This document shows positions 1-64,000 of a stretch of DNA of 64,000 bases, one piece after another (positions within the stretch are counted from its first letter, which is position 1; every line of letters begins with the position of its first letter). The position numbers and the translations under genes are program-made. Source of the DNA: Veillonella denticariosi JCM 15641 (GTDB lineage: Bacteria > Bacillota > Negativicutes > Veillonellales > Veillonellaceae); assembly GCF_002959855.1 (NCBI RefSeq), contig NZ_PPDB01000001.1, forward strand, positions 310,001 through 374,000, written 5' to 3'. The notes beneath the pieces were generated by a model. It was given only the letters and a program-made list of their open reading frames with translations, had not been told where the DNA came from and did not search any database.

Positions 1-947
1 TCGGCAGATTGTGTGGAAATCCAAGCCGGTGGAATATCGAATACGGTGTAGCAACCTGTGCCGCCGTGTTTAGCGAGGCGATAGATACCGCGTGCGTAGG
101 CAACGAGAACGGAGCCTGTGAATTCAGGGTTGGAGTCAAGTTTTAAGGAGTACTCGACAACGTGACGTGTGCCGTCTGTGCTTTCACCGGAGCGAAGAAC
201 AAAACCGCCATGTGGAATTCCCTTATGGTCACGATCGAGTTCCTCTTGAGAGATGAAGTGAACCACGGTTTCATAGCCTACGAAATAGTTTTCCATAGTT
301 TTGATTTCGTTTTCAATTTTTGATTTGTCCGCATCAGGGGCAGCCACTACGTAGCAGTCGCGAAGGTGCCCCTTGTATGCGTCAACCTCAGGTGTTTCAC
401 CGTTGCGGATCGCTTCGAGATATTCCTCTTTAGGGCATGTGTATTGACGAGCATCAACGACGCCTTCGATACGGCGAATTGCATCGGAGTGTCCTTGCGA
501 TACGCCGCGGCCCCAGAATGTGTAGGATTTGCCTTTCGGCAAGATGCTTTCAGCATATACACGTTGCAAGGAGAACATACCCGGATCCCAACCGCAGGAA
601 ATCAATGTAGCTGTTTTAGCCTCTTTAGCCACCTTGTCTACATTGGCGAAGTGTTCAGGAATACGTGCGTGAGTATCGAAAGAATCGATACAGTTGAAGT
701 ATTTGGATACCATCGGTGTCTGTTCGATAAGGTCCGTTGCGCTGCCGCCGCAAAGAACCATAACATCGATTTTCCCTTTGAAGTTAGGTAGATCTTCCAT
801 TGTATAGGTCGGAATACCGGAAACAGTTTTAAGACCTTTTCGGCGAGAGAATACGCCAACAAGTTCCATGTCCGGTTGTAATTTAACAGATGCTTCTACG
901 CCACGGCCCAAATTGCCGTAGCCGACGATGCCGATACGAATATTCAT
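1..947 (-). CDS. ddh: meso-diaminopimelate D-dehydrogenase, 3' end outside window
   Basis: Makes meso-diaminopimelate from tetrahydrodipicolinate in one NADPH-dependent reductive amination, for peptidoglycan and lysine; cytosolic. The minus-strand frame opens at 947 with MNIRIGIVGYGNLGRG, a Rossmann GxGxxG nucleotide-binding start, and later shows CGGSATD, a CGWDPGM segment and GRGVSQGHSDAIRR, which are typical of Ddh. About 315 codons are visible. The Corynebacterium enzyme has 320 residues, so only a short tail and the stop are missing. The reverse-strand RBS is AGGAGG just before the ATG. It stands alone, with dapL 2.7 kb away giving a second route to the same product. A 26-bp palindrome lies upstream. 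Confidence 0.9.
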   Translation of the reverse strand, partial: MNIRIGIVGYGNLGRGVEASVKLQPDMELVGVFSRRKGLKTVSGIPTYTMEDLPNFKGKIDVMVLCGGSATDLIEQTPMVSKYFNCIDSFDTHARIPEHFANVDKVAKEAKTATLISCGWDPGMFSLQRVYAESILPKGKSYTFWGRGVSQGHSDAIRRIEGVVDARQYTCPKEEYLEAIRNGETPEVDAYKGHLRDCYVVAAPDADKSKIENEIKTMENYFVGYETVVHFISQEELDRDHKGIPHGGFVLRSGESTDGTRHVVEYSLKLDSNPEFTGSVLVAYARGIYRLAKHGGTGCYTVFDIPPAWISTQSA

Positions 948-1011
948 ATTAGCCTCCTATATATAATTAAAGTAAATTCCATTGAATATTATAGCATAGA
1001 ATGAGTGCTTT

Positions 1012-1037
1012 TAATAATATTCTATAGAATATTATTA
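1012..1037. repeat. 26-bp perfect palindrome between ddh and the autotransporter gene
   Basis: The two halves around 1024/1025 are exact reverse complements; the core is ATTCTATAGAAT. It lies about 65-90 bp upstream of the ddh start in the 266-bp gap shared with the divergent autotransporter gene. It could be an operator or simply a hairpin. A shorter copy of the core, TTCTATAGAAT, lies about 85 bp upstream of dapL. Confidence 0.6.
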
Positions 1038-1139
1038 GAGGATATTTAAAGGTATAATCGCCTAATTATATTTTGCACAACTATATCGATACATAGCGCC
1101 TGGTTATGGATTAAAAAGAAAACATCATATGTCCAAGAA

Positions 1140-1170
1140 TTGACACATACACCCTCTGGACGGATAGAAT
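1140..1170 (+). promoter_or_regulatory. possible autotransporter promoter
   Basis: TTGACA at 1140-1145 is a perfect -35 box. The best -10 is TAGAAT at 1165-1170, with a long 19-bp spacer, so the assignment is tentative. The gene starts 44 bp downstream with a GAGGAGG ribosome-binding site. Confidence 0.4.
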
Positions 1171-1213
1171 AAAAGTAGATATTTATTGTGTGTACGTTTG
1201 AGGAGGTCAGCAC

Positions 1214-3442
1214 ATGAAAAGGACTACATATATTGCCGTTATAGCGGCATTGCTTATTACGGGTGCCAGCGCAGATGTTATGGTATCGGCTACGACGATT
1301 ACGAGTCATACGGACGGTAAATCCATCGGACTTAATTTGTGGGGAGAGACGCGGCACTATACGGATGATGTGACTGTAGATGTATCGGGGATGGGCGTGA
1401 ATGGTACAAAATACCATAACAATGTAACGGCTATTTATGCGCTTGATGGAACGCAGGTGGCATTGGATAAAAATGTAACGATAAAGGTTAAAAATCCTGC
1501 TCCGGCTGAAAGCGGAGCTCAGCGAAGACCTGATTTAGCGCATTATTATATGAGCGGTATCTATGCCGGCTATGGCGGTCTGACCAGTGACGGCAATAAT
1601 GACGATACTCGCGTTAACGTAAAAGGAAATGCCGATATAGATGTGGTCGGTGTCGGTTTACAGGCAAATAAAGACGGATATATTCGCGTTCTCGGCGGTG
1701 CAGATGTTAAAACACATCCGCTGGATACTTCGGATACATATTCCGCACTTTCAGAGGAAGGTTTTGTTTACGTGAATACCGGGATGGATGGTTTGCATCC
1801 GGGGAAAAATGATGTGAAGATGTACGGTAATGTAGGGTTTATTAATAAGAATTACGGCATTGAAGTGAATCCTCATAATCATGGATCCGAAATTTCTTTG
1901 GGGTTAACAACGCCTAATTCTAAATTGGTTGGCGGTGTACTTAATGAATTTGATGAAAGTAATAACAATCCATATCATGGCGGTTTAAGATTATATTTGC
2001 AGAATGGTGCTACGTGGCGCAATGAATGGTTAGGGGCGGAACGTGTATATCCGACACAAGGTCGTCCGGATACGGCAAATTATTTGTATACGGGCAGTAA
2101 AGTGGAGCACTTTATAGGCGGTGCGGATGAGGCGAGTCGCGGTATTATTCAGCCGGTGGATGAAAGACCTATAACGATCAATAATTACAAAGGCCATGCT
2201 GTGGCGGATTATTTGAAGGGCGCTCCGGCCATGAAAAACGGGAAAGGCGACATCATTGTCAATCATGCCGATACAGGTTCGGCTCTTATTATGCACAGTT
2301 CCTCAGGCGCTCTGAATGAATCCGGTGATTTTAAATCGGCGAATTTCAGGGAAGTATTGAATCGTTTGGCCAACAAACTGGTATATGCCGGCTATACTAA
2401 AGGGGAACGCAATCTGTCCACTACGGTACAGGTCGATGAAGGCATTATCAGTCCGACGGTGACCGCTAATCTTGGAACCGAAGGGTATGATGTAAACGGC
2501 AGAGCTTATGTATCTGATAAAACATCGATGACGACCCGTGAAAGTGAATTGGTTTCAGGGGCTAAAAGTGCGTTAGCTTCTTCTGTTATGCAGATGAGGG
2601 CCGATACGAATGATTTGCAACGTCGTCTCGGGGATGTGCGTATCAATCCGGCTGCACATGGTGTTTGGGGCAAATATATTGGCGGTAAGTCTAAAATGAC
2701 AGATGATGCCTATGTAAATCAAACGTACAACATGGCACAGGTGGGCTATGATACGCTTCATGGTGACTGGACAGTCGGTGGCGCTTTATTGTATGGCACG
2801 AGCAATAGTGACTATGCGCAAGGCTCCGGCTCAGGTAAAACAGCGGGCTTAGCTCTATATGGTGCAAAACAGTTTACCGATGGCCGTTACGTAGATGTGA
2901 TTGGTAAGGTAAATCGTTTGAAAAATGACTTCACCGTTCGAAATAGTTTAGGCACTACATTAAGCGGTGATTACCATAATATAGGGGCGTCCTTGAGTGT
3001 TGAATATGGTAAACGGATTAAGAAGGACAATGGTTTTTATATCGATCCTAATGCGGAGTTGTCGTTCAGCCGTTTGTCCGGTAAAAGCTTTGATGCTCGA
3101 ACTGACGCGGGCAGCAACGTACATATTGATTCTGATGCGGTTAATTCCGTTATCGGCCGCGTCGGTGTAGGCATCGGCAAGGAAAATAAGAATAGCAATA
3201 TCTTCCTTAAGGCTGCGTTAGCCCATGAGTTTTCCGGTAAAATGAATGCTACATACAGTACGGCCGGAGAAGCGACAACAAGGAGTGAAGTAAATTTAAA
3301 AGATACATGGCTTGACCTTGAACTCGGAGGTTCCTGGAGTGTACGTCCGAACACATATGTATACGGGACTTTCACCAAAAACTTTGGTGCTAAGGTAGAT
3401 AATTCCTATCGCGTGGATGCGGGGATACGGCATAGCTTCTAA
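1214..3442 (+). CDS. type V autotransporter, outer-membrane beta-domain protein
   Basis: A secreted or surface-displayed autotransporter of 742 residues. Residues 1-26 form a Sec signal peptide (hydrophobic IAVIAALLITG, cleavage after ASA or VSA). The passenger, about residues 27-470, is rich in Gly, Asn, Asp and Thr and looks like a beta-helix; I recognise no enzymatic motif. From about residue 480 (HGVWGKYIGG) to the end lies a 12-strand-type autotransporter barrel with alternating aromatic strands, ending in HSF, the C-terminal aromatic expected for BamA recognition. GAGGAGG precedes the ATG. Monocistronic, closed by a strong hairpin. Presence of this family implies an outer membrane. The ligand or role (adhesin, aggregation) cannot be told from sequence. 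Confidence 0.88.
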   Translation: MKRTTYIAVIAALLITGASADVMVSATTITSHTDGKSIGLNLWGETRHYTDDVTVDVSGMGVNGTKYHNNVTAIYALDGTQVALDKNVTIKVKNPAPAESGAQRRPDLAHYYMSGIYAGYGGLTSDGNNDDTRVNVKGNADIDVVGVGLQANKDGYIRVLGGADVKTHPLDTSDTYSALSEEGFVYVNTGMDGLHPGKNDVKMYGNVGFINKNYGIEVNPHNHGSEISLGLTTPNSKLVGGVLNEFDESNNNPYHGGLRLYLQNGATWRNEWLGAERVYPTQGRPDTANYLYTGSKVEHFIGGADEASRGIIQPVDERPITINNYKGHAVADYLKGAPAMKNGKGDIIVNHADTGSALIMHSSSGALNESGDFKSANFREVLNRLANKLVYAGYTKGERNLSTTVQVDEGIISPTVTANLGTEGYDVNGRAYVSDKTSMTTRESELVSGAKSALASSVMQMRADTNDLQRRLGDVRINPAAHGVWGKYIGGKSKMTDDAYVNQTYNMAQVGYDTLHGDWTVGGALLYGTSNSDYAQGSGSGKTAGLALYGAKQFTDGRYVDVIGKVNRLKNDFTVRNSLGTTLSGDYHNIGASLSVEYGKRIKKDNGFYIDPNAELSFSRLSGKSFDARTDAGSNVHIDSDAVNSVIGRVGVGIGKENKNSNIFLKAALAHEFSGKMNATYSTAGEATTRSEVNLKDTWLDLELGGSWSVRPNTYVYGTFTKNFGAKVDNSYRVDAGIRHSF

Positions 3443-3552
3443 TTGGTTTATGAGGATACTTTTAATTAAAAGTAGTCGTCATTAATTAAAATAAGTGTCG
3501 TAAACTAAATATGGGCATTATCAAGTAAATATTAAAGTCCTAAATGATATGA

Positions 3553-3601
3553 AAAGACCGGGTACATCTCATTCGAATAAATGGAGATGTACCCGGTCTT
3601 T
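3553..3601. terminator. bidirectional intrinsic terminator
   Basis: A perfect 18-bp stem (3553-3570 with 3584-3601) and a 13-nt loop, between the convergent autotransporter gene and dapL. It is flanked by A and T runs on the two sides, so it can serve both strands. Confidence 0.85.
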
Positions 3602-3656
3602 CTATGTATATAGTTATTTGTGCATTTTGAACGATGATCGGACTGTTGAATGATTA

Positions 3657-4886
3657 TCAGAACTGTAAAGTTTTGATTCTTTCAACAGCGCGAATCGTAT
3701 TTTCACGACTGCCGAAGGATGTTAAACGAAGGTAGCCTTCGCCGTGAGGTCCGAAGCCGGAACCCGGTGTAGATACGATTTGAACCTTTTCAAGCAAGAT
3801 GTCGAATAATTCCCAGCTGGTCATATTTTCAGGGGTTTTAAGCCAAATATATGGTGCATCGACACCGCCGTATACAGTGAGGCCGATAGATTCGAGGCCC
3901 TCCTTGATGATGCGGGCGTTTTCTTTGTAGTATGCAATGTTTGCGCGTGTCTGTTCGCGGCCTTCTTTTGTATAAACCGCTTCGGCGCCGCGTTGAATAA
4001 TATAAGGAACCCCGTTGAATTTCGTACATTGACGGCGATTCCACATAGGATTGAGCGCTTGACGTTCACCGGCTTTAGTTTTCCCGGTTACTTCTTTCGG
4101 TACTACTGCATAGGCACAACGTGTACCGGTGAAGCCGGCCGTTTTGGAGAAGGAACGGAACTCGATAGCCACCTCACGAGCACCTTCGATTTCATAGATG
4201 GAGTGAACCGTATCGTCCGTACTGATGAAAGCTTCATAGGCGGAGTCAAACATCAGGATTACATCGTTTTCTTTACACCAGTTGATCCATTCAGCTAAAC
4301 GCGTGCGACTTAACACCGTGCCCGTTGGATTATTAGGGGAGCAGAGGTATACGATGTCTACGTGCTCTGTTGGAAACTCAGGAGAGAAATTATTTTCAGT
4401 GGAGGTAGGCAGGTACACAACCTTTTGGAAAATACCGTCCACCGCTTCGCCGGTGCGGCCGCCCATAACGTTGGAATCAAGATAAACCGGATATACCGGA
4501 TCGGTGATGGCGATGATATTGTCTTCGCTGAATAATTCCTGGATATTACCGACATCAGATTTAGCACCGTCGGATACGAAAACTTCATCCGGAGCGATTT
4601 CGATGCCTAATGGTTTATAATCGCCGTCGATGATTGCTTGGCGAAGGAAATCATAGCCTTGTTCGGGACCATAGCCGCGGAATGTTTCCGCTTTTCCCAT
4701 TTCCTGAACGGCTTTACTCATTGCATCGATTACAGCCGGTACGAGCGGCAATGTAACATCGCCGATACCGAGACGGATAATATCCGCATCCGGATGAGCC
4801 GTTTGGTAGTCACTTACCTTTTTAGCGATATCGGCAAATAAATAAGAACCTTGTAGGTTTAAATAGTTTTCATTAATATTGGCCAT
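3657..4886 (-). CDS. dapL: LL-diaminopimelate aminotransferase
   Basis: A PLP enzyme of fold type I that transaminates tetrahydrodipicolinate with glutamate directly to LL-diaminopimelate, bypassing the succinylase and acetylase steps. It has 409 residues, the usual DapL length. Seen: GIGDVTLP near residue 40, FRGYGPEQGYDFLR near 70, the SPNNPTG substrate-pocket motif at 183-189, DSAYEAF near 214-220 and the PLP lysine in SFSKTAGFTG (K248). A minus-strand RBS, AGGAGTCCTC, precedes the ATG. Single-gene unit, divergent from the efflux pump gene. The direct dehydrogenase gene ddh is also in this window, so the cell appears to have two routes to DAP. Confidence 0.95.
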   Translation of the reverse strand: MANINENYLNLQGSYLFADIAKKVSDYQTAHPDADIIRLGIGDVTLPLVPAVIDAMSKAVQEMGKAETFRGYGPEQGYDFLRQAIIDGDYKPLGIEIAPDEVFVSDGAKSDVGNIQELFSEDNIIAITDPVYPVYLDSNVMGGRTGEAVDGIFQKVVYLPTSTENNFSPEFPTEHVDIVYLCSPNNPTGTVLSRTRLAEWINWCKENDVILMFDSAYEAFISTDDTVHSIYEIEGAREVAIEFRSFSKTAGFTGTRCAYAVVPKEVTGKTKAGERQALNPMWNRRQCTKFNGVPYIIQRGAEAVYTKEGREQTRANIAYYKENARIIKEGLESIGLTVYGGVDAPYIWLKTPENMTSWELFDILLEKVQIVSTPGSGFGPHGEGYLRLTSFGSRENTIRAVERIKTLQF

Positions 4887-4981
4887 GAGGACTCCTTTTC
4901 TGTGATTGGGATTTTATATCATGTATAGTTTATATAGTAAATTATATAGAATAATGGTGCAATAGTTTTCTATAGAATCTT

Positions 4982-5005
4982 GCGTAGTTTTTGCTACGCT
5001 TTTTA
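4982..5005 (+). terminator. short hairpin with T run in the dapL-efflux intergenic region
   Basis: GCGTAG (4982-4987) pairs with CTACGC (4994-4999), followed by TTTTTATT. No plus-strand gene lies directly upstream. It may block antisense or stray transcription, or be part of a leader on the other strand. Weak evidence. Confidence 0.35.
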
Positions 5006-5023
5006 TTATATTCTTAGCTTTGG

Positions 5024-5029
5024 TATAAT
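5024..5029 (+). promoter_or_regulatory. -10 box for the efflux pump gene
   Basis: TATAAT preceded by TGG (an extended -10). No good -35 box is seen at the right distance. It lies 56 bp before the chosen start. Confidence 0.5.
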
Positions 5030-5084
5030 GAGGATGTATAGTTATTAAATTGTGGTTCTGTGTGCATATGAAAGTGGTGACTTT

Positions 5085-6269
5085 ATGCTGACGATTAGCA
5101 ATAAAGGATGGCTTTTTATTTCTATATTAAGTGCCTTAATGGCGTTTACATCATTATCTACGGATATTTATTTGCCTGCTATGCCTGCAATGGGGCGAGA
5201 TCTCAATGGTGATGCGGAGCTTACGTTGACCGGTTTCTTAATAGGTTTTGCGTTGGCACAGCTTTTCTGGGGCGCCGTTAGCGATAAAATTGGTCGTAAG
5301 AAACCGCTTATAATTGGGATAGTTTTATTCATTATCGGTTCTGTAGGATGTGCATTGAGTTCATCTATGCTGGAGTTACTTGCTTGGCGAGTATTCCAGG
5401 CGTTTGGTGCCTGTGTAGGGCCTATGTTATCTCGTGCTATGATTCGAGATCTTTACGGTCGGACCGAGGCGGCTAAGATGTTGTCGACCCTTGCCATTGT
5501 CATGGCGATTGCGCCTATTGTGGGGCCGATGCTGGCGGGGCATTTGCTTCTGTGGTATACCTGGCATGCTATATTCTGGCTATTGGTCGGAATCGGTATA
5601 GTGATGCTCGTGGCGGTGGCTGTATTACCTGAAACACATCCCCGGGAGAAACGCAGCAAGCGTTCTATCAGCCATACATATATAAATTATTGGATTTTAT
5701 TACGCAATAAGGGTTTTATGAAATATACACTCTGTGTGAGTTCATTTTATATTGCCATTTATGCGTTTTTAACAGGCTCTCCATACGTATATATTGACGT
5801 ATATCAAGTCCCGACCGAATATTTCGGATATCTGTTTGCTGTTAATATTATCGGTGTTATGTTGTTGAGCGCTATTAATCGCCGTATCGTCAGTGCTATA
5901 CGCCTCGATCGATTATTGCGGTATGCTACTCTGTTTGCCGCTTTTTGCGTATCAGTTGTGATGGGATTGATGCTTTTAGGATATCATTCACTGTGGTTAA
6001 TCGTTATCGGTTGTTTTTTATTTTTCTCCATGAATGGGATTATCGCAGCGGTTACGAATGCATTGGCATTAGATCGTGCCGGTAAAATGGCCGGATCAGG
6101 GGCTGCTTTATTGGGGGCTATGCAATATGGCAGCGGTATCGTATCATCTTTGATGTTGACCTTCCTGCCGAACGATTCGGCATATCCGATGATGGGAATC
6201 ATCGCTATATTTGTTATTCTCTGTGCTGTAATAGCTTATCCGGAGGATGAACGATACAGTAGAATATAA
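5085..6269 (+). CDS. Bcr/CflA-family MFS multidrug efflux transporter
   Basis: An inner-membrane proton antiporter of 394 residues with about 12 membrane helices. Family marks: the TM1 motif STDIYLPAMP, the loop motif GAVSDKIGRKK between TM2 and TM3 (MFS signature A) and GPMLSRAMIRDLYGR in TM4-5, typical of Bcr/CflA. I start at ATG 5085, behind GTGGTGA, because it opens directly into the first helix. A GTG at 5052 would add 11 polar residues. It stands alone between dapL and the rpsF operon. Known members export bicyclomycin, chloramphenicol or sulfonamides; the substrate here is unknown. Confidence 0.85.
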   Translation: MLTISNKGWLFISILSALMAFTSLSTDIYLPAMPAMGRDLNGDAELTLTGFLIGFALAQLFWGAVSDKIGRKKPLIIGIVLFIIGSVGCALSSSMLELLAWRVFQAFGACVGPMLSRAMIRDLYGRTEAAKMLSTLAIVMAIAPIVGPMLAGHLLLWYTWHAIFWLLVGIGIVMLVAVAVLPETHPREKRSKRSISHTYINYWILLRNKGFMKYTLCVSSFYIAIYAFLTGSPYVYIDVYQVPTEYFGYLFAVNIIGVMLLSAINRRIVSAIRLDRLLRYATLFAAFCVSVVMGLMLLGYHSLWLIVIGCFLFFSMNGIIAAVTNALALDRAGKMAGSGAALLGAMQYGSGIVSSLMLTFLPNDSAYPMMGIIAIFVILCAVIAYPEDERYSRI

Positions 6270-6320
6270 TTTTTATGAAAGCAGGGGCTATAAATAAACT
6301 GCCGCCAAGAGCCAAGAATT

Positions 6321-6357
6321 GGATACATTTTTAGGAGATGCAGTTCAAAATGTGTCC
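6321..6357 (+). terminator. hairpin after the efflux pump gene
   Basis: An 11-bp stem (6321-6331 with 6347-6357, one G-U pair) and a 15-nt loop. It abuts the -35 box of rpsF, and the tail is only moderately T-rich. Confidence 0.5.
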
Positions 6358-6386
6358 TTGCTTTCATCATATTTTTAGGTTATAAT
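6358..6386 (+). promoter_or_regulatory. rpsF operon promoter
   Basis: TTGCTT (6358-6363), a 17-bp spacer and TATAAT (6381-6386). Transcription should start near 6393, giving a leader of about 75 nt. Confidence 0.75.
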
Positions 6387-6408
6387 AGTAAGGCTTATTG
6401 ATGGTAAG

Positions 6409-6459
6409 CACTTCCTACCCCTATGTGTCGATAGGGGCATTAGTCCGAAAGAGGAGGTG
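6409..6459 (+). promoter_or_regulatory. rpsF leader hairpin that can sequester the Shine-Dalgarno
   Basis: CACTTCCT (6409-6416) can pair with AGGAGGTG (6452-6459), which contains the rpsF Shine-Dalgarno. Inside it, CCCCTAT (6418-6424) pairs perfectly with ATAGGGG (6431-6437). A CCGA stays unpaired at 6445-6448 on the 3' side of the inner stem. This resembles the S6:S18 autoregulatory mRNA leaders known in many bacteria, in which the protein complex binds a CCG-containing bulge. The pairing is seen in the sequence; the regulatory role is inferred. Confidence 0.6.
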
Positions 6460-6466
6460 ATTTTGT

Positions 6467-6751
6467 ATGAACAAATACGAAGTCATGTTTATTGTGAAAC
6501 CAGCTGAAGAAGAGGCAACTAACGCTGTTATTGAAAAAGTAGAAGCTTTAATTGCTCGTGTAGGCGGCACAGTAGAAAAGGTAGATCGTTGGGGCAAGAA
6601 ACGTCTTGCTTACGCGGTGAAGAAATTCACTGACGGTTTTTATGTATTGATTAACTTTGAAGCAGATCCTGCTGAAATCAAAGAAATCGATCGTGTAATA
6701 AAAATCAACGATGAAGTCCTAAGACATTTAATTGTAAAACACGACGCATAA
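6467..6751 (+). CDS. rpsF: 30S ribosomal protein S6
   Basis: A 94-residue S6, the usual length, which binds 16S rRNA with S18 in the platform of the small subunit. Seen: MNKYEVMFIVKP at the start, the GGTVEKVDRWGKKRLAY motif near 34-50 and the conserved DRVIKINDEVLRHLIVK near the end. First gene of rpsF-ssb-rpsR, in the classic order. The ATG at 6467 follows a very strong GAGGAGGTGA that can be hidden in the leader hairpin, which suggests translational feedback. Confidence 0.97.
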   Translation: MNKYEVMFIVKPAEEEATNAVIEKVEALIARVGGTVEKVDRWGKKRLAYAVKKFTDGFYVLINFEADPAEIKEIDRVIKINDEVLRHLIVKHDA

Positions 6752-6770
6752 TTAAAGCCTGGAGGAAAAC

Positions 6771-7169
6771 ATGAACTCTGTACAAATTCTAGGTAATTTA
6801 GCTCGTGACCCTGAAGTCCGTTATACCAAAACAGGTCGTGCGGTGGCAACTTTCACAGTGGCTGCAACGAATACCTATATTGATTCCACAACGAATGAGA
6901 CGAAAGAACAGACTGCTTTCATCAACTGCGTTGCGTGGGGTAAACTTGGTGAAGCGGCAGGTAATCTTCGTAAAGGCAACCGTTGCTTTGTAGAAGGTCG
7001 CTTGCAGACTCGTTCCTACGAGACTCAGGATGGTCAAAAGCGGTACGTTACCGAAGTGGTAGCGAACTTTGTGGGCCAATCCCTTGATATGAATACTAAT
7101 TCTTTCGATGGTGGGTCCAATTTTGATAGTTTCAGTACAGGCGGCGATGACGAAAACATCCCGTTCTAG
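6771..7169 (+). CDS. ssb: single-stranded DNA-binding protein
   Basis: An OB-fold protein of 132 residues that coats single-stranded DNA as a tetramer and recruits repair and replication enzymes. Seen: MNSVQILGNLARDPEVRYTKTG, FINCVAWGKLGEAAGNLRKGN and the acidic tail ending DDENIPF, the tip that partner proteins bind. The linker (about residues 107-125) is short. It lies 19 nt after rpsF, with GGAGGA before its ATG, and is co-transcribed with both ribosomal genes. Confidence 0.97.
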   Translation: MNSVQILGNLARDPEVRYTKTGRAVATFTVAATNTYIDSTTNETKEQTAFINCVAWGKLGEAAGNLRKGNRCFVEGRLQTRSYETQDGQKRYVTEVVANFVGQSLDMNTNSFDGGSNFDSFSTGGDDENIPF

Positions 7170-7208
7170 TGTCAGGGACTCCTACTAATTCGAAAAGGAG
7201 GATTCGCA

Positions 7209-7439
7209 ATGAGAAGAGATAGAGGCAGAAAGCCAAGAAGAAAAGTATGCGTTTTCTGTGCAGACCATATCGATCAAATCGACTATAAAGATGTTGCTAA
7301 ACTTCGTCGTTTTACGACTGAACGCGGTAAAATCTTACCTCGTCGTATTTCCGGTACTTGCGCAAAACATCAACGCAAATTGACTACATCTATCAAACGT
7401 GCACGTGCAATCGCTTTATTGCCATTCACTGCTGAATAA
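7209..7439 (+). CDS. rpsR: 30S ribosomal protein S18
   Basis: A 76-residue S18, the partner of S6 in the small-subunit platform. Seen: the basic N-terminus [28 protein letters not shown], then [42 protein letters not shown], a full match to the family core. The CVFC and GTC..H residues of zinc-type S18 are present. AAAGGAGG precedes the ATG. Last gene of the operon, followed at once by a strong terminator. Confidence 0.97.
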
Positions 7440-7450
7440 TTGATAAATTA

Positions 7451-7485
7451 AAGCGGTACAACCAATCGGTTGTACCGCTTTTTTT
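7451..7485 (+). terminator. rpsF-ssb-rpsR terminator
   Basis: A perfect 13-bp GC-rich stem (7451-7463 with 7468-7480), an AATC loop and a run of seven T. Confidence 0.95.
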
Positions 7486-7848
7486 ACGCGCTTAATAGGT
7501 ATAAGTAATCATCAGTTACACCAAGCACGTAAATATAAATGTAAAATTATCTAGAAATAATAAACTGTCTGATAGCTTCTTGCTATAACTGTAATGCATA
7601 GTACATATACCGTTTCTTTATCTGTCGAAAAATGCATGATATATGGAGGTAATAAATATTCAATAATGTCGATATAAATATATATAGATCGTTTTTATAG
7701 AATTAGATGAATTATGGTATTTAATATGATTAATCTGTATAAAGAGATTTAACCTAAAATGCATAGAATATTAGAATTATGCATTAAATTCATATTATAA
7801 TACAAATATATAGAATGCTGTAAAGTTCAGTAAAAAGGTGGTGAGTAT
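7486..7848. other. AT-rich intergenic region upstream of the Tat-binding-protein operon
   Basis: About 360 bp without a gene. I see no conserved RNA or ORF with a good RBS. The only structure is the dyad at 7758-7785 next to a -10 box at 7796-7801. Confidence 0.6.
7758..7801 (+). promoter_or_regulatory. candidate operator and -10 box
   Basis: AATGCATA (7758-7765) and TATGCATT (7778-7785) are exact inverted repeats 12 bp apart. TATAAT follows at 7796-7801, so the dyad covers the place where a -35 box would lie (about 7773-7778, AGAATT, a poor match). A weak -35 under a symmetrical site suggests activator or repressor control of the downstream operon. The role is inferred. Confidence 0.45.
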
Positions 7849-8712
7849 GTGGGATTTTTGAAAAAAGATATATCCCGGCGCCAATTTATTGGTGGCGCTT
7901 TAGCTTTAGCCGCAGCTTCCGCAGTACCCTCGTTTATACGCGGTGCGTATAAACCGACACAGACTGATTCACTTCAAGTGTGGACCTGTGGAGGGCTGTC
8001 GGAGGCTTTTTTAGATTTAAATCAAGTCTATACGATGCATACCGGACATAATATTCAGTACACAGGTGCTTTTGCGGGGGCGATCGGTAAATCCCTGATG
8101 GACGGAAAGAGTCGCACCGAGATTTTTGGCGCTCGCGGTTTAGAATTGGCGAAAACTATGCGCAAGAAGGGTGTAAGTATCGCCTTTGAACCGCTATGTT
8201 TTACAGACTATGTTATCGTGACACCGAAAGGAAATCCTGCGGGGATAAGAGATTTGCAGGATATGGCTGAGCCGGGTGTCCGGGTCATGTTGCCGCTGGG
8301 GGCATCACCGCCCGGCAGTGCTTCCGTAAAGGGGATTATGAAATTATCCGGCTTGACAGAGGGCATTATGAAAAACATGGTATCTGAAAATGCCTGTGTT
8401 ATCTCTATGATGTGCGACCTTATAGAGGGGAAAGGGGACGTATCCATTATTGAAAAACGGCTCACTACACATGACCGTTTTAAGGATCGCATCGAATATT
8501 TCCCGATATCACCACAATTCGTGCCGCCGGCACCGTTGACTTTCACCATTAACACGATGAAATATGTGCAGGATCGTGCATTAGCATCGGATTATATTGA
8601 GTTTACACGCTCCAGGGAAGGGCAACAAATCCTTGAAAATCACGGGTTTACATCTGTTCATAGTGCGAGAGGTCTCGATTTGATAGAAAGGTTCGGTGTA
8701 AAAGATGTGTAA
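7849..8712 (+). CDS. Tat-exported periplasmic substrate-binding protein (ModA-like)
   Basis: A 287-residue protein with a twin-arginine signal: SRRQFIGG (R10-R11) and a hydrophobic ALALAAASAVPSF stretch to about residue 29. The rest resembles molybdate/tungstate-type (ModA-like) solute-binding proteins: VWTCGGLSEAF at the mature start, DYVIVTPKGNP near residue 123 and a PLGASPPGSASVKG loop near 146. Tat export means it folds, perhaps with a cofactor, before crossing. No ABC permease or ATPase gene lies nearby. Instead it overlaps by 8 nt the NapH-like gene and shares an operon with a NifB-like enzyme. GTG start at 7849 behind AAGGTGGTGA. The ligand is unknown; an oxyanion or metal complex is a guess. 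Confidence 0.7.
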   Translation: MGFLKKDISRRQFIGGALALAAASAVPSFIRGAYKPTQTDSLQVWTCGGLSEAFLDLNQVYTMHTGHNIQYTGAFAGAIGKSLMDGKSRTEIFGARGLELAKTMRKKGVSIAFEPLCFTDYVIVTPKGNPAGIRDLQDMAEPGVRVMLPLGASPPGSASVKGIMKLSGLTEGIMKNMVSENACVISMMCDLIEGKGDVSIIEKRLTTHDRFKDRIEYFPISPQFVPPAPLTFTINTMKYVQDRALASDYIEFTRSREGQQILENHGFTSVHSARGLDLIERFGVKDV

Positions 8713-9508
8713 TCAATGTCATGCATCCACAAGCTGTACTGTTCAATCCGAAAATGCCTGTGCATCCAGATCGGTAAAAAAACTATCCATATGGCGCCGT
8801 ATCGTGCAGTTTATATTTCTTTTTATTATGGGCAAATGGGTGTATTACGGAGTGTTCCGCTGTCCTTATATCGTGCCTTTCGTCAACTGTGAAAGCTGCT
8901 CCATGATTACCTGCTGGGGGCGAATTACAGCGTATTTCTATGCATGGTGGATTATCATCCTGATTATGGCAGTCCTCTTTGGCCGTGCTTTTTGCAGTTG
9001 GTTCTGTCCAAGTGGATGGGTAAATCAAATGCTGGGGAAACTTTCAATAAGCAAATGGAAAAATCGAAAGTCCTATATGCGCTTATTCCAGCTGGGGATG
9101 GTGATTATGGTTGTATTAGGCGCTATCGTATATTTCAAATACGGCAATCCCCGCATTATGATACCGATACGGACGAGTGATGAATATTTTAATGCAGTCA
9201 TTTTATCTATGCAGTTCTCAGAATGGTATTGGGCTGCCCGTACCATTACGGTGGTATCCATTATCGCCGCATCCCTTATTATTGCTAATGTATGGTGCAG
9301 ATTTGTATGTCCTGTAGGGGGCATCATGGAACTGATTCGTAAGATTTCTATCTTCAGAGTCTATAAAACTGATGCTTGTGATAACTGTGATGCGTGCCTG
9401 CGCATCTGTGAAATGGGAACTCGCCCCGATGAAATGAACTGTACTAACTGTGGTGATTGTTTGCATGTATGTCATAAGAATGCCATTAAGTTCGGACGGA
9501 AAGGTTGA
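8705..9508 (+). CDS. NapH-like 4Fe-4S membrane electron-transfer protein
   Basis: A 267-residue inner-membrane protein with about five hydrophobic helices (residues 34-50, 78-94, 128-145, 178-196 plus a short one). NapH/CcoG-type marks: FGRAFCSWFCPSGW (C97, C101) and CRFVCPVGG (C198, C202). At the C-terminus are two ferredoxin motifs, C225/228/231/235 and C246/249/252/256. Extra N-terminal cysteines (C2, C5, C11, C19) are unusual. NapH passes electrons from quinol to periplasmic partners in nitrate reduction, but no napA, B or G is present. Here it sits between a Tat-exported binding protein and a NifB-core enzyme, so it may feed electrons to one of them (inference). The ATG overlaps the upstream stop. 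Confidence 0.8.
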   Translation: MCNQCHASTSCTVQSENACASRSVKKLSIWRRIVQFIFLFIMGKWVYYGVFRCPYIVPFVNCESCSMITCWGRITAYFYAWWIIILIMAVLFGRAFCSWFCPSGWVNQMLGKLSISKWKNRKSYMRLFQLGMVIMVVLGAIVYFKYGNPRIMIPIRTSDEYFNAVILSMQFSEWYWAARTITVVSIIAASLIIANVWCRFVCPVGGIMELIRKISIFRVYKTDACDNCDACLRICEMGTRPDEMNCTNCGDCLHVCHKNAIKFGRKG

Positions 9509-9510
9509 GT

Positions 9511-10341
9511 ATGAAAGAGATTCAAGGACAAAGTTTCTTGCAAAATCATCCGTGTTACAACAAGGATGCCGCGGCCAACTGGGGACGATTACATTTGCCG
9601 GTAGCACCGAATTGTAACATTCGATGTAATTATTGTAATCGCATGTACGATTGTGCCAATGAAAATCGTCCGGGCGTGACACAACATATATATACGCCTC
9701 AAGAGGCTGTATCTTTTGTGCGGAAGGTATTTGATGCGCGTCGAGATATTTCCGTTGTCGGTATTGCTGGACCCGGAGATCCCATGTGTGATGCGGATAA
9801 GACCCTCGAAACATTTCGTCTCGTGAAACGTGAAATCCCTCATGTGATGTTGTGTTTATCCAGTAATGGTCTTGCCGTTCCGGATTATATTGACGCTATT
9901 CATGATTTAGGAATTACTCATGTGACGATTACGGTAAATGCTATCGACCCGGTCGTGGCGAGCCATATGTATTCCATGGTGTGCTATGATGATACGATTT
10001 ATAGAGGTATTGAGGGGGCTCGTATTTTATTGGAACGTCAGGCTGAAAGTATCAGAAAATTAAAGGAACGAAATTTTATCGTCAAAATTAATACGGTGGT
10101 TGTACCGGAAGTCAACATGGATCATGTACCGGCTATCGCTAAACAGGCGGAAGAGTGGGGTGTCGACCTGATGAATTGTATCGCCATGATTCCCGTACAT
10201 GATACATTCTTTGCGAATCATCGGAGTCCGACGAAGGATGAAATTGATAATATACGCCGGTTCATTCGACACTATGTGCCTCAGATGACACATTGCAATC
10301 GGTGTCGTGCCGATGCAATAGGACGACTACGCGAGGCATAG
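9511..10341 (+). CDS. NifB-core radical SAM protein (stand-alone, no NifX domain)
   Basis: A 276-residue radical SAM enzyme that follows the nitrogenase cofactor protein NifB from end to end: HPC (H13, C15), the SAM-cluster motif C35-x3-C39-x2-C42, YDC (C48), ENRP at 51-54, LCLSSNG (C115), HVTITVNAIDP near 137-147, IYRGIEGA near 163-170 and a C-terminal HCNRCRAD (C262, C265). In NifB the residues outside the SAM motif hold the two K-clusters that are fused with carbide into the 8Fe-9S-C NifB-co. All are kept here, so that chemistry is plausible. No NifX domain and no nifHDKEN in the window. ATG 9511, spaced 6 nt from GGAAAGG, is preferred over TTG 9505, which touches the RBS. Confidence 0.85.
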   Translation: MKEIQGQSFLQNHPCYNKDAAANWGRLHLPVAPNCNIRCNYCNRMYDCANENRPGVTQHIYTPQEAVSFVRKVFDARRDISVVGIAGPGDPMCDADKTLETFRLVKREIPHVMLCLSSNGLAVPDYIDAIHDLGITHVTITVNAIDPVVASHMYSMVCYDDTIYRGIEGARILLERQAESIRKLKERNFIVKINTVVVPEVNMDHVPAIAKQAEEWGVDLMNCIAMIPVHDTFFANHRSPTKDEIDNIRRFIRHYVPQMTHCNRCRADAIGRLREA

Positions 10342-10369
10342 GGCAAATTATATATTTCCGGAGGGGGAG

Positions 10370-10420
10370 ATGTATTTACTAAAAATGAAATGTTTTGGAC
10401 GAAAAAAAGGCTATATATAA
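10370..10420 (+). CDS. possible 16-residue microprotein after the NifB-like gene
   Basis: An ATG at 10370 lies 5 nt behind a near-perfect Shine-Dalgarno (GGAGGGGG, 10360-10367). It opens a 16-codon frame, MYLLKMKCFGRKKGYI, ending TAA inside the terminator stem. It is basic, with one cysteine. No homologue is known to me. The strong RBS, 29 nt after the NifB-like stop, is the only evidence for it. Confidence 0.25.
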   Translation: MYLLKMKCFGRKKGYI

Positions 10421-10432
10421 TATATAACCTTT
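10403..10432. terminator. bidirectional terminator between the NifB-like gene and the desulfurase
   Basis: AAAGG and a seven-base TA tract pair with their mirror (stem 10406-10410 with 10428-10432 plus inner TA pairs). A and T runs flank it. It separates the convergent genes. Confidence 0.7.
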
Positions 10433-10439
10433 AGATTAT

Positions 10440-11591
10440 TTAAGTATTCGTAATTATGCGCAGTGCGGACAGTGTTTTTGCTACATCTTCCTGGGTATTG
10501 GCATAGCCGAAGGAGAAACGCACGGTTCCTTTGGGATAGGTCCCCAGTGTTTTGTGCGCTCGCGGTGCACAATGAAGCCCCACACGAGTCATGATGTGAT
10601 GGATTGATTCGAGCTCGTAGGCTACGGTGGCCGGATCCATATTGTCTACGGTGATTGACACGACGGCTGTCCTGTCCTGTGTATCCTGTTTACCGATGAT
10701 ATGAATGCCCTTTATCGCTTGTAATCCTGCGAGAAATGTTTTGGTTAGAGCCATTTCATGGTTGTGAATTGATTCTATTCCTCGAGACTCTATAAATCTA
10801 AGTCCTTCGTTGAGGCCGATAATGCCGGGCAAGTTCAACGTGCCCGCTTCAAAGGCGTCAGGCATCGTGGTCGGCATGGTTTCCAAGTGCGAAAAACTGC
10901 CGGTACCGCCCGCTATAAGTGCGATGAGTTGATTTGCCATATCTTTTGTCATTACAATACCGCCGACACCTTGCGGACCGAGTAATCCTTTATGTCCTGT
11001 AAAACAGAGTGCGTCAATGTGTGATGCTTTCACATCGATAGGCAGTGTGCCCGCTGTCTGAGCACTATCGACGATGAAATGTAAATTATGGCGTTTGCAT
11101 ATTTCGCCGATTTCCGCAATAGGTTGTACGGTGCCGCATACATTAGAGGCGTGATTGATGATGATAGCCACCGTTTTGGGCTGAATGAGATTCTGTATTG
11201 CAGGGAGGTCGATAGATCCTGTTGTATCGCAAGGAATGACATCAAATGTGATGCCATCTGCAAGCAATTGGGTCAGAGGCCTCATAACGGCATTATGTTC
11301 CATCGAGCTGACGAGTACATGGTCCCCCTGCTTGAGCAGTCCCTTAATGACCATGTTGAGGCTCATCGTAACATTCTGTGTAAAGATAACATGGGACGGA
11401 TCGCAGCCGTTGAATAGATGATGTAGACGTTCACGTGTCGTATAGATGATATCCTCTACATCATAAGCGAGAGTGTAGGAGCCTCGGTTGATATTGATAC
11501 CCCGGTTTGTAATATAGTTTGCCATAGCGTTCGCTACGGTCGGCGCTTTGGGAAATGTCGTACAGGCATTGTCCAGATAAATATAGTTCAT
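10440..11591 (-). CDS. cysteine desulfurase family PLP enzyme
   Basis: A 383-residue class-V aminotransferase-fold enzyme of the cysteine desulfurase/selenocysteine lyase type, releasing sulfur or selenium from cysteine or selenocysteine. Seen: [13 protein letters not shown] at the start, [49 protein letters not shown] and the PLP lysine in [14 protein letters not shown] late LHCAPRAH holds the likely catalytic cysteine. The frame extends 45 codons upstream, but ATG 11591, behind GGAGATT, begins exactly at the conserved MNYIYLDN. Divergent from the YedE-type gene. Together with YedE and DUF3343 this is the arrangement seen in selenium-handling clusters, so a role in selenium supply is likely but unproven. 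Confidence 0.85.
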
Positions 11592-11711
11592 AGGCAATCT
11601 CCATGAATGATAATGTATATTTATGGTTATTATATCATGCTTATATATTTTTATTCTGGTGGATTCATATAGTTTGGTTTTGTTGTATAGGTAAGCGGAA
11701 AGGAGTTTATT

Positions 11712-12773
11712 ATGAATGGGTTTCATGAGAAACGGACGTTGATTATTTCAGGTCTTATTATCGGGGCAATTGCAGGCTTTCTGGTGTTGGCAGGTAATCC
11801 TGCTAATATGGGATTTTGTATCGCCTGCTTTATTCGTGATACCGTTGGTAGTCTTGGTCTGCACCGGGCTGCACCGGTACAGTATATTCGCCCTGAAGTC
11901 ATCGGGCTTATATTAGGCGCTTATGCATTATCCATTATTCGGGGGGAACATCAGAGCAAGGGCGGTTCGTCGCCTATCATTCGATTTATTCTCGGCTTTT
12001 TTGTCATGATCGGTTCCTTGATGTTTCTCGGGTGTCCTCTTCGCATGATTTTGCGCCTGGGCGGAGGCGATTTAAATGCTATTTTCGGTATTCTCGGCTT
12101 TGCCGGAGGTGTCGGTATCGGAACGATTTTTTTAAAGCGCGGATATTCATTGCAACGTACCTATGCGTTGAGTAAACTGGAATCAGCCATGATGCCTGCC
12201 ATCCAAGTGGCTTTGCTGATTCTCCTTGTGGCTGCACCGGCATTTATCCTCTTTAGTCAAAAAGGTCCCGGCTCAATGCATGCACCTTGGCTTATTTCCT
12301 TGGTCGCAGGTCTGGTTGTAGGCGGCCTTGCTCAATTAAGCCGGCTTTGCACCGTTGGTGGCTTCCGTGATTTATTCTTGTTCAAAAAATCTATTCTTAT
12401 CTTTGGTTATTTAGCTGTTCTCATTGGTGTATTCGTTGTAAATATCAGCTTTGGTAATTTCCATCTCGGCTTTGAAAACCAACCGATTGCACATACAGAT
12501 GGATTGTGGAACTTCCTGGGTATGGCGCTTGCAGGTTTCTGCAGTGTATTGCTTGGCGGTTGCCCGTTGCGTCAACTTATCATGACCGGTGAAGGTAATT
12601 CCGATTCCGCTGTTACAGTACTTGGCCTTGCGGCAGGGGCTGCATTTGCACATAATTTTGGCCTTGCCGCATCCGGTGCAGGGCCTACATTGAATGGTCA
12701 GATTGCTGTAGGTGTTGGATTTATAGTAGCACTCATCATTGCTATATTTAATACAAAACGCGCTAATGCTTAG
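11712..12773 (+). CDS. yedE: YedE/YeeE-family selenium/sulfur transporter
   Basis: An integral membrane protein of 353 residues with about nine to ten helices. Conserved cysteine motifs mark the YedE family: [10 protein letters not shown] near residue 37, FLGCPLRM near 101, [10 protein letters not shown] near 214 and a second GCPLRQL near 281. YeeE/YedE proteins import thiosulfate or related sulfur species. The subgroup with both GCPLR motifs, next to DUF3343 and a desulfurase, is linked to selenium metabolism. AGGAG lies 6 nt before the ATG. Divergent from the desulfurase gene, with a shared 120-bp promoter region. The transported species cannot be read from sequence. Confidence 0.82.
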
Positions 12774-12869
12774 ATTGTAGCAGTTTGGACTTTATGTGAT
12801 ATGATTAATGTATAGTTGATATTTGTAATCTATAATTCCATTTGTTAAATTACCTAGAATTGAGTATCT

Positions 12870-13118
12870 ATGAAATATATTGCTACTTTTTATTCCCATT
12901 TCGGTGCGATTCGATTTAAACGTGAGGCCCCTGAGGGGGTAACCGATATAGAACTACGTCCTGTACCGCGCGATCTGAGTTCGTCCTGTGGAACCAGTGC
13001 CTCCTTTGATGCTGGTGAAAGTTTTACGTTTACAGATGATCCGACCGGTGAGATTGAACAAATCGTATCTGTAACCGATACAGGCTATACTATTATTTAC
13101 GAAAGTCATAATAAATGA
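12870..13118 (+). CDS. DUF3343 putative Se/S carrier protein
   Basis: A small cytosolic protein of 82 residues. The family mark RPVPRDLSSSCGTSASF (residues 30-46) contains the single conserved cysteine, C40, which is thought to carry sulfur or selenium as a persulfide or perselenide. It lies 96 nt after the YedE-type gene and is probably co-transcribed with it. The TusA-like protein that often accompanies this pair is absent. The start lacks a clear Shine-Dalgarno. Function is inferred from family context. Confidence 0.75.
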   Translation: MKYIATFYSHFGAIRFKREAPEGVTDIELRPVPRDLSSSCGTSASFDAGESFTFTDDPTGEIEQIVSVTDTGYTIIYESHNK

Positions 13119-13123
13119 TTTAA

Positions 13124-13156
13124 AAGAGGAGTCATCTTAATGCGATGGCTCCTCTT
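13124..13156 (+). terminator. hairpin after the DUF3343 gene
   Basis: A 13-bp stem (13124-13136 with 13144-13156, one G-U pair) and a 7-nt loop. The downstream tail is not T-rich, so termination is less certain than the stem. Confidence 0.55.
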
Positions 13157-13566
13157 ATGGTGTACGAATCTATATTTTTTAGGTGTCTCTCCGTTTTAAT
13201 CTCCTTAATCTGATGCTCTATTAATGATAATAATATACATATATTCATCAAAAACTATACATAATAAATTATAATTGTATGAGTTTTCGAATGTTAAGAA
13301 TTGGTAATGGTTTTTAAAATGCTGTAAGTCCGCATAAAGATTGATTTGATGACAGTTCTCGATTGTTATTAAATTTATAATTTTGTTATAATTGTTAAAA
13401 ATTTATAGTTTTTTTGGAACTGGGACTATAAAAATTAGATGAAGTATTATATAATAATACCTACAGTATGTATTATAGTAAGAATAATTGTTGTTAATGT
13501 ATGTAACTACAGTATTATTGCTTGATAAATCTATATAACATTAATGGTAAGGGAGATTGCAGGACG
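13157..13566. other. AT-rich intergenic region with a small dyad
   Basis: About 410 bp without a gene. A TATAAT at 13450-13455 runs into an imperfect dyad at 13455-13475, with arms TAATAC and GTATTA around TAcagTA. CTACAGTAT occurs in the dyad and again at about 13507. These could be regulatory sites for the secreted protein downstream. Nothing else is recognisable. Confidence 0.4.
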
Positions 13567-14256
13567 TTGAAACGAGTATTAACCTTAACATTAGCCTTGG
13601 CTATCGTTGCCGGTGGCTATATGTTCGAGGCTAATGGGGCGGGTGAGCAGGTATCGAAGCAGGCACCGCCTATCTCAGAAATAAATACATATACACCGAA
13701 AGAGCTTAATGCAAGACAAAAGGATTTGGTGTCGATTGGTCGGTATACGGCAAATGGGGATCAAGCTTCTTTGAAACAAACTATTACATCTGCTATAGAA
13801 AGCGGTACATTGACACCTCAAGAGGTAAGTATTGCAATTCGTCAATTGTATTCCGCTGCGGGGTTGAAGCAGATGAATACAGCTCTTGCCACCTTTGCGG
13901 AATTGCGTGAAGAACGCCCTGAATTTGGGGATGATTATGAAAAATTGGTGCCGAAGCGTACAGGATTGGGTGCCCTTTTGGGGAATGGCACCACTGTAGC
14001 GGGGACACTGGAAAAAACTAAGAACGATGAGGATAAGAATGCAGTGCAGTATAATACGTTCCGCATGAAAAAACCGAAACCTCAGAACCGCAATCGCTCC
14101 CGTTTAGGTAAATTAGATCGTGAACTGGTAGCGGCTGCAGCATTGGGAACCCGCGTTGGTAAAAACAATTTATTTACCACTGCTGAGAAGAGTCTATCTG
14201 AATTAGGGCTTAGCAAGTATCAAATAGAAAATCTTGAAAGCATGATTTTTAACTAG
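13567..14256 (+). CDS. secreted carboxymuconolactone-decarboxylase-like protein without CxxC
   Basis: A 229-residue exported protein. Residues 1-27 (LKRVLTLTLALAIVAGGYMFEANGA) form a Sec signal. Residues about 42-115 follow the CMD/AhpD-like helical fold: LNARQKDLVSIGRYTANGD, then LTPQEVSIAIRQLYSAAGLKQMNTALATF. The redox CxxC of AhpD-type members is missing and there is no cysteine at all, so peroxidase chemistry is unlikely. The basic second half (KKPKPQNRNRSR) is of unknown kind. The start is probably TTG 13567, behind GGGAG and AGGA; an upstream TTG at 13522 would put 15 polar residues before the signal. Monocistronic. Confidence 0.6.
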   Translation: MKRVLTLTLALAIVAGGYMFEANGAGEQVSKQAPPISEINTYTPKELNARQKDLVSIGRYTANGDQASLKQTITSAIESGTLTPQEVSIAIRQLYSAAGLKQMNTALATFAELREERPEFGDDYEKLVPKRTGLGALLGNGTTVAGTLEKTKNDEDKNAVQYNTFRMKKPKPQNRNRSRLGKLDRELVAAAALGTRVGKNNLFTTAEKSLSELGLSKYQIENLESMIFN

Positions 14257-14260
14257 TCTT

Positions 14261-14290
14261 AGACCTGCTTCTACGGAAGCAGGTCTTTTT
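14261..14290 (+). terminator. terminator of the CMD-like gene
   Basis: A perfect 11-bp stem (14261-14271 with 14276-14286), a TACG loop and a T tail. Confidence 0.92.
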
Positions 14291-14305
14291 GTGCTTAGAA
14301 TAGGA

Positions 14306-14334
14306 TTGACGTTTATATCCCCCTTTTCTATAAT
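14306..14334 (+). promoter_or_regulatory. trmB promoter
   Basis: TTGACG (14306-14311), an exact 17-bp spacer and TATAAT (14329-14334). One of the best sigma-70-type promoters in the window; the gene starts 66 bp later. Confidence 0.8.
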
Positions 14335-14400
14335 TAAAAAGATAGGTATATGACCTACTTAAATAGATATAAACGATGTAAATAAACGTAAGGAGATAAT

Positions 14401-15060
14401 ATGCGCCTTCGAAGAAAACCGTGGATTGATGAGGCTATCCACGAATATGATTCTCATATTATTTTGTCCGGACAGGCGGACCATAAAGGAAAGTGGCGAG
14501 ACCTTTTTTCACATTCTGAACGGCCTCTCTATATGGAACTTGGAACGGGAAAAGGTCGCTTTATCGCAGGCATGTCAGAGGCTTATCCGGATGCGAATTT
14601 TGTGGGCTTTGAGGTACAAATCGGCGTTATTTATTATGCGGCACGAAAAATTTTTGAAGCTAAGCGGGATAATGCGAAAGTATCTTTGTTTGATATTGCC
14701 GGTATTGAAGATATTGTAGCACCGGGCGAGGTAGACAGATTTTACATTAACTTCTGTGACCCATGGCCTAAGGCGAAACACGCAAAACGTCGACTCACAT
14801 ATCATACGTTCCTGGATCGATATGCGCGCCTTTTAAAAGACGGCGGAGAGGTGCATTTTAAGACGGATAATGAAGGCTTGTTTATGTTTTCTCTTGAGGA
14901 ATTCAAGGCCTGCGGCTGGGAACTTAAAAATGTAACCTATGATTTGCATAGTACCGACTTACCGAATGTAAAAACTGAGTACGAAGAGAAATTCAGTGCA
15001 AAAGGGCAGCCGATTTTCCGTTTGGAAGCGATTAAACCGAAAGTCATAAAGGAGGTTTAA
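14401..15060 (+). CDS. trmB: tRNA (guanine-46-N7)-methyltransferase
   Basis: A SAM-dependent enzyme that makes m7G46 in the tRNA variable loop. It has 219 residues, normal for TrmB. Seen: the SAM-binding ELGTGKGRFI near residue 46, NFVGFEVQ near 66, NFCDPWPKAKHAKRR near 117-131 (the catalytic DPWPK(K/A)xHxKRR signature) and HFKTDNEGLF near 154. AAGGAG sits 6 nt before the ATG. It overlaps nothing but lies only 1 nt from the following SEDS gene, with the GGAGG of that gene inside its last codons. Confidence 0.95.
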   Translation: MRLRRKPWIDEAIHEYDSHIILSGQADHKGKWRDLFSHSERPLYMELGTGKGRFIAGMSEAYPDANFVGFEVQIGVIYYAARKIFEAKRDNAKVSLFDIAGIEDIVAPGEVDRFYINFCDPWPKAKHAKRRLTYHTFLDRYARLLKDGGEVHFKTDNEGLFMFSLEEFKACGWELKNVTYDLHSTDLPNVKTEYEEKFSAKGQPIFRLEAIKPKVIKEV

Positions 15061-15061
15061 T

Positions 15062-16408
15062 ATGGAATCTCCAAATAAAGGCATCAGTCGTTGGGGGTCG
15101 CTTTTCAAAAATGACCTGCAAGGCATGTTATTGCCTATATTGATTATTACGATTATAGGTAGTATTAATATTTTTAGTGCCACCTATATCAGCTCTATTT
15201 CCGATAATACGGGGTTGCTAGGATATTTTCCAAGACATCTTGCATATCTGATTTTATCTATAATAATGGGGATTCTTTTGTATCGTTATGATTATAGACG
15301 ATTGCAGAAGCAACATATTCTGCAACGAATCATGGTGATTACGGCTATCAGTCTGATCATTGTTTTTGCGATGGGGACCGTTATCAATGGCGCTCGACGT
15401 TGGATTGTCATAGGGCCTATATCCATTCAGCCGTCGGAGTTTGCTAAACTGGCGGCCATCATATGGACATCGGCAAAATTGAGTACGATGAAGTGGAAAC
15501 GCCCCAGATTTAAATCCCCTCTTCCTGATGTAGGCGGTTATTTAATCGAGCGATTGCGTTATATGCTGCCGACATTGGGGTGGCCGATCATTTTTGGCTT
15601 GTTGACGATTCTTCAACCTGATATGGGTACAATGGTACTCATTCTAGGGTTTTCTTTTATCTTGATTTACTTAGCCGGATTTGACGGGAAGTTCTTTGGC
15701 GGTGCTTTTGTAGTAGCGGCTTTCCTTGGATTTTTATTAGCGCGATCTTCGCCGTACCGTTGGGAGCGTATACAATCCTGGTTTGATCCGTGGCCTCATG
15801 CTCAGGATATGGGCTATCAGACGGTACAGGGCTTGTTGGCTGTCGGCTCCGGAGGCCTTTTCGGTGAAGGCTTCATGCAAGGTACGTCTAAGTATTTTTA
15901 TCTGCCCGAAGCGCATACGGACTTTGCGTTTGCCGTGTGGGCTCAAGAGATGGGCTTTGCCGGTGCCGTATTTGTAGTTTTACTGGTAGCCGTTTTCACA
16001 TATTTTGGATTCCGCATTGCTAACAAATCGCGCGATACATTCGGCAAATGGTTAGCGATGGGGATTACATTGCTCATCAGTGGTCAGGCATTCTTTAATA
16101 TTGCCATGGTCTGTGGGATCATGCCTGTTACGGGGGTACCGTTGCCGTTTGTCAGCTATGGCGGTTCATCTTTATTGATGAATTTTATGGCTGTCGGGAT
16201 TTTGGCCAGCATCGGACGCCGTAATGTGGAAGGCGTGAAACAGGTCGGTACACCGGATGCATTACCGTCATTGCGGGAGGAAACGCAGAGCCGCTTCAGA
16301 CCGCGAACGGTGAAAAATTCAGGGGAAACAGCGTTTCCGGGACCTTTTAAACCGAGCGAAAGTCGTAAGCGACCTGTTCGGACCCGCAAGCGTCCTGATG
16401 GTCGTTAA
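15062..16408 (+). CDS. SEDS peptidoglycan glycosyltransferase (FtsW/RodA/SpoVE family)
   Basis: A polytopic membrane enzyme of 448 residues with about ten helices that polymerises lipid II into glycan strands with a cognate class B PBP. Family marks: RRWIVIGPISIQPSEFAK near residue 115, LQPDMGTMVLILG near 185, GSGGLFGEGFMQGTSKYFYLPEAHTDF near 265-290 and GVPLPFVSYGGSS near 360. The basic tail of about 60 residues after the last helix is longer than in most RodA proteins and recalls FtsW. The loop GTSKYFYLPEAHTDF does not decide between the two. Coupled to trmB. The PBP partner is not in the window. Confidence 0.85.
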   Translation: MESPNKGISRWGSLFKNDLQGMLLPILIITIIGSINIFSATYISSISDNTGLLGYFPRHLAYLILSIIMGILLYRYDYRRLQKQHILQRIMVITAISLIIVFAMGTVINGARRWIVIGPISIQPSEFAKLAAIIWTSAKLSTMKWKRPRFKSPLPDVGGYLIERLRYMLPTLGWPIIFGLLTILQPDMGTMVLILGFSFILIYLAGFDGKFFGGAFVVAAFLGFLLARSSPYRWERIQSWFDPWPHAQDMGYQTVQGLLAVGSGGLFGEGFMQGTSKYFYLPEAHTDFAFAVWAQEMGFAGAVFVVLLVAVFTYFGFRIANKSRDTFGKWLAMGITLLISGQAFFNIAMVCGIMPVTGVPLPFVSYGGSSLLMNFMAVGILASIGRRNVEGVKQVGTPDALPSLREETQSRFRPRTVKNSGETAFPGPFKPSESRKRPVRTRKRPDGR

Positions 16409-16513
16409 TATATAGTGTTATATAACATGTTGTGTATAGACTGAGTGATATGATTTAATCTGTCGCTTACTTTTAAAATCAATCCAGTTCCTGTTGTTGT
16501 GTGAGGAAAAACG

Positions 16514-17797
16514 ATGAACGATTACATTGATATTCAAGAACGCCCGTCCTGGGGGAAAATGTTACCCCTTAGCTTTCAACATTTATTTGCCATGTTTGGT
16601 TCTACCGTGCTTGTTCCGTATTTACTGAAAGTAGATCCGGCAACGGCGCTGTTTATGAACGGCATCGGTACATTATTATACCTGTTCGTGTGTAAAGGAC
16701 GTATCCCTGCATACCTCGGCTCCAGCTTTGCGTTTATTGCGCCTGTAGGCGCCGTATTAGCGGCGGGATTAGGCTATGAAGCGGCGAAGGGTGCCTTTGT
16801 TGTATTCGGTCTGTCCTTTGTGATTTTGTCCTTTCTGGTCAGATATATCGGAACGCGTTGGATTGATAAGCTTTTTCCACCGGCTGCGATGGGGGCCATC
16901 GTTGCTATCATCGGCCTCGAACTGGCGCCGGTTGCCATGGGAATGTCCGGCCTCATCGGAGATCAGAACCTCGGGATGAGTCATAGTCAAGCCATCATCG
17001 TTTCTATGTTCTCATTGGTTGTAACATTGCTCGGTACGGTTGTGTTCAGAGGGTTTCTTGCGGTCATTCCGGTTCTTATCGGTGTTGTGGCCGGATATAT
17101 TCTGTCCGCCTTTATGGGTGTTGTGGATTTTTCCGGCGTAGAGGCGGCACCATGGTTCTCGTTGCCGCAGTTCTACGGTATGCCTGTCTTTGATATCAAT
17201 GCGATTATCATGATTATGCCGGCACTTTTCGTTGTATTTGCGGAACATGTAGGCCATCTGGTGGTTACCAGTAACATTGTAGGAAAGGACTTGATGAAGG
17301 AACCGGGTTTGCAACGGTCTTTGTTGGGGGACGGCTTAGCTAACATCTTATCCGGCTTTTTCGGTGCCACTCCGAATACGACATACGGTGAAAATATCGG
17401 GGTTCTCGCTATTACTCGATGCTTCAGCGTCTGGGTGATAGGCGGAGCGGCCGTACTGGCGATGATTGTTTCCTTCGTAGGTAAGGTGGCTGCCTTAATT
17501 CATGCGATTCCGGTACCGGTTATGGGCGGCGTATCGATTCTGCTATTCGGCATTATCGCCGCATCCGGATTGCGCATGCTCGTTGAGCGCAAGGTGGATT
17601 ATACGAATCCCGTTAATATGATTCTTACATCCGTTATTCTCGTCGTAGGTCTTAGCGGTGCGGAACTCGTTGTGGGACCGATTGTGCTGAAAGGTATGGG
17701 CCTTGCTACAGTGGTAGGTATGGCGATGAGTATCATCTTATTGATTTTGCAGAAAACGGGTATCGGTAATGATCAGCTTAAGAAAACTGATGTATAA
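16514..17797 (+). CDS. uraA: uracil permease, NCS2 family
   Basis: An inner-membrane uracil:proton symporter of 427 residues with about 14 helices. UraA-type marks: QHLFAMFGSTVLVP near residue 22, AYLGSSFAFIAPVG near 66, PPAAMGAIVAIIGLELAP near 118 (the family signature) and TPNTTYGENIGVLAITR near 287, in which the glutamate contacts the base. GAGGAAAA precedes the ATG. Monocistronic. Not near the pur genes, and no pyr gene is in the window. A 12-bp palindrome, TGTTATATAACA, lies at 16416-16427 upstream. Confidence 0.92.
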   Translation: MNDYIDIQERPSWGKMLPLSFQHLFAMFGSTVLVPYLLKVDPATALFMNGIGTLLYLFVCKGRIPAYLGSSFAFIAPVGAVLAAGLGYEAAKGAFVVFGLSFVILSFLVRYIGTRWIDKLFPPAAMGAIVAIIGLELAPVAMGMSGLIGDQNLGMSHSQAIIVSMFSLVVTLLGTVVFRGFLAVIPVLIGVVAGYILSAFMGVVDFSGVEAAPWFSLPQFYGMPVFDINAIIMIMPALFVVFAEHVGHLVVTSNIVGKDLMKEPGLQRSLLGDGLANILSGFFGATPNTTYGENIGVLAITRCFSVWVIGGAAVLAMIVSFVGKVAALIHAIPVPVMGGVSILLFGIIAASGLRMLVERKVDYTNPVNMILTSVILVVGLSGAELVVGPIVLKGMGLATVVGMAMSIILLILQKTGIGNDQLKKTDV

Positions 17798-17911
17798 AAA
17801 TTGTTTTTAAACATAATTTGATGTACAATCAATATAACAGAACAATGTATTATAAATATAATTAAACATTGAATGTACAGTATATCGATAAATTAATATC
17901 TATACGCGACA

Positions 17912-17957
17912 AAACGACTGCTTTTATCATATGTATGATGGTGAAAGTAGTCGTTTT
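17912..17957 (+). terminator. uraA terminator
   Basis: ACGACT and CTTTTATCAT arms pair with ATGATGGTGAAAG and AGTCGT, with one small asymmetry, followed by six T. Confidence 0.8.
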
Positions 17958-17961
17958 TTAT

Positions 17962-17989
17962 TTGTAAATTATCGTTCGTATTGTATAAT
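17962..17989 (+). promoter_or_regulatory. nfeD-floA promoter
   Basis: TTGTAA (17962-17967), a 16-bp spacer and TATAAT (17984-17989), 44 bp before the nfeD start. Confidence 0.55.
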
Positions 17990-18032
17990 AGACATATAAG
18001 TTGTGTAAAATTAATTAAAGAGAGGAGGCTCT

Positions 18033-18497
18033 ATGGAGTTTTTAATATGGATGGTCATAGGGATAGCTCTGATGGCTGTAGAATTGGTCGTACCCGGCGG
18101 AATTTTAGGAATCATCGGATACTGTTTCTTCCTGTGGGGTGTTTATGTGGCGCTAGGGGAAGGAACGACAGCACTCTATGCAGTATTGGCGTTGACCGCA
18201 CTTTTAATCGTATTATTAGTGGTATTTTTTAATCATTTTGAAAAAACTTGGCTCGGTCGGCTCTTTACCCTAGGGCAGCGATCGACCGCGAAAGCCGGTT
18301 ATATATCTAATGATGTACAGGCCGATTTAGTCGGTAAGACCGGTGTGGCGCACACTACATTGCGTCCTGCAGGAATTGCAAAAATCGATGATACCTTGGT
18401 AGATGTCGTTACCGAGGGGGATTTTATCGATGAGGGCACACCTATTGTGGTGCTTCGTGTAGTGGGAGGACGGAATATCGTAAGAAAACAGGGATGA
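18033..18497 (+). CDS. NfeD-family membrane protein
   Basis: A 154-residue membrane protein. Residues 1-70 hold two or three helices (MVIGIALMAVELVVPGGILGIIGY, then ALTALLIVLLVVFF). Residues 95-150 form the soluble OB-fold NfeD domain: GKTGVAHTTLRPAGIAKIDDTLVDVVTEGDFIDEGTPIVVLRVVGGRNIVR. It lacks the protease domain of long NfeD proteins. NfeD partners stomatin or flotillin-type proteins, and floA follows 134 nt downstream, so the pair probably works on membrane microdomains. GAGAGGAGG precedes the ATG. Confidence 0.88.
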   Translation: MEFLIWMVIGIALMAVELVVPGGILGIIGYCFFLWGVYVALGEGTTALYAVLALTALLIVLLVVFFNHFEKTWLGRLFTLGQRSTAKAGYISNDVQADLVGKTGVAHTTLRPAGIAKIDDTLVDVVTEGDFIDEGTPIVVLRVVGGRNIVRKQG

Positions 18498-18631
18498 TAT
18501 TTAAAAGATTCTCAGTTTGTTTTATTAGTGATATTTTTTATGAGTAAATTATTATCTAATATTCGCAAAATTCGCTAAAAAATTTAGGTTAAAAATTTTT
18601 CAGGCTGTTTTATGATTCTATGGAGGTAATT

Positions 18632-19588
18632 ATGGATATAGGTATTTTAATTTTGATTCCCATTCTGGTCATCGGGATTATGGTATTTTTATATGTAGTT
18701 CCGTTGGGACTATGGGTGTCCGCACTCGCAGCGGGCGTTAATGTGGGTATTTTTACCCTTGTAGGGATGCGGTTGCGTCGCGTTAATCCATCTCAGATCG
18801 TAATGCCTCTCATCAAGGCGAACAAAGCAGGCCTTGATGTGAATGTAAACCAACTGGAAGCACATTACCTTGCAGGCGGTGATGTTGACCGTGTTGTAGA
18901 TGCGTTGATTGCCGCTGAACGTGCATCGATCCCATTGACCTTTGAACGTTCCGCCGCTATCGACCTCGCCGGACGTGATGTGTTGGAAGCCGTTCAGATG
19001 TCCGTTAATCCTAAGGTTATCGAAACGCCGATTATTTCCGCAGTGGCGAAAAACGGTATCGAATTGAAAGTTCGCGCTCGTGTAACGGTGCGTGCCAATA
19101 TTGACCGCCTCGTTGGTGGTGCCGGTGAAGCTACGATTATCGCCCGTGTAGGTGAAGGTATTGTAACTACGGTAGGTTCCTCTGAAGAACATACGGATGT
19201 TTTGGAAAATCCGGATCACATCTCACGTACCGTATTGGGTAAAGGTCTTGATGCGGGTACAGCATTTGAAATCTTGTCCATCGACATTGCGGACGTGGAC
19301 GTAGGACGTAATATCGGTGCGCAGTTACAAACTGATCAGGCTGAAGCTGATAAGAAAATCGCTCAGGCCCGCGCCGAAGAACGCCGTGCTATGGCGGTTG
19401 CTACAGAGCAGGAAATGCGTGCTAAAACACAAGACATGCAGGCTAAGGTTGTGGAAGCGCAGGCAGAGGTGCCAAGAGCATTGGCGGAAGCTTTCAGAAA
19501 CGGCAATTTAGGTGTTATGGATTACTATAATATGAATAATATTATCGCCGATACTAAAATGCGTGAAAATTTAGCGGATGGTGAATAG
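18632..19588 (+). CDS. floA: flotillin-like protein FloA
   Basis: A bacterial flotillin that scaffolds functional membrane microdomains. It has 318 residues. An N-terminal hairpin helix (about residues 3-45) anchors it. [23 protein letters not shown] begins the SPFH-type region, [38 protein letters not shown] is strongly FloA-like, and the tail has a Glu/Ala-rich coiled coil (about 235-285). I start at ATG 18632. The in-frame ATG at 18620 overlaps the GGAGG that serves as RBS for 18632. Between nfeD and a membrane protein gene 8 nt downstream. Confidence 0.94.
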
Positions 19589-19596
19589 GAGCGGTT

Positions 19597-20214
19597 ATGG
19601 ACTCTATCTTGTCTACAGTGCTATCGATTTTTGAGCATAACCCGGTATTTGCGCTTATGATTATCGGATATGTCTTATTTTCCTTTTTGAAGAATTCAAA
19701 ATCTAAGGATTCTCAGGATTCTGATGAAGAAGCGTACACTTCGTATTCAAACTCTGAAGAGATGACGTGGGAGGATATGGAAAAAGAGTACGGCATTTCT
19801 ATAGAGCGCAAGGAAGCCTCCTCAGAACCTGATGTGGAGAGGACGGTTGAACGTGCTGCCGAAGAGCAGGCGACTTCCTTTAAAACTACAACTCAGGAGC
19901 CTGAAACTGTAGAATCACAGAAAACGGTTGCAAAGCCTGTGCAAGATAAGCCTACAGGCTCATCAAATCCTATAGGAACAGCTACAGGAACTGCTGGAGG
20001 ATCTGTCGAGGGTCCTACGTTGCAGGAGCGCTTGGCGGCCTTTAAACGTGATAAAGCAGGAAAAATAGGTAAAGTTCTGGCTGATAATATAGGCGTGACT
20101 GCATCATCAATAACAAAGCCGAAGGTTAATAAAAAGCATCTCTCTGTAAGAGAGGGGATGAAATGGTCTTTCATTTTAGGAAAACCGAAAGCTCTTGAAC
20201 GCAGATATCGCTGA
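19597..20214 (+). CDS. membrane-anchored protein of unknown function, floA operon
   Basis: I do not recognise a family. 205 residues: one N-terminal helix (about 15-32, VFALMIIGYVLFSFL), then a long low-complexity, charged and probably disordered stretch (about 35-140, rich in S, E, T, Q, P), then a more conserved-looking basic tail LQERLAAFKRDKAGKIGKVLADNIG... ending KWSFILGKPKALERRYR. It starts 8 nt after floA behind AGGAGC, so it is translated with the flotillin and may be a client or accessory of it (inference). Followed by a strong hairpin. Confidence 0.7.
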   Translation: MDSILSTVLSIFEHNPVFALMIIGYVLFSFLKNSKSKDSQDSDEEAYTSYSNSEEMTWEDMEKEYGISIERKEASSEPDVERTVERAAEEQATSFKTTTQEPETVESQKTVAKPVQDKPTGSSNPIGTATGTAGGSVEGPTLQERLAAFKRDKAGKIGKVLADNIGVTASSITKPKVNKKHLSVREGMKWSFILGKPKALERRYR

Positions 20215-20254
20215 TTTTATCGTGGCTTAGGGTTATTATATAATTACATATTTA

Positions 20255-20298
20255 AAGAGGTTCCTATTGGTCACCCCTGTGACTGATGGGAACCTCTT
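20255..20298 (+). terminator. floA operon terminator
   Basis: A stem of about 20 bp including several G-U pairs (outer 20255-20264 with 20289-20298, inner GTCAC with GTGAC around a CCCT loop), followed by a T-rich tail. Confidence 0.85.
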
Positions 20299-20353
20299 AT
20301 TTATTGTATTTTAGGTGTATAGCTTTCATAATACAGGGGAGAGGAGTTCGTTT

Positions 20354-21106
20354 ATGAGAGAAGGTGTCTTTATGTATCGAAATGTGCGTGTCATTCCGCG
20401 TCGGTTATTATATGAATTGTATGTAGAGAAGAAATGGAGTTTGAGAGATTTGGCGGAATACTTTCAGTGTAGCGTAGATACGATTGAACGTCGCATGAAG
20501 GCGTATCAGATTCCTCGGCGACCTCTGAAAAAAGAAATCAATATGAGACATGTTCAATCCCTGTATGAAACGGGGCGGTGGTCTCTCTGTGCCTTGGCGA
20601 AACTGTATGGCGTGTCGGTCACAACGATGGCTAATCGCATGCGTGAACATGGACTTTTGTGTTCCACATCTCATAGCCCTGTATCGATGGATGTAGTGAA
20701 AATATGTAAGGCCTATGAAAGTGGTAATAGTACGGATTATATTGCACGGATTTATGGACTGTCACGGTGGAAGGTGCTGCATGTATTGCGTCATATGGGC
20801 CTTTCGGTAAGGCGGAACAGGCACAAGTCGGATCGGGTGGATGAGATGGCGTACCTTTATACACATCATTGTATGAGCACTGATGATATCGCCCTTGCGT
20901 ATGGCGTAAAGGGCGCGACGGTTGCCGTATATTTGAGAGAATACGGTATTACCCTTCGTTCAAATAGATTGGACCTTGATGAAAATCGCATACGCACATT
21001 GCGCGGAGAAGGCCTAGGGGTCAGGCGTATAGCCCAAATGATGGGATGTTCGGCTTCGGCGGTGAGAAAACGGCTGGAACGTAATTATTCGACATATAAT
21101 CATTAG
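20354..21106 (+). CDS. protein of five tandem helix-turn-helix units
   Basis: 250 residues that divide into five similar units of about 38-41 residues: 16-54, 64-102, 112-151, 161-201 and 209-246. Each has a first helix, then a resolvase/sigma-like HTH such as WSLRDLAEYFQCSVDTIERRMK, WSLCALAKLYGVSVTTMANRMR, STDYIARIYGLSRWKVLHVLR, STDDIALAYGVKGATVAVYLR and GVRRIAQMMGCSASAVRKRLE. No effector or catalytic domain is present. ATG 20354, behind GAGGAG, is chosen; an upstream GTG at 20315 would add 13 residues. It is basic and probably binds DNA along several turns. Targets and role are unknown; it could be a regulator or an architectural protein. Confidence 0.75.
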   Translation: MREGVFMYRNVRVIPRRLLYELYVEKKWSLRDLAEYFQCSVDTIERRMKAYQIPRRPLKKEINMRHVQSLYETGRWSLCALAKLYGVSVTTMANRMREHGLLCSTSHSPVSMDVVKICKAYESGNSTDYIARIYGLSRWKVLHVLRHMGLSVRRNRHKSDRVDEMAYLYTHHCMSTDDIALAYGVKGATVAVYLREYGITLRSNRLDLDENRIRTLRGEGLGVRRIAQMMGCSASAVRKRLERNYSTYNH

Positions 21107-21182
21107 GTACGCTATCGTATATCCTTGATGTAATGAGGCAGATACTATATACTTAAATTTATACAACGATGGGAGGATTATT

Positions 21183-22124
21183 ATGCTTGAAATTATATCT
21201 GCTTTTGTACCTTTTTTATTACTCGGGTTTATTGCAGCCGGACTGTCTCGTTTATCAGGGGTAGCTCTATCGATGATTATTGTTCCGACTATATTGATTT
21301 GGGGTGCTGCACCGGTGGACGTAATCGCGTTTATGTTGTTGTTCGTGGTATACAACAACTTTACGACGGAAACACAGGATATACGACTTGATTATAAGGA
21401 TTTGGTTCTGTTTCCTAAATGGCGTATTTGCATTCCGTTCATTTTAACCTTGGTTATTACGTTCTTCCTTCTCCCTGCTGCAGGACTTGCCTTTTTTATG
21501 GCTTGTTTTGTTTTAGAGATGGTGGCGACTGTATATAAACGGATTCCTGAAAATCAACGTCCTCAGGTTTATCGCGTGATAGTATTGGCTGTTTTAAGTG
21601 CCGTTGTGACAGCGGTAGGGGCTTATGCAGGACCTCAAATTCCGAGTGAATACTACTTTATCTGTGCCGGTGCGGCTATTTTGGTAATCACCGCTTTTGC
21701 CTGGTACGCAGGCAATCATCGTGATGCTTTTAAAAGTACATGGGAATTTATCTGGGTTGATTTTAATGTACTCCTCGGTATGTTCGGCGTTGAAGCATCG
21801 AATTACCCGGAAGGGATTAAGCGTTCCTTTACAAGCCCGATGACCCGTATGTTGCCGATGCTTACTGTTGTAGGCGGATATGCGGGTCTTATGGTTGTTT
21901 TTGCGGTATACGGTATGTTCTCCATTCCGTCGTTAATCACCGCTATCGGTAGCGCTATCGGTATTCGTTTCTTCGGACTGTATGAATTCCCGAGAACCGG
22001 CGGCTTTTCGTATCTACCTATCGGGTTTGCGGTAATGGCGGTAATATGTTTGTACCTCGTATATCCGGAACCTGTCGGTTTTGATTATATTAATGAGCTT
22101 GTTTCCAAGCCTTTAGGACAATAG
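21183..22124 (+). CDS. TauE/SafE-like membrane permease
   Basis: 313 residues with about eight to nine helices. The N-terminal repeat (FLLLGFIAAGLSRLSGVALSMIIVPTILIWG) and the general layout resemble TauE/SafE anion exporters, which move sulfite, sulfoacetate or similar organic acids. The match is partial: the second half (residues 180-310) shows no clear repeat of the signature and the middle has an unusual soluble loop. GGGAGG precedes the ATG. It starts 77 nt after the HTH protein gene on the same strand and may be controlled by it. The substrate is unknown. Confidence 0.55.
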   Translation: MLEIISAFVPFLLLGFIAAGLSRLSGVALSMIIVPTILIWGAAPVDVIAFMLLFVVYNNFTTETQDIRLDYKDLVLFPKWRICIPFILTLVITFFLLPAAGLAFFMACFVLEMVATVYKRIPENQRPQVYRVIVLAVLSAVVTAVGAYAGPQIPSEYYFICAGAAILVITAFAWYAGNHRDAFKSTWEFIWVDFNVLLGMFGVEASNYPEGIKRSFTSPMTRMLPMLTVVGGYAGLMVVFAVYGMFSIPSLITAIGSAIGIRFFGLYEFPRTGGFSYLPIGFAVMAVICLYLVYPEPVGFDYINELVSKPLGQ

Positions 22125-22201
22125 TTCTTAGTGTGATATTATTCATTGGATTATTTAGCACTGTTGGGTGCATAATGGATGTTGAAAGGAGTTGATGCCG
22201 T

Positions 22202-22795
22202 ATGGCAGAAGTAATTGAAACGAGACCGTTTCCTCCGTTTTTACCGCCTCAAGCGACGGTTATGATGATGGGAACATTTCCTCCCGCTGCGGAGAAACGG
22301 GCTATGGAGTTTCACTATCCAAATTTTCAGAATGATATGTGGCGCGTATTTGGCCTTGTTTTCTTTGGTGAGAAAGATCATTTCAGAAAAGGTGAAGAAA
22401 AGGCGATGGATCCTGAAAAAATTAAACAGTTTTTAGATGAAAAAGGGATTGCTTCTTGTCCGACTGTGTATAAAGCGATTCGTGAGCATGGTAATGCATC
22501 CGACGCATTTCTTGATGTGGTGGAAACAGTTAATTTGGGAGACGTGCTTAAACAAATTCCTGATTGCAAACATATCGGTACTACAGGCGGTAAGGCGACG
22601 GAAATCCTATTGAGCCTTTTGCCTGAGAAGGTGAAATTGCCGAAGACAGGAGAAACGATTCCCTTTGTATACGATGGTCGCGAATTGACATTAACCCGAT
22701 TGCCGTCGACATCGAGAGCCTATCCGTTAAGTTTGGTGAAAAAGGCTGACGCTTATAAGAATTTCTTTCGTCAGTGCGGATTAACAACAAAATAA
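22202..22795 (+). CDS. uracil-DNA glycosylase family protein
   Basis: 197 residues of the UDG superfamily (Mug/SMUG-like side). MMMGTFPPAA near residue 22 corresponds to motif 1 (GxxPG/GTFPP), an FHYPNFQNDMWRVFG segment follows, and LPSTSRAYP near 165 is the motif 2 loop. These enzymes remove uracil or mismatched bases from DNA. The usual catalytic Asp/Asn of motif 1 is not evident, so activity is uncertain. AAAGGAG lies just upstream of the ATG. Co-directional with the TauE-like gene; closed by a long bidirectional hairpin. Confidence 0.7.
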   Translation: MAEVIETRPFPPFLPPQATVMMMGTFPPAAEKRAMEFHYPNFQNDMWRVFGLVFFGEKDHFRKGEEKAMDPEKIKQFLDEKGIASCPTVYKAIREHGNASDAFLDVVETVNLGDVLKQIPDCKHIGTTGGKATEILLSLLPEKVKLPKTGETIPFVYDGRELTLTRLPSTSRAYPLSLVKKADAYKNFFRQCGLTTK

Positions 22796-22802
22796 TCATA
22801 AG

Positions 22803-22880
22803 AAATACCTTTGAAAACAGTTTCACCTGGTCTGTAAGATGAGAATAGTAAGACTCAGGATGTATTTTCAAAGGTATTTT
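22803..22880. terminator. long-stem bidirectional terminator with structured loop
   Basis: A 15-bp perfect stem (22803-22817 with 22865-22879) encloses 47 nt that themselves can fold (CCTG/GTCT with AGAC/CAGG). A T tail follows. Confidence 0.75.
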
Positions 22881-23055
22881 TATGTCTGCTACAACGTTGC
22901 AGGAATATATGTGATTTGTTATCGATCAAATTTGTTGAATGAGTTGAATTATCAAAAAATAATATGAGAATTTAAATACTTATAGTATGAATATAATAAA
23001 AGATTTATAGAATTATTTATAAATAAAATTAATAACAAAAATAACTTTTTAATTC

Positions 23056-23110
23056 TTGCTTTTTGTCGCGAGAGGTCTATAATTAACCATTGTCATCACA
23101 TGGTTGACAA
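23056..23110 (+). promoter_or_regulatory. MFS gene promoter with interleaved inverted repeats
   Basis: TTGCTT (23056-23061), 16 bp, TATAAT (23078-23083). Just downstream, AACCAT (23085) and ATGGTT (23100), and TTGTCA (23090) and TGACAA (23105), are complementary pairs in the order A-B-A'-B'. As DNA this may be an operator at the start site; as RNA it could form a small pseudoknot. Confidence 0.5.
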
Positions 23111-23135
23111 TTACGTGAGAATTGGAGTTGATATT

Positions 23136-24386
23136 ATGGATAAGGCTAAAGAGGCCTTATGGACGAAGGCGTTTGTCCTCGATACGGTGATTAATTTTCT
23201 TGTATTTTTAATTTATTATTTATTGATTGTTATTATTGCGGTTGTTGCAAAAGATACACTTCATGCTACTGCGAGTCAGGCCGGCTTGGCTGTAGGCATT
23301 TATATTATCGGTACCGTTGTGGCACGACTCTTGGCAGGGCGCTTTATCAGTATTCTCGGATGTCGTAAAATGCTCTATGTAGGACTTTTGATTTATCTGG
23401 CATCTACAGCGATGTACTTTTATACACCGAATCTTTTGATTCTTGATAGCGTACGATTCTTGAACGGTTTTGCTTACGGTATTACATCTACGGCGACGAG
23501 TACTATCGTGGCCGCTATTATTCCTATGTCCCGTCGCGGGGAAGGTATCAATTATTACGGGCTGTCTACATCTCTCGCTGCCGCGGTAGGTCCATTCCTC
23601 GGGATTCTCATGCTTCACACCGTCGGATATGATTTTATTATTGCCTTCTGTGTGGCCCTCATTATTCTTTGTGTGATCGGGGCGGTTATCATGAAATTTA
23701 AAGAACCGAATCTTGCCATTGAGTCTGAAAGCCATAAGGGTATCAGAATTTCCGATTATATTGAGCCTCGTATGAATTCTATCAGCCTCGTGTCCGTGTT
23801 GGTGGGGTTTGCTTACTCCGGTGTTATCGGTTTTATGGCATCCTATACGCGTGAGATTAATCTCATTATGGCGGGCACGTTCTTCTTTGTTGTATACGCT
23901 GTGGTCATTACCATCACACGCCCTTTACTGGGTCTCCTCTTTGATATGAAAGGGGAAAACTTCGTATTGTATCCTTGTTTTATCTCGTTGGCATTCGGTA
24001 TCTTTTTGTTGAGTATCGCCGATTCTACGTGGATTGTATTGTTGTCCGCCGTATTCGTCGGCCTCGGTTATGGTACATTCATGTCCAACGGACAGGCGGT
24101 AACCGTTAAAATCGTACCGGTTCATCGTATCGGCGTGGCTACATCTACTTATTTTATCGCTCTTGATATGGGGCTCGGTTTCGGGCCATATATACTCGGT
24201 GGGGTGAAAGAAATGGTTGGATATACCAGTATGTTCCAACTTACCGTTGTGGTAGCTCTCGTGGCATTTGTTGCGTATTATTTTCTATACGGTCGTCTTG
24301 TGGGAACCGATAATGATCTTTCTTTGAAAGCTCGTGCCGAAGAAGAGGAAATTAAAAATCGTAAACGTTCGGCAGAAAAAGTTTAA
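23136..24386 (+). CDS. MFS transporter
   Basis: An inner-membrane major facilitator of 416 residues with 12 helices. Between TM2 and TM3 is the motif LLAGRFISILGCRKM, a variant of the MFS signature A. RFLNGFAYGITSTATSTIVAAIIPMSRRGEG (TM4-5) resembles the YwoG/arabinose-efflux type exporters of Firmicutes. The start is ATG 23136 behind GGAG; an upstream GTG or ATG would add 12 polar residues. The tail after TM12 is charged (KARAEEEEIKNRKRSAEK). Monocistronic; substrate unknown. Confidence 0.85.
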   Translation: MDKAKEALWTKAFVLDTVINFLVFLIYYLLIVIIAVVAKDTLHATASQAGLAVGIYIIGTVVARLLAGRFISILGCRKMLYVGLLIYLASTAMYFYTPNLLILDSVRFLNGFAYGITSTATSTIVAAIIPMSRRGEGINYYGLSTSLAAAVGPFLGILMLHTVGYDFIIAFCVALIILCVIGAVIMKFKEPNLAIESESHKGIRISDYIEPRMNSISLVSVLVGFAYSGVIGFMASYTREINLIMAGTFFFVVYAVVITITRPLLGLLFDMKGENFVLYPCFISLAFGIFLLSIADSTWIVLLSAVFVGLGYGTFMSNGQAVTVKIVPVHRIGVATSTYFIALDMGLGFGPYILGGVKEMVGYTSMFQLTVVVALVAFVAYYFLYGRLVGTDNDLSLKARAEEEEIKNRKRSAEKV

Positions 24387-24489
24387 TCGCTTATTAGAAT
24401 AGGTCTAATAACGTATAGATAATATTTTTAATATGTTCGGCAAATAAGTATTTGGAAATTTAATTGCTTATATTGCGATGTATATAATG

Positions 24490-24525
24490 AAAGCCCTCTG
24501 TCCTGTTCGGGATAGAGGGCTTTGT
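24490..24525 (+). terminator. MFS gene terminator
   Basis: AAAGCCCTCT pairs with AGAGGGCTTT, with an inner TCC/GGA around a short loop, and a TTGTT tail. It lies between convergent genes, so it may also serve pepT. Confidence 0.85.
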
Positions 24526-24628
24526 TATTGCTGTTTAGTTTGGGTGTAGTGTTATAAAATTTTTTCCTATACTATTTATCCTAACGCTTATGTTTATGGT
24601 GTATATACATAGTTATGGCAGGTGCAAA

Positions 24629-25852
24629 TTATTTATCAATATTTACGATGTTGACGATAACCTCCACAGCTTTTTTCATGTCATCGATGCAGGCGAATTC
24701 ATGGCGACCGTGAAGGTTTTCCACACCTGTAAAGATATTCGGCGTAGGAATGCCCATGAAGGAAATTTTTGAGCCGTCCGTACCGCCCCGGATAGGGTCG
24801 CAAAGCGGAGTAATACCGGCTTTTTCCATAGCCGCTTTGGCTACGTTCACGCATTCCATATTGTCCTTGATGATATCGTACATATTGTAATATTGATCTT
24901 TGACAGAGACTTCGCAGACTTCACGGCCGTAAATATCGTTTAGCGTTTGACCTGCCTGTATAAAGAAAGCTTTTTTCGTTTCAAATAACTGTTTGTCGTG
25001 GTCGCGGATGATATAGTTCATTTTGCCTGTGTCGACTTGCGTTTCCATGCTCATGAGCATGAAGAATCCCTGACGTCCTGCTGTGTGCTCAGGAACCGCT
25101 GCACCCGGTAGAAGCGCATCAAACTGCATGGCTAATTTAGCACAGTTTATCATGATACCCTTGGCAGTGCCTGTATGAACGGATACGCCTTTGAGGATAA
25201 CGGTTCCGCCGGCGGCGTTAAATGTTTCGTATTCAAGCTGCCCCAGGCTTTCACCATCGATTGTGTATGCGTAGTCTACAGGAAATTGAGATACATCGAA
25301 ATGGTCGGCGCCGGTGCCGATTTCCTCGTCGGGACCGAAGGCGCACATGATCTTACCATGCTTGATTTCCGGATGAGCCACGAGATAGGAGAGAGCCTCC
25401 ATGATTTCACAGATGCCCGCCTTATCGTCGCCGCCGAGCAATGTGAGCCCGTCTGTTACAACTAAGGATTTGCCGATGTAATTTTTAAGATTCGGAAAGT
25501 CCGCACGACGCGTGAAAATCTGATGCTCTTCATTGAGGCAGATATCGTTGCCGTCGTAGTTTTCGATGATGCGCGGCTTGATATTTTCCGCATTGTAGTC
25601 CGCTGTATCCATGTGCGCGATAAAGCCGATAGCAGGGGCCGGCTCATCCGTATTGGCATTGAGGGTTCCGATAACAAATCCGTTGTCACGATTATAGATG
25701 ACTTCGTTAAGACCGATAGCTTTCAAATCCGGCACCAGTACATTGGTGGCAAAATCCACCTGCGTTTGTGTGCTTGGGATGGTCGTACTGTCCTCGTTGG
25801 ACCGTGTATTTATACTCGTATACCGTACAAAACGTTCAATCATTGGTTCCAT
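24629..25852 (-). CDS. pepT: peptidase T (aminotripeptidase)
   Basis: An M20B zinc aminopeptidase of 407 residues that removes the N-terminal residue of tripeptides in the cytosol. Seen: FIAHMDTADYNAENIKP near residue 75 (zinc His-x-Asp), LLGGDDKAGICEIMEAL near 138 (bridging Asp), AFGPDEEIGTGADHFD near 170 (catalytic Glu pair), HTGTAKGIMINCAK and a late HGRHEFACIDDMKKA with the final zinc histidine. AGGAGG lies 6 nt before the ATG. It diverges from an oligopeptide transporter gene, consistent with peptide import followed by cleavage. Confidence 0.95.
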   Translation of the reverse strand: MEPMIERFVRYTSINTRSNEDSTTIPSTQTQVDFATNVLVPDLKAIGLNEVIYNRDNGFVIGTLNANTDEPAPAIGFIAHMDTADYNAENIKPRIIENYDGNDICLNEEHQIFTRRADFPNLKNYIGKSLVVTDGLTLLGGDDKAGICEIMEALSYLVAHPEIKHGKIMCAFGPDEEIGTGADHFDVSQFPVDYAYTIDGESLGQLEYETFNAAGGTVILKGVSVHTGTAKGIMINCAKLAMQFDALLPGAAVPEHTAGRQGFFMLMSMETQVDTGKMNYIIRDHDKQLFETKKAFFIQAGQTLNDIYGREVCEVSVKDQYYNMYDIIKDNMECVNVAKAAMEKAGITPLCDPIRGGTDGSKISFMGIPTPNIFTGVENLHGRHEFACIDDMKKAVEVIVNIVNIDK

Positions 25853-26100
25853 AATGAGCCTCCTTGTAAGTAAACATACGTGTTATACATATCAGTATTT
25901 GTTATGCCGTTACATAATAAAGATGTTTAATATACTTTCATTGTAGAACAGAGGCGGAGAAAATGCAAAATATATTGAAATATAAAGTGTAAAAATATTC
26001 CTGTTATGCATATAAAGTAATTGAATCATGTATAATGCCGTGATAGTATAAAGGTGAATAGATATACGATTCTATTAATGTTATGTGAGGAGGTTTTACC

Positions 26101-28041
26101 ATGTCGGACGAAATTCGTTCAATTCCGCCCGTAGAACCTGTGTTGGATCCTAAGAAGGACTATACGGAAATCAATTCTTATGTAGTATTCTGGGGCCTGT
26201 TCTACGCGGCAATTTTTACACTGGCCGTAGGGTATCTATGCTTGAAAATCGGTCAAACTGTAGATGCCTTTGCACCGGTATCCGTGCTCGCTATGGGGAC
26301 GGCGGTTATCTTGAAACGGAAAAATGCTTTTGCTGAAACCGTTCATATTCAAGCGATTGCCAGCTCCAGTACGAACACATTGGCAGGGGCCATGTTCTTT
26401 CTGCCGGCGCTCTATATTTGGGGCGTAACGGATGTATCCTTTGCACAAATGGCGATTCCTATTATACTTGGTGGTGTACTAGGTGTTCTATTATGCGTTA
26501 TGTTCCGTCGCTATTTCGTAGAGGAAATGCATTATGTATATCCGTTCCCAAGTGGTCGTGCCGCTGCGGAAGTGTTGATGAGTAATGAAGGTAGCAGGGC
26601 AAAACTCATGATCGGTTCCGGTCTTGTCGCTTTGCTGTATGATTTTATCCTCAACAGTTTAGGGTGGTGGCAAGAGGTTATTCGCACCATGAGCTTTAAA
26701 TGGGGGTCTATCTTAGCGGATAAGACGAAAATATCTGCCGCGGTCGATACGGATGCTGCATTGCTCGGGTTAGGTTACTTTACGGGGCTTCGTTATGCGG
26801 CTATCATCGCTGCCGGCTCCTTCTTCTCCTGGTTTGTATGCATCCCGATTGTCTATTTCTTGGCACCGGAACATGTGATGCACATCAACGGACAGGAGGT
26901 CCTTTTAGGGGATGCGCCTATTCGTAAGGTCTTCCTTGATTATGTACGTCATATCGGTATCGGTATGCTTGCTATGGCCGGTATTATCGGACTTTTAACG
27001 ATGTCCAAGGTCGTGGCCAGCGTCGTTAAAAATGCGGTTCTCGATATTTTCAGCTCCAAGACGGTGGATGTTAATTTGCTTCGCACGCAACGCGACGTGC
27101 CTACGTCTTGGATCGGTGCGGGTATCCTGTTATGTACGGTTTTATTTGCCGCATATTTCCATGTGATGTATGCTGAAAGCTTCGCTCAAACAATTGTAGC
27201 GTTTCTTATTGTTCTCATCATGTCCTTCCTGTTGGCAGTAGTAGGCATCAGCTCTATCGCTTATACAGGGACGGAACCGGTTTCAGGGATGACGATTTTT
27301 ATGATTATCATCTCCGCTGTATGTTTGACAGCAGCAGGTATGACCGGTAAAGTTGGTATGGTTGCGGTCCTCATGATGGCATCCTTTATCGGTACGACCA
27401 TCGGTATGGCCGGCAACTTCATGTCCGAACTAAAAGTGGCGCATATGACGGGTGCAACACCTAAGAAAATGGAGCAATGGCAAATCGTTGGTACCATCCT
27501 TTGCGCCGTTCTTTCCGTCGGTGTTATGATTCTCTTGAACGATGCATACGGATTCGTAGGGGACCATGCTCTTAATGCTCCGCAAGCGAACGCTATGGCT
27601 GCCATTATTGAACCGATGATGACGGGCGGTAGTGCTCAGTGGCCTTTATATATGGCCGGTGCATTCTTTGCCGTTATCTTGTGGATGATAAAGGTTCCGC
27701 CTTTGGCATTTGCCCTCGGTACATATTTGCCGATGGAAATCAATACGCCTCTACTTATCGGCGGTTTGATTTCCTACCTTGTACAAAATAGTACAAAAGA
27801 TAAAGCGTTAGCTGATCTTCGTTTCTCTAAAGGCAGTACAATCGCATCCGGTCTTGTTGCCGGTGGTGCAATCGGATCCCTATTCAGTGCGGTTCTTCGC
27901 ATTGCCGGGGTCAATGTATTTGCTGAAACATGGGTGGAAACACCGGAAGCTACATATCTTGGTATTGTAATGTATTTGTTATTATGTACATTCCTTTATA
28001 AGGTCGCTATGTACATAAAAGAGAAAAAAGTAGCAAAATAG
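26101..28041 (+). CDS. OPT-family oligopeptide transporter
   Basis: A polytopic protein of 646 residues with about 15-16 helices, of the bacterial OPT/YSL type. Seen: VVFWGLFYAAIFTLAVGYLCLKIGQTVDAFAPVSVLAMG near the start, the EMHYVYPFPSGRAAAEVL motif near 136-153 and YTGTEPVSGMTIF near 390, all typical of the family. It imports small peptides (or metal chelates in some members) with protons. GAGGAGG precedes the ATG. The divergent pepT gene supports peptide uptake. Followed by a strong terminator. Confidence 0.92.
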   Translation: MSDEIRSIPPVEPVLDPKKDYTEINSYVVFWGLFYAAIFTLAVGYLCLKIGQTVDAFAPVSVLAMGTAVILKRKNAFAETVHIQAIASSSTNTLAGAMFFLPALYIWGVTDVSFAQMAIPIILGGVLGVLLCVMFRRYFVEEMHYVYPFPSGRAAAEVLMSNEGSRAKLMIGSGLVALLYDFILNSLGWWQEVIRTMSFKWGSILADKTKISAAVDTDAALLGLGYFTGLRYAAIIAAGSFFSWFVCIPIVYFLAPEHVMHINGQEVLLGDAPIRKVFLDYVRHIGIGMLAMAGIIGLLTMSKVVASVVKNAVLDIFSSKTVDVNLLRTQRDVPTSWIGAGILLCTVLFAAYFHVMYAESFAQTIVAFLIVLIMSFLLAVVGISSIAYTGTEPVSGMTIFMIIISAVCLTAAGMTGKVGMVAVLMMASFIGTTIGMAGNFMSELKVAHMTGATPKKMEQWQIVGTILCAVLSVGVMILLNDAYGFVGDHALNAPQANAMAAIIEPMMTGGSAQWPLYMAGAFFAVILWMIKVPPLAFALGTYLPMEINTPLLIGGLISYLVQNSTKDKALADLRFSKGSTIASGLVAGGAIGSLFSAVLRIAGVNVFAETWVETPEATYLGIVMYLLLCTFLYKVAMYIKEKKVAK

Positions 28042-28075
28042 AGTCGTCATAGATTGCGAATATCTTTCATTCATA

Positions 28076-28115
28076 AAAGAACTCCTTTTGAGATTTTTCA
28101 ACGGGAGTTCTTTTT
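28076..28115 (+). terminator. OPT gene terminator
   Basis: AAAGAACTCC (28076-28085) pairs with GGAGTTCTTT (28104-28113), with a partly paired loop (TTGA/TCAA), then T-rich. Confidence 0.9.
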
Positions 28116-28345
28116 CTTGCGAAAATAAGTGCATTATTAGATATTTCGATTCATAGCTAATTCAGGTTATCGATAAGGAAATATAGATAAGGGCACGTAG
28201 CTGATTTGATGTGTTGCTAAGTGCATTCTGCTGTATAGTTAACGCAGCTTTTAGCCATCATTTCAGGTATCTGGATATTTCAGTTGAGCCTCGGTCATAG
28301 TTATAAGTTATATTGTCTTAAAACCTATTTTTATAGTCGGGATTA
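28116..28345. other. intergenic region upstream of the binding-lipoprotein promoter
   Basis: No gene is seen here. Mixed composition, no ORF with an RBS and no obvious RNA structure. The promoter begins at 28346. Confidence 0.5.
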
Positions 28346-28374
28346 TTGACCTCGTATATATACGATGATATGAT
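28346..28374 (+). promoter_or_regulatory. promoter with palindromic operator in the spacer
   Basis: TTGACC (28346-28351), a 17-bp spacer and TATGAT (28369-28374). The first 14 bp of the spacer (28352-28365) form the perfect palindrome TCGTATATATACGA. A symmetrical site wedged between -35 and -10 is a classic repressor position. The regulator is unknown. Confidence 0.65.
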
Positions 28375-28453
28375 ATGTATATATTACCCCTATAGGTATA
28401 TCGATTTCGTGCATATCTTTATTAATGGGGGTTAATTCTGTTAGAGGTATAGA

Positions 28454-29242
28454 ATGAGATTTACAAAATTTGGAGCACTGCTGTGTGCTTTCACAATCGC
28501 CGGCAGTTTATTTATCGCCGGCTGTGGCAGTAATACAAGCAATCATGATAAGGTTTGGCGTGTAGGGACGGATGCGACATATGCGCCATTCGGATTTAAA
28601 GAAAAGAATACGGGCAAACTGGATGGATTTGATATTGATATAATTAATGCTATCGCGAAGGAAGAAGGCGTGGAGGCGGAGATTCAGAATTTGAATTTTG
28701 ATGCCTTGTTACCGGCATTGCAAAGTAATACCTTGGACATCGCTATTTCAGATATGACTATCTCCGAGGAGCGTGCTAAGTCCGTAGATTTCAGTAATCC
28801 GTATTATATTGCCGGTAATGGACTGGTTGTGAATATGGATAATACAAATATCAAAAGTTTTAAGGATTTGGAAGGAAAGCGTATCGGTGTATCCATCGGA
28901 TCTACGGGTGCCGAAATTGCCCGTAAAATTCCGAATGCACAAGTGCGTGAGTTTAATCTCATTGTCGATGCGTTTTTAGAATTGCAGAACCGGGGCGTAG
29001 ACGTTGTAATTAACGATACGCCTGTTAATGAATATTATGTGATGAATAAAGGGCAGGGAATCGCTAAAGTAACGGGTGAAGATTATGAAGCGGCACCGCT
29101 CGGCATCGCTGTGAAAAAGGGGAATGGCGAATTACTAAATAAAATTAATGATGGACTTGCGAAGATCAAAGCGAACGGTAAGTATCGTGAGATTTATAAG
29201 AAGTGGTTCGGCAAGGAGCCTCCGGCAGAAGATTTGAAATAG
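28454..29242 (+). CDS. amino-acid ABC transporter substrate-binding lipoprotein (family 3)
   Basis: 262 residues with a lipoprotein signal (lipobox LFIAGC, lipidated C24). It has the family-3 binding-protein fold: WRVGTDATYAPFGFKEKNTGKLDGFDIDIINAIAKE, ALQSNTLDIAISDMTISEERAKSVDFSNPYY and a KRIGVSIGSTGAEIA hinge. TYAPF and the later Arg/Asp residues are the usual amino-acid alpha-group contacts. No permease or ATPase gene follows; instead the homocysteine methyltransferase gene lies 96 nt downstream. It may therefore serve a methyl-donor amino acid such as S-methylmethionine or methionine (inference) with a transporter encoded elsewhere. Confidence 0.88.
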   Translation: MRFTKFGALLCAFTIAGSLFIAGCGSNTSNHDKVWRVGTDATYAPFGFKEKNTGKLDGFDIDIINAIAKEEGVEAEIQNLNFDALLPALQSNTLDIAISDMTISEERAKSVDFSNPYYIAGNGLVVNMDNTNIKSFKDLEGKRIGVSIGSTGAEIARKIPNAQVREFNLIVDAFLELQNRGVDVVINDTPVNEYYVMNKGQGIAKVTGEDYEAAPLGIAVKKGNGELLNKINDGLAKIKANGKYREIYKKWFGKEPPAEDLK

Positions 29243-29338
29243 ATATTTGTATAGTAGAATCTTGAGGTTGATAGCGGTCAATGTATAGTTTGAGAAGCGC
29301 ATCTCGTGCTATGAGATATGGTTGGAATGGGTGATGTA

Positions 29339-30367
29339 ATGGCTAGACGAAGTGCATTTTTAGATATTATTGAGGAGAGGGGACAACTCGTGCTGGACGG
29401 CGCTTTTGGTACCGAGCTGGAACGCCATGGCTGTGATATTCATGATGAACTGTGGTCATCCAAAATGCTCATCGAAAATCCGGATATTATCAAAAAGGTG
29501 CATATCTCGTATTTGGCGGCCGGGGCGGATATTATTGAAAGCTCCGGCTATCAAGCTACCGTAGCGGGGTTTAAGGCTCATGGGTATGGAACGGAAGAGG
29601 CCCTGGATCTTGTAAAGTTATCCGTCCGTCTTGCCGTACAAGCGCGAAATGAGTTTATAGAAGCAAAGGCGAGCGGAGCTCTTACATTAAGGGGGATTAA
29701 GCTCGGCGAAAAAACTGCTGATGGGGTTCGGTATTATTCGGAAGGAGCCTTGCCTAAACCTTTGGTAGCCGCTTCTGTAGGTCCCTATGGGGCCTTTCTC
29801 GCAGACGGCTCCGAATATCGTGGCGATTATGGGGTACAAACGGAATATCTTGAGGTGTTCCATATTCCTCGTCTTGCACTTTTTTGCGAAGAGAATCCTG
29901 ATGTACTCGCATGTGAAACAGTACCGTCTTATGATGAAGCTATTGCTATTGCAAGGGCTTTATCGGATCCGTTTACGACAAGAGGAATTCCCGCGTGGAT
30001 ATCCTTCTCCTGTAAGGATGAGCATCACATCTCCAGCGGAGAAACGATTATTAAATGTGCCGACATGATTGATAAGGTACGTCCTGTAACGGGTCTTGGT
30101 ATAAATTGCACGGCACCTGAGTATGTGGAATCGTTGATCAAAGATATTCGCTCTGTCACGGATAAACCCGTCGTAGTTTATCCGAATCTCGGTGAAACCT
30201 ATGACGGTGTTACTAAAACCTGGTCCGGAGGTCAAACCTCATTTATTGATTATGTTGATACCTGGCGAAAGGCAGGGGCAAATATTATCGGTGGTTGCTG
30301 TAGGACGAATCCTGAAATTATTGAAAGTATAGCAACGAGAATACATAAAAGTAAGACCCTAGGTTAA
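29339..30367 (+). CDS. mmuM: homocysteine S-methyltransferase (MmuM type)
   Basis: 342 residues. It transfers a methyl group from S-methylmethionine (or SAM) to homocysteine, giving methionine. Seen: LVLDGAFGTELERHGCD near residue 16, SYLAAGADIIESSGYQAT near 59, a zinc-ligand cysteine in GLGINCTAPEYV near 252 and the GGCCRT zinc pair near 325. Three in-frame ATGs compete (29318, 29327, 29339); 29339, behind GGGTGAT, leads straight into the conserved region. Probably in one unit with the upstream binding lipoprotein. Its stop codon lies in the loop of the terminator hairpin. Confidence 0.9.
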   Translation: MARRSAFLDIIEERGQLVLDGAFGTELERHGCDIHDELWSSKMLIENPDIIKKVHISYLAAGADIIESSGYQATVAGFKAHGYGTEEALDLVKLSVRLAVQARNEFIEAKASGALTLRGIKLGEKTADGVRYYSEGALPKPLVAASVGPYGAFLADGSEYRGDYGVQTEYLEVFHIPRLALFCEENPDVLACETVPSYDEAIAIARALSDPFTTRGIPAWISFSCKDEHHISSGETIIKCADMIDKVRPVTGLGINCTAPEYVESLIKDIRSVTDKPVVVYPNLGETYDGVTKTWSGGQTSFIDYVDTWRKAGANIIGGCCRTNPEIIESIATRIHKSKTLG

Positions 30368-30382
30368 ACCTAGGGTCTTATT
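30352..30382 (+). terminator. mmuM terminator overlapping the coding end
   Basis: A 12-bp perfect stem (30352-30363 with 30369-30380), loop TTAAA containing the mmuM stop, then TTT. The last five sense codons are inside the 5' arm. Confidence 0.85.
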
Positions 30383-30387
30383 TGCTT

Positions 30388-30478
30388 TGGCGGAGAGACA
30401 GGGATTTGAACCCTGGGTACGGTATAACCGCACACATGATTTCCAATCATGCTCCTTCAGCCGCTCGGACACCTCTCC
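30388..30478 (-). tRNA. tRNA-Ser (anticodon GGA)
   Basis: On the minus strand a 91-nt cloverleaf with a long variable arm (class II). The acceptor GGAGAGG pairs with TCTCTCC, the discriminator is G as expected for serine, and CCA is encoded. The anticodon loop TTGGAAA within the CATGATT/AATCATG stem gives GGA, reading UCC and UCU. GGTTCAAATCC is the T arm. Confidence 0.95.
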
Positions 30479-30618
30479 ATGTATTCTGTTGTTTTACAGC
30501 TACTCAAATAGTATACGAAAAAGGGATGTCCATGTCAAGGAAAAAATAGAAGATTCATCCGGTTTTCTGATCCATAAATATATGATGAATACGGTTAGAT
30601 CCGGTGAATTTATAATAT

Positions 30619-30646
30619 AAAAGCCACCCTCGATGGGGTGGCTTTT
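30619..30646 (-). terminator. fprA terminator
   Basis: A perfect 11-bp stem (30619-30629 with 30636-30646) and a six-base loop. A and T ends on both sides. It lies 15 bp beyond the fprA stop. Confidence 0.88.
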
Positions 30647-30661
30647 ACTGTTATCCGGATA

Positions 30662-31897
30662 TTATTGTACATCCTTGATATCTGCTGCATCGATGGATGC
30701 TTTGATATCGTCCGCCATCTTCTCGATTAACGGAAGATCTTCGTCTTTCAAAGAGGATTTGATATCGAGCGGTTCAGATATGATTTCTATATCTTTGAAA
30801 TCATTTTCAAAGTGAGCCACCATCATTTTCATCGCAGCGGATGCCCAAGAATGGTTGCCGATGATGGATACTTTGTGATTTTGGAAGTTGAGCGCTTTCA
30901 ATTCATGGATGAAGTTTTCCATGGTGAGGTACAGATTCAAGTTGTACGTAGGCGCGATAGTTACCAAATTTGTATATTTCCATGCATCAGCGATGATGTA
31001 GGACGCGTTAGTTTTGGATACATCGTAGATTTTGATGTCCGGAATACCGCGTTTCGCTAATTGTTTTGCCAATTGCTGTGCAATATCGCGGGTGTTGCCG
31101 TACATGGAGCCGAAGGCGATAACAACGCCTTTTTTCTCAGCCGTATAGCTGGACCAGTGCATATATTTTTGCAGGATATACTGGATTGTTTCCGGTGTGC
31201 GCCAGATCGGGCCATGAAGCGGTGCAATACGTTTGATTTCAAGAGCGGATACTTTACGGATCGCATTTTGCACTTGAGGACCGTATTTACCGACGATGTT
31301 GGTGTAGTAACGGCGAGCTTCTTCCTCATAGGTCGCAACAAAATCGGTCTGGTCCGCAAAAATGTTGCCGTTAATGGTGCCGAATGTACCGAATGCATCG
31401 GCGGAGAACAAGGTGCCTGTAGATTTTTCGTATGTACATGTTACTTCTGGCCAGTGAACCATAGGCATCGTATAGGATACGAGTGTATGCTTGCCGAGAC
31501 AGATTTCGTCGCCTTCTTTTACCAGATAGTAATTATCAGGCATCGGCGTGCGATAAAATTGCTCGAACATACGGAATGTAGTTGCGTTACCGACCAATTT
31601 ACAATTTGGATAGCGTTGTAATGTTTCGAGTAATGTCTGGCAATGATCCGGTTCCATGTGGTTTACCACGATGTAATCGAGTTCGCGGCCATTTAGAAGG
31701 TGAGTCAAGTTGTCAAAGTATTCTTCGCGGATTTCTGCATCCACGCTGTCTACAACACAAGTTTTCTCATCGTCGATGAAATAGCTGTTGTAGCTTACGC
31801 CGTTCGGGATGGGGAATAAGTTTTCAAAACGTTCAGTCGTCCAGTCATTACTACCGATCCAGTAGATATGATGAGTCATTTTCTGAGCACAATGCAT
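30662..31897 (-). CDS. FprA-family A-type flavodiiron protein
   Basis: 411 residues with a metallo-beta-lactamase-like diiron domain (about 1-260) followed by a flavodoxin domain (about 265-400). It reduces oxygen to water or NO to N2O in anaerobes. Diiron ligands are visible in NHMEPDH (H80, E82, D84, H85), MVHWPEV, SADAFG and APLHGPIW. The FMN loop is FGSMYGNTRD near residue 268. No rubredoxin or flavin-reductase domain is fused, so it needs an external electron donor. GAAAGGAT precedes the ATG; a second ATG six codons in is possible. Monocistronic, and probably part of oxygen defence. Confidence 0.93.
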   Translation of the reverse strand: MHCAQKMTHHIYWIGSNDWTTERFENLFPIPNGVSYNSYFIDDEKTCVVDSVDAEIREEYFDNLTHLLNGRELDYIVVNHMEPDHCQTLLETLQRYPNCKLVGNATTFRMFEQFYRTPMPDNYYLVKEGDEICLGKHTLVSYTMPMVHWPEVTCTYEKSTGTLFSADAFGTFGTINGNIFADQTDFVATYEEEARRYYTNIVGKYGPQVQNAIRKVSALEIKRIAPLHGPIWRTPETIQYILQKYMHWSSYTAEKKGVVIAFGSMYGNTRDIAQQLAKQLAKRGIPDIKIYDVSKTNASYIIADAWKYTNLVTIAPTYNLNLYLTMENFIHELKALNFQNHKVSIIGNHSWASAAMKMMVAHFENDFKDIEIISEPLDIKSSLKDEDLPLIEKMADDIKASIDAADIKDVQ

Positions 31898-32119
31898 AAT
31901 AAAATCCTTTCTTCACTCACATTTGTATACATATAGATTCACGTGAATCATCATGATTGTAAATTATATTGACACTTTATAATACTAATATTTTCGAAAA
32001 AAATCAATATGATAACTTTTGGAATACTGATTTTTCGATTGATTTCGGGCCGATATATGAGTAAGACAGCTTTCAACAGGCGGCATAAAAGTCATTAATA
32101 TGGTTATAACTGTAAGGAT

Positions 32120-32146
32120 ATAGCCTACTCAAAAGAGCAGGCTATG
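32120..32146 (-). terminator. purL terminator hairpin
   Basis: ATAGCCT-CTC pairs with GAG-AGGCTAT around an AAAA loop with one mismatch, just past the purL stop. The minus-strand tail is only mildly T-rich. Confidence 0.6.
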
Positions 32147-32159
32147 AATCACATATTTA

Positions 32160-35100
32160 TTATTTGAAATATTTTACGCCGGATGTGAATATAGGTAGTT
32201 CCAAATTGCCCGGAATGTTTTTGCTGATATCCGCGCCACAACGTTCGGAGTGAGCCATTTTACCGAATACGCGGCCGTCAGGACTGTAAATGCCCTCGAT
32301 GGCGGCTACGGATTGATTCGGATTGAACCGGCTGTCCATGGAGGCAATACCGTTAAAGTCGACGTATTGTGTGGCAATCTGACCGGTTTTATTGAATTCC
32401 AATACCTGTTGAGGAGAGGCGATGAAGCGACCTTCACCATGAGAAATAGGTACAGTGTAGATTTCTCCGGCTTTCGCTTCGCTCATCCATGGTGATTTTG
32501 TAGAAATTACCTTTGTATGAACCATGCGGGATATATGGCGACCGATCGTATTGTAGGTCAATGTAGGATGATCTGCCGTCAATGTTTCAATATGTCCGCC
32601 CGGTAATAAGCCTAATTTAATGAGTGCCTGAAATCCGTTACAGATGCCGAGTACCAAACCGTCTTGCTTGTACAGGAGATTTTCAAGGCCTTCCGCAAGG
32701 TATGGATTGCGGAAGAGGGTGGCCATAAATTTACCGGATCCGTCCGGTTCGTCTCCGGCACTGAAGCCGCCGGGGAACATGAGAATCTGCGATTGAGCTA
32801 ATTTCCCTTTAATCACATCGATGGATTCTTTGAGCTGTTCCGGGGTCTGGTTTCTGATGATGACGATGTCCGTATCGGCACCGGCCCGTTCAAAAGCACG
32901 GGCTGAATCGTATTCGCAGTTCGTACCCGGGAATACAGGGATAAGTACCTTCGGTTTTGCCCCTAAGGATGTGCTGCGAGGCTTCGCGTGTTGATCGTGA
33001 ATATAGGCTACGGCTTCACCCGTACCGTTTTTTGCATACATAGGGAAGATATCATTTAATGGAGCTTCGTATGCTGCTTGGACCTCTTTAAGCGATACGG
33101 ATTGACCGTTCCACTCGATAACCGGATCGGATTGTGTGACACCGATAACTTTTAAATCCAATAGTTCTAGCAGGTGGTTGACTGCTTTGATATCCACCTC
33201 TGCAATGAAAGCGCCAAGGGCCGGTTGGAAAAGAACTCGTTCGGCGTATTTGTCAAACTTCACACCGATATTGTTGCCGAGGGCCATTTTGGTAACGGCT
33301 TCGGGAATACCGCCATGGTCAACAACATAGGCTGAGTAAATGCGACCTTTTTCTATTTCTTCCTGTAAGATATCGCAGTTTTCCTTGAAGCGATCCCAGT
33401 CCGGCGTATCGTTATAGGTTCGAGGCACATCGAAGAATACTAGGCGATGATCTGCGCCTTTTAAGTCCTGACTTATAATATTTTTGGCGGATGTCGTATC
33501 TACCGCAAAGGATACGAGTGTAGGAGGGACCGTGAGATCCATAAAGGTTCCGCTCATGGAGTCCTTGCCGCCTATGGCACCGATTTCCAGTTCTTTTTGC
33601 GCCTTGTAAGCACCTAAGAGAGCTGATACCGGTTTACCCCAGGATTCTGCTGTCGTAAGATGCTCGAAATACTCCTGTAATGTAAGATATGCGCTTTTGC
33701 GATTGCCGCCGAGGGCTACGAGTTTGGCAACTGATAAGAGTACAGCGTACTGCGCTCCATGATATGGACTCCAGTCCGATAATTCCGGCACGAATCCGTG
33801 AGTCATGATGCTGGCAGTCGTCGTTTCGCCATGAAGAACCGGTAATTTTGCTACCATGCCCTGGGTCGGCGTTTTCTGGAATTTACCGCCGAATGGCATG
33901 AGTACCGTGTTGGCACCTACGGTGCTGTCAAAACATTCGACAAGTCCCTGCTGTGATGCCGTGTTTAAATCGGATACGGCGGCGAGCCATTGCTCCTTAA
34001 AGTTGTCCACACTGGCGGAACCGCGACGGAAATAGGATTTTTCGTCAGGTGTGGTTACGATGGCGGTCTGTTGCTGTTTTGCTCCGTTCGTATTGAGGAA
34101 GTCACGGCTAATGTCGACGATAGTTTCGCCCTTCCAGTTCATGATGAGGCGATTCGTATCTGTTACATCGGCGACGACTGTGCATTCAAGATTTTCCTCA
34201 TCGCAGAACTTTTTGAACCGGTCTATATCGGAAGGGGCGATGACGCAAGCCATGCGCTCTTGAGATTCGGAAATAGCAAGTTCCGTACCGTCAAGTCCGG
34301 CATATTTTTTAGGTACTGAGTCCAGATTGATGGTGACACCGTCCGTTAATTCTCCGATGGCTACGGATACGCCGCCTGCACCGAAGTCGTTACAGCGTTT
34401 GATGAGTGTCGTTACTTCTGGGCGGCGGAATAGGCGTTGGATTTTACGCTCCGTGAGGGCGTTCCCTTTTTGCACCTCCGCACCGCAAGTTGCGAGAGAT
34501 TCCGTGGTGTGTTCCTTAGAGGAACCGGTTGCACCGCCGCAACCGTCACGACCTGTTTTCCCGCCCAACAGAACGATGACATCACCTGCGACGGGTTCCT
34601 CGCGGCGTACCTGATTGCGTGGAGCGGCACCGATAACGGCGCCGATTTCCATGCGTTTCGCTACATAGCCGGGATGGTAGTATTCTTTTACTTCACCTGT
34701 GGCGAGACCGATCTGATTGCCGTATGAGGAATAGCCGCGAGCTGCTTCGCGGGTGATTTTCTTCTGCGGTAATTTACCTTTCAATGTATCTTCCAGGCTT
34801 GTGTGCGGGTCGCCGGCTCCGGTTACGCGCATAGCCTGATATACATAGGCGCGACCGCTCAACGGATCGCGGATACATCCGCCGAGACATGTGGCGGCAC
34901 CGCCGAACGGTTCGATTTCAGTCGGATGATTGTGTGTTTCGTTTTTAAATAAGAGGAGCCATTCCTCGGTCGTACCGTTCACGTCTACGGGTACGATAAT
35001 CGTGCATGCGTTGATTTCCTCCGATTCGTCCAGATTCGTCAAGCCGCCTGCATGACGCAATTCCTTTACGGCCAGGGTAGCCATATCCATGAGAGAACGA

Positions 35101-35900
35101 GCCTTTGTTTTCGATACATATAATTTGTTGCGGCCGTTTATATACTCTTCGAGGGCTTCCTTGATAGGGCCGGTGAAACGATTATCCTCGATGGTGATAT
35201 CCGTCAATTCCGTCATAAATGTAGTATGACGACAATGGTCGGACCAGTAGGTATCGAAGAGGCGAATTTCCGTAATCGTCGGGTTTCTACGCTCCACATC
35301 GGTGTATTGCTGGCGGATTAATTGAAGATCCGCTACGGTCATGGCAAGACCGTAGTTGTCGATGAGGGACTTTAAATCGTCATCGCTCATCTCTGTGAAA
35401 CCGTCGATGGTCGCCACCGGATTCGGTTCCTCAAGGTCGAGGGCCAATGTGCTCAGCATATCGAGGCTTGCTTCGCGGGAGTCCACGGGATTGATGTAGT
35501 AGGCTTTAATCGCCTGTTTTTGTGCTTCCGTGAAAGTTCCCTCTATGGCATATACACGGGCGCAACGCACGATGTGTCCCGATGTAAGGGTGAGCATGGA
35601 GATGCATTGCTCCGCACTGTCCGCTCGTTGATCGTATTGCCCCGGTACATATTCAACAGCGAATACGAGGCCGTCTATAGACGGTAATGTATCCATGATT
35701 GTATCTACCGGCGGTTCGGAGAAAATAAGATTTTTGGCTTTTCCCAGGTCCTTTTCGGATAGATGCTCGATATCATAACGTTCATAGATTGTTACCGCGG
35801 TAGCCGGCAAGGATAACTCCTGCTGTAAGGTGTGTAACATACGTTCTGATTCTTGATTGAAAGATTCTCGTTTCGTTACGAATAAGCGTTGAATAGCCAT
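32160..35900 (-). CDS. purL: phosphoribosylformylglycinamidine synthase, single-chain form
   Basis: Converts FGAR, ATP and glutamine to FGAM, step 4 of purine synthesis. It has 1246 residues, the large form with synthetase and glutaminase in one chain as in some Clostridia and Negativicutes, not the PurS/PurL/PurQ trio. Seen: the linker region FDTYWSDHCRHTTFMTEL near 222, KNETHNHPTEIEPFGGAATCLGG near 315, GGCGGATGSSKEH near 455, and the C-terminal glutaminase with PGTNCEYD, LGICNGFQAL (catalytic Cys) and SHGEGRF. AGGAGG precedes the ATG. It lies apart from the purE cluster on the opposite strand, divergent from a LysR gene. Confidence 0.96.
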   Translation of the reverse strand: MAIQRLFVTKRESFNQESERMLHTLQQELSLPATAVTIYERYDIEHLSEKDLGKAKNLIFSEPPVDTIMDTLPSIDGLVFAVEYVPGQYDQRADSAEQCISMLTLTSGHIVRCARVYAIEGTFTEAQKQAIKAYYINPVDSREASLDMLSTLALDLEEPNPVATIDGFTEMSDDDLKSLIDNYGLAMTVADLQLIRQQYTDVERRNPTITEIRLFDTYWSDHCRHTTFMTELTDITIEDNRFTGPIKEALEEYINGRNKLYVSKTKARSLMDMATLAVKELRHAGGLTNLDESEEINACTIIVPVDVNGTTEEWLLLFKNETHNHPTEIEPFGGAATCLGGCIRDPLSGRAYVYQAMRVTGAGDPHTSLEDTLKGKLPQKKITREAARGYSSYGNQIGLATGEVKEYYHPGYVAKRMEIGAVIGAAPRNQVRREEPVAGDVIVLLGGKTGRDGCGGATGSSKEHTTESLATCGAEVQKGNALTERKIQRLFRRPEVTTLIKRCNDFGAGGVSVAIGELTDGVTINLDSVPKKYAGLDGTELAISESQERMACVIAPSDIDRFKKFCDEENLECTVVADVTDTNRLIMNWKGETIVDISRDFLNTNGAKQQQTAIVTTPDEKSYFRRGSASVDNFKEQWLAAVSDLNTASQQGLVECFDSTVGANTVLMPFGGKFQKTPTQGMVAKLPVLHGETTTASIMTHGFVPELSDWSPYHGAQYAVLLSVAKLVALGGNRKSAYLTLQEYFEHLTTAESWGKPVSALLGAYKAQKELEIGAIGGKDSMSGTFMDLTVPPTLVSFAVDTTSAKNIISQDLKGADHRLVFFDVPRTYNDTPDWDRFKENCDILQEEIEKGRIYSAYVVDHGGIPEAVTKMALGNNIGVKFDKYAERVLFQPALGAFIAEVDIKAVNHLLELLDLKVIGVTQSDPVIEWNGQSVSLKEVQAAYEAPLNDIFPMYAKNGTGEAVAYIHDQHAKPRSTSLGAKPKVLIPVFPGTNCEYDSARAFERAGADTDIVIIRNQTPEQLKESIDVIKGKLAQSQILMFPGGFSAGDEPDGSGKFMATLFRNPYLAEGLENLLYKQDGLVLGICNGFQALIKLGLLPGGHIETLTADHPTLTYNTIGRHISRMVHTKVISTKSPWMSEAKAGEIYTVPISHGEGRFIASPQQVLEFNKTGQIATQYVDFNGIASMDSRFNPNQSVAAIEGIYSPDGRVFGKMAHSERCGADISKNIPGNLELPIFTSGVKYFK

Positions 35901-36025
35901 TGTAGCCTCCTCAAATGTATAAATTCCGTTTATGGAGTTGACAAAATAAGTATAATCGGTCTAGACTTATAAGTAAAGATAATCTTATTAATGAAAAGAT
36001 TAGAATTTCTAATAAATGTGAAAAA

Positions 36026-36115
36026 TTCATGAAGGTCATAAGACCTGAAGTTCATGAAGAACTCTACGCGATTGCTGAGCATTTTGCTAGATAAGCTGAG
36101 CATCCTGCCAGATAA
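36026..36115. repeat. repeat block between purL and the LysR gene
   Basis: TTCATGAAG occurs at 36026-36034 and 36051-36059, flanking AGGTC-ATAA-GACCT. Then a 21-bp unit beginning GCTGAGCAT and ending AGATAA is repeated head to tail at 36074-36094 and 36095-36115, with three T-to-C differences. Spacing of exactly two helical turns suits cooperative binding sites. Confidence 0.6.
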
Positions 36116-36185
36116 AGAGTTTTGATTGACGTATGTATTAATTTATACAAAGTTCCATTATTAGTATATAACAGAGGTGAATAAA

Positions 36186-37091
36186 ATGGCAGTATCTGCA
36201 GATTTATACAGAACTTTTTTAGGTGTCGGTTTGTATTTATCTTTTTCTCGTGCAGCGAAGGAACTCGGAGTGTCTCAGTCCGCCATCAGTCAAAGTATTA
36301 AACAGTTGGAAGGGGAACTCAATATGCCCCTTTTCGTGAGGACTACAAAATCCGTAGGCTTTACACCGGAAGGCAAGGAACTTTTTGATACGGTGGCAAA
36401 GGCGTTTTCCATTTTGGATAATGGCGTTACTCAACTGCAGGAACGTGTGAATCAGGCTTATGAAAGTTTAAATCTGGCAGCTACGGATACTTTGTGCCGT
36501 CATTTTCTGTTGCCCTACTTTCATAAGTGGCAGTTACAGGAAAGCGAAATCGGTTTGCATATCATCAATAAACCGTCACCGGACTGTGTGCAGCTGGTGC
36601 TCGATAAGGAAGCGCAGTTAGCCGTGGTCAATGATTACGAAGGATTGCGGGAAAATCCTCAGCTGGAGGTGACCACTCTAGCGACAATTCAAGATGTTTT
36701 TGTAGGCGGTCATGAATATAAAGGGGCCGGATTCTTTGATCAGGGGCGCCTTCTGAATGAACCGATGCTTTTACTGCAAAAGGGAACTGCAAGTCGAACA
36801 TTCTTTGATGAAGTGACTCATGGTGCATGCCGCAAGCCTCGTTTTGAACTGGGCAGCGTCGATGTGTTGCTGGACCTCGTGGAAATCAACATGGGGATTG
36901 CTATGTTGCCGAGTCATGTGGTACAGGAAAAAATGCAGGAAGGCGCTATCGTACGTATTGATACGGATATCCCTGTGCCGACTCGCGATATCGTCCTCGT
37001 ACGCTCCCGACTGGTGCCGCAATCGGAAGGAGCTGCACGATTTACGGCGCTGCTTGTAAATAAGGAAAGTAATCGGGATAAAATTTTATAA
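36186..37091 (+). CDS. LysR-family transcriptional regulator
   Basis: 301 residues. The N-terminal winged HTH is clear (FSRAAKELGVSQSAISQSIKQLEGELNMPLFVRTTKSVGFTPEG, about residues 18-62). The effector domain from about 90 onward is standard LysR. The start is ATG 36186 behind GAGGTG; the GTG at 36177 overlaps that RBS. It diverges from purL with a repeat-rich gap, so self-regulation and purL control are both possible (inference). The ligand is unknown. A strong terminator separates it from xpt. Confidence 0.92.
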   Translation: MAVSADLYRTFLGVGLYLSFSRAAKELGVSQSAISQSIKQLEGELNMPLFVRTTKSVGFTPEGKELFDTVAKAFSILDNGVTQLQERVNQAYESLNLAATDTLCRHFLLPYFHKWQLQESEIGLHIINKPSPDCVQLVLDKEAQLAVVNDYEGLRENPQLEVTTLATIQDVFVGGHEYKGAGFFDQGRLLNEPMLLLQKGTASRTFFDEVTHGACRKPRFELGSVDVLLDLVEINMGIAMLPSHVVQEKMQEGAIVRIDTDIPVPTRDIVLVRSRLVPQSEGAARFTALLVNKESNRDKIL

Positions 37092-37119
37092 ATCATATAC
37101 TTTATACTAATTATGCTGG

Positions 37120-37165
37120 ACTGCATTTCAAACTTCTCGCGAGGAGTTTGAAATGCAGTTTATAT
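37120..37165 (+). terminator. LysR gene terminator
   Basis: A stem of about 19 bp (ACTGCATTTCAAACT with its complement, plus CTCG/CGAG at the tip), 37120-37159, then TTATATTTT. Confidence 0.9.
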
Positions 37166-37222
37166 TTTGATAAAGTATAGTTTTATTTTTAAATAATATA
37201 TGAAATGTGCTTTCAATATATA

Positions 37223-37252
37223 TTGACCCTGAGCCCCTATTTACGTTAAAAT
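37223..37252 (+). promoter_or_regulatory. xpt promoter
   Basis: TTGACC (37223-37228) and TAAAAT (37247-37252), with an 18-bp spacer. The leader to the ATG is only about 25 nt, too short for the purine riboswitch that precedes xpt in many Firmicutes. Confidence 0.6.
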
Positions 37253-37282
37253 TTAAAGATAGTTATACGGAGGTATAAGCAC

Positions 37283-37858
37283 ATGGAATTATTAAAGCAA
37301 CGCATTCGAGATGAGGGCATCGTCCTCAATAATCGCGTGTTAAAAGTAGATGGATTTTTGAATCATCAAATCGATCCGCATTTGTTCAAAGCCATCGGAA
37401 AGGAAATTGCAGATCGCTATCGTGACGCGGGGGTACAACGGATTGTCACCATAGAAGCATCGGGTATCGCATTAGCATTGATGGCCGCATTGGAACTCGA
37501 TGTACCGTTGGTATTTGCGCGCAAGAAAAAATCGATTCTCATGGTGGATGAGGTATATCATTCCGTTGTCTATTCCTATACAAAGGAAGAAAACTATGAA
37601 ATCACGATTTCCAAAAAGTTCTTGCCTGCCGGTGAAAAGGTATTGATTATCGATGATTTCTTGGCATCCGGTGAAGCCGCTATGGGGCTGGCTAAATTGG
37701 TGCAGGAAGCAGGTGATGAAGTGGTAGGTATGGCGATTGCCATCGAAAAATCCTTTCAGCCGGGACGTGAACGCCTTGAAAATGCGGGATTCCGTGTAGA
37801 GTCGTTAGTGCGTATCAAAGAATTCAAGGATAATGGTTGTGTATTTTTAGAAGACTGA
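37283..37858 (+). CDS. xpt: xanthine phosphoribosyltransferase
   Basis: A purine salvage enzyme making XMP from xanthine and PRPP. 191 residues, the usual Xpt length. Seen: LNNRVLKVDGFLNHQIDP near residue 16, TIEASGIALALMAALEL near 56 (base and PRPP contact region), FARKKKSILM near 78 and the PRPP loop VLIIDDFLASGEAAMGL near 123-139. CGGAGGT precedes the ATG. Followed by two YbjN-like genes, 38 nt to the first of them, on the same transcript as far as can be seen. Confidence 0.95.
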   Translation: MELLKQRIRDEGIVLNNRVLKVDGFLNHQIDPHLFKAIGKEIADRYRDAGVQRIVTIEASGIALALMAALELDVPLVFARKKKSILMVDEVYHSVVYSYTKEENYEITISKKFLPAGEKVLIIDDFLASGEAAMGLAKLVQEAGDEVVGMAIAIEKSFQPGRERLENAGFRVESLVRIKEFKDNGCVFLED

Positions 37859-37895
37859 TGTGTGTGTGGTCTTGTTATTAGTTGTAGAGGGTATT

Positions 37896-38345
37896 ATGAA
37901 TCACAAAGCAGAAAAATTTGATTTACTTGTAGCAGATCTTGAAAAAGGCGGTAACGGTTGGTTTCTTAAGGAGGAATTGACCGATGACTTAAATACAGTT
38001 GTATATCACGGTCGTTTAGATGTGCATGAAAACAGCCTGCCTGTGTTTATCGTAGTGGATGATTCCGCATTTTCCTATGTGCGTGTAGCGATTACGACGA
38101 CATCTGTTGCAAAAGATATGATTCCTTCCGTGTTAGAAGAATTGAATACATTAAATCAGGAATATAAAGTATCTAAATATTATGTAAGCAATGAAGACGG
38201 TAATATATATATGGATATTTCCGTTCCTACATTGGATGAACAGTTTGACCCTAGCGTACTGGTGAATATCTTATTAGGTGTAATCCAACCTCACTTGGAT
38301 GAGGTACATCAAGGTATTCTAAAGGTAGCGGGCATAGTTAAATAG
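37896..38345 (+). CDS. YbjN-like small protein, first of a pair
   Basis: A 149-residue soluble protein with no signal peptide. The alternation of hydrophobic strands (LPVFIVVDDSAFSYVRVAI, YKVSKYYVSNEDGNIYMDISVP) followed by a helix suggests the YbjN/type III chaperone-like fold. I cannot assign a function. ATG 37896, behind AGAGGGT, is preferred over the in-frame GTG at 37860, which overlaps the xpt stop region. The next gene is a diverged paralogue with the same layout. Confidence 0.6.
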   Translation: MNHKAEKFDLLVADLEKGGNGWFLKEELTDDLNTVVYHGRLDVHENSLPVFIVVDDSAFSYVRVAITTTSVAKDMIPSVLEELNTLNQEYKVSKYYVSNEDGNIYMDISVPTLDEQFDPSVLVNILLGVIQPHLDEVHQGILKVAGIVK

Positions 38346-38353
38346 AGGTCGTT

Positions 38354-38794
38354 ATGAATCCGAAAGCACTAGCCTTTGACAAATTTATGAAAGAAGAGCA
38401 GATAACGTCTTTTGAACGCAAGGATTTTGAAGATGAAGACGGTACTGTCGTATATCGTTCGTACATCAAATCTCCGTTGTGGGATATGCCGTTATTTGTG
38501 ATCTTAGATAATAGTATTTACAGCGTTATCCGTTTGGTTTTGGGCCCTGAAAAGGTGACAGCTCAGAATATGACTGCCTTAAATGCGCTTATCAACCGTG
38601 AAAATGCAACGTATAAGAATTATAAACTTTATATTGACGAGCAGGATTCCAGTTTATATCTGGACTGCGTATATATGTGTGCTGATGATGCTTTCGAGCC
38701 TACCTTGATGTATGCGTTGATGTCATCTATCGTGGATTATATTCCCGAATCTGTAGGTGAATTGAAAAGCGCTTTTGAAAGTACGGCGCATTAG
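38354..38794 (+). CDS. YbjN-like small protein, second of a pair
   Basis: 146 residues. The layout matches the preceding protein: an N-terminal helix (KALAFDKFMKEEQI), then VVYRSYIKS, MPLFVILDNSIYSVIRLVL and YKLYIDEQDSSLYLDCVYM, which correspond to the strand segments of its neighbour. The two look like an old tandem duplication with low identity. The ATG lies 8 nt after the previous stop. The function is not known; the link with xpt is positional only. Confidence 0.6.
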   Translation: MNPKALAFDKFMKEEQITSFERKDFEDEDGTVVYRSYIKSPLWDMPLFVILDNSIYSVIRLVLGPEKVTAQNMTALNALINRENATYKNYKLYIDEQDSSLYLDCVYMCADDAFEPTLMYALMSSIVDYIPESVGELKSAFESTAH

Positions 38795-38866
38795 AACATG
38801 ATGTAGCTGGTTTATAAATATATAGCTGCTGATGTATAAAAGAATATATCGTTCGGAAATTAAATA

Positions 38867-38906
38867 AAAGAGACAATCGATTCAATAAATCGACTGTCTC
38901 TTTTTT
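38867..38906 (+). terminator. xpt operon terminator
   Basis: AAAGAGACA-TCGATT pairs with AATCGA-TGTCTCTTT with one mismatch, then T6. Confidence 0.92.
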
Positions 38907-39096
38907 GTATACTGGAAACTATATGATAAATATGATTATATCCTGTCATAAAAGACTTTGATGACACTGTTTCAATCGAAGTGAAGTATCTGATTTATTA
39001 TGTGGATTCTTCATGGATCTTATTTCTTAATCATTCGATTGTTCGATATATTATGAACAATAACAAAAACTTATATATTAATTATTCGAAAAAGTA
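38907..39096. other. AT-rich gap before the purE promoter
   Basis: No gene or conserved RNA is seen. There is no match to a purine riboswitch aptamer. Confidence 0.5.
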
Positions 39097-39125
39097 TTGA
39101 CCGAAGGTTTTGTGAGTGTTACAAT
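39097..39125 (+). promoter_or_regulatory. purE operon promoter
   Basis: TTGACC (39097-39102), an exact 17-bp spacer and TACAAT (39120-39125). The expected start near 39132 puts the leader ORF at about +20. Confidence 0.8.
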
Positions 39126-39150
39126 TTAGCTACCAAAAGGAGGTAGCACC

Positions 39151-39243
39151 ATGAAACACTTTTATCAACAATTAACAAGTGAATCTTCGGAGGCTATCCG
39201 TGCGCATTTGACCCGGTCTGTTCAGGCTGGGCTTTTTTATTAG
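39151..39243 (+). CDS. 30-residue leader peptide upstream of purE
   Basis: An ATG at 39151 follows a very strong Shine-Dalgarno (AAAAGGAGG, 39135-39143). The frame reads MKHFYQQLTSESSEAI, then RAHLTRSVQAGLFY, and stops at TAG 39241-39243. That TAG is part of the purE Shine-Dalgarno TAGGAGG, so translation is coupled. The frame's last third encodes an intrinsic terminator (39212-39238). This layout suggests a leader peptide whose translation decides whether the terminator forms. There is no run of a single rare codon. The function is inferred; no homologue is known to me. Confidence 0.55.
   Translation: MKHFYQQLTSESSEAIRAHLTRSVQAGLFY
39212..39238 (+). terminator. candidate attenuator inside the purE leader ORF
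   Basis: CCCGGTCT (39212-39219) pairs with AGGCTGGG (39224-39231), eight pairs of which two are G-U, around a GTTC loop. A C and six T follow (39232-39238). It lies 14 nt before the purE start and inside the leader peptide frame. Confidence 0.65.
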
Positions 39244-39251
39244 GAGGTTAT

Positions 39252-39743
39252 ATGAAGGTCGGTATCATCATGGGCAGCAAGTCCGATTTGGACATAATGA
39301 AGAAGGCATCTGCCGTATTGGATGAATTTAATATTCCCTATGAAATGGTTATTGCTTCGGCTCATCGTACGCCGGAGGCTGTGCGGTCCTTCGTAACACG
39401 CCTCGAAGCGGAAAGCGCTATCGCCTTTATTGCCGGTGCCGGTGCGGCGGCTCATTTACCGGGGGTTGTGGCAAGCTTTACAACGCTTCCCGTTATCGGT
39501 ATTCCTCTTAATGCGACGGCTCTTAAGGGCGTCGACTCATTACTTGCCATCGTTCAGATGCCGTCCGGTATGCCTGTGGCGACGATGGCTGTGGACGGGG
39601 CTAAAAATGCGGCTCTCTTTGCGGTACAGATCGGTGCCGCTTTCAATAAAGAATTAAAAGAACGATACGAGCAATATCGAAAGGATATGGCGGATAAAGT
39701 GTTAGCGGACAATGAGGCATTGCAGAGCGAACTCGGTAAATGA
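39252..39743 (+). CDS. purE: N5-carboxyaminoimidazole ribonucleotide mutase
   Basis: 163 residues. It rearranges N5-CAIR to CAIR in purine synthesis. Seen: IIMGSKSDLDIM at the start (GSxSD), IASAHRTPEAV near residue 36 (SAHRTP is the class I form) and the PVIGIPLNATALKGVDSLLAIVQMPSGMPVATMAV stretch. First gene of purE-C-F-M-N-H-D. Class I PurE normally needs PurK to make N5-CAIR, but no purK is in the cluster. The RBS TAGGAGG overlaps the leader ORF stop. Confidence 0.96.
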   Translation: MKVGIIMGSKSDLDIMKKASAVLDEFNIPYEMVIASAHRTPEAVRSFVTRLEAESAIAFIAGAGAAAHLPGVVASFTTLPVIGIPLNATALKGVDSLLAIVQMPSGMPVATMAVDGAKNAALFAVQIGAAFNKELKERYEQYRKDMADKVLADNEALQSELGK

Positions 39744-39894
39744 TGTCGATTCAGACTGTATCGTCCGCTGCGAGGTAATATATCTCACGATGAATACTTC
39801 GGAATTTTCGGAATTAAAGTTTTTAATATTAACAGTTTCAGCATTTATTCCGGTTAAAATAGATCATTCATAATTTACGGCAAAGGAGATCATC

Positions 39895-40623
39895 ATGGCT
39901 AACATCGAACTGGACAAATTGACATTATTGTATGAAGGTAAAGCGAAACAGGTGTATCAGACAGATAATAAAGATGAATACATTGTACATTATAAGGATG
40001 ATGCCACCGCATTTAACGGCGAAAAACATGACACGATTCTAGGTAAGGGCGTATTGAACAATAAGATTTCCTCGTTCTTCTTTGAACTGCTAAAAAAAGA
40101 AGGTGTACCGACTCATTTTATCCGTCGTGAAGATGACCGCAATCAATTGGTACTTACCTTAGATATCATTCCATTAGAAGTTATTATTCGTAACATTGCA
40201 GCGGGCTCCATGGCGAAACGCTTCGGCATCGAAGAAGGAACACCTTTACAACATCCGATTCTAGAATTCTGTTATAAAAACGATGAATTAGGCGATCCTT
40301 TTGCCAATGAATCGCAGATTACGGCGCTCGGATGGGCTACGCAGGAAGAACTTGATACGATTTCTACCATCACTTTAAAAGTAAATGATATTTTAAAGAA
40401 ATTTTTGGCTACAAAAAATGTAACCCTTGTAGATTTTAAAGTGGAATTCGGCAGACATAACGGCGAAGTGCTTTTAGGGGATGAAATTTCTCCTGATACA
40501 TGCCGTTTCTGGGACGCTACAACGGGTGACAAGCTTGATAAAGACCGTTTCCGTCGCGATCTCGGCAATGTTGAAGAAGCCTATAAGGAGATGTTGTTCC
40601 GCCTCACAGGCGAGCGTGCTTAA
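39895..40623 (+). CDS. purC: SAICAR synthase
   Basis: Phosphoribosylaminoimidazole-succinocarboxamide synthase, 242 residues. It condenses CAIR with aspartate using ATP. Seen: [14 protein letters not shown] near residue 11 (nucleotide loop), [17 protein letters not shown] near 40, [17 protein letters not shown] near 101, [10 protein letters not shown] near 180 and [13 protein letters not shown] near 198. AAGGAG precedes the ATG. The 151-nt gap after purE has no clear terminator, so the operon probably continues through it. Confidence 0.97.
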
Positions 40624-40635
40624 TCGGAGTGACTC

Positions 40636-42054
40636 ATGAATTACGATCCTATTTTTGACAAGTGGCATGAAGAATGCGGTGTGTTCGGCATCTTTGATCA
40701 TACCGTAGATGTGGCTCGTTATGTGTACTGGGGTTTGTTTGCGTTACAACATCGGGGGCAGGAAAGCGCCGGTATCGCCGTTACGGATGGGCACGATGTG
40801 GAATTGAAAAAGGGCATGGGTCTTTTGACGGAGGCTATTAAGGAATTGCCGACCTTGCCGAGTTATATGGGAACCGGTCATGTCAGGTATTCCACGACGG
40901 GCTCCAATAATCCTCGCAATATTCAACCATTGGTTATTCATTATCAGGGCGGACAGATTGCGGTGGCTCACAATGGTAATTTGACGAATGCCCTTACTAT
41001 CCGCAAGCGCCTTGAAGCGGACGGTTCGATCTTTCAGACGACCATGGATTCGGAGGTTATCGTAAATTTAATTGCCCGGTCCAAGGCTGCCACACAGGTA
41101 GAACGCATCGCCGATGCGGCGCGTCAAATCGAGGGGGCTTTTTCGTTGGTTATTACCACAAATGATTCTCTTGTGGGCCTTCGCGATCCGCAGGGATTCA
41201 GACCTCTCTGCTTAGGCAAGACCGAGAACGGATATGTACTGTCTAGTGAAAGCTGCGCTTTTGACGCGATTAAGGCGGAGTTTATACGCCATATCGATCC
41301 GGGTGAAATGGTCATTATCGATGATAGCGGTGTACGCAGCACTATCTATGCGGAGCCCGAAAAAATCGATAAAAAGCTATGCGTTTTTGAATATATTTAT
41401 TTCGCCCGCTCCGACAGTCATATCGACGGTCAGTCGGTGTATGAAGCGCGTATCAACATGGGGCGTGAATTATATAATGAAACAAAATATGATGCGGATA
41501 TTGTCATGTCCATCCCCGATTCGGGAACGACCGCCGCATTAGGATATGCAAGAGCCTCCGGAATTCCTTTCGCGGAAGGTCTCATTAAAAATCGTTACAG
41601 CGGACGTACATTTATCAAACCGAATCAGGAGGAACGTGAGCTGGCGGTGCGCATGAAACTCAACGCATTGCCTCATGTCGTCAGCGGAAAGCGTATCGTT
41701 CTCATCGATGATTCCATCGTGCGAGGTACTACGAGCGGACTCATCGTTAAAATGTTAAAAGAGGCGGGCGCCAAAGAAGTTTACATGTGCGTCAGCTCTC
41801 CCACCATTGAGTACTCCTGCCATTACGGCATCGATACGTCGGTCAGAAAAGAACTCATTGCAGCGACTCATACGGTGGATGAGATTAAGAGCTATATTCA
41901 TGCGGATAAGTTACATTATTTATCCCGTGAGGGGCTCTGTCGCGCTGTTTCGGGCGTAGGCGCAAAAGATTTATGTTTCGCCTGCTTCAATGGTGATTAC
42001 AGTGTTGCGGTTCCGTCGGAACAGGAGGAAGGGGTCAAATATGTGCTCGAATAA
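40636..42054 (+). CDS. purF: amidophosphoribosyltransferase
   Basis: The committed step of purine synthesis: PRPP plus glutamine to phosphoribosylamine. 472 residues. The propeptide-type start MNYDPIFDKWHEE precedes C14 (ECGVFGIF), which should become the N-terminal nucleophile after processing. Then GQESAGIAV, GHVRYSTTGSN and AHNGNLTN (Ntn glutaminase). The PRT loop VLIDDSIVRGTTS is near residue 354, and late cysteines (CHYG, RAVSGVGAKDLCFACF) resemble the Fe-S-type PurF. It lies 12 nt after purC; its 3' end overlaps purM by 14 nt. Confidence 0.97.
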   Translation: MNYDPIFDKWHEECGVFGIFDHTVDVARYVYWGLFALQHRGQESAGIAVTDGHDVELKKGMGLLTEAIKELPTLPSYMGTGHVRYSTTGSNNPRNIQPLVIHYQGGQIAVAHNGNLTNALTIRKRLEADGSIFQTTMDSEVIVNLIARSKAATQVERIADAARQIEGAFSLVITTNDSLVGLRDPQGFRPLCLGKTENGYVLSSESCAFDAIKAEFIRHIDPGEMVIIDDSGVRSTIYAEPEKIDKKLCVFEYIYFARSDSHIDGQSVYEARINMGRELYNETKYDADIVMSIPDSGTTAALGYARASGIPFAEGLIKNRYSGRTFIKPNQEERELAVRMKLNALPHVVSGKRIVLIDDSIVRGTTSGLIVKMLKEAGAKEVYMCVSSPTIEYSCHYGIDTSVRKELIAATHTVDEIKSYIHADKLHYLSREGLCRAVSGVGAKDLCFACFNGDYSVAVPSEQEEGVKYVLE

Positions 42055-43102
42055 AACCAGTTTAACCTATCGTGACGCCGGTGTTGATATCGATGCGGGA
42101 AACCGCGCCGTGGAATTGATGAAGGAATCCGTAAAGCGCACTTATACTCTCGGGGTAGTAGGAGATTTAGGAGGCTTTGGAGGCCTGTACTCCTTGGCGG
42201 GGCACAGCATGACGGATCCCATGCTCGTATCCGGTACTGATGGGGTAGGGACGAAATTACGACTCGCCATCATGATGGATAAACACGATACAATCGGTCA
42301 GGATTGTGTGGCGATGAGTGTGAACGATATCCTCGTTCAGGGGGCGACGCCTCTATTTTTCCTCGATTACATTGCAGTGGGCAAGTTGGACCCGGTGAAA
42401 GTCGCGGATATTGTGCGCGGTGTAGCGCGGGCATGCGAGGAATCAGGCTGTGCTCTATTGGGTGGTGAAACAGCCGAGATGGCGGGATTCTACGATAATG
42501 ATGATTATGATGTGGCCGGCTTTGCTGTGGGAATCGTTGATCGACCTAAACTTATTACCGGTGAACATATCGCGGAGGGAGATATCATTTTGGGATTGCC
42601 TTCGTCCGGTGTTCACTCAAATGGATTTTCATTGGTTCGTAAAATCGTATTTGAACATAAGAAATTCTCCATCGATACCAGAATTCCTGAGTTCGGCAAA
42701 ACCTTGGGTGAGGAGTTATTGACGCCGACACGGCTGTATCCGAAGGCTGTATTGCCGCTCCTAGAGAAAAATCTGCTCAAAGGGATGGTTCATATTACGG
42801 GTGGCGGCTTTTATGAAAATATTCCTCGCATTCTGCCTAAAGGCATAACGGCTCATATTGATGTCAGTACATGGCCTCGCCTGCCGGTATTTACAAAACT
42901 GCAGGAGTGGGGTAATGTGGCATGGCCTGAAATGTACCGTACTTTCAATATGGGAATCGGCATGATTCTCGTCGTGTCACCTGAACAGGCGGACGTAGTG
43001 AAAGCGGATCTTGCGAAACGGAATGAAGCGGTTTATGAAATCGGCCGTGTCGTTAATGGTGACGGCCCTGTAGTTCTCAAAGGGGCTGAATTTGATGCAT
43101 GA
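42041..43102 (+). CDS. purM: AIR synthase (phosphoribosylformylglycinamidine cyclo-ligase)
   Basis: Closes the imidazole ring of FGAM using ATP. 353 residues. Seen: TYRDAGVDIDAGNRAVELMK near residue 8, SGTDGVGTKLRLA near 67, VAMSVNDILVQGATPLFFLDY near 88, LLGGETAEMAGFY near 137 and GLPSSGVHSNGFSLVRK near 183. ATG 42041 lies inside the last codons of purF, behind AGGAGGAAGGGG, so the two are translationally coupled. An upstream in-frame start at 41990 is deep inside purF and lacks support. Overlaps purN by 8 nt. Confidence 0.96.
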   Translation: MCSNKTSLTYRDAGVDIDAGNRAVELMKESVKRTYTLGVVGDLGGFGGLYSLAGHSMTDPMLVSGTDGVGTKLRLAIMMDKHDTIGQDCVAMSVNDILVQGATPLFFLDYIAVGKLDPVKVADIVRGVARACEESGCALLGGETAEMAGFYDNDDYDVAGFAVGIVDRPKLITGEHIAEGDIILGLPSSGVHSNGFSLVRKIVFEHKKFSIDTRIPEFGKTLGEELLTPTRLYPKAVLPLLEKNLLKGMVHITGGGFYENIPRILPKGITAHIDVSTWPRLPVFTKLQEWGNVAWPEMYRTFNMGIGMILVVSPEQADVVKADLAKRNEAVYEIGRVVNGDGPVVLKGAEFDA

Positions 43103-43802
43103 GACTGATGATATCGGCGCTATCGCTATTGTGAGCAATAGCGTCGGCAGTATCACGACCGATGTAGGGAACGGTGGTATGGGTAATAAAGTTGTGAAGA
43201 AGAGACTGGCCCTTTTTGCCAGCGGTCGCGGTTCTAACGGAGAGGCTCTTTATAAGGCCATGTGTGACGACTATATTAACGGGACATTCGTTGTAATTAT
43301 TACGGACCATCATGATGCGGGGATTGTACAGCGTGCGGACGGGTGGGGGATTCCCATTGTCGTCATAGAACGGTCGGATTATGATTCCAAGGCGGATTTT
43401 GAGGCCGCTCAATTAGAGGCCCTCGCGCCTTATGGGGTGGACGGGATCGTACTCGCCGGATATATGCGTATCCTCGGACGTCAGTTAATCGACAGCTATG
43501 AGTATCGGATTTTAAATATTCATCCCGCTTTATTGCCGTCCTTTCCGGGTCTGCATGGACATCGACAGGCTATTGATGCGGGCGTAAAGGTAACGGGATG
43601 TACCGTTCATTTTGTAGATGCCGGTATGGATACGGGGCCCATTATTATGCAGAATACGGTGCCTGTATTGCCCGATGATACGGAGGATACGTTGAGTGAA
43701 CGGTTATTGCCCGTAGAACATGCTACATACGTTGAGGCATTGCGGTTATTTTGTGCTGATAAGCTTTCTGTTGAGGGGCGCATCGTACGCAATGAAGAAT
43801 AA
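43095..43802 (+). CDS. purN: phosphoribosylglycinamide formyltransferase
   Basis: Formylates GAR with 10-formyl-THF, step 3 of purine synthesis. 235 residues from ATG 43095. The enzyme core begins only at KKRLALFASGRGSNG (about residue 34). HPALLPSFPGLHGHRQAIDAGVKVTGCTVHFVD carries the catalytic His and Asp region. About 28 extra N-terminal residues (MHETDDIGAIAIVSN...) are unusual. An internal ATG at 43179, behind GGGAACGG, would give a standard-length enzyme; the overlap with purM favours the longer form, but I am not sure. Confidence 0.9.
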   Translation: MHETDDIGAIAIVSNSVGSITTDVGNGGMGNKVVKKRLALFASGRGSNGEALYKAMCDDYINGTFVVIITDHHDAGIVQRADGWGIPIVVIERSDYDSKADFEAAQLEALAPYGVDGIVLAGYMRILGRQLIDSYEYRILNIHPALLPSFPGLHGHRQAIDAGVKVTGCTVHFVDAGMDTGPIIMQNTVPVLPDDTEDTLSERLLPVEHATYVEALRLFCADKLSVEGRIVRNEE

Positions 43803-43841
43803 GATTGTCATTCTGTGCGAAAACAGAGGTTGGGAGGATAT

Positions 43842-45371
43842 ATGATTAAGAATGCACTTTTAAGTGTATCCGATAAAACGGGAATTATAGATTTTGCAAA
43901 GGGATTAGCTGAGTTAGGCGTCACCATTTACTCTACAGGCGGTACATTGAAAGTCATCGCTGATGCAGGTATCCCTGTAAAGTCTGTTGAATCCTTGACG
44001 GGCTTTCCAGAAATGATGGACGGTCGCGTGAAAACATTACATCCAAAGGTGCATGGCGGTATTTTGGCTATTCGCGATAATAAAGAGCATCAGCAGGCGA
44101 TGGCGGAACATGGTATTGAACCTATCGATTTGGTGGCGGTCAACTTGTATCCGTTCCGGGAAACCATTGCAAAACCCGATGTATCGCTGGAGGAGGCTAT
44201 TGAGAACATCGATATCGGCGGTCCTACAATGGTACGGTCGGCTGCGAAAAATCACGCATATGTAGGGATTGTGGTCAATCCGAATCACTACGATGAAGTT
44301 CTTCACATGTTAAAGACAGACGGTGAATTGTCAAAAAAATATCGTTTCGCTTTGGCGAAGGAAGCCTTTGCACATACGGCGGCTTATGATGTAGCTATTG
44401 CTAATTACATGAGCACTATTCTGAAAGAAGGTCCTACACCGCCTGAATATTTAAGTGCTTATGAAAAGGTGACCGATCTCCGGTATGGTGAAAATCCCCA
44501 TCAACGGGCTGCTTTCTATAGTGAAATCGGTACGGCTCATGGTATGGGGGCATTAAAGCAGTTACACGGCAAGGAGTTGTCTTATAATAATATTGTGGAT
44601 ATGGAAGCGGCCTGGAATATGGTGTGGGAATTTACGGAGCCCGCGGCCTGTATCATTAAACACACGAATCCATGCGGAGCCGCTACGGCAGATACATTGA
44701 AGGATGCTTATGTATCGGCTTATGAAGCGGATTCCGTTTCGGCCTTTGGCGGTATCGTTGCACTTAATCGCGAAGTGGACGGCCCGACGGCGGAGGAAAT
44801 GAGTCATATCTTTTTAGAAGTTATCATGGCGCCTGCTTTCAAAGAGGAAGCATTGACCATTTTAGAAGCAAAAAAGAATATACGCCTCATCGAATTGTCG
44901 AAACCGGAATCGGGGCAAGTGACGGTAAAGAAAGTTTCCGGCGGTTTATTGGTGCAAACGGAGGATGATATCGTTGAGGACCGCGCAAATTATAGAGTGG
45001 TGACGAAGGTGCAGCCTACGGAGGCGCAGTGGAAGGCTCTTGAATTTGCGTGGAAGATGGTAAAGCATGTGAAATCAAATGCCATACTCATTTCCAATGA
45101 GCATCATACATTGGGCGTCGGTGCGGGACAGATGAATCGCGTCGGCTCCGCTAATATCGCACTGGAACAGGCGGGTGAGGCGGCTCATGGTGCCGTTATG
45201 GCATCGGATGCGTTTTTCCCGTTCGGCGATACCGTTGAAGCGGCGGCGAAACATGGTATTGCGGCGATTATCCAGCCCGGCGGATCCATTCGGGATGAGG
45301 AATCCATCAAGGCTGCCGACGAAGCGGGCATAGCCATGGTATTTACCGGCATTCGTCATTTTAAACATTGA
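43842..45371 (+). CDS. purH: bifunctional AICAR formyltransferase / IMP cyclohydrolase
   Basis: The last two steps to IMP. 509 residues. The N-terminal cyclohydrolase shows [45 protein letters not shown] and [17 protein letters not shown]. The C-terminal formyltransferase shows [26 protein letters not shown], the KHVKSNAI segment and [21 protein letters not shown] lies 8 nt before ATG 43842; a frame extension to 43815 has no RBS. Forty nt after purN. Confidence 0.97.
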
Positions 45372-45468
45372 TATAGGAACATGGAATGCAGTATTGCCAG
45401 AGTATATATTCATTTTAATATATTTTAGTTATGAAACTTGGCGCATTAGGCGCCGGACGGAGGACTCT

Positions 45469-46731
45469 ATGAAAGTATGTGTCATCGGCAGTGGTGGCCG
45501 CGAGCATGCCTTGGCTTGGCGCCTCTCTATCAGCCCCAGTGTAACGAAGGTATACGCTGTTCCCGGCAGTGCGGCCATGTCCGGTTGTGCCGAGTTGGTA
45601 GGAATCGACTGGAAGCAAACAGAACACTTGATTCAGTTTCTGAAAGATAATCAGGTGGACCTTGTCGTCATTGGTCCTGAAGCCCCGCTTGTGGCAGGGC
45701 TTAGCGATAGTTTGTGCAGCGCAGGTATTCCCGTGTTCGGTCCGTCCAAGGCGGCGGCTCAACTGGAAGGTTCCAAGGTCTTTGCGAAGGAGCTGATGAA
45801 ACGCTATGATATTCCGACCGCTGCATATGGCGTATTTTCCGACGTTGAATCCGCAAAGTCATTTATTGATGATACGGGGGCGCCCATCGTAGTGAAGGCC
45901 GACGGTCTCGCTGCGGGCAAGGGCGTCGTTGTAGCCATGACCGTGGACGAAGCGTATGCAGCCGTGGAGGATATGCTCAGCGGTAATCGTTTCGGTGAGG
46001 CCGGGCATACCGTGGTTATAGAGGAATTCATGGTCGGTGAAGAGGCGAGCTTGCTCGCATTTGTGGACGGCGAGACGGTGGTTCCCATGATTGCATCTCA
46101 AGATCACAAGCGCATCTTTGACGGCGATAAAGGTCCTAATACAGGCGGTATGGGGACCTATGCTCCCGCTCCGGTTCTGACCGATGAACTTCGGGATGAG
46201 GCGATGCGGACAATTTTAAATCCCGTTGTAAAAGCATTGGCTGATGAAGGTATGCCGTATGTGGGATGTCTGTATGCGGGACTCATGATTACCGATGAAG
46301 GTCCGAAGGTGGTCGAGTTCAATGCGCGTTTCGGCGATCCTGAAACACAAGTGGTATTGCCTTTACTGGACAGCGATTTAGGCGAAATTATGATGTCCTG
46401 TGCCAAGGGTACATTGAAGGCGGAAGAGGTGCGGTGGAAACAATCATCCGCTGCCTGCGTCATCCTTGCATCGAAAGGCTATCCGGAAACATCTTCGAAA
46501 GGTGATGTGATTAAGGGGGATATCGAACCCTATGATACGACTATCGTATTCCATTCCGGTACAAAGCTCGTCGACCATCAGTATGTGACCGATGGCGGTC
46601 GCGTTCTGGGCGTCGTGGGACTCGGGAAGGATCTTCAGACGGCTCTGGACCGAGCCTATGGACGAATAGAGCATATTTCCTTTGACGGTATGCAATACCG
46701 TAAGGATATCGGTGCTAAAGCTTTCAAATAA
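45469..46731 (+). CDS. purD: phosphoribosylamine-glycine ligase
   Basis: GAR synthetase, an ATP-grasp enzyme of 420 residues. Seen: [15 protein letters not shown] at the start, [13 protein letters not shown] near 66, [24 protein letters not shown] near 142 (ATP-grasp loop), MGTYAPAPV and [20 protein letters not shown] near 280. The start is ATG 45469 behind CGGAGGA; a longer frame begins 25 codons earlier without an RBS. Last gene of the pur operon, 97 nt after purH, ending in a hairpin. Confidence 0.97.
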
Positions 46732-46760
46732 ATAATTCTCTACATCGTGGAATTGCGCAT

Positions 46761-46806
46761 GACCCTTCCGGTGGTAAAGTGAAATAACCTTATCATTGGG
46801 AGGGTC
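46761..46806 (+). terminator. hairpin after purD
   Basis: GACCCTTCC (46761-46769) pairs with GGGAGGGTC (46798-46806), nine pairs with one G-U and a 28-nt loop. The tail is not T-rich. Confidence 0.55.
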
Positions 46807-46836
46807 TATGCTATGTGTCATGGCCGGAGTGGAGGA

Positions 46837-46864
46837 TTGTTTTATTTCTTATTTATGATATAAT
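46837..46864 (+). promoter_or_regulatory. menF leader promoter
   Basis: TTGTTT (46837-46842), 16 bp, TATAAT (46859-46864). The expected start near 46871 gives a leader of about 160 nt before menF. Confidence 0.65.
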
Positions 46865-46870
46865 GAAAAC

Positions 46871-46985
46871 GTGAAAGAGCCCGTCAACGTGCTAGGGCGT
46901 TAGGCTCATATCAAAAATGTAGAAACTTTTAACGATGACGCCTGACGTGTAAGAGGACTAAATCTTTTATACGTTAGGCGTTTTA
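46871..46985 (+). promoter_or_regulatory. menF leader RNA with competing antiterminator and terminator folds
   Basis: First stem: GAGCC (46877-46881) with GGCTC (46903-46907), plus AACG (46886) with CGTT (46898). Alternative: CGTTAGGC (46898-46905) can pair with GCCTGACG (46940-46947). Those bases are also the start of the terminator stem 46938-46955 with 46964-46981 (18 pairs including four G-U), followed by TTTATAT. Opening the first stem would free the antiterminator. The pairings are seen; sensing of a ligand, protein or translation is inferred. I recognise no known riboswitch class. Confidence 0.65.
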
Positions 46986-47032
46986 TATGATGAATATCTG
47001 ATTACATAAATAGCGATAAGCGATATACGATT

Positions 47033-48175
47033 ATGATATATAATAAAGAACCGTTGGAACTGAATAGCCCCGTAGCTTTTTGGCTCAATTTTCCGAATGA
47101 GGAACGCGTGTTTTGGGTGGATCGTCAAAGTGACCGTATCGTTGTCGGTGCCAAGCGCTTGGCGACGGTTCTCGATGACGAAGACCGTAAACGGTATGCC
47201 TATGTATTTTATGGGGATACTTTTTTTGATGCCTCGAATGATCCTAAATGGGAGGGGATGGGGCACGAGATGATTGCTTTCACCCATTACTATATTGTGG
47301 AAAACGGGGAATCTTTTTACCTATATGCGGGGGAACCGGCAGTTATCGAGGACGTACCGGTGCCGCGCGTACGTCATGAGTATGTGGAAACGAGTGATGA
47401 TAGAGCCGACTGGGACCGTTTGATGAATGCTATCGGTGAAAGCATTGCGCATGGAAAAACGACAAAGGTCGTTGCATCCCGCGAGGTTCAGTTTACGAGT
47501 CCGGAACCTTTTAATGTGGCAAGCATTTTGGCTAATTTGGCGGATAATAATCCAAATTGTTTTATTTTCGGGTATGAAAAGGATGGTCGCACATTTTTAG
47601 GCGCTTCGCCGGAGATTCTGGTGCGCCATCGAGGTAGCGAAATCTTGAGCTATGCGTTGGCCGGAACAGCGCCGAAGGATGGCCCAAATGCGTGGACAAA
47701 GGAACAGTTGCTTACAGATTCTAAGAATTTGCTTGAGCACAATATCGTACGGGACCGGATTCTGAATACCATGAAAGACATTACGCCTCATGTATCGGTA
47801 GGGGAAACGGGCATTATGGAGCTGGCTCATCTATACCACTTACGCACCATCATTACCGCTACAGATTCGACGAAGTCCTTGGTCGAATGGGCGAAATTGC
47901 TGCATCCTACACCGGCCCTCGGCGGTGAACCGCGGGAGCAGGCGCTTGCTCTGTTACAGAAATATGAAACCCATGAGCGAGGTATGTATGCGGCGCCATT
48001 CGGTTTTATGAAAGACATGGGGGATGGCATCGTCGTCGTGGCCATTCGGTCGGCTCTCGTTATAGGTAATGCCCTGTATGCCTACGCCGGTTGCGGTGTC
48101 GTAGGCGACTCCGATGCAGATGCGGAGTATGAGGAAACTAACAATAAAATGAGAACCATATTAGATGCATTATAA
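47033..48175 (+). CDS. menF: isochorismate synthase
   Basis: Chorismate to isochorismate, the first step of menaquinone synthesis. 380 residues, shorter than E. coli MenF. Seen: KVVASREVQF near residue 142 (the conserved Lys region), FLGASPEILVRHRG near 186, the SYALAGTAPKDG segment near 205, LMELAHLYHLRTIITA-type sequence near 265 (here IMELAHLYHLRT), LHPTPALGGEPREQAL near 293 and YAGCGVVGDSDADAEYEET near the end. There is no good Shine-Dalgarno before ATG 47033, which is odd for this window. First gene of the men operon. Confidence 0.94.
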   Translation: MIYNKEPLELNSPVAFWLNFPNEERVFWVDRQSDRIVVGAKRLATVLDDEDRKRYAYVFYGDTFFDASNDPKWEGMGHEMIAFTHYYIVENGESFYLYAGEPAVIEDVPVPRVRHEYVETSDDRADWDRLMNAIGESIAHGKTTKVVASREVQFTSPEPFNVASILANLADNNPNCFIFGYEKDGRTFLGASPEILVRHRGSEILSYALAGTAPKDGPNAWTKEQLLTDSKNLLEHNIVRDRILNTMKDITPHVSVGETGIMELAHLYHLRTIITATDSTKSLVEWAKLLHPTPALGGEPREQALALLQKYETHERGMYAAPFGFMKDMGDGIVVVAIRSALVIGNALYAYAGCGVVGDSDADAEYEETNNKMRTILDAL

Positions 48176-48190
48176 ATTTCTCGTAGTTAT

Positions 48191-48275
48191 GGCTGGTCAG
48201 CATGCGAAAAGCCTCCAAGGCCACCTACTTCGCTTCGCGAAGCCGCCAAGTCGTTTTTCTCATGCTAACCAGCCT
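48191..48275. repeat. long imperfect inverted-repeat element between menF and menD
   Basis: GGCTGGT-AGCATG (48191-48204) pairs with CATGCT-ACCAGCC (48261-48274) with one mismatch, and the arms continue with GAAAA and TTTTTC. The interior holds a second hairpin, CTTCGC-TTC-GCGAAG. Coding genes lie 15 nt and 66 nt away. It could be a terminator, a processing site or a dispersed palindromic repeat. Confidence 0.6.
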
Positions 48276-48340
48276 TTTGACTAATTTATAATGCATTTTT
48301 TGAACCACACCTTACCAAAGGAAAAGTGAAAGGAATCGAA

Positions 48341-50122
48341 ATGAACGAATATATTGCAGCCCTCGTAGACGAACTGCATCGACTCGGCGTACGGCATGTC
48401 GTATTTAGTCCGGGATCGCGTTCTACGACGATGGCCATGCTTTTTAAGGAGCATAAAGGCTTTGAAACATATATGAATATTGACGAACGGTCGGCTGCTT
48501 TTATGGCCTTAGGTATTGCAAAGGCTCATAAGAAGCCGGCTGTACTGGTGTGCACATCAGGTTCTGCGGTGGCTCATTATTTACCGGCTGTTCTGGAGGC
48601 TCAATATAGTGGCGTTCCGCTTATTATTTTGTCCGCCGATCGACCTCATACATTACAACATATGGGGGCTCCGCAGACGATAGACCAGCAAAAGCTTTTC
48701 GGTACGGCTGTCAATTATTATGAGGAACTATCTGTACCTCGTGAGGAACATTTCTATACGTATCCGCGTCAGGTGGCGCGCAAGGCGTGTATGAAAGCAA
48801 TGGACCTGAAGCGCGGCCCGGTACATATTAATGTACCTCTCTTTGAGCCGTTGGTACCTGATTTTGATAGAAAGCACTTTGAGGCGGGGCGCATGGAACA
48901 ATCGTTTTCACTGGTGACCGGTATGTTGCAGCCGAGTGCAATTCAGCCCGTTTACGAGGCGCTTTTGAACAAGAAGGTTATCGTCTTGGCAGGCCCGGCT
49001 TGGGGCCTTGACGAAGAAATGGCTATTTTGGAATTGGCGCATATGCTTAAAGCGCCTATTCTTGCAGATCCGCTATCAAATATGCGCCGCATCGATGATG
49101 AGCATATCATCACCTCTTATGATGCATTCTTGGCCGATGAAAATCGTCGTGATGCATTGCAACCGGATTGTATTTTACAAATCGGTCAGATGATTGTATC
49201 CAAGCGTGTTCAACAATGGATAGGGACTATGGACGAGACGACGATTATATCGGTGAGTCCTACTATGGATTATACGAATCCTATGGGAAATACGACCATG
49301 TATATTCAGTCGACAGCACAAGGTTTGATGAACGGCTTGAAGCGATATGTTGTTGAATTGCATTCTGTCGGTGCAGCGAATGCTACTGATATGACGCGTA
49401 TTTCGATCGGTGCAGCGAATACATTTACCGGGACAGAGAACATTGCTGATGGTTGCGATCAAACGTTTGATACCTCTATCGATGAGTACCTTGCTGCATG
49501 GATTGATACGGAATCATACAGTCGTAATCAATTGGATGCGGTGGCGAAGGAATCGGAATTATTCGAAGGTCGAACCATCTATATGTTACAACGATTCATG
49601 CCGAAGGACGGTCAAATCATGAGTGCCAACAGCATGAGCGTCCGCGATATGGATTACTTCTGGGCCGGTGGGCGCAGTGATGCGGATGTATACGGAAATC
49701 GCGGTACCAACGGAATCGACGGGACCGTGTCGACCGCATTAGGCCTGTCCACGAACGGAAAGACGACCGTATTACTGACGGGGGATTTGTCGTTCTTTCA
49801 CGATTTGAACGGTCTTGCCATCGCAAAGACACATGAGCTGAATCTCACCATCGTCCTTCATAACAACGATGGGGGCGGCATTTTCCAATACTTGCCCCAA
49901 AAAGGCACGGAGCATTTTGATTATTTATTTAACACGTCGCAAGGTATTGACTATAGTGGTCTTGCCACATTATACGGTGTTGATTATGTGCGCGTTCGGA
50001 ATAATGACGATTTAGAGGCGGCGTTCGCACAGTATATCGGTCAGTCGGGGGTACATATCATTGAAATTCCAACATCCAAGGAAGGAAGTCGAGAGTTGCA
50101 TAAGAAATATCGGATCCACTGA
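48341..50122 (+). CDS. menD: SEPHCHC synthase
   Basis: A thiamine diphosphate enzyme joining isochorismate and 2-oxoglutarate. 593 residues. Seen: VFSPGSRSTTMAMLF near residue 22, MNIDERSAAFMALGIAKAHKKPAVLVCTSGSAVAHYLPAVLEA near 50-90 (catalytic Glu region) and the C-terminal diphosphate-binding stretch LTGDLSFFHDLNGL followed by LHNNDGGGIFQYLPQKG. ATG 48341, behind AAAGGAATCG, is preferred to a GTG at 48326. Second gene of the operon, 1 nt before menH. Confidence 0.96.
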   Translation: MNEYIAALVDELHRLGVRHVVFSPGSRSTTMAMLFKEHKGFETYMNIDERSAAFMALGIAKAHKKPAVLVCTSGSAVAHYLPAVLEAQYSGVPLIILSADRPHTLQHMGAPQTIDQQKLFGTAVNYYEELSVPREEHFYTYPRQVARKACMKAMDLKRGPVHINVPLFEPLVPDFDRKHFEAGRMEQSFSLVTGMLQPSAIQPVYEALLNKKVIVLAGPAWGLDEEMAILELAHMLKAPILADPLSNMRRIDDEHIITSYDAFLADENRRDALQPDCILQIGQMIVSKRVQQWIGTMDETTIISVSPTMDYTNPMGNTTMYIQSTAQGLMNGLKRYVVELHSVGAANATDMTRISIGAANTFTGTENIADGCDQTFDTSIDEYLAAWIDTESYSRNQLDAVAKESELFEGRTIYMLQRFMPKDGQIMSANSMSVRDMDYFWAGGRSDADVYGNRGTNGIDGTVSTALGLSTNGKTTVLLTGDLSFFHDLNGLAIAKTHELNLTIVLHNNDGGGIFQYLPQKGTEHFDYLFNTSQGIDYSGLATLYGVDYVRVRNNDDLEAAFAQYIGQSGVHIIEIPTSKEGSRELHKKYRIH

Positions 50123-50123
50123 T

Positions 50124-50948
50124 ATGCAACGCATGTATATAGACTTAGGGTCCTATCGATACGGCTTGACTATTGTCGGCACCGGTGAGCCGCTGGTATG
50201 TCTTCACGGATTTTCCGAGTCCGGATATACATGGAACGGGATTACACTGCCGGGGTATCGCATGATTCGCATCGATACGATCGGTCACGGTGATTCTGAT
50301 GTTCCCGATGACGAGATGGCCTATACGATTCCCGTTATGCTGGAGGATTTGCATACGGTTCTGTATCATGTGGCCGGTGAAAGCTATCATCTGATGGGGT
50401 ACTCCATGGGGGCGAGATTAGCCTTGCTCTATACATTGCAATATGAGTCGGAGGTCAAACGCCTCATTTTAGAGAGCGGTTCCGTCGGCATTGCCGAGGA
50501 TTCTGGACGTGAGGCGCGAAGACGAACTGATGAAGAGTTGGCTAAACGTATTGAAACTCACGATGGGGCGTGGTTTGCGGAGCATTGGGCGCAAGCGCCG
50601 ATTTTTGCATCACAACAGCGACTTTCACAGAAGCAACGGGAACTCATATATCGTAGACGTGCACATAACAGTCCGAATGCGTTAGCCGCTACATTGCGTG
50701 GATCGGGACAAGGTGTCATGCCCTATGTGGGAGATGATTTGAAAAAATTATCCGTCTCCGGACTATATGTGAGTGGCGCGTTGGACATAAAATATACTAC
50801 AATAGGAAGAGATGGGTTCGGCACGATGTCGAACTTTCACCATGTCATCGTCGAAGGGGCGGGGCATAATGTGCACATAGAGCAGCCGCGCGCATTTGAG
50901 CAGGTGGTGCTGAATTTTTTAGATGAGAAAGGTTACATCCATGAGTAA
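50124..50948 (+). CDS. menH: SHCHC synthase, alpha/beta hydrolase fold
   Basis: Eliminates pyruvate from SEPHCHC to give SHCHC. 274 residues. Seen: [14 protein letters not shown] near residue 25 (oxyanion loop), [10 protein letters not shown] near 50, the nucleophile elbow [10 protein letters not shown] near 92 and a late [11 protein letters not shown] with the catalytic histidine. ATG 50124 directly follows the menD stop; a second ATG three codons on fits equally well, and no strong RBS decides. Overlaps menB by 8 nt. Confidence 0.9.
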
Positions 50949-51783
50949 ATTTGATTGGAAAGTACTAGATCGTAATTACGAAGACGTTATTTATGAGACT
51001 TATAACGGTATTGCAAAGATTACTATCAATCGTCCGCAGGTGCGCAACGCGTTCCGTCCGAAAACGGTTATGGAATTGATTGATGCGTTTACGGTGGCCC
51101 GTGAAGATAACGAAGTGGGCGTCATTGTATTGACAGGTGCAAACCACGGACAAGGGGAAGACAAAGAAGCGTTTTGCTCCGGTGGTGACCAAAGCGTGCG
51201 CGGTCACGGCGGTTATGTAGGTGAAGATAATGTGCCGCGCCTTAATGTTCTGGATCTGCAGCGTTTGATCCGCGTTATTCCTAAACCTGTTATCGCCATG
51301 GTAAACGGCTACGCTATCGGTGGCGGTCATGTATTGCATATCGTGTGCGACCTTACCATCGCCTCCGAAAATGCAAAGTTCGGACAGACTGGTCCTCGTG
51401 TAGGTTCTTTTGATGCCGGTTACGGTGCGGGCTATTTGGCGCGCATGATCGGTCATAAACGGGCCCGTGAAGTTTGGTTCCTCTGTCGTCAATACACGGC
51501 TGCACAGGCTTATGAAATGGGTATGGTCAACTGCGTTGTGCCGTTCGATAAACTCGAAGAAGAAACGGTCCAATGGTGTAGCGAAATCCTTGAATTATCT
51601 CCTATGGCGTTGCGTATGTTGAAGGGAGCCTTCAATGCGGATACGGACGGCCTTGCGGGCTTACAACAATTCGCAGGGGATGCGACGTTGATGTATTATA
51701 CTATCGATGAAGCTAAGGAAGGTCGCGATGCGTTTAAGGAAAAACGCAAACCTAATTTTAAACAATTTCCTAAGTTCCCTTAA
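50941..51783 (+). CDS. menB: 1,4-dihydroxy-2-naphthoyl-CoA synthase
   Basis: A crotonase-fold enzyme that cyclises O-succinylbenzoyl-CoA. 280 residues. Seen: [20 protein letters not shown] near residue 26, [19 protein letters not shown] near 78 (oxyanion hole and flexible loop), [22 protein letters not shown] near 119, [37 protein letters not shown] near 145 and a final [13 protein letters not shown] tail, all diagnostic of MenB. ATG 50941 follows AAAGG inside menH. Confidence 0.97.
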
Positions 51784-51872
51784 TGAAATAATGCATGAGG
51801 TGAGAGCCGTTCGGTATGAGGTGATATGTTTCGGCTCCCGCTGATGTGTTTTGCTGATACGATTCGCATAGA

Positions 51873-51900
51873 GCGCCTCCTTGTGGGGCGCCTTTCTTTT
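51873..51900 (+). terminator. weak terminator-like hairpin between menB and menE
   Basis: GCGCCTC pairs with GGGGCGC (one G-U) around a short loop, then CTTTCTTTT. menE starts 42 nt later, so this may only reduce read-through. Confidence 0.5.
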
Positions 51901-51941
51901 ACATATGGTTTTGCATTGATGATGTGATGAAAGGTAATATG

Positions 51942-53330
51942 ATGGAGTGGTTACGTTACGGTGCTCGGCACTATCCCAATCGCATATGTATGAATGGGTA
52001 TACCTACGAGGAGATATGCCGAGGGGTGATCTATGCAGCTCGTAGCCTGGAATCTCTAGATGCGTCGAGAATCGCTGTCTTATCCGATAATTCCGTGACG
52101 ATGGCAATCTATATTTTGGCGGCTATGCTGGCTCATAAAGAGGTCCTCTTATTGAATGTACATCTTAAGACGAACGAGATTGAGGCTCAACTGTCACAAC
52201 TAGGTGTTACGACTGTATTGCACAGCATTGAGCGACGTTATCAGGTGCCGGACTCCGCTATTTCTGTTGCGTTTGAATCGTGTGAAAGTATCATTTCAGC
52301 CCCTGTGATAGAGGATACGTTTGACTGGACCTTTAACGATATGGATGTTGCGGCCATTATGAATACGAGTGCCACGACGGGGCAGTTTAAGTCCGTTCCC
52401 TTGCGTTGGGGACAGATTCGTGCCCATGTAAAGGCGTCCCGATCTGTGTTAGGTGTGACCGATGAAGATAACTGGCTCATGGTGCTGCCGCTATTTCACG
52501 TAAGCGGCTTATCGATTCTGATGCGGTCCTTGTATAACGGCACGGCCGTTACGGTATTGCCGAAATATGATGAGGATAAGGTCCTTGATCTCATCAATCG
52601 TAATCGGATCAATATGATGTCATTGGTGCCTACCATTCTGACTCACTTGGAGCCGAGAATTCAACATCATAACTTACGCGTCATCTTACTGGGCGGTGAA
52701 TTTATTCCGCAGTCCCTTATTGAATCCTGCGTAAAAAAGAATTTGCCGATTTATAAGACCTACGGAATGACAGAAACTTTTAGTCAAAGTGTGACGTTTT
52801 CTGTGCTGGATCATCCTGATAAATCTGAGTCCGTGGGATTGCCGTTGCCGGGCATGACGGTACGCATTGTTGATGCCGATGAAGAGGGAATCGGTGAAAT
52901 TCATCTGAAAGGCTCTATGGTCATGAGCGGTTATATCAATCGTGAACCTATCGATGGTGATTTTAATACGGATGATATCGGCTATGTTGATGAGGACGGC
53001 TTTGTATATATCCTGAATCGACGTAAAGACCTCATCATTTCCGGCGGTGAAAATATTTATCCGAAAGAAATCGAGGACTTACTCTACACATTGGATGCCG
53101 TAAAAGAATGCGCCGTAGTACCTATGCCACATTCGAAATGGGGTCAGGTGCCTGCACTCTTCTTGGCTTTTAATGATAATCAGAACCTTGGAAAAGATGA
53201 GATACTTGCCTTTTTGGGAGACCGTTTAGCGAAATACAAGATTCCTCAATATGTGCAGGTGATGGATTCTTTACCGAGAAACGGAACGGGAAAGATTATG
53301 CGCAATACTCTTATTCCACGGGAGCGTTAA
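51942..53330 (+). CDS. menE: o-succinylbenzoate-CoA ligase
   Basis: An ANL-family adenylating enzyme of 462 residues that activates OSB to OSB-CoA. The P-loop is NTSATTGQFKSVPL near residue 145 (usual form TSGTTG). YKTYGMTETFSQSVTF follows near 275, then FNTDDIGYVDEDGF and RRKDLIISGGENIYPKEIE near 365, and the catalytic lysine in PRNGTGKIMRN at the end. Several ATGs lie close together (51927, 51939, 51942); the last is best placed behind AAAGG. Fourth men gene after a 158-nt gap that holds a hairpin. Confidence 0.93.
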   Translation: MEWLRYGARHYPNRICMNGYTYEEICRGVIYAARSLESLDASRIAVLSDNSVTMAIYILAAMLAHKEVLLLNVHLKTNEIEAQLSQLGVTTVLHSIERRYQVPDSAISVAFESCESIISAPVIEDTFDWTFNDMDVAAIMNTSATTGQFKSVPLRWGQIRAHVKASRSVLGVTDEDNWLMVLPLFHVSGLSILMRSLYNGTAVTVLPKYDEDKVLDLINRNRINMMSLVPTILTHLEPRIQHHNLRVILLGGEFIPQSLIESCVKKNLPIYKTYGMTETFSQSVTFSVLDHPDKSESVGLPLPGMTVRIVDADEEGIGEIHLKGSMVMSGYINREPIDGDFNTDDIGYVDEDGFVYILNRRKDLIISGGENIYPKEIEDLLYTLDAVKECAVVPMPHSKWGQVPALFLAFNDNQNLGKDEILAFLGDRLAKYKIPQYVQVMDSLPRNGTGKIMRNTLIPRER

Positions 53331-53357
53331 TTTATGTAGGTATGTAGTGAGGTGCTT

Positions 53358-54509
53358 ATGAATGATATATTAAACTTTAAAAGTATTACTACTTACCGAT
53401 TGCGAATGCCTTTGAAATTTACTTTTAAGACGGCGAAGGGAGAGGTGCGTGATCGAGAAACGATAGTGGTTCGTATCGAAGATCAGCAGGGCTATGTAGG
53501 ATATGGAGAGTGCGTAGCTTTCACGACCCCTTTTTATACGGTGGAAACGGTGGACTCCTGTTGGCGCACCATAGTCGATGACTATGTGTTCAACCTGCGT
53601 CTCATGCGGCCGGCCAAGTTGATGACCTATATTCGGCAATTGCAGTTTTGGATGAAGCGGGACGGCATGACCATGGCTATCGCGGCCCTTGAAAATGCGC
53701 TCATCAATCTGCATTGTGAGCGAATCGGTGTCAATTCCGTATCGTATATTATGGATCAACCGCTATGCGATACTATACAGAGCGGTCTCGTCATTGGAGA
53801 TATGCCGATGGAGGGGCTTTTACCTACGGTGGAACGATTTGTTGCAACCGGCTGCAATCGCATTAAGGTGAAGGTAAATCCCGTAGATGGTTATGAGCGT
53901 ATGGCTCGAATACGTGACGCATACCCCGATTTGGTGCTCGCAGCCGATGCGAATCAGAGTTATACCTATGATGAAATTGACAAGGTGCGGCAGTATGATG
54001 AGTTGGGCCTTACCTGTATCGAGGAACCCTTTGCCATCGCGTCGCTAGAGTCTTACCGGGACTGGAAATGGAAACGGTTCAATTCGGATGGCTGGCACGT
54101 TATGACGCCTATCTGTCTGGATGAATCGATTTTGGGCTATGATGATTTGTCCTATGCCATTGAATTCGGACTCATAGATGTGCTCAATGTGAAAGTAGGG
54201 CGTATGGGCGGTCTTGTACCGACAAAGGCGGCCATCAATCTGTGTCGGGAGCGTCATATTCCGTATTGGATCGGCAGTATGATGGAATCAGGTATCTCCA
54301 AGATGCTTCATGTACAATTGGCGGCTCTCGGGGATTCATATATGGCGGGGGATTTATCCGACTCGTCCCGATACTTTGAAAGGGATCTTATCTATCCCGA
54401 CTTATCTTTTAGAGATGGCGTTATGAGTGTTCCTGACGGAGACGGCTTAGGTGTGACTGTGTTTGATGATCGCATTGAAGAATATTGTGTGGAGAGACGA
54501 AGATTATGA
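53358..54509 (+). CDS. menC: o-succinylbenzoate synthase
   Basis: An enolase-superfamily dehydratase making OSB from SHCHC. 383 residues. Seen: an N-terminal capping domain (RLRMPLKFTFKTAKGEVRDRETIVVRI), the catalytic KxK in CNRIKVKVNP near residue 172, metal ligands in LAADANQSY near 195, CIEEPF near 221 and CLDES near 255, and LNVKVGRMGGL with the second catalytic Lys near 280. ATG 53358 follows GAGGTG. Its stop overlaps the start of the thioesterase gene (ATGA). Confidence 0.94.
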   Translation: MNDILNFKSITTYRLRMPLKFTFKTAKGEVRDRETIVVRIEDQQGYVGYGECVAFTTPFYTVETVDSCWRTIVDDYVFNLRLMRPAKLMTYIRQLQFWMKRDGMTMAIAALENALINLHCERIGVNSVSYIMDQPLCDTIQSGLVIGDMPMEGLLPTVERFVATGCNRIKVKVNPVDGYERMARIRDAYPDLVLAADANQSYTYDEIDKVRQYDELGLTCIEEPFAIASLESYRDWKWKRFNSDGWHVMTPICLDESILGYDDLSYAIEFGLIDVLNVKVGRMGGLVPTKAAINLCRERHIPYWIGSMMESGISKMLHVQLAALGDSYMAGDLSDSSRYFERDLIYPDLSFRDGVMSVPDGDGLGVTVFDDRIEEYCVERRRL

Positions 54510-54883
54510 CATTAATAGATTCCTTACAAATTGATAAACCTCATATGACAAGTGATACCACATGTGAGGCGGTTATGCATTTGGGCAGCTTTCACAGTCA
54601 ACTGCAAGGATATTTAAACGGTGGTGCTACATTGGCGTTCGCGGAAATCGTAGCCGGCATGATGACGAATGAACTCATAGATGAAAGTAAATTCGGTGTG
54701 GGGCAATCCGTTACGGCGAATCATTTACGCCCTATGAAATGTGAAGGTGAGTTGACGGCCCGCGGCACATTGCTTGTGAAGGGGAAGATGTCACATGTAT
54801 GGCGTTTCGATATGCTGGATGACCAGGAGCGCCTCATATCTCAGGTGACGGTTACCTTGGCCGTTGTCAATTTTGAACGATAA
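54506..54883 (+). CDS. menI: hot-dog thioesterase, probable DHNA-CoA thioesterase
   Basis: A PaaI-type hot-dog fold protein of 125 residues. LNGGATLAFAEIVAGMM near residue 47 holds the acidic catalytic residue, GVGQSVTANHLRPMKCEGELTARGTLL near 70 is the second family block. Position as last gene of men operon, in ATGA overlap with menC, points to hydrolysis of 1,4-dihydroxy-2-naphthoyl-CoA (MenI). The family alone would not fix the substrate. Later steps (menA, menG/ubiE) are not in the window. Confidence 0.85.
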   Translation: MTLIDSLQIDKPHMTSDTTCEAVMHLGSFHSQLQGYLNGGATLAFAEIVAGMMTNELIDESKFGVGQSVTANHLRPMKCEGELTARGTLLVKGKMSHVWRFDMLDDQERLISQVTVTLAVVNFER

Positions 54884-54892
54884 ATAAACATA

Positions 54893-54936
54893 AAAGGACA
54901 CATCCTGTGATTCGGTATCACAGATGTGTCCTTTAT
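54893..54936 (+). terminator. men operon terminator
   Basis: AAAGGACACAT pairs with ATGTGTCCTTT and, past a one-base bulge, CTGTGAT with ATCACAG. A T-rich tail follows. Confidence 0.92.
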
Positions 54937-54969
54937 TGTACATAAGGTGCTCTGAACGAGTGCTTTCTA

Positions 54970-55602
54970 TTATTTTTGTGTAATCGTATATAGATCTTCA
55001 ATATCCGGTATATCGTAAATAACCCATGTGCCGTCGCCGAGATGACGCATCAAGAGACGAATGTCCTTCGTCATATTGTGTTTGTTATTCTGTACGGTTA
55101 CCGTTACAGTTGCTTTATCATCGTCCTCTTCTGATGATTTAATGTTTTTGATTTCTATATCGTGGCCTTCAAACATACGGCCTTCGATGAGCCGATCGAC
55201 CATAGACTTTTTGTCGCTATCTGATTGGTTGGTAGTGGAGCTTTCATGAGCCGCCTGTTGAGAGGAAAAACTGGACGGATCGGCAATATATTTTCGTATT
55301 ACATCCTCTAATAATGCGGGACCGAATGTTTTGCTTGCGGCGATGGCCGCTTTGCCGAATGGATTGGATGTGTCTACATATGTATTGCCTTCGCGTTCGA
55401 CGATATTGCGCACAATCGATTTTGTATCGATATGTCGCAAGGCTTCGTCCGCATCTTTATCCTTTACGGCCTGATATATAATTTGTAATGTATATGCCGG
55501 TGTATGAGGCAGATACCACCAGAAATACCATGCTGCGCCTAAAATGCCTACGATAGCGATAATGATGGCGATAATGACACCTTTGGAATTAAATCGATTC
55601 AT
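54970..55602 (-). CDS. membrane-anchored protein, DUF2939-like
   Basis: 210 residues. One N-terminal helix (GVIIAIIIAIVGILGAAWYFWWYL, about 8-31), then an extracytoplasmic domain beginning PAYTLQIIYQAVKDKDADEALRHIDTKSIVRNIV. This resembles DUF2939 proteins, where a short helical repeat follows the anchor. A Ser/Gln-rich loop (about 125-145) precedes a beta-rich end (ATVTVTVQNNK...). ATG 55602, behind GGGTCC, is chosen; a frame extension of 32 residues upstream lacks an RBS. The function is not known. Convergent with the men operon. Confidence 0.65.
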   Translation of the reverse strand: MNRFNSKGVIIAIIIAIVGILGAAWYFWWYLPHTPAYTLQIIYQAVKDKDADEALRHIDTKSIVRNIVEREGNTYVDTSNPFGKAAIAASKTFGPALLEDVIRKYIADPSSFSSQQAAHESSTTNQSDSDKKSMVDRLIEGRMFEGHDIEIKNIKSSEEDDDKATVTVTVQNNKHNMTKDIRLLMRHLGDGTWVIYDIPDIEDLYTITQK

Positions 55603-55825
55603 AAGGACCCTTTCTGTTATAGACATGTTGTGAGTATTTTTACACATGGATATATACATATTGTAGCATATGAAGTAAAGTACTTTGATTAAATACAAAA
55701 ATTAATGGATTCCTTCGTATAATGACGGAAATATGTGTATTCTTGATTATTTCTTGTGGGGAACGCTTTAAAGTGTTGATAATAGCATAGAATAGAGAAA
55801 TTTATAAAATTTTTTCGATAAATAG

Positions 55826-55854
55826 TTGCGTTAGTTCGGAATTTATGATATTCT
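55826..55854 (+). promoter_or_regulatory. tRNA cluster promoter
   Basis: TTGCGT (55826-55831), a 17-bp spacer and TATTCT (55849-55854), 30 bp before tRNA-Asp. Confidence 0.6.
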
Positions 55855-55883
55855 ATCTAAGTAGTCAACGCGAGTTGATACGC

Positions 55884-55959
55884 GGCCCCGTGGTGTAGCG
55901 GTTAACATGTCGCCCTGTCACGGCGAAGATCGTCAGTTCAAATCTGATCGGGGTCGCCA
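55884..55959 (+). tRNA. tRNA-Asp (anticodon GTC)
   Basis: A 76-nt cloverleaf. The acceptor GGCCCCG pairs with CGGGGTC, the discriminator is G, and CCA is encoded. The anticodon loop in CGCCCTGTCACGGCG gives GTC. AGTTCAAATCT is the T arm. Confidence 0.96.
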
Positions 55960-55977
55960 TTTTTTTTTACGAAAAAT

Positions 55978-56053
<76 letters not shown>

Positions 56054-56066
56054 TTTTCTATTCCAT

Positions 56067-56152
56067 GCGGTTGTGGTGGAATGGCAGACACGCCATCTTG
56101 AGGGGGTGGTGGGCTAATGCTCGTGCGGGTTCAAGTCCCGCCAACCGCACCA
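56067..56152 (+). tRNA. tRNA-Leu (anticodon GAG)
   Basis: An 86-nt class II cloverleaf. The acceptor GCGGTTG pairs with CAACCGC, discriminator A, CCA encoded. The loop CTTGAGG gives GAG, reading CUC and CUU. It has the long variable arm expected for leucine. Confidence 0.95.
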
Positions 56153-56160
56153 GATACAAG

Positions 56161-56190
56161 GATCTACAGTTTTCTGTAGGTCCCTTTTTT
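56161..56190 (+). terminator. tRNA cluster terminator
   Basis: GATCTACAG pairs with CTGTAGGTC (one G-U) around TTTT, then CCTTTTTT. Confidence 0.93.
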
Positions 56191-56259
56191 GTATATCTAT
56201 GATTATGGTGATGCGTGATTTGAGTATAAACTTTTAAAATATGGTAGGAGAGGGACTCT

Positions 56260-57696
56260 ATGAAAAAGAAAATTTTTGCACTGACGATTCTTTCGTTGGT
56301 AATTTCCGTTCAGCTTGGATTTGCTACAACTGTAAAAGAACCGGTTGACAATATAAATGGCGGTATTAAAAGTGATATAAATTCAGCAGAAAATTTAAAA
56401 TCAGAACGAATTGAGGTAATCCCTGGTGCTTTCAAAAATATAGTGAAAGATAAATCCGGAAATCCGAGAAAACTTTCAACTCAAGAACTTGCAGTATTGA
56501 ATGTGGAAGAGCAGGAGCGTTCAGCTAAACACTTGAAAGAATTACAAAAGGCTGATATGAGAGATGAATATGAGGTTTTTGATCCTCTTTATAATGATAA
56601 GGATGAAGAGGCGCTTAAACAAATCAAGCGTTATAATACTGGAGAAACATATAAGCAAGGTTATGGTGTCGGTAGCAGAAATAAGCCTATACGCGTAGTA
56701 AGTCCGTATATGAGTAAAAATGGACAAGGTGACCCTACGCTAACTAATTCGGTTGACACGCCGTCTTATCGGACACGTGCGGATAAGAAGGTGGCACATG
56801 AAAAGGAACTTCGAGAATATTTAGATAAAAATAAAGGTAAAGGGCACAATTTATATACGGCTAGATCTAAAGCTGAGATTAAAGAGTCCTTAGAAAGTTT
56901 CCTTAAATCCATAGAGTTAATTGAGTATCCTATCAATGATCCTAAGGATTATAAGTTGATTTCTACAATTCCTGGTTTCCCTAAAAGAATACCAAGTTTT
57001 GCTAAGAATATTCATATGCATAGCAATCCAGGATTTTTGCAAGCCGGCTCATATATACAGCTTGCATTTGGCGGTACGCCTGAGCAATTAAAGTCATATA
57101 TTGATGAAGCACGTATAAATTCCAAAGTAGTTATTTCCAAATCCGATTTAGTAAATGTATATGTAAAACAATATGTTGATTCGGACATGACATATGCGGA
57201 TACTTTAGCGCAATTGTTGCCTAAATTAATGGTGCTTGTTGAAAGTACAACGGTTCCTATGGGAAAATTTATTCAAAATAGATTGGATAACCCTATTGAT
57301 AAAACTGTTGATGAATTATATGAGTTAGAAAATCAAATTTTGGCTGAATTTAATAAGGTTAAGATTGATGGTGAAGATCGGGAGATAAAGTTTAAGCGGT
57401 ATGTCGAGACTCGTCAGCGAGTAGAAGCTGAGCAAGATAAAATAAAACCTAAACAAATAAATCAGTCTGGTTTATCTAAAGATAAATCATATCCAACTTA
57501 TACGGAAGCTGAGAATCGAAAACTTCAGAAACAATATTTACATAGATTATCCTTTAACGAAGACTCTGTAAAAATACCTGATGATTATGTGATTTATCTA
57601 TTTGATTTCGGTGGAAACTGGAATCATCCATATGCGTTGGGAGCTGCAGTCAGCCCTAATAAAGCTTATATAATTTATTTCTGCCAACAAGGCTGA
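56260..57696 (+). CDS. secreted protein of unknown function, AT-rich
   Basis: 478 residues with a clear Sec signal (MKKKIFALTILSLVISVQLGFA, cleavage near 22). The mature part is rich in Lys, Glu, Asp and Asn and mostly helical or disordered. The last 35 residues (VIYLFDFGGNWNHPYALGAAVSP... ending YFCQQG) look like a compact beta end with one cysteine. I recognise no family. The gene seems richer in A and T than its neighbours, with many AAA, GAT and ATA codons, and it follows a tRNA cluster directly, which is a common landing place for acquired genes; no integrase or repeat is seen. GGAGAGGGA precedes the ATG. Confidence 0.7.
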   Translation: MKKKIFALTILSLVISVQLGFATTVKEPVDNINGGIKSDINSAENLKSERIEVIPGAFKNIVKDKSGNPRKLSTQELAVLNVEEQERSAKHLKELQKADMRDEYEVFDPLYNDKDEEALKQIKRYNTGETYKQGYGVGSRNKPIRVVSPYMSKNGQGDPTLTNSVDTPSYRTRADKKVAHEKELREYLDKNKGKGHNLYTARSKAEIKESLESFLKSIELIEYPINDPKDYKLISTIPGFPKRIPSFAKNIHMHSNPGFLQAGSYIQLAFGGTPEQLKSYIDEARINSKVVISKSDLVNVYVKQYVDSDMTYADTLAQLLPKLMVLVESTTVPMGKFIQNRLDNPIDKTVDELYELENQILAEFNKVKIDGEDREIKFKRYVETRQRVEAEQDKIKPKQINQSGLSKDKSYPTYTEAENRKLQKQYLHRLSFNEDSVKIPDDYVIYLFDFGGNWNHPYALGAAVSPNKAYIIYFCQQG

Positions 57697-57754
57697 TCAT
57701 ATTTCTTTAAACCGTATTATCTTTTATAATCCGAACACAACACAATAAAAATTA

Positions 57755-57835
57755 AAAGGCACATTGTTAATTATAACGGTTCTCTAAAGTTTGAGATAAT
57801 CTTAGAAAATCATTCAGTAACAATGTGTCTTTATT
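57755..57835. terminator. long-loop bidirectional terminator
   Basis: AAAG-CACATTGTTA (57755-57769) pairs with TAACAATGTG-CTTT (57818-57832) across a 48-nt loop, with A and T ends. It lies between the convergent secreted-protein and hydrolase genes. Similar in design to the element at 22803-22880. Confidence 0.7.
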
Positions 57836-58627
57836 TTACAGATTATAGAGTTCAGGTTTACGGTCTTTAAAAATATTGATTTTATTGCGGATATCCTGGA
57901 CTACATCAAAATCGATATCAACGGATTGGATGTTTTCAGTAGTGTCCATTTCCAACAGATTGGTGCCCCATGGATCGTATACGGCGGAGTGGCCGGTACT
58001 TTGAACGCGGCCTACGGTACCGCATCCGTTTACGGCGCATAAGAATAACTGATTTTCGATTGCCCGTACTTCGTTGAGCACTTGCCAGTGACGAAGTCGC
58101 ATGGTCGGCCATTGAGCCGGCACGAATAGAAGTTCCGTATTCGGTAGTGCAGCCATGCGTACGAGTTCCGGAAAGCGGATGTCGTAGCAGATGACCGTGC
58201 TGCAAGGAATGCCGTCCAGCTCGAAGTGGGATGTATGTGTACCGCCGGCAAAGTATGTGTCCTCTTTGGCGGGACTGAAACCGTGCATTTTGGAATACTC
58301 CCCGACGAGCTGACCTGCACGATCAAATGCATATGACGTATTGAATACATGGTCGTTTTTTGCTACCGCTACCGAGCCGCCTACGATGTTGACATTGTGT
58401 TCTTTGGCGAAGTCGCTTAACAATGTTTGCGTGCGTTCTCCGTTGCGGTCGGCGATGGTGATTAAATCTTTTGACGGATAGAACCCCGTGTTCCACGTTT
58501 CCGGTAAGACGATGATATCCGGTTCTTCAGCGAGGGAGTTGTATAGTAATTTTTGGACATTATTATAGTTATATTCTGTGTCATTTACATGAACATCCAT
58601 TTGGATGAGGGCGAGGCATTTTTTCAT
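57836..58627 (-). CDS. carbon-nitrogen hydrolase (omega-amidase/Nit2-like)
   Basis: A nitrilase-superfamily amidase of 263 residues. The catalytic triad is visible: E43 in VLPETWNTGF, K113 in YSKMHGF and C147 in VICYDIRFPE. NTSYAFDRAGQLVGEYSKMHGFSP and the late GHSAVYDPWG are typical of the Nit2/YafV branch, which hydrolyses alpha-ketoglutaramate or similar omega-amides and may clear deaminated by-products. AGGAGT precedes the ATG. Divergent from the nitroreductase gene. Confidence 0.9.
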   Translation of the reverse strand: MKKCLALIQMDVHVNDTEYNYNNVQKLLYNSLAEEPDIIVLPETWNTGFYPSKDLITIADRNGERTQTLLSDFAKEHNVNIVGGSVAVAKNDHVFNTSYAFDRAGQLVGEYSKMHGFSPAKEDTYFAGGTHTSHFELDGIPCSTVICYDIRFPELVRMAALPNTELLFVPAQWPTMRLRHWQVLNEVRAIENQLFLCAVNGCGTVGRVQSTGHSAVYDPWGTNLLEMDTTENIQSVDIDFDVVQDIRNKINIFKDRKPELYNL

Positions 58628-58669
58628 GAGGACTCCTTTTATATTAGTAGTTTTTTATGTTATATCATG

Positions 58670-58705
58670 TCGTATATATTATAATTTTCGTATATATTAT
58701 AATTA
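58670..58705. repeat. two 18-bp tandem repeats in the hydrolase/nitroreductase promoter region
   Basis: The unit beginning TCGTATATATTATAATT is present at 58670-58687 and 58688-58705 and differs only in its last base. Each copy contains TATAAT on the plus strand, so the duplication doubles a possible -10 box. It shares TCGTATATAT with the palindrome at 28352. Confidence 0.7.
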
Positions 58706-58776
58706 GAATAATATAGTATTGTATGGGATATTACAATATATGTGGTAAATTTCAATATTCAGCAGTGAGGAACGAT

Positions 58777-59340
58777 ATGAATTTGCAAGAAGTGATACAG
58801 TTGCGCACAAGCGTACGTAAGTATAAAAAAGCTCCGTCTGTTGGCATTGAGGTAGTTGAAGAACTGGTTCAGCTCGGTATGCGTGCACCATCGCCGAAAA
58901 ATCGACAACCTTGGCAGGTTCTTCATATGACAGGGGAAGAGAAAGTACATTTTGTTAATTTAGGTTTTCAGGTGCTTGAACAATATAAATCGAGGAAAGC
59001 TCATTTCGGCAGTTTGGAAATCAGTCTTGGTGCAATAAAAATGGCGAGTGATTTATTATTTGTGTATAATCCGTATGATGACTTGCCGGATTATCATCGT
59101 GTGTGGGAGAAAAGTGATTTACAGGCTATCGGCGCATTTATTGAACATATTATCCTTGGGGCCAAGGATAAAGGACTCGGCACGTTGTGGATGAATGATG
59201 TGTATTTTATGCAATGTGAAAGCAAGGCTTTTTTGGGAATTAATCATGATGTATTGGCGATTATTGCTATCGGGAAATCCGATGAAGGTATGTATCCGAG
59301 GCCGAGGAAATCATTGAAGGAAGTGCTTATAAAGCGTTAA
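58777..59340 (+). CDS. nitroreductase family protein
   Basis: An FMN-dependent oxidoreductase fold of 187 residues. Seen: LQEVIQLRTSVRKYKKAPSV (FMN-binding RxSxRxY) near the start, MRAPSPKNRQPWQVL near 35-49 (FMN loop) and KDKGLGTLWMNDV near 133. It probably reduces nitro compounds, quinones or similar electron acceptors with NAD(P)H; the substrate is unknown. ATG 58777, behind GTGAGG, is chosen; an upstream ATG at 58723 would add 18 residues without an RBS. Monocistronic. Confidence 0.85.
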   Translation: MNLQEVIQLRTSVRKYKKAPSVGIEVVEELVQLGMRAPSPKNRQPWQVLHMTGEEKVHFVNLGFQVLEQYKSRKAHFGSLEISLGAIKMASDLLFVYNPYDDLPDYHRVWEKSDLQAIGAFIEHIILGAKDKGLGTLWMNDVYFMQCESKAFLGINHDVLAIIAIGKSDEGMYPRPRKSLKEVLIKR

Positions 59341-59407
59341 TTTTTACTATTTTTCATAGAAATGCTATAATAATCTGTATATAATTATTTCTGATAAAGG
59401 AGGAGCT

Positions 59408-60211
59408 ATGAAACGGATTCCATTGGTAACGTGCATAGTTATCTTATTTATAGTGGTTCTGACAGGCTGTGGAGTACTTTCACAAAAAAGTGAAACGGCC
59501 AACAATGCGCCGCCTGTAAAAGAGGTCAAGATGGTGCATCCGTCCGGAATCCCTGTCCTCATGTATCATAAAGTCGGTGAAGATAAGGATAATGATGCGG
59601 TTATTCGAGAGGATCTGTTTAGACAGCAGATGAAGTTTCTCAAAGATAACGGCTATCATCCGTTGACGATGGAACAGCTGTATGAATATGTGGTTAACGG
59701 TGCCGCTGTGCCGGAAAAACCTGTTGTTTTAACCTTTGATGACGGTTATGCCGATACGTATTCCATAGTTTATCCGGTCATGAAAGAATATGGCTTCGCC
59801 GCTACCGTATTTATTAATCCCGGCGATATCGGTACCCGTTTGACCTGGGATCAGGTGAGGGAGATGCATAAAGGCGGTATGACCATTTCTAATCATGGCT
59901 TTCAACATATAGAGATGGGACAGTTATCAGAAGCTGAACAAATAGAAAATATCACCAAGGCACAACAAGCTCTTGAAAAAGAGGTCGGTATCAAGGATAA
60001 TCCATGGTTCTGCTATCCGTACGGGGATAAGAATGAATACACCGATAAAGCCAGTGAGAAGGCGGGAATTAAAATGGGTATGGCTATGAAGTCCGGTTGG
60101 GCTCATACCGGCGATAATCCATATAATATCTTGCGCGTGTGGGTCGGTAATGCGGTAGACCTCAAGCATTTTGAGGAACGTCTAAGTACCGAACATTTCA
60201 GTGATTTATAA
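59408..60211 (+). CDS. polysaccharide deacetylase lipoprotein
   Basis: 267 residues with a lipoprotein signal (lipobox VLTGC, C21). NodB-homology (CE4) domain: VLMYHKVG near residue 50, the motif 1 TFDDGYADTY near 113 with the catalytic base and metal Asp, and SNHGFQHIEMG near 160 (HxxxH metal pair). PYGDKNEYTD near 200 corresponds to motif 3. It removes acetyl groups from N-acetylglucosamine-type polymers at the cell surface. First of three linked genes; 11 nt before the next, with an AAGGAGG RBS. Confidence 0.9.
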   Translation: MKRIPLVTCIVILFIVVLTGCGVLSQKSETANNAPPVKEVKMVHPSGIPVLMYHKVGEDKDNDAVIREDLFRQQMKFLKDNGYHPLTMEQLYEYVVNGAAVPEKPVVLTFDDGYADTYSIVYPVMKEYGFAATVFINPGDIGTRLTWDQVREMHKGGMTISNHGFQHIEMGQLSEAEQIENITKAQQALEKEVGIKDNPWFCYPYGDKNEYTDKASEKAGIKMGMAMKSGWAHTGDNPYNILRVWVGNAVDLKHFEERLSTEHFSDL

Positions 60212-60222
60212 GGAGAAATACA

Positions 60223-61161
60223 TTGTTCAAAAAGAATTGGGTAAAATTCATCATCATGGTGATTTTATTTACCGCTATTACATCACCGATCGTGGTGCTC
60301 TTTGGACCGTTTAATAATGTAAAACGTGCTGTAATCGGCGCCATTTTACAATCTCGTCATCCTCACTATATTACATGGCTGTTCAATGATGAACAGTTAC
60401 AGTCCATATTGGGTACGGTAGGGGTTGTGAAGAGTCAGGATTTATTTAAGTTTAATGCCCGTGAAGATAAGACCTTAAATCTTGAAAAGATTGAGTCCGC
60501 TCGTTATGTCGGATATATTTTAGAAATTCCCGATCCTCGTCGTATTCAGGTGGGGACTGCTGCAAATATCCAGGAAAAAGGCGATACGACCAGTAATATC
60601 GCAAAGATGAATAATGCTGTTGCCGCTATTAACGGCGGCGGATTCCACGATCCGAACGGTACCGGAACAGGTCGTTTGCCGTACGGCTTTATTCTCCATG
60701 ACGGTGAATATGTTATCGGCAAGGACGTAGGTTCCGATGAAGATGTAGATTTTGTAGGCTTTTCAAAGGCGGGAAATCTTATCGCCGGCAATTATAACAA
60801 GTCTGAATTAGCGGATATGAAAGCTATGGAAGGCATTACCTTCGGACCGCCTCTTATTGTAGACGGTAAGAAAATGATCACCGAAGGTGACGGCGGTTGG
60901 GGCGTAGGCCCTCGTACGGCTATCGGTCAAAAGAAGGACGGAACCGTATTATTCCTCGTTATTGACGGACGTCAACCGGGATATTCACTGGGGGCGACAT
61001 TGCGAGATGTACAGGATATCCTGTATGAAAAAGGCTGTTATATCGCGGCTAATCTGGATGGCGGGTCCAGTTCCACCTTATATCTTAACGGTAAGGTCGT
61101 GAACAAACCGGCCGATTTATTAGGGGAACGGATGATCCCGACGGCGTTTATCGTAAAATAG
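60223..61161 (+). CDS. phosphodiester glycosidase (NAGPA/DUF2233) family membrane protein
   Basis: 312 residues with an N-terminal anchor (about 8-28). The domain from about residue 85 is NAGPA-like: AAINGGGFHDPNGTG near 127, GPRTAIGQKKDGTVLFLVIDGR near 226 and AANLDGGSSSTLYLNG near 278, the family's catalytic and metal region. Members cleave GlcNAc phosphodiesters or process surface glycans. TTG start at 60223, behind AAGGAG at normal spacing; no in-frame ATG precedes the anchor. Lies between a deacetylase and an anchored protein, suggesting joint work on an envelope polymer (inference). Confidence 0.86.
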   Translation: MFKKNWVKFIIMVILFTAITSPIVVLFGPFNNVKRAVIGAILQSRHPHYITWLFNDEQLQSILGTVGVVKSQDLFKFNAREDKTLNLEKIESARYVGYILEIPDPRRIQVGTAANIQEKGDTTSNIAKMNNAVAAINGGGFHDPNGTGTGRLPYGFILHDGEYVIGKDVGSDEDVDFVGFSKAGNLIAGNYNKSELADMKAMEGITFGPPLIVDGKKMITEGDGGWGVGPRTAIGQKKDGTVLFLVIDGRQPGYSLGATLRDVQDILYEKGCYIAANLDGGSSSTLYLNGKVVNKPADLLGERMIPTAFIVK

Positions 61162-61169
61162 GAGGATGC

Positions 61170-62147
61170 ATGAAACCTTTTACGCGCGTACTGAGCGCTT
61201 TTGCGGTGGGGATTCTGCTGCAAGGTGGGGTGTACCTATACTTGGATCAATATGTGTTTGCACCTACTACGGAATTTAATGTGGCGGGGGCGAATAAGGA
61301 TGATACAAAAAACTTTCCTGATGTGAAGGAAGGTACAAAATACGTATCTTATGATCACCAATTTATGGCGGTGGTTACGGAGAATTCTTTGAAAATTTAC
61401 AAGGCCGGTGAAAGCGACCCGACTACGGTTAACTTGAAGGGGCGTTCTATCAGCTACTTTAACTGGATGCCGGATAGAAACTATGCCATTATGGGCTTGT
61501 ATCGCAGTAACGAAGTTGTTATGGCACGCCTTAATGCGGATGATCCTGAACACGAAGTGGATACGGAACTTGAGGATTTACCTCGTGAAAGTAAAATCGT
61601 TGATGCCGCTTATTCCGAGGCGACCAATGTCGTTTACATGAAGGTTAAGGTACGAGAAAATTCGTATCGCATTTATCGTACCGATGCGAACTATGATACG
61701 CGCCGCGTTTATATGCAGGCTACGGATATCGGGCATATCGGCGTATTTTATGATGAAGATAATTTCTTCTATGATAATGTACGTACCGGTGATATCTTTA
61801 TGTTTAACGGTGTTGAAGGCGGTTGGCGTGTTATCAATCCGCCGGGACGTTTCCGCTTTATCGGTGTCGATATGGACAAGACCATTTATATCGCTCGTGT
61901 AGACGAAGATAATAATGCATTGACTGTGTATACCGGTAAATTAGGCGTAGGATTCCAGCCGGTTTATAAATATAATCATCCTACCACATTTAATGAATTA
62001 ACATTGTCTGATGTGAAAGATATCATCAAGAATGGCAGTGAGGAAACCACGAAGGTCACGGATGACGACACATCATCTCAATCTTCCTCCCAATCCTCAT
62101 CGAGTAAATCGAATAAATCAAACAGTGAAAGTAAAAAGAAGTCATAA
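61170..62147 (+). CDS. membrane-anchored beta-propeller-like protein, unknown function
   Basis: 325 residues. One N-terminal helix (VLSAFAVGILLQGGVYLYL, about 7-25), then a beta-rich extracytoplasmic part with repeated aromatic-and-acidic strands (SYFNWMPDRNYAIMGLYR, NVVYMKVKVRENSYRIYRTD, KTIYIARVDEDNNALTVYTG) that suggest propeller blades. It ends in a Ser/Lys-rich tail (DDTSSQSSSQSSSSKSNKSN...) that may touch the wall or remain disordered. No family recognised. The TAGGAGG RBS overlaps the previous stop, so it is translated with the glycosidase. Its partner role is inferred from the operon. Confidence 0.72.
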   Translation: MKPFTRVLSAFAVGILLQGGVYLYLDQYVFAPTTEFNVAGANKDDTKNFPDVKEGTKYVSYDHQFMAVVTENSLKIYKAGESDPTTVNLKGRSISYFNWMPDRNYAIMGLYRSNEVVMARLNADDPEHEVDTELEDLPRESKIVDAAYSEATNVVYMKVKVRENSYRIYRTDANYDTRRVYMQATDIGHIGVFYDEDNFFYDNVRTGDIFMFNGVEGGWRVINPPGRFRFIGVDMDKTIYIARVDEDNNALTVYTGKLGVGFQPVYKYNHPTTFNELTLSDVKDIIKNGSEETTKVTDDDTSSQSSSQSSSSKSNKSNSESKKKS

Positions 62148-62151
62148 CAAA

Positions 62152-62190
62152 AAAGCCTTTATAATGTCACTTCATTATAAAGGCTTTCTT
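62152..62190 (+). terminator. envelope operon terminator
   Basis: A perfect 15-bp stem (62152-62166 with 62173-62187) and a TCACTT loop. It starts 5 nt after the stop codon and ends about 30 nt before the next gene. Confidence 0.9.
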
Positions 62191-62219
62191 CCTACAGTCG
62201 TAGTAGCATAAGGATGTAT

Positions 62220-63395
62220 ATGAATATATTATTTGTACGCCTCAGCTATATTGGGGACATTTTGCATGCCACCCCGGCAGCTCGGTGGATAAAGGAACAG
62301 TATCCGGATACTAAGTTGCATTGGATCGTAACGCCCAGCATGGTGGACTTACTGAAAGGCAACCCTTATGTAGATGAAATTATTCCGTGGGAACGGGATG
62401 TATATGAGGCTCATTCGAAAAAACTGCATATTCCTACGATGTGGCGTATGTGGTGGGATCTGAAAGCCAAGCTGAAGCCCTATCATTTTGATGTGGCCGT
62501 TGATGTACAGGGACGGCTTATATCGGGACTTGTACTGCTTGCATCGGGCGCGCCTATCCGACTTGGCCTAGGCGGTACAAAGGAATTAAATTGGCTTTTT
62601 ACAAATTATAAGGCAAAACCAAGTAAGGCGCATGTAATCCGTCGATACATGGATGTGGTACAACTGTTGCCTCGTGCATTGGCGGATAAAGGCATAGAAC
62701 CAGTGAAAGAGACTGGTGCCGATGATAAGGACGCAATCGATGCTAACGCTTTGTATGCGATGAATTTCCGTGTCAGCCCTGAGTCAAAAAAATGGGCGGA
62801 ATCTATATGGTCATCGTTTGACGGAACAGATGAGGCTGGAGATGGAGATGTATCGGATACGCGTTTCAACTCCGGTATCTTGCGGATATGCCTGGTATTG
62901 GGCACATCGTGGACCAGCAAGGAATGGCCTCAGGAGAAGTGGTATTCCCTTGTTGAGTCATTGCGATACAGAGCGAATTTCATATGTCTTGGCGGTGAGA
63001 AAGAAGCGGAGCAGTATGCACCTTTTATAGAATCTATAAGAACTACGGATATGAAACACATCGTACAGGATATGATGGGCCATACATCGCTGGAGGAACT
63101 GGGCGCAATCATTGCTCAGAGCGATGTTGTTGTCAGTGCCGATACGGGGGCGCTTCATATGGCGTTAGCCCTTGGAAAACCTGCCGTTGCACTGTTCGGA
63201 CCTACAAATCCGAACATTTGGGGCCCTTTAACCGGTCATTATAGGGTGCTGGTTAATGATACGCTGGATTGTTTAGGCTGCCGCAGACGGCGATGTCCGA
63301 AGCCGGCTCAGTACTGCATGTCAGGTATTGATTCGATACGGGTGAAAAAAGCAATTATGGAATTGATAGGAGAGGTTAAATATGGCAAAGATTAA
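62220..63395 (+). CDS. glycosyltransferase family 9 (heptosyltransferase-like)
   Basis: 391 residues, GT-B fold. Seen: ILFVRLSYIGDILHATPAARWIKEQYPD at the start, VDVQGRLISGLVLLASGAPIRLGLGG near 97, CLVLGTSWTSKEWPQEKWYSLVESL near 225 and SADTGALHMALALGKPAVALFGPTNPNIWGPL near 308, the donor-binding block. It probably adds heptose or a related sugar to the LPS core on the cytoplasmic face. A CxxCxxxxC cluster near 350 (CLGCRRRRCPKPAQYC) is common in this family. ATG 62220, behind AAGGA, is preferred over 62214, which overlaps it. The last 14 nt overlap the next gene. Confidence 0.88.
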   Translation: MNILFVRLSYIGDILHATPAARWIKEQYPDTKLHWIVTPSMVDLLKGNPYVDEIIPWERDVYEAHSKKLHIPTMWRMWWDLKAKLKPYHFDVAVDVQGRLISGLVLLASGAPIRLGLGGTKELNWLFTNYKAKPSKAHVIRRYMDVVQLLPRALADKGIEPVKETGADDKDAIDANALYAMNFRVSPESKKWAESIWSSFDGTDEAGDGDVSDTRFNSGILRICLVLGTSWTSKEWPQEKWYSLVESLRYRANFICLGGEKEAEQYAPFIESIRTTDMKHIVQDMMGHTSLEELGAIIAQSDVVVSADTGALHMALALGKPAVALFGPTNPNIWGPLTGHYRVLVNDTLDCLGCRRRRCPKPAQYCMSGIDSIRVKKAIMELIGEVKYGKD

Positions 63396-63702
63396 AATAC
63401 AAAAAGGCTTATCCGATGCGGATATGATGAAACATTTCAAAGCTGATGATAATTTTGAAGAAACGATGCTCAATATGGAACGCGTCGCGAATAAACCGAC
63501 TATTCATCAGAGCACAAAGCAGAAAGAAGATTCTTTCTATCGTGAATTCTTGACGGAAAAGGTGGAAACGTTGATCGGTAAAATGCTTCTCGATATTAAG
63601 ATGGAATATTTTAAAGAAGGCGAGGGTGCCTTTTCGATTCAGGTAAAGCGCGATGGAAAAAATATCGTGCTTGAAACGGCGCCTAAGAAGGTTAAGCCTT
63701 AA
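63382..63702 (+). CDS. small hypothetical protein overlapping the glycosyltransferase gene
   Basis: 106 residues, soluble, no signal. It is charged (Lys/Glu-rich), with an amphipathic centre DSFYREFLTEKVETLIGKMLLDIKMEYFKEGEGAFSIQVKRDGKNIVLETA. I recognise no family. It starts inside the glycosyltransferase gene with GGAGAGG upstream, so the two are coupled. A role next to envelope sugar transfer cannot be derived from the sequence. Confidence 0.65.
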   Translation: MAKIKIQKGLSDADMMKHFKADDNFEETMLNMERVANKPTIHQSTKQKEDSFYREFLTEKVETLIGKMLLDIKMEYFKEGEGAFSIQVKRDGKNIVLETAPKKVKP

Positions 63703-63733
63703 TGCGACCTGAAAAGTGAAAATATATACGCGT

Positions 63734-63768
63734 AGGTCCCGTGATATGTATATCATAGGACCTTTTTG
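63734..63768 (+). terminator. terminator after the small hypothetical gene
   Basis: AGGTCC pairs with GGACCT and TGATA with TATCA (short internal mismatch), then TTTTT. Confidence 0.88.
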
Positions 63769-63897
63769 TATATTTATGAATCACAGCAAAATGAGCAATA
63801 TATTAATAAAAGTGATGAGCTTATAAGCGAACCGATATGTTTCGGTAAACTACATTAAAAAATACCGATATAAATAAATTCTCAGCCACTAATAACT

Positions 63898-63921
63898 AAA
63901 AATTATTTCGAAATAATTTTT
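63898..63921. repeat. 24-bp perfect AT-rich palindrome
   Basis: Exact symmetry around TTTCGAAA (centre 63909/63910). The last 230 bp of the window hold no gene that I can see. It may be an operator or part of a promoter for a gene beyond the window. Confidence 0.5.
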
Positions 63922-64000
63922 GGTTTATTATTAAAAACAGGAATTATACTAAATATGTATTGTTTAAACATACAAGATGATCACTAGGGTTTCAGTGGAT

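Follow-up and report, generated by a model that had tools for sequence, protein, structure and literature searches.

NifB chemistry is known from nitrogenases, from methylthio-alkane reductase and, by inference, from MCR activation. Methanogens provide a precedent for NifB without nitrogenase: the protein is essential in methanogens that lack nitrogenase, and the MCR activation complex holds L-cluster-like centres (PMC12176620). The selenium-context genes described by Lin et al. (2015) comprise YedE, YedF, DUF3343, selenocysteine (Sec) lyase and a DCCP/activase (activase/dehydratase) pair; radical SAM proteins, NifB and ferredoxins go unmentioned in that set (PMC5322559). Here we analyse a locus of Veillonella denticariosi JCM 15641 in which a NifB-core gene lies beside genes of the selenium context. 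A search of open-access full texts found no paper that brings NifB together with YedE, or with both Veillonella and C. concisus, and no description of the system presented below.

Gene layout and extent of the island

Three open reading frames were confirmed at 7849-10341 of the Veillonella window (the whole stretch of 64,000 nucleotides that was analysed). We refer to them as the trio, and to the first protein as SBP. The trio and its neighbours are as follows.

7849 to 8712, forward strand: SBP, a 287-residue Tat-signal protein of ModA/PEB3 fold (PF13531, 6e-36; PF10518 above its cut-off; model Z 19.9 against 4kd5)
8705 to 9508, forward strand: NapH-like membrane polyferredoxin of 267 residues (Fer4_5, 5.4e-17; NapH/MauN, 1.6e-16, below its cut-off; 16 invariant cysteines)
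9511 to 10341, forward strand: NifB-core radical SAM enzyme without a NifX domain (TIGR01290; PDB 6y1x, E 4.5e-76; clade 98/98)
10440 to 11726, reverse strand: cysteine desulfurase or selenocysteine-lyase-like PLP enzyme (TIGR01977; SclA-like, below the SclA cut-off)
11712 to 12773, forward strand: putative selenium transporter of the YedE family (TIGR04112, 508.6 bits against a cut-off of 200)
12870 to 13118, forward strand: DUF3343 putative Se/S carrier protein (PF11823, 4.7e-9)
7485 to 13373, no strand assigned: whole island of trio, Sec-lyase-like enzyme, YedE and DUF3343, between rpsR and the 13522 ORF/trmB, present or absent as a block

The start of the NapH-like gene overlaps the SBP stop (8705/8712), indicating tight coupling, and the NifB-like frame, which opens at a TTG at 9505, more likely starts at the ATG at 9511, 2 nt past the NapH-like stop. 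This spacing, together with a gene order kept across two phyla, bears out the tight linkage claimed in the sequence-only reading. None of the three trio proteins reaches an equivalog cut-off (NCBIfam), and therefore none is a member of a curated, named family. Promoter and terminator scans near the genes gave nothing better than shuffled sequences, and matches there to riboswitches or other known RNAs were all sub-threshold.

The unit had originally been drawn at 7849-10341. The trio does occupy that interval, but the co-inherited block is longer, at about 7485-13373. Five congeners without the trio continue from the equivalent of window position 7484 to that of window positions 13374-13402, with a gap of 144-260 bp in three of them. 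In Veillonella the trio, PLP enzyme, YedE and DUF3343 thus form a 5.9-kb island that is gained or lost as a block. The earlier description of a selenium/sulfur set lying next door was correct as to adjacency but understated the association, since in Veillonella the set comes and goes together with the trio, and other families show the linkage too.

The rpsR-trmB interval is a variable slot. Four Veillonella strains (L083 6567-9063, L085 9184-11648, L088 13846-16253 and L013 13584-16067) carry in it a MerR-type regulator and a transketolase/DXS-like protein of about 590 residues, the latter as two open reading frames in L013.

The NifB-like enzyme

The top NCBIfam match of the third trio protein is NifB (1.4e-97), and it also matches both NifB structures, PDB 6y1x (E 4.5e-76) and 7bi7 (E 3e-66). 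The TIGR01290 cut-off is narrowly missed (327.2 against 343.65 bits) because the C-terminal NifX part is absent, and the match spans model positions 9-277 of 441. Ligands reported for MtNifB are the RS motif with C62, the K1 ligands C29, H42, C128 and E65, and the K2 ligands C273 and C276 (PMC9692996). Alignment to these residues confirmed that every NifB ligand motif is present, as had been claimed: CxxxCxxC and all published RS, K1 and K2 ligands are kept in the trio family, with the exception of one relative (L121) in which the ligand Glu is Ala. Two invariant or nearly invariant cysteines are extra relative to canonical NifB (numbering from TTG as residue 1).

9787 to 9789, forward strand: NifB Cys95, present in 24/25 trio proteins against 0/22 canonical ones, all 22 of which have Ala
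10177 to 10179, forward strand: NifB Cys225, present in 25/25 trio proteins against 0/22 canonical ones, all 22 of which have Ile or Val

In a maximum-likelihood tree the 25 trio NifBs form a single clade (98/98). The Campylobacter trio NifBs nest among those of Veillonellales (100/97), a placement suggesting that Campylobacter acquired the trio by transfer. Campylobacter is again one group inside the Veillonellales set in the NapH tree; a quick SBP tree did not fix its exact position. A separate long branch of the NifB tree holds another short NifB without a NifX domain (L213 9212-10075 and L214 1106-2005), which has as neighbours solute transport genes and genes of NifH-like or nitrogenase-like type. 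Given its ligand set, the trio enzyme may make a complex Fe-S cluster, which we rank as the likeliest of the functional steps considered here.

Absence of nitrogenase and distribution of the trio

The V. denticariosi assembly (7 contigs, 99.99% complete) gave no match to PF00148 (NifDKEN) or PF02579 (NifX) in a whole-genome check, and its matches to the NifH family were partial P-loop matches only, with no true NifH. The absence of nitrogenase partners, first noted for the window, therefore holds for this genome. Trio gene order is kept in Veillonella, Megasphaera-type, Sporomusa-type and Campylobacter loci; dozens of genomes from two phyla share it, at identities down to about 50%, which excludes chance. 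Co-occurrence of the three genes without nitrogenase, which had been put forward as a check across genomes, was found in 23 of 38 trio carriers; these 23, without any PF00148 match, are 6/6 Veillonella, 15/15 Campylobacter and two others; neither a nitrogenase operon using this NifB nor a loss of linkage emerged. Those nitrogenase-bearing carriers that were examined have additional NifBs apart from the trio copy, in most cases adjoining PF00148 genes, and these additional NifBs score at most 325 bits against the trio profile, compared with at least 425 for trio NifBs.

Because its ligands are kept, it is monophyletic, it coexists with nif-linked NifBs and 23 of the 38 carriers lack PF00148, the trio NifB branch, judged from sequence, is a dedicated one with its own job. 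We rejected the idea that it is left over from a lost nif cluster, given its own clade, its own operon and the coexisting nif-linked NifBs. A functionless relic or neutral passenger would account for the decaying copies seen in some Campylobacter; full ligand conservation and an operon order kept over two phyla speak against it, and we regard it as hardly credible. The decay itself affects a set of Campylobacter genomes (L077, L081, L082 and L079): SBP is interrupted in three, one of which also lacks NapH and NifB at the locus, and a further genome of the set has DCCP remnants.

A sample of 398 Bacillota genomes yielded the V. denticariosi genome as the sole match at E <= 1e-30. Beyond Bacillota and Campylobacterota, coverage consisted of one degenerate-pattern scan of contigs, which finds close relatives, and of plasmid records; plasmid matches to SBP proved to be ordinary modA-type proteins. 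Individual loci have further neighbours. Directly upstream of the SBP gene of Megasphaera micronuciformis lies a fragment resembling the NapH C-terminus (L017 8128-8214), possibly a duplication remnant. One Campylobacter trio is closely followed by the gene of a FAD protein that resembles flavocytochrome c and has an N-terminus of Tat type (L078 12675-14225), and genes for a corrinoid protein and a UroD/MtaA-type methyltransferase lie upstream of the trio in two Sporomusa-type loci (L145 and L148).

The ModA-fold protein with a Tat signal

SBP matches SBP_bac_11 (6e-36) and the TAT_signal family PF10518 (24.7 against a cut-off of 22.7 bits), and its predicted model (mean pLDDT 71) has a ModA/PEB3 fold (Foldseek E about 1e-13; Z 19.9 to the ModA-like 4kd5). 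The earlier prediction of a Tat-exported, ModA-like partner is upheld by both family matches, PF10518 and PF13531, and by the fold. Five sites stand out.

7876 to 7881, forward strand: twin arginine of the Tat motif (SRRQF), an RR-x-F-type motif found in nearly all relatives
7987 to 7989, forward strand: SBP Cys47, beside the ModA Ser12 loop and two residues before the Ser12 position, where Gly49 replaces Ser12; invariant in 36/36
8197 to 8199, forward strand: SBP Cys117, invariant in 36/36
8395 to 8397, forward strand: SBP Cys183, in 33/33 ungapped sequences, inserted immediately ahead of the residue that corresponds to ModA Val152
8452 to 8454, forward strand: SBP Glu202, invariant, where ModA has Tyr170

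Exceptions to the Tat motif are L080, where it is lost and the start is broken, and L018, which has SRRQL. A further cysteine, Cys189, is not kept in distant members. The Tat pathway exports folded proteins, often with the cofactor already inserted, and Tat export fits a cofactor-bearing SBP. The V. denticariosi genome encodes TatA, and a search covering roughly 60% of it gave no TatC; in L122, TatA and TatC follow SBP, NapH, NifB and the PLP enzyme in a single gene string.

Escherichia coli ModA contacts its oxyanion through Ser12, Ser39, Ala125, Val152 and Tyr170 (PMC8895017). Aligned with it, SBP has lost three of the five molybdate contacts (Ser12 to Gly49, Ser39 to Ala76 and Tyr170 to Glu202), and Ala125 is Gly. 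Because these contacts are lost, no ModB or ModC gene lies beside SBP in the window and an ordinary ModABC locus is present elsewhere in the genome, we rejected the idea that SBP binds molybdate for an ABC transporter. Instead, the ModA pocket would have three invariant cysteines and one glutamate within or beside it, a placement taken from a remote alignment to ModA and least certain for Cys117. Such a pocket suggests that SBP binds a cluster, though the three cysteines could bind another metal or a selenium or sulfur compound.

The NapH-like membrane protein

The second trio protein has a Fer4_5 domain and NapH/MauN as its best NCBIfam match, at 60.6 bits against a napH cut-off of 213. Across 36 sequences, 16 cysteines are invariant: those of two CxxxCP motifs, those of two ferredoxin motifs, and a further four.

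8861 to 8914, forward strand: NapH-like Cys53, Cys62, Cys65 and Cys70 (RCP...NCxxC...TCWGR), invariant in 36/36

Invariance of all ferredoxin and CxxxCP motifs agrees with the membrane electron carrier predicted earlier. The four extra N-terminal cysteines picked out at the time (C2, C5, C11 and C19) did not hold up as a family trait; they are lineage-specific, being absent in Megasphaera, Anaeroglobus and Colibacter, and the conserved extras are C53, C62, C65 and C70.

These four residues also permit a reading in which NifB matures a special cluster of the NapH-like protein at Cys53/62/65/70, and SBP only captures or transfers a metal or a selenium or sulfur compound. Their invariance is consistent with it, as is the fact that ModA and PEB3 folds belong to ligand-capture proteins. 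However, it leaves both the folded Tat export of a capture protein and the three pocket cysteines unexplained, and no ABC partner of SBP is encoded in the window; we consider this reading improbable.

Linkage to selenium and sulfur genes

In the V. denticariosi genome, about 14 kb separates the trio from the SelD and YedF genes upstream of it. Megasphaera-type loci contain Sec lyase and DUF3343 plus TusA and SelD, and selD adjoins the selenium/sulfur set in L017, L018, L021 and L121. Four Sporomusa-type loci at about 50% identity (L145, L147, L148 and L149) have the order SBP-NapH-NifB-YedE-TusA, and the neighbourhood in L150 and L152 includes YedE, TusA, the PLP enzyme, DCCP and activase. The PLP enzyme gene directly adjoins NifB on the same strand in L121, L122 and L152 and lies on the same strand in L150. 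Selenium genes were absent near the trio in five Sporomusa-type loci, one of them at a contig end, and in Campylobacter carriers the trio stands alone or behind activase-DCCP, with no adjacent selenium genes.

SelD was found in 19/19 genomes searched, including 14/14 Veillonella with or without the trio, and so failed to discriminate carriers from non-carriers; its presence in trio-less Veillonella means that the trio is not needed for selenium use as such. In Megasphaera-type, Colibacter and Campylobacter genomes (L023, L024, L026, L040 and L041), and not in Veillonella, SelD is probably a selenoprotein, because one in-frame TGA is read through. One study names Veillonellaceae as a major group (about 20%) in selenium-oxyanion-reducing sludge (PMC4844624), an abundance that is only suggestive as support for a selenium role.

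The direct junction of the PLP enzyme gene with NifB on one strand in L121, L122 and L152 is what would be expected if YedE, TusA, DUF3343 and the PLP enzyme fed NifB to give a selenium-bearing cluster, the substrate being unrelated to selenium. The two extra invariant NifB cysteines could then handle the extra chalcogen. This reading accounts for the data nearly as well as our best model; set against it are the Campylobacter and several Sporomusa-type loci without nearby selenium genes and the fact that sulfur alone suffices for NifB-type clusters, and we judge it unlikely.

It is also conceivable that the system handles sulfur and not selenium, as a respiratory or assimilatory reductase of an oxidised sulfur compound, with YedE, the desulfurase and TusA handling sulfur. 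YedE is distantly related to sulfur transporters, and the DUF3343 and TusA families are not exclusive to selenium (PMC5322559); the PLP enzyme, moreover, falls below the SclA cut-off. The score of YedE far above the TIGR04112 selenium cut-off and the fact that selD adjoins the set in L017, L018, L021 and L121 count against a sulfur system, which we think quite unlikely.

The trio follows activase-DCCP genes in L078 and L081, and such genes are found upstream of it in L150 and close to it in L152, so that NifB might supply DCCP or another cytoplasmic enzyme, leaving SBP and NapH as a side branch. However, 14 Veillonella genomes, including six trio carriers, gave no DCCP match at E <= 1e-15, which makes dependence of the trio on DCCP unlikely, and DCCP is a selenium-neighbourhood gene in its own right (PMC5322559). 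We hold this supply role to be very improbable.

Proposed function

Our best model is that a nitrogenase-independent NifB branch builds a complex Fe-S cluster of the 8Fe type, perhaps with carbide and perhaps with selenium, for which the linked PLP enzyme would mobilise sulfur or selenium. The cluster would be inserted in the cytoplasm into the ModA-fold pocket (Cys47, Cys117, Cys183 and Glu202), and because of this SBP would be exported by Tat in folded form. Outside the membrane, the SBP cluster would be reduced with quinol electrons by way of the NapH-like polyferredoxin, making SBP a reductase. The likeliest substrate would be a selenium (or sulfur) compound in oxidised form; its reduced product may enter by YedE and pass through TusA/DUF3343 to SelD. 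YedE could, however, be an exporter (PMC5322559), which would tell against this route.

The architecture is well supported: gene linkage, island behaviour, protein families, ligand conservation, the Tat motif and the absence of nitrogenase are all observed. Cluster identity, transfer to SBP, direction and path of electron flow, and substrate are what we infer from it. Likelihood falls along the series from the NifB-made cluster, through its receipt by SBP, Tat export and quinol electrons by NapH, to a selenium or sulfur substrate handled by YedE. Taken as a whole, a NifB-made cluster in a Tat-exported, quinol/NapH-fed SBP that serves in the redox chemistry or the uptake of selenium (or sulfur) falls a little short of being probable, and we propose it tentatively. 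More doubtful is the specific version in which a dedicated NifB makes a nitrogenase-type carbide cluster, possibly with selenium, and places it in a binding-protein fold that acts as a Tat-exported, quinol-driven reductase for selenium acquisition. A sensing role, also raised in the sequence-only reading, found no support.

Comparison with known systems

Nitrogenase-free mouth and gut bacteria with a conserved trio and, usually, selenium genes suggest an undescribed use of such clusters outside nitrogen fixation. If the model is true, the trio would add to the users of NifB chemistry one that is linked to selenium and is the first with a predicted export. The idea can be tested directly: both Veillonella and Campylobacter concisus grow in culture, work on three to six genes would be enough, and the block is naturally missing from some species. 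What is new is the system as a whole, as each protein belongs in or near a known family. The combination falls outside both nitrogenases and ModABC transporters, lacks Nap partners in its gene string and goes beyond the selenium clusters described earlier (PMC5322559).

Several described systems resemble parts of it. The published selenium neighbourhood of YedE, YedF, DUF3343, Sec lyase and SelD with DCCP/activase has accessory genes identical to those near the trio, but NifB, NapH and SBP themselves are not mentioned there (PMC5322559). The double-cubane cluster protein DCCP (NF040772; PDB 6eno) is a low-potential, complex Fe-S reductase and lies beside the trio in some genomes; it is not exported and was not found in Veillonella. 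Periplasmic quinol-dependent Nap/Nos modules also pair a NapH-type membrane polyferredoxin with a Tat-exported partner, whereas the trio gene string has no NapA, NapG or NosZ and the partner is a ModA-fold protein. SBP shares its fold (Z 16-20) and distant sequence similarity with the ModA/PEB3/AcfC solute-binding proteins, yet differs in its Tat signal, the loss of three of five molybdate contacts, its three invariant cysteines and glutamate, and the lack of an ABC partner in the window. The methanogen NifB and MCR activation complex (PMC12176620) likewise use a NifB-core protein without nitrogenase, but that case is archaeal and cytoplasmic, with McrC/Mmp7 as recipients, whereas the trio is bacterial and its recipient is predicted to be exported. 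Finally, the nitrogenase cofactor B synthase NifB (TIGR01290, 6y1x, 7bi7) shares the core family, all RS/K1/K2 ligands and roughly 40-50% identity with the trio enzyme, which differs in lacking the NifX domain, forming its own clade, carrying the extra fixed C95 and C225, and being linked to SBP, NapH and selenium genes in a genome without NifDKEN.

Follow-up and report, generated by a model that had tools for sequence, protein, structure and literature searches.

How is the purine operon of Veillonella controlled? Operons for de novo purine synthesis are textbook cases of control by PurR and by riboswitches. In the 64,000 nucleotides of Veillonella denticariosi DNA analysed here (the window), purE is followed by purC, purF, purM, purN and purH, and it is preceded by a promoter and a short reading frame that runs through an intrinsic terminator. 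An earlier note on this DNA took the arrangement for translation-controlled attenuation and saw neither PurR nor a purine riboswitch. Promoter, leader frame, terminator and purE all lie where the note had placed them (Table 1). What, then, is the leader for?

The purE leader and where it occurs

The leader frame encodes MKHFYQQLTSESSEAIRAHLTRSVQAGLFY. The terminator hairpin, CCCGGTCT-GTTC-AGGCTGGG (-10.9 kcal/mol), is followed directly by CTTTTTTATT, and its 5' arm begins 61 nt past the leader start codon. As a bare consensus match the promoter is unremarkable (4 sites versus 4.1 expected in a region scan), but it is conserved in relatives despite this ordinary score. The fold of the whole window leader has ordinary stability (z -0.87). 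A local hairpin masks part of the leader Shine-Dalgarno (SD) sequence in the window species; as a conserved feature of the leader set it is not significant (P = 0.16). Two details in the earlier note, the overlap of the leader stop with the purE SD and the translation of the frame through the whole hairpin, are correct for the window and are shared by only part of its genus.

Table 1. Coordinates in the window of the elements in and around the purE leader
Feature	Position	Strand	Basis or remark
Third upstream PurBox-like element, centre TTCG 39042-39045	39037-39050	.	conserved; putative function
PurBox 1, centre TGAA 39054-39057 (CGAA in sister species L085)	39049-39062	.	PurBox pattern
PurBox 2, centre TTCG 39085-39088, 17 bp past PurBox 1, adjoins -35	39080-39093	.	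PurBox pattern
Promoter TTGACC-17-TACAAT with TG extension (extended -10)	39097-39125	+	kept in relatives
Local hairpin GCUACC/GGUAGC around leader SD	39129-39147	+	window species and L085
Leader SD GGAGG	39139-39143	+	sequence
P1 5' arm GGUAGC-A-CC, SD/start region	39142-39150	+	weak in window, significant over 20 leaders
Leader ORF, 30 codons, ATG 39151 to TAG 39241-39243	39151-39243	+	translation
P1 3' arm GG-AG-GCUAUC, 13-23 nt before terminator	39189-39198	+	pairing
Intrinsic terminator, hairpin 39212-39231 plus CTTTTTT	39212-39238	+	compensatory changes in relatives
purE SD AGGAGG, overlaps leader stop TAG	39242-39247	+	sequence
purE, first gene of the operon	39252-39743	+	TIGR01162

The surroundings of the operon also deserve mention. 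The purine salvage gene xpt (xanthine phosphoribosyltransferase; 37283-37858) lies upstream of purE, so that salvage and de novo genes are neighbors; two unassigned ORFs stand between them, and a gene for a LysR-type regulator (36177-37091) adjoins xpt. A strong 18-bp hairpin at 38866-38904, with a T-run on the minus strand and an A-rich flank, is likely a bidirectional terminator that ends the upstream genes.

We cast the geometry of the leader into a detector, which demands an SD, a start codon and an ORF that has 14 codons or more and stops at or within a terminator hairpin 45 to 95 nt downstream. On both strands of the 64 kb, which hold 31 terminators, it finds exactly one case, the purE leader. 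It finds none in 160 dinucleotide shuffles of leaders and none at the purE genes of 40 Negativicutes genomes from other orders. The detector recovers 27 of the 32 positive leaders, the five missed ones having weaker U-runs, but it was tuned on positives, so that independent evidence comes from its negative counts alone. For comparison we gathered 56 different regions upstream of purE, almost all of them from the order of the window. The 32 leaders with the arrangement belong to two families: all 15 distinct ones of the window's genus and one from a sister genus (L008) on one side, and 16 from the Megasphaera family on the other. The ratti/seminalis genus, most of the Dialister family and a fourth family lack it. 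As far as sampled, the geometry is limited to the order of Veillonella. A covariance model (R1) run on 380 Negativicutes genomes matched strongly (77 bits or more) only at Megasphaera-family purE. Its remaining matches (at most 35 bits) resemble generic terminators and were rejected, and a 23-bit match in L008 was dropped.

Some leaders are more elaborate. In L006 (G008), about three tandem copies of the terminator unit GCTGAGCATTTTTTTATTGTCATGAA follow the leader ORF, some 150 to 200 nt upstream of purE. The Dialister-type purE leaders L125 (G035), L126 (G033), L128 (G030) and L132 (G034) have two terminators each: the first comes directly after the promoter (GCUUGUGC...GCGCAGGC-U6), and a frame of 40 to 55 codons follows that ends in or after the second. 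These leaders vary the theme of the attenuator, possibly with a further sensor placed ahead of it.

Pairing of the leader SD with the segment before the terminator

Compensatory changes mark two helices in the leader. In the Megasphaera set, 8 of the 11 terminator pairs and 2 of the 9 pairs of a helix that we call P1 have changed on both sides. P1 joins the SD region (e.g., AGAUGCACU) to the last codons of the frame (AGUGUGUCU). For this set RNAalifold picks the SD helix and the terminator unaided, and 85.6% of the named structure is paired, against 35 to 49% in slid controls. In Veillonella and L008 the partners of P1 are other words in a shifted register: GGUAGC/GCUAUC, GGYGUUA/UAACGCU, GACGCAC/GUGCGUC (L008) and GAUAUCC/GGAUAU (L013). 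When the arms were swapped among 20 leaders, the mean energy rose from -12.0 kcal/mol for native pairs to -9.76 ± 0.48 kcal/mol (P = 5e-5; Veillonella P = 2.5e-4, Megasphaera P = 0.015), P values that are optimistic because the leaders are related. Most leaders taken singly do not reach significance, and P1 is weak in the window species (-10.4 versus a swapped mean of -9.8 kcal/mol).

The pre-terminator segment lowers the computed accessibility of the start site. The unpaired probability from SD to start is 0.277 in native leaders and 0.398 ± 0.028 when the 3' segment is shuffled (0 of 60 shuffles as low), and the mean accessibility of the SD is 0.51 in the early transcript and drops to 0.33 after the pre-terminator segment has been made (P = 0.005); L006, L107 and L118 to L120 give no support in this accessibility test. 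Pairing of the leader ribosome binding site with the stretch immediately ahead of the terminator, marked by covariation, is a feature newly seen here.

Is P1 then a gate whose closing is regulated by a ligand, a protein or a small RNA, as in a riboswitch, with leader translation merely its output? P1 encloses the ORF, and in the Megasphaera set it covaries together with an internal stem (columns 33-43/53-63), which would suit such a device. Leaders of this family carry an internal stem UUUAUGGACUG/CGGUUUGUAAA. However, no Rfam family matches the leader or its relatives above the gathering threshold, none is credible in the leader at an E-value of up to 5, and the purine, PRPP, ZTP and other riboswitch covariance models leave leader and relatives unmatched, which bears out the earlier note on riboswitches. 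The sequence inside P1 differs between families and R1 misses the Veillonella leaders, so there is no common aptamer. We consider a gate of this kind unlikely. The open-access literature, to which our search was confined, yielded no prior description of this purE leader. A survey of structured noncoding RNAs that covers Veillonella reports gltD, ldh2 and ilvD motifs, and its main text does not include purE (PMC8632094).

An open frame, a drifting peptide and a probable second layer of control

The frame of the leader is preserved in a peculiar way. Frame 0 is open in all 21 representative leaders, while the +1 and +2 frames are open in 4 and 6 of them, and the distance from start codon to hairpin stays within 58 to 79 nt. 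The peptides, of 19 to 35 residues, drift strongly in sequence. The stop codon may lie before the hairpin, at its base, inside it or just past it: most Megasphaera leaders stop 6 to 13 nt before the hairpin core, L002, L003 and L092 stop inside the loop, and others stop at the base or upstream. L109 and L113 differ by a 1-nt indel that shifts the frame, and yet both finish at the conserved UCUAANUGA, which provides stops in two frames. The case that speaks against the earlier note's reading, a hairpin kept after its frame is lost, was sought among the purE leaders and did not occur; the peptide sequence alone drifts. Because the frame is open, the spacing is held, the peptides drift and the stops fall near the hairpin, comparison of the leaders indicates that what is preserved is the arrival of a translating ribosome at the hairpin and not the peptide.

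This bears on the idea that a ribosome stalls on the nascent peptide or at specific codons, in the manner of trp/his or TnaC, and thereby blocks the terminator in response to an amino acid or metabolite. A leader ORF with a terminator is the geometry that such a mechanism needs, residues 5 to 7 read LW(T/A) in most Megasphaera peptides, with a synonymous TTA/CTG difference in L117, and several Veillonella peptides contain Gln pairs. Nevertheless, the leaders hold no run of regulatory codons and no residue or codon common to the set, Trp is absent from the Veillonella peptides, and the frame moves between close Megasphaera species while the RNA segments stay. Nor does the consensus fold of either set predict a mutually exclusive antiterminator. 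Stalling is thus improbable, about as much so as a regulated gate or slightly more. The segment from ORF to hairpin is not enriched in purines (0.46 to 0.60 purine; mean A 0.30, mean G 0.22), and sensing of amino acids or purines by composition was rejected for lack of a common codon and of a purine bias. As a separate observation, Megasphaera-family peptides (L014 to L017, L021, L107, L112 and L118 to L120) are rich in cysteine, which makes up 5.8% of the residues over all leaders; the P1 arm GUGYGU accounts for part of this richness but not for CHCKLRC or SCCCAHS.

The earlier note was wrong to find PurR control absent. The window's genome encodes PurR (TIGR01743, 333 bits; cut-off 258.7), and a pair of PurBoxes stands just upstream of the -35 element. 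PurR exceeds the cut-off in all genomes of two genera, that of the window and the ratti/seminalis genus, and also in the fourth family; it does not in G001 (g2), g3, the Dialister family or any Megasphaera-family genome. In Bacillus subtilis, PurBoxes have a central CGAA/TTCG and a 16/17-bp spacer and lie just upstream of the -35 element (PMC8789054). A pair with this spacing precedes the -35 element in 20 of 22 leaders from PurR-encoding genomes of the two Veillonella genera and in none of 15 leaders from genomes without PurR. Of the 22 Veillonella-type leaders, 21 have a third element with its TTCG at -55/-56 relative to -35; in the remaining one, L006, no more than 22 nt can be seen. Elsewhere in the genome, a PurBox scan stayed at control level except before purR itself (L140), where a PurBox-like pair at G000:C6:3430-3463 lies directly upstream of the gene and suggests that purR may be autoregulated as in B. 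subtilis.

The ratti/seminalis genus (L009 to L012, L034, L100 and L104) has three PurBox-like elements and a short purE leader that lacks the ORF and terminator, a state that could reflect loss of the attenuator or the time before it was acquired. In their distribution the layers are modular: PurR only, PurR plus attenuator, or attenuator only. The existence of PurR and PurBoxes, also in a genus that has them without the attenuator, could mean that the terminator is an ordinary leaky one which sets a fixed pur level (or makes a small RNA end) beside a bystander frame, with PurR alone in control. Against this, all 21 representative leaders have the frame open, with an SD and near-fixed spacing, and Megasphaera relatives keep frame and terminator without PurR or PurBoxes, which makes this the least probable of the alternatives.

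A proposed pyrBI-like attenuator and its relation to known systems

How might the leader work? We propose that leader translation governs transcription attenuation in a ribosome-mediated, pyrBI-like manner and that translation probably prevents termination in vivo. It is the best-supported reading, to which the frame, its spacing, the compensatory changes in the terminator and the covarying SD helix all contribute. To this extent the earlier note's attenuation stands, with purines a less certain candidate for its signal. The polymerase would leave the promoter, make the leader SD and start codon and, about 60 nt later, the intrinsic terminator. Without a ribosome near the polymerase, the hairpin would form and transcription would end before purE. 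A ribosome that has loaded and follows closely would cover the 5' side or the base of the hairpin and allow read-through into the pur operon. A transcript without an early ribosome would shut its own start through P1 as the terminator forms, and the outcome would be a race between ribosome loading and the polymerase. In Veillonella the attenuator would act below classical PurR repression at the PurBoxes, in the Megasphaera family alone.

Work on E. coli agrees with parts of this scheme. There, the translating ribosome almost completely represses a terminator that lies a few nucleotides past a stop codon, while a terminator in the initial 100 bp of an ORF is active if the polymerase does not pause (PMC4824070). 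The purE-leader hairpin falls within this distance, so termination should be the default, and the switch would be a slowed polymerase or fast loading. The pyrBI operon uses the same logic of a ribosome close behind and no termination (PMC10135430). Counting against the scheme, the early stops of most Megasphaera leaders imply that the ribosome would only touch the base of the hairpin.

What the attenuator senses is the more speculative part. Low purine nucleotides may slow the polymerase and so turn the operon on, the least certain step of the mechanism, and purine nucleotide level read through polymerase speed is a tentative candidate for the signal. An NTP-sensing tract is not visible, because the leader, unlike the U-rich pyrL, is not purine-enriched. 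It is conceivable, at a similar level of confidence, that loading and polymerase race on a gated start, that the peptide is uninformative and that the device replaces PurR in Megasphaera and acts in addition to it in Veillonella. With such a race, the operon would be on only upon early ribosome loading or when the polymerase is slowed, e.g., by low ATP or GTP.

To our knowledge, leader-ORF attenuation is unreported for any de novo purine operon. If confirmed, the purE leader would be a purine counterpart to the pyrimidine type of "repression without a repressor," in didermic Firmicutes, a group in which transcription-translation coupling has been little tested. Neighboring genera with PurR only, both layers or the attenuator only amount to a natural experiment and suggest that the two control layers are interchangeable over evolution.

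Among known systems, E. coli pyrBI with its leader pyrL is closest. Both have a short ORF that extends to or past an intrinsic terminator ahead of a nucleotide biosynthesis operon, no regulatory codon run, and a hairpin that a close ribosome would block. One mark of the pyrBI type is an SD-led ORF whose translation would reach an intrinsic terminator before the first structural gene. The purE leader has such an ORF, and we call it pyrBI-like in geometry and a candidate member of the type in the strict sense. The pyrL leader has 44 codons; here the operon is a purine operon, the ORF has 19 to 35 codons, no U-rich or purine-rich pausing tract is visible, an extra helix covers the leader SD, and in Veillonella a PurR layer lies above. 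Control of pur in B. subtilis likewise combines PurR at a PurBox pair, 16/17 bp apart and upstream of the -35 element, with a second layer of attenuation. That layer is a G-box riboswitch attenuator in B. subtilis, whereas here, with no purine riboswitch matched, it is a leader ORF with a terminator. The trp and his attenuators of E. coli share the leader peptide, the terminator and a ribosome-dependent choice, and the SD of trpL, too, pairs with a distal part of the leader; they differ in having regulatory codon runs and an alternative antiterminator hairpin. Finally, Salmonella mgtM/mgtP, which sense ATP and proline, also tie leader ORF translation to the pace of the polymerase and to purine nucleotide level (PMC3641672), but mgtM does so with conserved adenines and alternative stem-loops, while in the purE leader the terminator overlaps or abuts the end of the ORF.

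Follow-up and report, generated by a model that had tools for sequence, protein, structure and literature searches.

What is the structured RNA that lies in front of the menaquinone genes in the window, the 64,000-nt stretch of Veillonella denticariosi JCM 15641 DNA analyzed here, and does it control them? On the forward strand, purD (45394 to 46731) precedes menF (47033 to 48175), which encodes isochorismate synthase and is the first gene of the men operon; menD, a menH-like gene, menB, menE, menC, and a thioesterase gene follow (48326 to 54883), their names resting on sequence recognition. Between purD and menF we read a promoter at 46837 to 46864 (TTGTTT at 46837 to 46842, 16-nt spacing, and the extended −10 element TGATATAAT at 46856 to 46864), which a strict consensus scan does not list and whose TATAAT recurs in every men leader as well as in V. 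atypica. It is followed on the same strand by an RNA that matches a covariance model and spans 46871 to 46985, its start being predicted about 7 nt past the −10 element. The RNA ends in an intrinsic terminator-like hairpin (46937 to 46985) with a gap of 47 nt to menF, and a terminator standing between promoter and gene is one of the features of a transcription attenuator.

A sequence-only reading of this leader had proposed three mutually exclusive stems, namely, a 5′ hairpin, an 8-bp antiterminator pairing 46898 to 46905 with 46940 to 46947, and a terminator of 18 pairs with a U tail, and folding recovers all of them. The 5′ hairpin (46877 to 46907) is built from GAGCC/GGCUC plus AACG/CGUU. 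The alternative, or antiterminator, helix has its 5′ strand at 46898 to 46909 and its 3′ strand at 46935 to 46947, the latter overlapping the 5′ arm of the terminator; to its core (CGUUAGGC with GCCUGACG) are added four more pairs between 46906 to 46909 and 46935 to 46938, with C46939 bulged, giving 12 pairs in total. The terminator stem is real and in the best fold is even one pair longer than proposed (19 pairs, 46937 to 46955 with 46964 to 46982, closing an 8-nt loop), whereas its tail is short, UUUU and then AUAU, which is weaker than an ideal U tract; a simple consensus scan for terminators does not score it. The 161-nt fold has a free energy of −47.4 kcal/mol versus −29.1 ± 3.65 for shuffled sequences (z = −5.0), and folds of the growing transcript pass in order from the 5′ hairpin (−11.9) to the antiterminator (−21.9 at 46955 to 46960) and then to the terminator. 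The full leader folds into the terminator form at −40.3, compared with −29.8 when the antiterminator is enforced. That the RNA belongs to no recognized class also held: Rfam scans of the whole window, at gathering and at permissive thresholds, returned no matching family and chance hits only.

The RNA is, however, not peculiar to the men operon. Searching the genus at the DNA level revealed it before menF in most species, together with several further copies per genome, and a covariance model, R1, was built from 26 copies; the window copy (G000:C1:356866-356982), itself part of the training set, matches it with 93.5 bits (E = 3e-18). With this model the RNA, of about 115 nt, was matched in 13 of the 14 genomes of the genus, while the sister genus g3, whose records are other Veillonella species, carries 25 to 39 copies per genome. 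In a search of 300 genomes of the class, the only matches outside Veillonellaceae came from two genomes belonging to the same order, and one of these was marginal. Copies also occur near unrelated genes, in the neighborhoods of deoB, leuA, aroF, and hisZ. A search of plasmids with one toxin-linked module gave no match, and a search of phages with it gave a single 47-nt match in a Brevibacillus phage.

What many of these copies share is a neighbor. At 47 of 75 copies, we found a convergent open reading frame of 22 to 33 hydrophobic amino acids with a GGAGG-type ribosome site, which lies on the opposite strand, points at the RNA, and ends 2 to 37 nt past its terminator. The 75 copies, picked by similarity and availability, are not a random sample, and the related ones among them cannot count as independent; the same test is positive in 61 of 20,000 random segments (0.3%) and on the upstream side of 1 of the 75 copies. 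Four of eight such peptides score above the Pfam gathering cut-off for Hol_Tox (PF16935, putative holin-like toxins; E = 2e-9 to 2e-7), one of them from this genome (G000:C3:407k), two score less, and the remaining two give no hit, so that some toxin subfamilies lie under the cut-off. The toxin mRNA carries at its 5′ end, in the same sense, the GAGNC...ACGUG...GUUAGG element that is also found in the RNA, and in the window copy the 5′ strand of the alternative helix mimics the toxin-leader motif GUUAGGYUCAUC. In all 46 toxin leaders folded, the ribosome site is paired. A −10 element stands just 5′ of the RNA in the copies inspected, and in toxin-linked copies the terminator is common to the RNA and to the convergent toxin mRNA, across which, by geometry, the two transcripts overlap. 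We do not rely on the pairing between antitoxin arm and toxin leader as proof of recognition in trans, the difference between cognate and swapped pairs being slight (−12.3 versus −11.8, reached in about 1% of permutations). We likewise set aside a purely palindromic mobile repeat as an explanation for the family: all inspected copies come with a promoter-like −10 and have retained the terminator, and a toxin open reading frame is usually there too.

This anatomy recalls par (Fst/RNA II) of the Enterococcus plasmid pAD1 and its chromosomal relatives, a type I toxin-antitoxin system with convergent promoters, a shared bidirectional terminator, repeats in both RNAs, and a hidden toxin ribosome site (PMC7472228). 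The Veillonella modules resemble it in the convergent promoters, the small hydrophobic peptide, the short RNA antitoxin, the shared bidirectional terminator, the repeats common to both RNAs, and the ribosome site folded away in the toxin leader, and it is for the promoters, terminator, repeats, and hidden site that we read the RNA as an antitoxin. They differ from it in that the peptide, of 22 to 33 residues, matches Hol_Tox, in that the repeats are inverted in the DNA, which gives the two RNAs a 5′ element in common, where par/Fst has complementary direct repeats, in an antitoxin of about 115 nt compared with about 40, and in occurring as dozens of chromosomal copies, of which the men copy has no toxin. 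The Pfam entry itself names the peptide alone and not an RNA, and in the open-access literature searched we found no type I toxin-antitoxin modules in Veillonella. The family has type I toxin-antitoxin anatomy, with the RNA as the probable antitoxin. In complete modules, two convergent promoters would make a short toxin mRNA and an antitoxin RNA, ending in a common bidirectional terminator that would give them complementary 3′ ends; folding of the toxin leader would sequester the ribosome site, and the antitoxin would silence the mRNA by pairing. We infer that the peptide is toxic and that the RNA silences its mRNA. As a separate observation, at the copy before deoB the toxin persists in one species (L022) and has been lost in two others (L018 and L030), L030 retaining a relic of the toxin promoter; such a relic is also present in L026.

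How does the men copy relate to these modules? We located menF in each of the family's 28 genomes. Ten genomes of Veillonella have the RNA between purD and menF, purD being the upstream neighbor in all RNA-bearing men loci, and in none of the 10 is there a convergent toxin or toxin remnant between the terminator and menF. The other genera of the family lack the RNA ahead of menF, as do the genomes G001, G003, and G006, where a promoter-like sequence, recognized by eye, precedes menF without it. The men copies form one clade nested among toxin-linked copies (support 0.81; the sequences are short); judged from these sequences, the men copy arose once. Across five representative genomes, identity is 84 to 89% in the RNA stems, 90% in the menF coding sequence, and 67 to 73% in the loop and spacers.

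The sequence-only reading had regarded the alternative pairing as the mark of a riboswitch or protein-controlled attenuator and had put forward covariation in relatives as a check. For the terminator this check is positive, with four pairs changed on both sides (16 cells; 0 of 500 shuffles; 26 related copies), whereas the antiterminator shows no compensatory change among the 26 copies, its pairs being invariant, wobble, or broken (7 of 208 cells); the 5′ hairpin is nearly invariant, and covariation speaks neither for nor against it. In the men clade, G004, G005, and G011 have both terminator arms changed together (AAUAUG/CAUAUU), and the alternative helix is absent from their partial fold. Partial folds contain it in 40 of 46 toxin-linked, 20 of 22 orphan, and 4 of 5 men copies. 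The helix arises from the design of the family, in which the sequence of the terminator 3′ arm recurs in the 5′ element. Being equally frequent in toxin-linked copies and uncompensated, it is a family trait and gives no evidence of men-specific sensing, and more generally the presence of alternative stems in a leader does not in itself count as evidence for a riboswitch.

We therefore consider it likely, with a probability of roughly 70%, that the leader is a toxin-less orphan antitoxin RNA of a Veillonellaceae-specific family that now probably serves as a transcription attenuator of the men operon. In the ancestor of a Veillonella subclade, one antitoxin copy would have come to separate menF from the men promoter, by a presumed route of which no toxin remnant is left. 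A consensus scan of the 41 to 48 nt between terminator and menF found no −35/−10 pair; in the absence of a recognizable promoter there, transcripts that start at the visible promoter can reach menF only by reading through the terminator, and attenuation in cis is the most likely consequence. With the terminator in the only visible path, read-through would set men expression, and the RNA probably acts as a brake on the operon, as its sequence and position suggest. That V. atypica has lost the terminator half but still has the promoter fits this reading. We infer both efficient termination and the retention of attenuation as a means of controlling men. Of the attenuator originally proposed, then, the conserved structured leader between promoter and menF stands, in 10 genomes, and the men-specific sensing lacks support.

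A ligand-binding riboswitch or protein-controlled attenuator dedicated to menaquinone synthesis would account for the position before menF, for the three alternative stems, and for their switch-like order in growing-transcript folds. As in attenuators and riboswitches generally, a terminator and a competing helix lie between promoter and gene; unlike in those, the competing helix is common to toxin-linked copies, and we recognized no ligand, upstream open reading frame, or protein site. The same RNA and helix lie beside toxin genes and unrelated genes in many copies, the helix lacks compensatory change, and menF of the other genera of the family does without such a leader. This interpretation, with which the leader was first described, we consider very improbable, and we rejected it on account of the multi-copy linkage to toxins: the men RNA is one copy of a family whose other members are convergent to holin-like toxin genes. 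Alternatively, the men RNA may have been kept to silence toxin mRNAs elsewhere in the genome, its effect on menF being incidental. Both its 5′ element and its terminator arm, which are conserved, correspond to the toxin-leader motif, and this genome has at least two toxin-linked copies (L112 and L113), but the toxins of both have antitoxins of their own, the conservation fits either role, and in the men copy of this genome UCAUCUC, complementary to the toxin ribosome sites, is altered to UCAUAUC, so that we deem such a role in trans unlikely.

It is also conceivable that the RNA is a decayed module, a passenger in the men leader with no kept function, given that toxin loss is common at other copies (those near deoB in L018 and L030, and the promoter relics of L026 and L030) and that V. 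atypica has deleted half of its men RNA, where the promoter and a hairpin relic are kept and the linker and terminator are gone. Against this, conservation of the men stems is about equal to that of coding sequence, and in the 10 RNA-bearing genomes compensatory changes have repaired the terminator, which makes a mere passenger distinctly unlikely. Finally, menF might be transcribed mainly from a second promoter of leaderless type between terminator and ATG, with the RNA as a separate small-RNA gene. In the RNA-bearing clade, menF has no visible Shine-Dalgarno sequence (window 47010 to 47033; men loci L121 to L131), and AGCGATATAC is conserved just 5′ of its ATG; in the V. caviae-type genome G003 (L132), a TATAAT found by eye 5 nt before the menF start codon suggests a leaderless transcript. 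However, merely 41 to 48 nt are available, these contain no discernible −35/−10 pair, and AGCGATATAC is poor as a −10 element, and we regard a second promoter as clearly improbable. Within the attenuator reading, free toxin mRNAs might, through their leader motif GUUAGGYUCAUC, pair with the terminator 5′ arm of the nascent men leader and prevent termination, in which case menaquinone synthesis would go up when antitoxin is short; we consider this addition a long shot.

The men leader is probably an instance in which an antitoxin RNA has survived the loss of its toxin and has been turned into a cis-acting part of a core metabolic operon, and it comes from an RNA family unmatched in Rfam whose predicted type I toxin-antitoxin modules are very abundant in Veillonella. 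V. parvula SKV38 is naturally competent and genetically tractable (PMC5397411) and carries both men-type and toxin-linked loci, and the idea is therefore directly testable in that strain.

Some further copies deserve mention. A divergent set of the same RNA (24 to 40 bits) is found at L167:5477-5588 in the V. infantium-type genome (G005:C7), similarly in L168 and L172, and at G000:C3:406566-406679; five copies are clustered inside 10 kb, in the midst of an array of paralogous genes for exported proteins, and the divergent RNA at L167:5477 is followed by a convergent Hol_Tox-like peptide (MSDYEIIMLLLQVLAVVIAFGALIALICLTKSK). In the sister genus g3, tandem toxin-antitoxin modules are spaced about 490 to 690 bp apart (L081 and L083), and at L086:5948, L087:2017, L089, and L084:2500, a palindromic repeat (GGAACGC...TTAGG...GGCGTTCC) lies beside toxin promoters or replaces them.
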